Assembly: GCA_934234275.1 (NCBI GenBank)
Contig: CAKQHU010000029.1
Location: forward strand, 1 to 11,448
Length of the DNA: 11,448 nucleotides
Direction: 5' to 3'
Origin: an uncultured Phascolarctobacterium sp.
GTDB taxonomy: Bacteria; Bacillota; Negativicutes; Acidaminococcales; Acidaminococcaceae
The stretch's first letter is position 1; each line of letters starts with the position of its first letter. The position numbers were made by a program, and so were the translations under genes. Shown here in pieces: positions 1 to 11,448 of the stretch. Below the pieces are notes generated by a model that was not told the origin of the DNA, made no database searches, and was given only the letters and a program-made list of their open reading frames with translations.

Positions 1-68
1 GCTCAGTTGGCTAGAGCATGCGGTTCATACCCGCAGTGTCCGCGGTTCGAATCCGTGCGCCGCCACCA
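1..68 (+). tRNA. tRNA-Met (anticodon CAT), 5' end cut by window edge
   Basis: The cloverleaf is readable from the D arm onward. The anticodon stem TGCGG/CCGCA (19-23/31-35) encloses loop TTCATAC with anticodon CAT at 26-28. The T arm is CGCGG/CCGTG (41-45/53-57) around TTCGAAT. The acceptor 3' strand CGCCGCC (58-64) is followed by discriminator A and an encoded CCA (66-68). The first roughly nine bases (acceptor 5' strand) lie outside the window. The anticodon stem lacks the three G-C pairs of initiator tRNA, so this is more likely elongator Met than fMet. A tRNA-Ile(CAU) cannot be strictly excluded without the missing strand. Confidence 0.95.
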
Positions 69-78
69 ACTGCAATTC

Positions 79-108
79 AAGACTTCCAAGAAATTGGAAG
101 TCTTTTTT
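79..108 (+). terminator. Rho-independent terminator after tRNA-Met
   Basis: An 11-bp perfect stem (79-89 with 94-104) closes a GAAA tetraloop (90-93). The T run of the stem continues to 108. It lies 10 nt after the tRNA CCA end and probably ends the tRNA transcript. Confidence 0.88.
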
Positions 109-181
109 GTTGTCTGCAGCAGAGAAACGGAATATAAAAAATTCTGCTTCGTATCATGTAAAATTTTTTTAGTTTTAATAT

Positions 182-195
182 TTTTTACGTAAAAA
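182..195. promoter_or_regulatory. AT-rich perfect palindrome upstream of the receptor promoter
   Basis: TTTTTACGTAAAAA is a 14-bp perfect palindrome. Its centre is about 70 bp upstream of the start point predicted from the promoter at 223-251, a spacing compatible with an activator site. No regulator is identified and AT-rich palindromes do arise by chance, so this is only a candidate operator. Confidence 0.3.
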
Positions 196-222
196 TAAAT
201 TGCAACAGTTTTCATACTTTTC

Positions 223-251
223 TTGACACTGCAATCTTTAAATGATATACT
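223..251 (+). promoter_or_regulatory. Sigma-70 type promoter of the receptor operon
   Basis: A perfect -35 TTGACA (223-228) is separated by 17 bp from -10 TATACT (246-251). TG at 243-244 gives an extended -10. Transcription would begin near 258, leaving a leader of about 145 nt before the receptor start codons. The match is close to consensus, so strong basal transcription is expected unless repressed. No convincing Fur box overlaps it. Confidence 0.75.
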
Positions 252-336
252 TGTAAACAGTATTAATTCCGAAAACAAATAAAGATACAAGAAATATATA
301 TGTCTGAATAAACATATGTAAAAAGGACTGGTTTTG

Positions 337-374
337 GCTATAGCAGACTTTGCCGAATTTTAATCTGTCATAGC
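337..374 (+). promoter_or_regulatory. Leader hairpin before receptor ribosome binding site
   Basis: An 11-position stem pairs 337-347 with 364-374, with one A-C mismatch and one G-U pair, around a 16-nt loop. It ends 20 nt before the Shine-Dalgarno sequence. It has no T tail, so it is not a terminator. It could affect RNA stability or translation. I see no conserved riboswitch signature such as a cobalamin box. Confidence 0.3.
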
Positions 375-393
375 TGTGATTGGTATATATTTT

Positions 394-399
394 AAGGAG
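394..399 (+). promoter_or_regulatory. Ribosome binding site AAGGAG fixing the receptor start
   Basis: AAGGAG lies 4 nt before ATG 404 and 10 nt before ATG 410. Both ATGs are in the same frame, and that frame differs from the frame of the receptor body. The site shows that initiation belongs to the upstream frame and not to the in-body GTG at 462, which has no Shine-Dalgarno sequence. Confidence 0.8.
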
Positions 400-403
400 T
401 GGT

Positions 404-2519
404 ATGAGTATGCAGAAAAAAGAACTATCTAAGTTAGTCCTGACAACCCTGTTAACTAGCAGTGTACTGTGGGGGGGGGACGGCACTCGCTGCTGAAGAG
501 AATTTACAAGAATTTTCTTTAGACACCATGGTTGTTACCGCAACCAGAACTCAGATGTCTGTTAAGGAAACCCCTGCTACCGTAGAGGTTGTTGACAGCA
601 AAAAACTGGAGCAGACACAGGCTAAAACCTTGCATGAAGCATTAAAGGGCGCTTTGGGCGTTAATGTATTCAACGATTTCCAGGGACGCAGTAATGTCAG
701 CATCCGCGGCAGTGAATCCCGTCACGTATTGATTATGGTTGACGGCAAGCGTTTGGGCGGCGAGGCTGCTTACAACTCTGCCAATGCCTGGGACGTAGAC
801 CGTATCCGTATGGAGGATGTTGAAAGAGTCGAAATTATCCGCGGACCTGCAGGCGCAATGTATGGCAGTGACGCTATGGGCGGCGTTATCAACGTTGTTA
901 CCAAAACTCCGAATAAGACTGTTGCCAACGTGAATTATGAATACGGCTGGTACGAGGACGGCAAGGGTGCAGGCTATAAAGGCAACCTGTATCTGCAAGG
1001 CGCTGAGGGCAAATATTCCTACAAAATCAACGCCGGCCTGAATAATAACAGACCGTATTTGGATCCCAAAGGCAGCGGAGATTCCATGAACTTTTATGGT
1101 AAGCAGCAGCCGCTTTCTTTGAATGTAGGCTATAAATTCGATAATGGCAATGAATTAAGTGTAGATTTCAGCAAAATCAAAGAGGACAACCAAAAGTCTA
1201 CTACTACCAGAACAACCATGAAACCCGGTATCTGGCAGGATAAGATACAGACTATTTATAACGATAATAAGCGTACTGACTATGCTATTACTTATCAGGG
1301 CTCCGATGATAAGCAGGACTGGATGTTCCGAGCTTATAAATCAGTATTCGATAAGAACTATAAGAACCAGAATAATACCCGCATGACCATGATGGGCAAG
1401 CCCGGCAAGTGGACTCTGCAGGCTCCGAAGATTGATACCATTAAACGCACCCTGAGCGTTATTGAAGGTAAGGACACCTTCAACCTGAGCGATAAGAACA
1501 AGCTGACTGCCGGTTTTGAATATCGTAAGGATCAGAGCGAAGGCACCCGCTTAAAGAAACCGAATACTTCTTTGGCAGGCGGTAATGCTCATGCTGCTTT
1601 TGATAAGGCAGATATCAACTATCTGGCAGCATATGTTCAGGATGAATTCAGACCTGATGATAAATGGCTGATTATTCCCTCCGTACGTTTCGACCATAGT
1701 GATCAGTTCAGCAACAAGCTGACCAGCAACCTGGCTGCAACCTATAATGCTGCCGATGACGTTCGTATTAAGGCTGTAGTTGGTCAGGGCTATAAAACTC
1801 CGACTGTAAACGACTTGTACATTTTCTGGGAAATGTATGCCGCAAATCCGGGTGGTAAAGGCCAATTCTATGTTGGTAACCCTGATCTGAAACCGGAAAA
1901 ATCCTTAAGCTACGAATTATCCGTTGAAAAGGACTGGGGCGACAGATCTACCGTTCATCTGGGCGTATTCAGAAGTGAAGTTAAGGATTTGATCAGCACC
2001 TATTGGACCGGTAAGCTGACCGATGATGATCCGGATTTATATCCCGGCGTTAAAGGCGACATGATTATGGCGTACAAGAATATTCCTGAAGCAACTCTGC
2101 AGGGCGTAGAGCTGTACGGTTCTCACAGACTGGGCAAGAATATTTATCTGAATGCCGGCTACACCTTCCTGGATGCTAAAGACAAAACTGCGGGAACTCG
2201 TCTGAAGGACAGAGCTAAGCATCAGGTAACCTTCGGCGTTTCCTATCAGCCGGAAAATATTTATGCTTGGGACCTGAGCTTTGACCTTGTATCTAACATC
2301 GGCTACTACTTCAATAATGGCGATAAGAGCACCATGGGCAACTTCGTTTACGAAACCAAGGACTTCACCATTGCCAATATCATGGCTTCCAGACATCTCA
2401 ACAAGGATACCAAGATTTATCTGGGTATTGACAACATCAGCAATCACCAGAACTTTGGTCCGTATTCTGACGGCAATCTTGGTCGCTTGTACAGAGTTGG
2501 TATGGAATATAAATTCTAA
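404..2519 (+). CDS. TonB-dependent outer-membrane receptor, out of frame at a 9-G tract
   Basis: This is an outer-membrane gated porin for an iron compound, powered by TonB. The uninterrupted body runs 462-2519 (685 codons if read from GTG 462). It shows a TonB-box-like DTMVVTA just after the signal peptide, a plug domain with an IRGPAGAMYGSDAMGGVINVV block (about 837-902), an NPDLKPE motif (about 1878-1898) and a C-terminal strand ending YRVGMEYKF. The credible start, ATG 404 or 410 with AAGGAG, encodes a basic, hydrophobic signal-peptide start but is one base out of frame and stops at TGA 494-496 after 30 codons. Removing one G from the run at 471-479 joins the frames into about 702 aa (from ATG 410) with cleavage near ALAA/EEN. 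Neighbours suggest heme, but no His lies between the FRAP-like and NPNL-like boxes, so the substrate is uncertain. Alternatives are a real pseudogene or a base-calling error in the G run. Confidence 0.88.
471..479 (+). repeat. Poly-G tract (G9), candidate phase-variation switch
   Basis: Nine consecutive G residues fall within the end of the signal-peptide coding region. With nine G the frame starting at 404/410 terminates at 494-496. With eight (or eleven) it reads Trp-Gly-Gly-Thr-Ala-Leu-Ala-Ala and enters the receptor body. Homopolymer G/C runs at this position are a classic slipped-strand contingency signal in other bacteria. I infer the same here. Confidence 0.7.
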
Positions 2520-2546
2520 ACATAGCGGTAAAGTAAAAGAACAAAT

Positions 2547-2574
2547 AAAGCAGGCCCGATGGCCTGCTTTGTTT
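2547..2574 (+). terminator. Hairpin terminator or attenuator between receptor and binding protein
   Basis: A 10-bp perfect stem (2547-2556 with 2561-2570) has a CGAT loop and a short T-rich tail. It lies between the receptor stop and the next start codon 74 nt downstream. I see no clear promoter in the gap, so partial read-through into the next three genes is likely. Confidence 0.8.
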
Positions 2575-2592
2575 GCCTAACGAGGAAGTATT

Positions 2593-3555
2593 ATGCGAAA
2601 AATTTTCAGTTTCATTTTAGCCGTTCTTATGGTATGCTTATGTATAAGCGGTTGCTCACCGCTAACCGGCAATTCCGGTTCGGGCAGCGCAGTGAAAATT
2701 ACCGATGATAACCAGCGTATTGTTACTATAAAGAAGGTTCCCGAAAGAATCGTTGTTCTGTCCCCGTCTTTCCTGGAGCTGGTGGAGGCTGTCGATGGCA
2801 AGGTTGTCGGCCGCGCCAAAACACAGGTAGGCAGGGTGCCCGCTTTTGCCAAGAATGCTGCCGAGGTAGGCTTTATCTTTAATATTAACGTAGAAAAAAT
2901 TGTGGAGCTGAAGCCTGACCTGGTAATTGCTTACAAAGGCATGCACGAGCGTTATCTGCATACCTTGGAATCCAATAATATTCCTGTTGTTGTGCTGAAC
3001 TTGAAATCCTATGAGGATGTTAAGCACAGCATGCTTACCATTGGCAAAATAATGCGTAAGGATGACAAGGCGCAGAAGGTTGTGGCAAATCTCGATAAGG
3101 ATATCAATGCTACAGTAAGCAAGCTGCCTAAAAGCGAGCGCAGCGTAGCGATTCTGCACACCACCAGCATGGGCATTACTATGGAAAAGGAAACAAGTAT
3201 TGCCGGCTGCTGTGCCAAAATGCTCAAACTGCGCAACGTGGTGCAGGGAGAAACCAAGCCTGTCAGCGGACCGATGGGAGCTCAGCCTGACAAGGCTCCC
3301 TACAGCTTAGAGGATTTGCTGGAGAAAAATCCGCAGGTAATTTTTATCACCTCTATGGGTGCGCCCAAAGATAGTGAGGGCAATCCTAAGCTGGAGATTA
3401 TGAGCAATCCTGCGTGGAATTCCATTGATGCGGTAAAAAACAAACAGGTATTTTTCCTGCCGGATGATTTGTTTTTGCTCAATCCGGGTTTGGAATATCC
3501 GAAGGCAGTACGCTATATGGCAGCAAAAATGTACCCTGATGTAGTAAAGGAGTAG
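2593..3555 (+). CDS. ABC transporter substrate-binding lipoprotein (BtuF/FhuD/HutB type)
   Basis: This is a periplasmic, lipid-anchored binding protein of the class that carries heme, cobalamin or Fe-siderophores (PF01497-like). The 320-aa product has a type II signal peptide with lipobox ISGC and acylated Cys21. It then shows the family's start: a short beta region, VPERIVVLSPSFLELVEAV, and an NVEKIVELKPDLVI block. The C-terminal lobe includes NPQVIFI and the closing NPAWNSIDAVKNKQVFFLP block. The start has AGGAAG 4 nt upstream. The gene ends 4 nt before the radical SAM gene, so the two are co-transcribed. Association with a HutW-like enzyme and a TonB receptor favours heme as ligand, which is inference. 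The cognate permease and ATPase are not in the window. Confidence 0.87.
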   Translation: MRKIFSFILAVLMVCLCISGCSPLTGNSGSGSAVKITDDNQRIVTIKKVPERIVVLSPSFLELVEAVDGKVVGRAKTQVGRVPAFAKNAAEVGFIFNINVEKIVELKPDLVIAYKGMHERYLHTLESNNIPVVVLNLKSYEDVKHSMLTIGKIMRKDDKAQKVVANLDKDINATVSKLPKSERSVAILHTTSMGITMEKETSIAGCCAKMLKLRNVVQGETKPVSGPMGAQPDKAPYSLEDLLEKNPQVIFITSMGAPKDSEGNPKLEIMSNPAWNSIDAVKNKQVFFLPDDLFLLNPGLEYPKAVRYMAAKMYPDVVKE

Positions 3556-3559
3556 GCTG

Positions 3560-4972
3560 ATGACTGATTATGCAAAAAATATTCAGGCGTTTTATGAGCG
3601 CGATGATTATAAGGCTCTTGCCGGCCAGCCAGGGGCTACTGCTGTAGAAGCAAGCTTCAAGGATCTGACCTACGTTCCGCGCAAGACCAAACCGCTGCCG
3701 GGGATGATGGCCGGGACGATGCTGCAGGAGTTTGCTTTGCAGCCAGCGCAGCCTACGGCATTGTATTTGCATATTCCGTTCTGTAATTTGCGTTGCTCTT
3801 ATTGCAGCTTTTACCGCAATCCCTTTGAGGCGGAGCAGGTTGAGGAATATGTGCAGGCGCTTTTGGCGGAGCTGGATTTTCTGCAGCAGCAGGGCGTTTT
3901 TGCCAAGCAAAGACCGGAAGCGGTATTCTTTGGCGGCGGTACGCCGTCCGTGCTGAATCCTGCGCAAATCAGTGCGCTGCTGAACAAAATTCACAGTGCT
4001 GCCAGCCTGGCGGATGATTGTGAGGTAACCTTTGAAAGCAGTATCTATGATTTATCGGCGGATAAGCTCGCTGCCTGCATTGCCGGCGACGTAAACCGCT
4101 TCAGCTTCGGCGTCCAGGCCTTTGATACGCATTTGCGCCGCTCCTTAGGCAGGCTTAATACGAAGGATGAGGTAACGGCCAAGCTCGAAGAGGTGGCAGC
4201 CAAAGGCGTCAAGGTTATCATCGACCTGATTTACGGCCTGAACGGCCAGACGCAGGCCATGCTTTTGGACGATATCAGAACGGCGCTGGCCTGCGGCGTG
4301 AGCGGTATGGATTTGTACAAGCTGCAGATTATGCCAAAATCTCCCTTAGGTCAGGCGATTGCCAAAGGTAACATCAAATACGAATATAACGACAGAATGT
4401 TGGCGGAAATGTTCGTCGCTGCCGATGCGCTGCTCGCAGAGCAGGGAGCAAAGGCGCTGAGCTGCTGCCACTGGGCAATGCGCGAGGATGAACGCAGCGG
4501 TTACAATACGCTAGTTAAGAGCGGTGCCAATATCATTACCTGCGGTGCAGCCTGCGGCGGTCACATGGGAATGTATAATTATATGAAGACTATGGACCGA
4601 AGCGACTATGTAAAAAAGGCTATGTCCGGACAGTACGCTGTCATGGGCATGGGCAAGCATAACGAAAATTATCTGCTGCTCGAAAAGCTTTCCGGTCAGT
4701 GTGATTGTGGCAGGTTTGATTTTGCTTTGCTGCAGCAGTATAGCGATGCGGATTGGGAGAGCTTGTTCAAACCGCTGCTGGAGCAGTGGGAGCTTTTAGG
4801 TTTGCTTTACGTTGTGGACGGGAAGTATTATTTTACGGCGAAGGGCAAATATTACTATCGTCAGATGGACAGAGTGCTGCTGACAGCTGCGGAATGCGCG
4901 CTTTACGGCAAGCCGGGGCTGATGGAGCAGGCAGGCCAGAAGATGATGGGTATTATGAAGAATATGAAATAA
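3560..4972 (+). CDS. hutW: HutW/ChuW-like anaerobic heme-degrading radical SAM enzyme
   Basis: This is a cytosolic radical SAM protein of the HemN-related HutW/ChuW/HmuW group. Characterised members use S-adenosylmethionine to methylate and open heme without oxygen, giving a linear tetrapyrrole and iron. The 470-aa product shows the cluster motif CNLRCSYC (Cys75, Cys79, Cys82), followed by the FYRN typical of this group. The SAM-binding GGGTPS is at 125-130, and a Cys- and His-containing middle region (CCHW, CGAACGGH) follows. A HemN-C-like winged-helix end runs from about residue 400. AAGGAG overlaps the end of the preceding gene, and the flavodoxin gene starts 15 nt after the stop. The alternative, coproporphyrinogen dehydrogenase HemN, is less likely given the neighbours and the FYRN sequence. 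The symbol is assigned by family resemblance. Confidence 0.85.
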   Translation: MTDYAKNIQAFYERDDYKALAGQPGATAVEASFKDLTYVPRKTKPLPGMMAGTMLQEFALQPAQPTALYLHIPFCNLRCSYCSFYRNPFEAEQVEEYVQALLAELDFLQQQGVFAKQRPEAVFFGGGTPSVLNPAQISALLNKIHSAASLADDCEVTFESSIYDLSADKLAACIAGDVNRFSFGVQAFDTHLRRSLGRLNTKDEVTAKLEEVAAKGVKVIIDLIYGLNGQTQAMLLDDIRTALACGVSGMDLYKLQIMPKSPLGQAIAKGNIKYEYNDRMLAEMFVAADALLAEQGAKALSCCHWAMREDERSGYNTLVKSGANIITCGAACGGHMGMYNYMKTMDRSDYVKKAMSGQYAVMGMGKHNENYLLLEKLSGQCDCGRFDFALLQQYSDADWESLFKPLLEQWELLGLLYVVDGKYYFTAKGKYYYRQMDRVLLTAAECALYGKPGLMEQAGQKMMGIMKNMK

Positions 4973-4987
4973 AAGGAGTGTACTACT

Positions 4988-5518
4988 ATGCAGGACATTT
5001 TAATCGTTTATGACAGCAAAACCGGTAATACGGAAAAGGTGGCCAAGGCTTTGGCCGAGGCTGCAGGCGAGCGCTGCGTGTTGGCGCAGGTTGACGCTGC
5101 TCCGGCTGCGGATGACTTCGCTGTTGTGGTAGCAGGCTATTGGGTTGATAAGGGCGCCCCGAATGCGAAGATGAAAAAATATCTGGAAACATTGCATGGC
5201 AAAAAGGTAGTGCTGTTCCAGACATTGGGTGCAGACCCCGCGAGCGATCACGCTGTAAGCTCCCTGGTAAATGCAGGCGTGTTGATGAACAAGGATTGCA
5301 AGGTGCTGGGAACACTGTCTATCCGCGGTGCGATTGACCCGGCGCTGATTGCCATGATGCGCAAGATGCCGGCAGGCAGCCCGCACAGCCCCAGCCCTGA
5401 GAGCGAAGCCCGTTGGGCTGCGGCTGCAAGTCATCCGGATGCAGAGGACCTGGCAAAAGCCAAGAGCTTTATGCAAGGTTTTTTGGCTATGTATGACAAG
5501 TTTTTGAAGATGATGTAA
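4988..5518 (+). CDS. Flavodoxin-family protein, HmuF/BilS-like
   Basis: This 176-aa FMN-binding electron carrier is probably cytosolic. The N-terminal phosphate loop SKTGNT (residues 10-15) follows the first beta strand ILIVYD. The aromatic GYWVDKGAPN loop (50-59) and LFQTLGADP segment (77-84) lie where flavodoxins contact the flavin ring. The C-terminal extension is Ala/Pro-rich and then helical. AAGGAG sits 9 nt before the ATG. Position directly after the radical SAM gene matches Fusobacterium hmuW-hmuF, where the flavodoxin supports heme breakdown and anaerobilin reduction. I infer electron delivery to the HutW-like enzyme or reduction of its product. It could instead be a general low-potential flavodoxin, but operon position argues against that. 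Confidence 0.83.
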   Translation: MQDILIVYDSKTGNTEKVAKALAEAAGERCVLAQVDAAPAADDFAVVVAGYWVDKGAPNAKMKKYLETLHGKKVVLFQTLGADPASDHAVSSLVNAGVLMNKDCKVLGTLSIRGAIDPALIAMMRKMPAGSPHSPSPESEARWAAAASHPDAEDLAKAKSFMQGFLAMYDKFLKMM

Positions 5519-5550
5519 GAGCAGTCCTTCATACAAGAACAGTGTTTGAT

Positions 5551-5587
5551 AATGCGCAGTCGCAGTTTGGCTGCGCATTTATTATTG
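5551..5587 (+). terminator. Terminator of the heme operon
   Basis: A 9-bp stem (5551-5559 with 5571-5579) closes an 11-nt loop and is followed by TATTATT. It begins 32 nt after the flavodoxin stop codon. The T tail is interrupted, so termination may be incomplete. Confidence 0.65.
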
Positions 5588-5657
5588 TAAAAGCATTTTA
5601 GGGCAGAGAAATTTAAACGATGAACTAAGAGTGTAGAAGTATTGACAAATTTGTGTC

Positions 5658-5686
5658 TTGCGTAAAGTTCTTTCATAGTGTACAAT
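5658..5686 (+). promoter_or_regulatory. Probable promoter of the Dpp-type transporter operon
   Basis: TTGCGT (5658-5663) is 17 bp from TACAAT (5681-5686). The -10 matches at five of six bases and the -35 is weak. The predicted start near 5693 gives a leader of about 35 nt. A perfect TTGACA at 5642-5647 lies too far upstream to pair with this -10. Confidence 0.45.
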
Positions 5687-5727
5687 GAATGTAGTCATAA
5701 AATGCAATTTTGAAAGGAAGGTGCATT

Positions 5728-7290
5728 ATGAAAAAATTATTAGTATTCCTCATGGCGGCTTTGATGATCGTTGCTATGGCTGTAGCAGGCTGCGGCGGCG
5801 ATGACAAAAAAGCTGACAACGGCAGTACTGCACACAAGGAGAAGCTGGTTATCGGTACCGATGCCGATATCAACAACCTTAACCTGCAAAAACAACAGGA
5901 CGCTGCCAACAACGTTATTCTGAAGAACACTCACCAAACCCTGGTATTCTTCAATAACGGCTCTCAAGGCAAGGAGCGTTTCGGCCCCGGTCTGGCTACC
6001 GATTGGAAGTTCGTAGATGATACCCATATCATCATGAACCTGCGTAAGGACGTATACTTCAACGACGGTAAAAAGACTCCGATGACTGCAGATGACGTTA
6101 AATTCACCCTGGATATGGCAATGAAAAACGTTATCAAATCCGCTCTGGCAGGCTATGTAGGCTGTACTGTTAAAGACAAGTATCAGATTGAAATCGAAAT
6201 CAGCTCCTATAACAACGAATTCATTCAATCTCTGTCCTCCGTTCCTCTGTCCATCCAATCCAAAAAGGCTTATGATGATGGCGTAAAAGAGCCGTGGCTT
6301 ATCGGCACCGGCCCGTACAAATATGACAAATGGGTTCAAGGCGAATACTGCCGTCTGACCAAGGTTAAGGATTATTGGGGCAACAACCTGCCTGCAACCG
6401 AGAACTTTGCTCCCGGCGTATCCGATATTATCGAATTCCGTCCGATGATCGAGGCTTCTGCTCGCGTAATGGCTCTGCAGGCCGGCGAAATCGACGTATG
6501 CGTAAATCCGCCTATCAGCGATCTGAAATTCCTGAAGGATGACAAGAATATCACTGTTTACGAGCAACCCGGTACCCGTCTGTTCTACTTCGCATTCAAT
6601 GTTGAAAAGAAACCTTGGGATAACCAAAAGCTGCGTCAGGCTGTAGCTTGCGCAATCGACAAGAAATCTGTTCTGGATGCTGCTCTGAATGGCAAAGGCA
6701 CTCTGCAAAAAACCATTCTGAACCGTGGTCTGTGGGGCTTCTATGATGAAATGCCCGGCTATGACTACAACCTGGAGCGTGCTAAACAGCTGATGAAGGA
6801 ATCCGGCGTAACCGGTCCTATCAAAACCACTCTGACCTATGCAACCGGTGCTCCCTATGAGCAAATCGCAACTGTTATCCAAGCTAACCTGGCACAAATC
6901 GGTATTACCGTAGATCTGGTTCCGATGGAGCAAGCTGCTCTGAAGGCTGCCTGCAAGGACGGCAAACAAAACCTGTTCCTGTGGCGCTGGAACGAAGACT
7001 CCAAGGTTGACTTCGTATATCGCGACCTGTTCTACACCGGTTCCGGTTCCAACTATCATCACTTCGCTGATCCGAAGGCTGACAAGCTGATTGATGATGT
7101 TGCAACCCTGAAGGATCAGAACAAACGCATGGAAGCCGGCGTTGAGCTGCAAAAATACCTGGTTGACGAATGCCCGCAGGTTCCTCTGTACATTGCTAAC
7201 CTGGTAATTGCCTACAATAAAAACCTGAAAGGTCAATATTTCTACGGCGGCGGCAACCATGATTGGCGCCATGCTTATATCGCTAAATAA
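5728..7290 (+). CDS. dppA: Dpp/Opp-type (family 5) substrate-binding lipoprotein
   Basis: This is the periplasmic, lipid-anchored solute-binding protein of a peptide/nickel-class ABC importer (SBP_bac_5). Translation from ATG 5728, with AAAGGAAGG 6 nt upstream, gives 520 aa. A lipobox VAGC places the acylated Cys at 22. The family hallmarks FGPGLATDW, TADDVKFTLD, IGTGPYKYDKW, LRQAVACAIDKK and a closing CPQVPLYIAN are all present. The acidic segment WNEDSKVDF stands where dipeptide binders usually have a GDPDNF-like element, so the ligand may not be a standard dipeptide. Leu is mainly CTG and in-frame TTA, CTA and TCA codons are avoided over nearly the whole gene. This suggests high expression. 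A TTG six codons upstream is in frame but would precede the Shine-Dalgarno sequence. The symbol is by family, and the substrate is unknown. Confidence 0.88.
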   Translation: MKKLLVFLMAALMIVAMAVAGCGGDDKKADNGSTAHKEKLVIGTDADINNLNLQKQQDAANNVILKNTHQTLVFFNNGSQGKERFGPGLATDWKFVDDTHIIMNLRKDVYFNDGKKTPMTADDVKFTLDMAMKNVIKSALAGYVGCTVKDKYQIEIEISSYNNEFIQSLSSVPLSIQSKKAYDDGVKEPWLIGTGPYKYDKWVQGEYCRLTKVKDYWGNNLPATENFAPGVSDIIEFRPMIEASARVMALQAGEIDVCVNPPISDLKFLKDDKNITVYEQPGTRLFYFAFNVEKKPWDNQKLRQAVACAIDKKSVLDAALNGKGTLQKTILNRGLWGFYDEMPGYDYNLERAKQLMKESGVTGPIKTTLTYATGAPYEQIATVIQANLAQIGITVDLVPMEQAALKAACKDGKQNLFLWRWNEDSKVDFVYRDLFYTGSGSNYHHFADPKADKLIDDVATLKDQNKRMEAGVELQKYLVDECPQVPLYIANLVIAYNKNLKGQYFYGGGNHDWRHAYIAK

Positions 7291-7316
7291 TTTTGCTGAA
7301 AAATTTACAAAGGCGT

Positions 7317-7349
7317 AAAACAAGGGAGGCGTAGTCCTCTCTTGTTTTA
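7317..7349 (+). terminator. Hairpin between binding protein and permease genes
   Basis: A 13-bp stem with one G-U pair (7317-7329 with 7336-7348) closes a 6-nt loop. Its 3' arm ends in four T but no long T tail follows. It sits 26 nt after the binding-protein stop and 46 nt before the permease start. Such hairpins let more binding protein than membrane components be made, by partial termination or by protecting the upstream mRNA. Confidence 0.7.
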
Positions 7350-7394
7350 TCATAGCACCTTTTATTTGAGTTCTACGGAAAGGAGCTTTGTTGA

Positions 7395-8330
7395 ATGCTT
7401 AAATATGTTGTCAACAGACTCCTCAGTTTGATTCCGGTAATTTTAGTAACCTCTTTTCTGATTTACTGGGCAATGAGTCTTACTGAGGGCGACCCCGCAA
7501 TGATGATTGCCGGCGACGGCGCTTCTAAGGAAATGATTGATCAGATCCGCCATGAGCTTGGTCTGGACCAGCCTTTCCTGCTGCAATACTTTAACTATAT
7601 GAGAGGTATGCTTGTAGGTGATATGGGCAAATCCTATGTAACCAACAAGGACGTATTCCATACCTTCTTCCAATATCTGCCGAACACCCTGTATCTGGGC
7701 GGCGCTGCTGTTATTATCGCTACTCTGGTATCCATTCCTTTGGGTATCTACACCGCTATCCACCAGAACACCTGGAAGGATACCGCAGGCATGATTTTCG
7801 CACTGTTCGGTACCTCTATGCCTAACTTCTGGCTGGGCCTGATGCTGATTATTATCTTTGCTCTGCATCTGAGATTATTCCCGACCGGCGGTAACTTCGG
7901 CTGGAAGAGCCTGGTTCTGCCTGCAGTAACCGTAGGCTTCGGTCTGGCAGCTTTGATTACCCGTATTACCCGTTCCTCCATGCTGGACGTTATGCGTCAG
8001 GATTATATGACCACCGCGCGTGCTAAAGGCTGCAGCGAGCATCGTGTAATCTATAAGCATGGTCTGAAAAACGCACTGATTCCTATTATCACTGCTATCG
8101 GTCTGCAAATGTCTTTGGTTATCACCGGCTCCGTACTGGCTGAAACCGTATTCAGCTGGCCCGGTATCGGCCGTCTGGTATACGAATCCATCACCAGACG
8201 TGATATTCCGATGGTAACAGGTTCTATTATTCTGTGTTCTATTTTGATGTGCCTGATTAACCTGGTTGTCGATTTGGTATACGCATTCTTTGATCCGCGT
8301 ATCAAGGCACAGTACAGCAAGAAGGGGTGA
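7395..8330 (+). CDS. dppB: Dpp/Opp-type ABC permease subunit (DppB-like)
   Basis: This is an inner-membrane subunit forming half of the translocation channel. The 311-aa length is usual for DppB/OppB. Hydrophobic segments fall at about 9-28, 100-122, 131-157, 172-192, 229-250 and 273-299, giving six membrane helices. The LGLDQPFLLQYF block (55-66) is typical of DppB proteins. The coupling (EAA) loop TTARAKGCSEHRVIYKHGL (206-224) contacts an ATPase, and the C terminus carries the family's DPRIK. AAGGAG lies 9 nt before the ATG. The stop is followed 5 nt later by the next start. It is expected to pair with the DppC-like subunit. Confidence 0.92.
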   Translation: MLKYVVNRLLSLIPVILVTSFLIYWAMSLTEGDPAMMIAGDGASKEMIDQIRHELGLDQPFLLQYFNYMRGMLVGDMGKSYVTNKDVFHTFFQYLPNTLYLGGAAVIIATLVSIPLGIYTAIHQNTWKDTAGMIFALFGTSMPNFWLGLMLIIIFALHLRLFPTGGNFGWKSLVLPAVTVGFGLAALITRITRSSMLDVMRQDYMTTARAKGCSEHRVIYKHGLKNALIPIITAIGLQMSLVITGSVLAETVFSWPGIGRLVYESITRRDIPMVTGSIILCSILMCLINLVVDLVYAFFDPRIKAQYSKKG

Positions 8331-8335
8331 GGAAG

Positions 8336-9208
8336 ATGGCTGCAAAGAAAAGAACTAAAAGACGCACCATGTTCCAGGAAACCTGGCATCGTCTGCTGAA
8401 AAATAAGGGCGCTGTAATCGGCATGGCCTTTCTGGCGCTGCTGTGCGTCATCGCTCTGGTAAGTCCTTTTGTTTTCGATTATGAAACCGACGTTATCGGT
8501 CAGAACCTGGCTATTAAGCTGCAGCCTCCCAGCGGGGAGCACTGGTTCGGCACCGATGAATACGGCCGTGATTTGTTTGCCCGCGTTATGTACGGCGCAC
8601 GCTATTCCATGGCTATCGGTATCGGTTCCGTAGGCTTCGGTCTGATTGTCGGTACCATTTTAGGCTCTATTGCCGGCTTCTACGGCGGCAAGGCCGATGA
8701 TATCATCATGCGCGGTATTGATATTTTCTACTCCATTCCTAACATTCTGAAGGCAGTAGTAATCGTATCTCTGCTGGGCACCAGCACCATCAACCTGATT
8801 ATTGCTCTGGCAATTTCCTGCGCCACCAACTATGCACGTATCGTGCGTGCTTCCGTTATGACGGTGCGCGATTTGGAATATGTTGAATCCTCCTATGCGA
8901 TGGGCCTGCCCACCTGGAAGATTATTCTCAGACATATCCTGCCGAACTGCCTGTCTCCGATTATCGTACAGACTACTCTGCTGATCGGTACTACCATTAT
9001 TTCCGCTTCCTCCCTGAGCTTTTTGGGTATCGGCGTACCGGCACCTGCTCCCGAATGGGGCGCGCTGCTTTCCGGCGGCAGAGGTCATATTCGTGATGCC
9101 AGCTACATTTGTGTTATTCCCGGTTTAGCTATTATGTTTACCGTATTAGCCTTGAACCTGTTGGGCGATGGCCTGCGCGATGCGCTGGATCCTAAGCTGA
9201 AGAAATAA
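8336..9208 (+). CDS. dppC: Dpp/Opp-type ABC permease subunit (DppC-like)
   Basis: This is the second inner-membrane channel subunit, 290 aa from ATG 8336. A basic N-terminus precedes the first helix (about 25-45). The OppC/DppC hallmark GTDEYGRD is at 72-79, and the coupling loop YVESSYAMGLPTWKIILRH is at 182-200. The C terminus ends DGLRDALDPKLKK. I chose ATG 8336 because AAGGGG lies 8 nt upstream. An in-frame GTG at 8327, overlapping the previous stop, would add three residues but has a poorer Shine-Dalgarno sequence. The next gene begins 12 nt after the stop. Confidence 0.92.
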   Translation: MAAKKRTKRRTMFQETWHRLLKNKGAVIGMAFLALLCVIALVSPFVFDYETDVIGQNLAIKLQPPSGEHWFGTDEYGRDLFARVMYGARYSMAIGIGSVGFGLIVGTILGSIAGFYGGKADDIIMRGIDIFYSIPNILKAVVIVSLLGTSTINLIIALAISCATNYARIVRASVMTVRDLEYVESSYAMGLPTWKIILRHILPNCLSPIIVQTTLLIGTTIISASSLSFLGIGVPAPAPEWGALLSGGRGHIRDASYICVIPGLAIMFTVLALNLLGDGLRDALDPKLKK

Positions 9209-9220
9209 GGGGGCTGCATT

Positions 9221-10219
9221 ATGGATTTAGTATTAGATATTAAGGACCTTGTGGTCCATTATGAAACAGAAGACAGCGATGTACATGCTGTCAACGGCAT
9301 TGATATCGCCATCGGCAAAAAACGTACTCTGGGCCTGGTAGGCGAAACCGGTGCGGGCAAAACCACTACCGCACTGTCTATCATGAACCTTGTTCCGGAT
9401 CCTCCGGGAGTTATCAAAAGCGGTACGATTAAGCTCGAAGGAAAAAACGTACTTGAAATGAGCGAGCGTGAGCTGGAGGAAATGCGCGGTAACGACGTGG
9501 CAATGATTTTCCAGGACCCGATGACCGCTCTGAACCCTGTTATGACCGTAGGCGAGCAGATTGCCGAAAGTCTGGAGCTGCACCAGAACCTTACTCCGGA
9601 GCAATCTCTGGAAAAGGCTAAGGATATGCTGAAGCTCGTTGGTATTGCCGAGGCAAGAGCCAATGACTATCCGCATCAGTTCTCCGGCGGTATGAAGCAG
9701 CGTGTAGTTATCGCTATCGCGCTGGCCTGCAGCCCCAAGCTGCTGATTGCCGATGAACCGACCACCGCACTGGATGTAACCATTCAGGCGCAGGTACTGG
9801 AGCTGATGAAGGACCTCATCAACAACCGCGATATGTCCATGCTGATGATTACGCACAGCCTGGGTATCGTTGCCGAGGTCTGCGACGATATGGCAGTTAT
9901 GTATGCCGGCCGTATTGTGGAGAAGGGTACTGTTGACGATGTATTCAACAGCATGCGCCATCCCTACACCGAGGGCCTGTTCAACAGCCTGCCGAACCTG
10001 AAGGAGCAGGGCGAAATGCTGGAGCCTATCAAAGGCCTGATGCCCGACCCGGCGGATTTGCCGCCCGGATGCACCTTTGCTCCGCGTTGTCCCTACGCTA
10101 CCGAAGCATGCTCTGCCTCCGTACCTGAGCTGCATTCCGTAGATGGCAGCAAAACTCATTTTGTAGCCTGCCACGCTTATTCCAGACCCGGATTTGCTTT
10201 AAGGAGGAACCAAAAATGA
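9221..10219 (+). CDS. dppD: Dpp/Opp-type ATPase subunit (DppD-like)
   Basis: This is a cytoplasmic ATP-binding subunit of 332 aa. Walker A is GETGAGKT (41-48), the Q-loop Gln is at 98 and the signature SGGMKQ is at 155-160. Walker B LLIADEP (174-180) includes catalytic Glu179, the D-loop is ALD (183-185) and His212 is present, so all catalytic elements are intact. The C-terminal oligopeptide-transporter extension begins at HPYTEGL. It carries Cys284, Cys290, Cys297 and Cys317, a pattern that binds a [4Fe-4S] cluster in some DppD homologues. A G-rich Shine-Dalgarno sequence precedes the ATG. The gene overlaps the next one by four bases (ATGA), so translation is probably coupled. It is expected to pair with the DppF-like subunit. 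Confidence 0.93.
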
Positions 10220-11175
10220 GTAATGCTCCGCTGCTAGTTATTGACAATCTGTCCAAATATTTTAATACTGCCGCAGGTCAGCTGCACGCTGTCGACGGTG
10301 TAAGCTTTACTCTGGAGGAAGGCAAAACTCTGGGTATCGTAGGCGAGTCCGGCTGCGGTAAATCCACTACCGGCCGTTGTATTCTGAAGCTGATTGAGCC
10401 CACCAGCGGCAAAATCATCTTCCAGGGCAATGATATCACGAAGCTTAGCCGTAAGGAAATGCGCCCGCTACGCCAAAAGATGCAGATGGTGTTCCAGGAT
10501 CCGTTCTCCTCTCTGGACCCGCGTGAAACCGTTATGCAGCTTATCAGCGAGCCTATTATCGAGCATAAGCTGATTAAAGGCAAGGAAGCAATTGAAGAGC
10601 GTACCTTGGAGCTGATGCGTACCGTTGGTCTGGCAGAGCGCTATGCCAATGTATATCCGCATGAGCTGGACGGCGGCCGCCGTCAGCGTATCGGCATTGC
10701 CCGCGCTTTGGCGATGAACCCCAAAATTATCGTTTGCGACGAGCCTGTTTCCGCGCTGGACGTTTCCATTCAGGCGCAGATTCTGAACCTGCTCAAACAG
10801 CTGCAAAAGGATTTGGGCCTGACCTATATCTTCATTACCCATGACTTGTCCGTTGTGAAATATTTCTCGGATGATATTGCGGTTATGTATATGGGCACCA
10901 TGGTAGAAAAAGCACCAGCTAATCTGCTGTTCAAAAATCCGCTGCATCCTTACACCAAGGCACTGCTTTCGGCAATTCCTCTGCCTATCGTGGGCAAGGA
11001 TAAGCCTAAGCGTCAGGTTATCAAGGGCGAAATTACCGCTCCTATCAACCTGCCGGATGCCTGCCGTTTCATGAAGCGCTGCGACTGCCCTGTTGCCGGC
11101 GTTTGTGATAAAGGCAATCCGGTATTGCGCGAGGTTGAGCCGCAGCATTTTGTGGCCTGCTCCTGCGTAAAATAA
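10216..11175 (+). CDS. dppF: Dpp/Opp-type ATPase subunit (DppF-like) with altered signature
   Basis: This is the second ATP-binding subunit, 319 aa. Walker [10 protein letters not shown] (43-51), Q-loop Gln94, Walker B IIVCDEP (171-177) with Glu176, D-loop ALD (180-182) and His209 are intact. The signature reads LDGGR (151-155) in place of LSGGQ, so the usual Ser is Asp. In the head-to-tail dimer this signature faces the DppD ATP site, so that site may be degenerate. I recall the same LDGGRRQRI form in other Firmicutes DppF-like proteins, so it is probably not a sequencing error. The C-terminal extension is Cys-rich (283, 289, 291, 297, 315, 317). AAGGAGG sits inside the end of the upstream gene. 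Confidence 0.92.
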
Positions 11176-11192
11176 TTTATATTGAAAAAATT

Positions 11193-11235
11193 AACCGCCC
11201 TCTGAAAAGCTGATTTCAGGGGGCGGTTTTGTTTA
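11193..11235 (+). terminator. Terminator of the transporter operon
   Basis: A 15-bp stem with one G-U pair (11193-11207 with 11214-11228) closes loop AGCTGA and runs into TTGTTTAA. It starts 17 nt after the last ATPase stop. This is a strong Rho-independent terminator. Confidence 0.93.
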
Positions 11236-11299
11236 ATATTTGTTACTTTCGTCCAATTATATAAAGATTTTGGACGAAAAGTGAAGGAGTTGGATGAAT
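11227..11299. repeat. Second operator-like array (WTTCRTCCAA type), partly decayed
   Basis: TTTCGTCCAA at 11247-11256 is inverted exactly at 11270-11279. TTGGATGAAT at 11290-11299 is a near copy of the inverted arm, 20 bp further on. A weak fourth site TTTTGTTTAA (11227-11236, 7 of 10 matching, overlapping the terminator tail) lies 20 bp before the first. Start-to-start spacing is 20, 23, 20, as in the array at 11310-11382. The central inverted pair could also fold as a hairpin with a 13-nt loop. No good promoter sits at the centre. Confidence 0.5.
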
Positions 11300-11309
11300 A
11301 GGGGCGGGT

Positions 11310-11382
11310 TTTCCCTTATCTTATTGGTGATTCCCTTATTTTATGGTATAATTTAAGGGAATGGAAGGAGAAGTAAGGGAAT
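11310..11382. promoter_or_regulatory. Four-site symmetric operator array over the Fic-like promoter
   Basis: TTCCCTTA occurs at 11311-11318 and 11331-11338, and its exact reverse complement TAAGGGAA at 11354-11361 and 11374-11381. The set is mirror-symmetric about 11346, with start-to-start spacing 20, 23, 20. The sites bracket the -35, the -10, the ribosome binding site and the start codon of the downstream gene. This strongly suggests a cooperative repressor, probably autoregulatory. The regulator is not seen in the window. Confidence 0.7.
11324..11352 (+). promoter_or_regulatory. Extended -10 promoter of the Fic-like gene
   Basis: TATAAT (11347-11352) is preceded by TG at 11344-11345 (TGGTATAAT, extended -10). 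TTGGTG (11324-11329) lies 17 bp upstream as a moderate -35. Transcription would start near 11359, giving a very short leader of about 22 nt. The elements lie between the operator repeats. Confidence 0.75.
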
Positions 11383-11448
11383 GAGAAGCTTTAACTACTC
11401 AATAATTAGAGAACAAAAATGGGATTCAGAAATTTTGAGCTTGATAGC
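11381..11448 (+). CDS. N-terminal fragment, probable Fic-family protein
   Basis: An open frame from ATG 11381 runs off the window after 22 codons. It begins MRSFNYSIIREQKWDSEIL. GGAAGGAG lies 10 nt upstream, and a strong promoter precedes it. The pattern of an aromatic-Tyr start followed by a conserved KWDSEIL-like segment resembles, from memory, the N-terminus of a common group of Fic-domain proteins. Those proteins typically transfer AMP to targets, and some carry a C-terminal winged helix that could bind an operator such as the one here. The catalytic HPFxxGNGR motif is outside the window, so the family call is tentative. The A of the ATG is the last base of the fourth operator repeat. Confidence 0.5.
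   Translation, partial: MRSFNYSIIREQKWDSEILSLI

Follow-up and report, generated by a model that had tools for sequence, protein, structure and literature searches.

Slippage at short repeats as a gamble on the expression of receptor genes is familiar above all from mucosal pathogens, Neisseria among them. The locus described here, from an uncultured Phascolarctobacterium sp., raises the question whether a run of nine G between the start codon and the body of a TonB-dependent receptor gene is a switch of this kind, a sequencing artefact or the mark of a gene in decay. The window, i.e. the whole stretch of DNA analysed, comprises 11,448 nucleotides, and all coordinates refer to it. The features at and around the receptor gene are:

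223 to 251, plus strand: promoter-like sequence TTGACA-17-TATACT with TG before the second hexamer, matching 11 of 12 consensus positions
393 to 398, plus strand: Shine-Dalgarno sequence AAGGAG, recognised by eye
404 to 496, plus strand: short frame from ATG 404 (or 410), which starts as a signal peptide, crosses the tract and stops at 494-496
462 to 2519, plus strand: body of the TonB-dependent receptor in the other frame, 685 aa, with Plug and beta-barrel Pfam domains and a structure model; GTG 462 is a mechanical start only
471 to 479, plus strand: G9 tract, the proposed switch
2547 to 2570, no strand assigned: hairpin of 10 pairs between the receptor gene and its downstream neighbour, classed by the scan as terminator-like on the minus strand
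2593 to 3555, plus strand: substrate-binding lipoprotein (Peripla_BP_2), nearest IsdE, its score of 122.2 lying below the IsdE cut-off of 298.65
3560 to 4972, plus strand: radical SAM protein nearest ChuW/HutW (anaerobic heme degradation), with 378.2 bits for TIGR04107 and thus short of the cut-off of 400
4988 to 5518, plus strand: flavodoxin nearest BilS, with 95 bits (cut-off 155); Flavodoxin_3 in Pfam

The tract is preceded by T and followed by A. From the two ATGs behind the Shine-Dalgarno sequence a frame of 30 residues leads through the nine G into the stop codon, and the receptor body stays open in another frame up to the stop codon at 2517-2519 without a second lesion; the preliminary description had stated both, and the window sequence as well as the Pfam domains bear it out. 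That description had also taken the gene for a contingency locus caught in the OFF state, and this is the reading we favour: with a probability of roughly 0.8, the G tract is a phase-variation switch of an outer-membrane TonB-dependent receptor which was sequenced out of frame. Several of the features that characterise such loci are found here, namely a long mononucleotide tract in a frame-determining position, a gene that is otherwise intact when off and, as judged by protein N-termini only, a frame-changing length polymorphism in the population.

The run of G taken alone is only mildly unusual, since it occurs once in the window and at least one such run appeared in 10 of 200 dinucleotide shuffles (mean 0.07); the longest other homopolymer found in the window is a T7 at 164-170. 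Outside the tract, GGG accounts for merely 7 of the 262 glycine codons of the nine window ORFs, and this rarity, together with two consecutive GGG codons in the signal peptide, suggests selection for the run. Considering the GGG rarity, the signal-peptide position in a whole gene and the two frame states present among relatives, the tract is more than a product of chance.

These frame states were compared among public proteins. When the body was used as query, 3545 of 7995 candidates matched, and the N-termini of the best 120 matches were examined. Signal peptide and body lie in one frame in 104 of them, which begin with MQK or MSMQK and continue without a break from the signal peptide into the body, so that the joined signal peptide expected beforehand does occur in relatives. 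The other 16 are out of frame and begin within the tract region (MYCGGGT, MYYGGGT, MGGGT, MGGT), starts which, to judge from their sequence, appear to be gene-caller products of an out-of-frame tract. Ranking by residues 1-60 instead (305 matches, best 120 taken) extended the set to 154 distinct proteins, 133 in frame and 21 out of frame; because such a ranking is biased towards the form found in the window, the proportion of 16 in 120 gives the fairer picture. Three classes of N-terminus occur among the 21 out-of-frame proteins (19, 1 and 1), hence more than one tract length exists, and from N-termini, out of which tract lengths were deduced, we infer that the G tract is what differs among these proteins. 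In three of the 133 in-frame proteins the motif is interrupted (LFGGT twice, LWGST once), and these three may be locked.

In a gap-free comparison of bodies of equal length, six of the 16 out-of-frame proteins proved identical to an in-frame protein and two more differed from one by a single residue. Homologues bearing a species name, at 94-95% identity, belong to Phascolarctobacterium succinatutens, the species to which the window is assigned on their account, in agreement with the diderm Firmicute host previously proposed. Neither a tract of fixed length nor a plain pseudogene, the two outcomes that had been named as refuting a switch, agrees with these proteins, since relatives are listed in both states and bodies are shared between the states; the OFF-state interpretation thus gains support at the protein level. 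It should be considered that the search preferred full-length bodies, so that decayed copies would escape it. Moreover, all 16 out-of-frame clusters are single-member, whereas in-frame clusters reach 4445 (P0018) and 432 members (P0115), and the out-of-frame state is therefore rare when counted by members. In a tree built from the 120 bodies, 16 changes were required to account for the 16 out-of-frame proteins, at least 12 of them forced by starred branches, compared with a mean of 15.3 for shuffled labels; this scatter would fit rapid switching as well as random error.

The protein itself carries the Pfam domains PF07715 (Plug) and PF00593 (TonB-dependent beta-barrel), both above cut-off. Its structure model (pLDDT 80.3, pTM 0.82, 28 sequences) displays 22 barrel strands, assigned manually from the DSSP line with 285-310 merged with 313-319 and two short strands of one loop omitted, and in Foldseek its nearest solved fold is the colicin I receptor Cir, followed by FepA/PirA/PfeA, BtuB, PhuR and ChuA/ShuA. 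Plug and 22-strand barrel, the hallmarks of a TonB-dependent receptor, are consequently both present.

Variation is concentrated on the outer face of this barrel. Among 145 distinct rows (identical rows removed), with sides taken from the manual strand assignment on the model, mean site entropy was 0.040 in the plug (136 sites), 0.159 on the periplasmic side of the barrel (207 sites) and 0.284 on the extracellular side (314 sites), with a Mann-Whitney p of 6e-5 from sites that are not independent. The 50 most variable sites comprised 40 extracellular, nine periplasmic and no plug positions. Five of seven longer variants examined (P0121, P0128, P0132, P0133, P0134) possess an SMGGG-type five-residue repeat in 4 to 16 copies within one loop. 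Between P0018 and P0133 no difference occurs in residues 1-100, whereas identity falls to 52-57% over residues 251-350, a pattern that recombination would give. Near-identical first 100 residues in front of a divergent barrel make the long variants look like a case of mosaic surface variation, be they alleles or paralogues.

With regard to the substrate, the best NCBIfam model of the receptor is the heme/hemoglobin receptor TIGR01785, at 224.7 bits against a cut-off of 316.85 and hence heme-like only; the vitamin B12 receptor TIGR01779 scores 185.6 bits against 599.7. An assignment from sequence and fold was tried and abandoned, heme, B12 and catecholate receptors all matching and none of the NCBIfam models shown reaching its cut-off. 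As the scores of the neighbouring genes likewise stay below their cut-offs, heme uptake by receptor and neighbours is a best guess rather than a finding. Orthologues of the receptor, in P. faecium (L001, 74% identity) and in G011 (L011, 59%), both lie behind cobalamin riboswitches (2626-2796 in L001, P. faecium L001/L003; 1119-1307 in L011), which casts doubt on heme. The neighbours of the P. faecium orthologue include, despite the cobalamin riboswitch, a substrate-binding protein, a flavodoxin and a HutW-like radical SAM gene. In front of the window's receptor (252-403) a cobalamin riboswitch was sought and found absent, at the permissive threshold as well.

In positions 1-5700 there are 13 promoter-like sites, compared with a mean of 8.1 (sd 3.1) in shuffles, and the promoter at 223-251 is for this reason to be taken as a consensus match only. 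The 5' leader contains a hairpin-forming inverted repeat, ATATATATGT/ACATATGTA, at 295-320, possibly an operator. A tRNA gene, of which the window's edge leaves only the 3' portion (1-65), lies ahead of a terminator-like hairpin at 79-104.

At the DNA level, the signal peptides of the two more distant orthologues, L001 and L011, have no G tract, and the tract is thus not forced by the protein. Among the 59 family genomes searched none belonged to the species of the window (best match to 7395-10219: 84%, G037), and the receptor was present at E <= 1e-100 only in G001 and G011. No relatives of it were found in viral contigs. Runs of nine or more G occur in 33 of the 59 genomes; an excess of tracts in split genes was not found in the family, where 3 of 41 tracts split a gene compared with 6.5% of random positions.

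A second gene of the same layout was encountered elsewhere in the Negativicutes. In G005 (L054, 1501-1509) the extended signal peptide of a trimeric autotransporter contains a G9 tract that leaves it out of frame, while the body behind the tract is intact over 2015 codons with YadA head, stalk and anchor. Among the best 120 of 2560 homologues, one of which is named Mitsuokella, 20 have the extended signal peptide, with 2, 3 or 5 glycines at the tract, and 100 have an internal start; each of the ten closest internal-start homologues is identical to an extended-form one over the 400 residues compared. An acyltransferase gene of G044 (L073) is broken in two by a C10 tract, and its pieces correspond to positions 2-143 and 143-324 of a single Pfam model. 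In-frame tracts of 9-10 C or G were also observed within acyltransferase-like genes, named by eye, of G036 (L040/L074 and L062) and G042 (L067).

In the class as a whole at least one tract was present in 238 of 300 genomes, about three dozen having at least ten (by eye), raw numbers which were not used as evidence because, by estimate, some 15 tracts would be expected in a random genome with 50% G+C. Tracts were instead classified, once each and where they lay at least 250 bases from an end of the fetched sequence, as splitting a gene if at least 80 codons were open on each side; this covered 31 of 34 tracts in G290, 22 of 44 in G279, 16 of 28 in G284 and 7 of 26 in G264, besides the 41 in the fetched family loci. 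In G290 a gene is split by 11 of 31 tracts and three tracts are in frame; for 1680 random positions drawn from these loci the corresponding shares are 5.4% and 48.5%. The split tracts of G279 amount to 7 of 22 against 13.3% of random positions. No clear excess over random positions was seen in G284 (6 of 16 against 21%) or G264 (1 of 7 against 8.3%). The excess of split genes is accordingly clear in G290 and weaker in G279, a count which sequencing error at tracts in draft genomes could inflate. Many tract genes in L100-L169 (G279, G284, G290, G264) look, by eye, like glycan genes. When both pieces were searched against Pfam for nine of the 26 split rows, three rows (L073, L130, L128) matched successive parts of a single model; L139 gave different domains, L147 a match on one side only, and L117, L101, L153 and L158 no match.

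Three other explanations of the receptor gene's frame have to be weighed against a switch. If the homopolymer had been misread or misassembled, in the window and in the other out-of-frame entries alike, the gene would simply be on. Homopolymers are error-prone, and the single-member clusters and the tree scatter, as random as shuffled labels, would follow from error as well; errors should, however, lengthen and shorten the tract, yet 19 of 21 out-of-frame proteins fall into one class, such forms were drawn from several source collections (ena, lgn, ncbi) and five of the 16 occur on at least two contigs. Furthermore, the layout recurs in the autotransporter, where an out-of-frame form in 100 of the best 120 homologues is too much for error, so that we consider this explanation improbable. 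That a frameshifted pseudogene is on its way to loss is highly improbable: the gene is out of frame as sequenced and the missing cobalamin riboswitch of both orthologues indicates altered regulation, but 685 codons have remained free of a second lesion, identical bodies occur in frame, and variation clusters at surface loops rather than being evenly spread.

The third explanation can be combined with phase variation. Since polymerase slippage on long homopolymers is generally established, ribosomal or transcriptional slippage on the tract might yield some receptor from the out-of-frame gene and turn the switch into a leaky dial. An obvious helper structure is lacking, as the RNA fold of 258-500 was no more stable than shuffles (z 0.56), and recoding of this kind seems rather unlikely. 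Altogether, both frame states, identical bodies, GGG rarity, tract-free orthologues, surface variability and the autotransporter parallel argue for phase variation, which is weakened by the single-member out-of-frame clusters, a tree scatter equal to that of shuffled labels and the lack of a family-wide excess of split genes.

In a phase-variable receptor gene, slipped-strand mispairing at replication would reversibly add or remove a G. One class of tract length would join the signal peptide to plug and barrel and allow the receptor to be exported; with the remaining classes translation would end almost at once and the cell would be left without receptor. The near-consensus promoter would be compatible with expression being set by the tract. 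The likely payoff would be a mixed population, in which some cells import a porphyrin-type nutrient (heme or corrinoid) and receptor-less cells present no surface target to phages, bacteriocins or antibodies, an evasion with which the variable extracellular loops fit. About evenly balanced, in our view, is the wider proposition that diderm Firmicutes (Negativicutes) make general use of homopolymer phase variation. Its range would then run from single surface proteins with a poly-G signal peptide, such as the Phascolarctobacterium receptor and the G005 autotransporter, to genomes in which, much as in Campylobacter, glycan genes carry dozens of G/C tracts (G290, G279), and the Phascolarctobacterium receptor would be both phase-variable and, by way of hypervariable recombining loops, antigenically variable.

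If the receptor gene is such a switch, slippage-based bet hedging of outer-membrane receptors would extend to common gut commensals of a phylum other than that of Neisseria. The prediction is direct, concerns a single tract and can be checked in existing gut metagenome reads. Such switches are easily missed, as gene callers render the out-of-frame state as a receptor without signal peptide.

The preliminary description had known of no established example in diderm Firmicutes. This stands insofar as no account of phase variation by homopolymer in a Negativicute, Phascolarctobacterium included, appeared in titles or abstract openings among the literature matches listed, most subscription journals lying outside the search, and as a 2025 review of phase variation contains none of the words Firmicutes, Bacillota, Veillonella and Negativicutes (PMC11868660). 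It needs to be set in context, because phase variation as such is reported from the same lineage: in the genome set of one study a median of 11 invertons per genome was given for Firmicutes_C, mainly Negativicutes-like (PMC11892184). Unlike the window's tract, these act by site-specific DNA inversion and not by slippage, and the word homopolymer is absent from that paper's main text.

Homopolymers near 5' ends have been described as reversible inactivators in general, and homopolymer switches are reported in monoderm Firmicutes in swrA of Bacillus subtilis and inlA of Listeria (PMC2831843). As in the window, the homopolymer there is near the 5' end of the gene and one-base indels change the frame; in contrast to the poly-G of an outer-membrane receptor, those tracts are poly-A and belong to single-membrane cells. 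Campylobacter possesses contingency genes with intragenic G/C homopolymers (PMC8355987), to which the tract-rich Negativicutes genomes G290 and G279, known from sequence alone, are similar in kind, whereas the window offers one receptor gene. The closest parallels are HmbR and HpuA of Neisseria meningitidis, haemoglobin receptors that are phase-variable through poly-G (PMC3786947). Common to both are a poly-G run within the coding sequence of an outer-membrane iron/heme receptor, a frame that depends on how long the tract is, and a population in which on and off states occur side by side; in the window's receptor the tract occupies signal-peptide codons. The differences are the phylum, a commensal host and a receptor substrate that is only predicted. 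The kind of switch is therefore already known, and what appears to be new, our searches having found none in print, is the lineage, with homopolymer switching now proposed for the Negativicutes.
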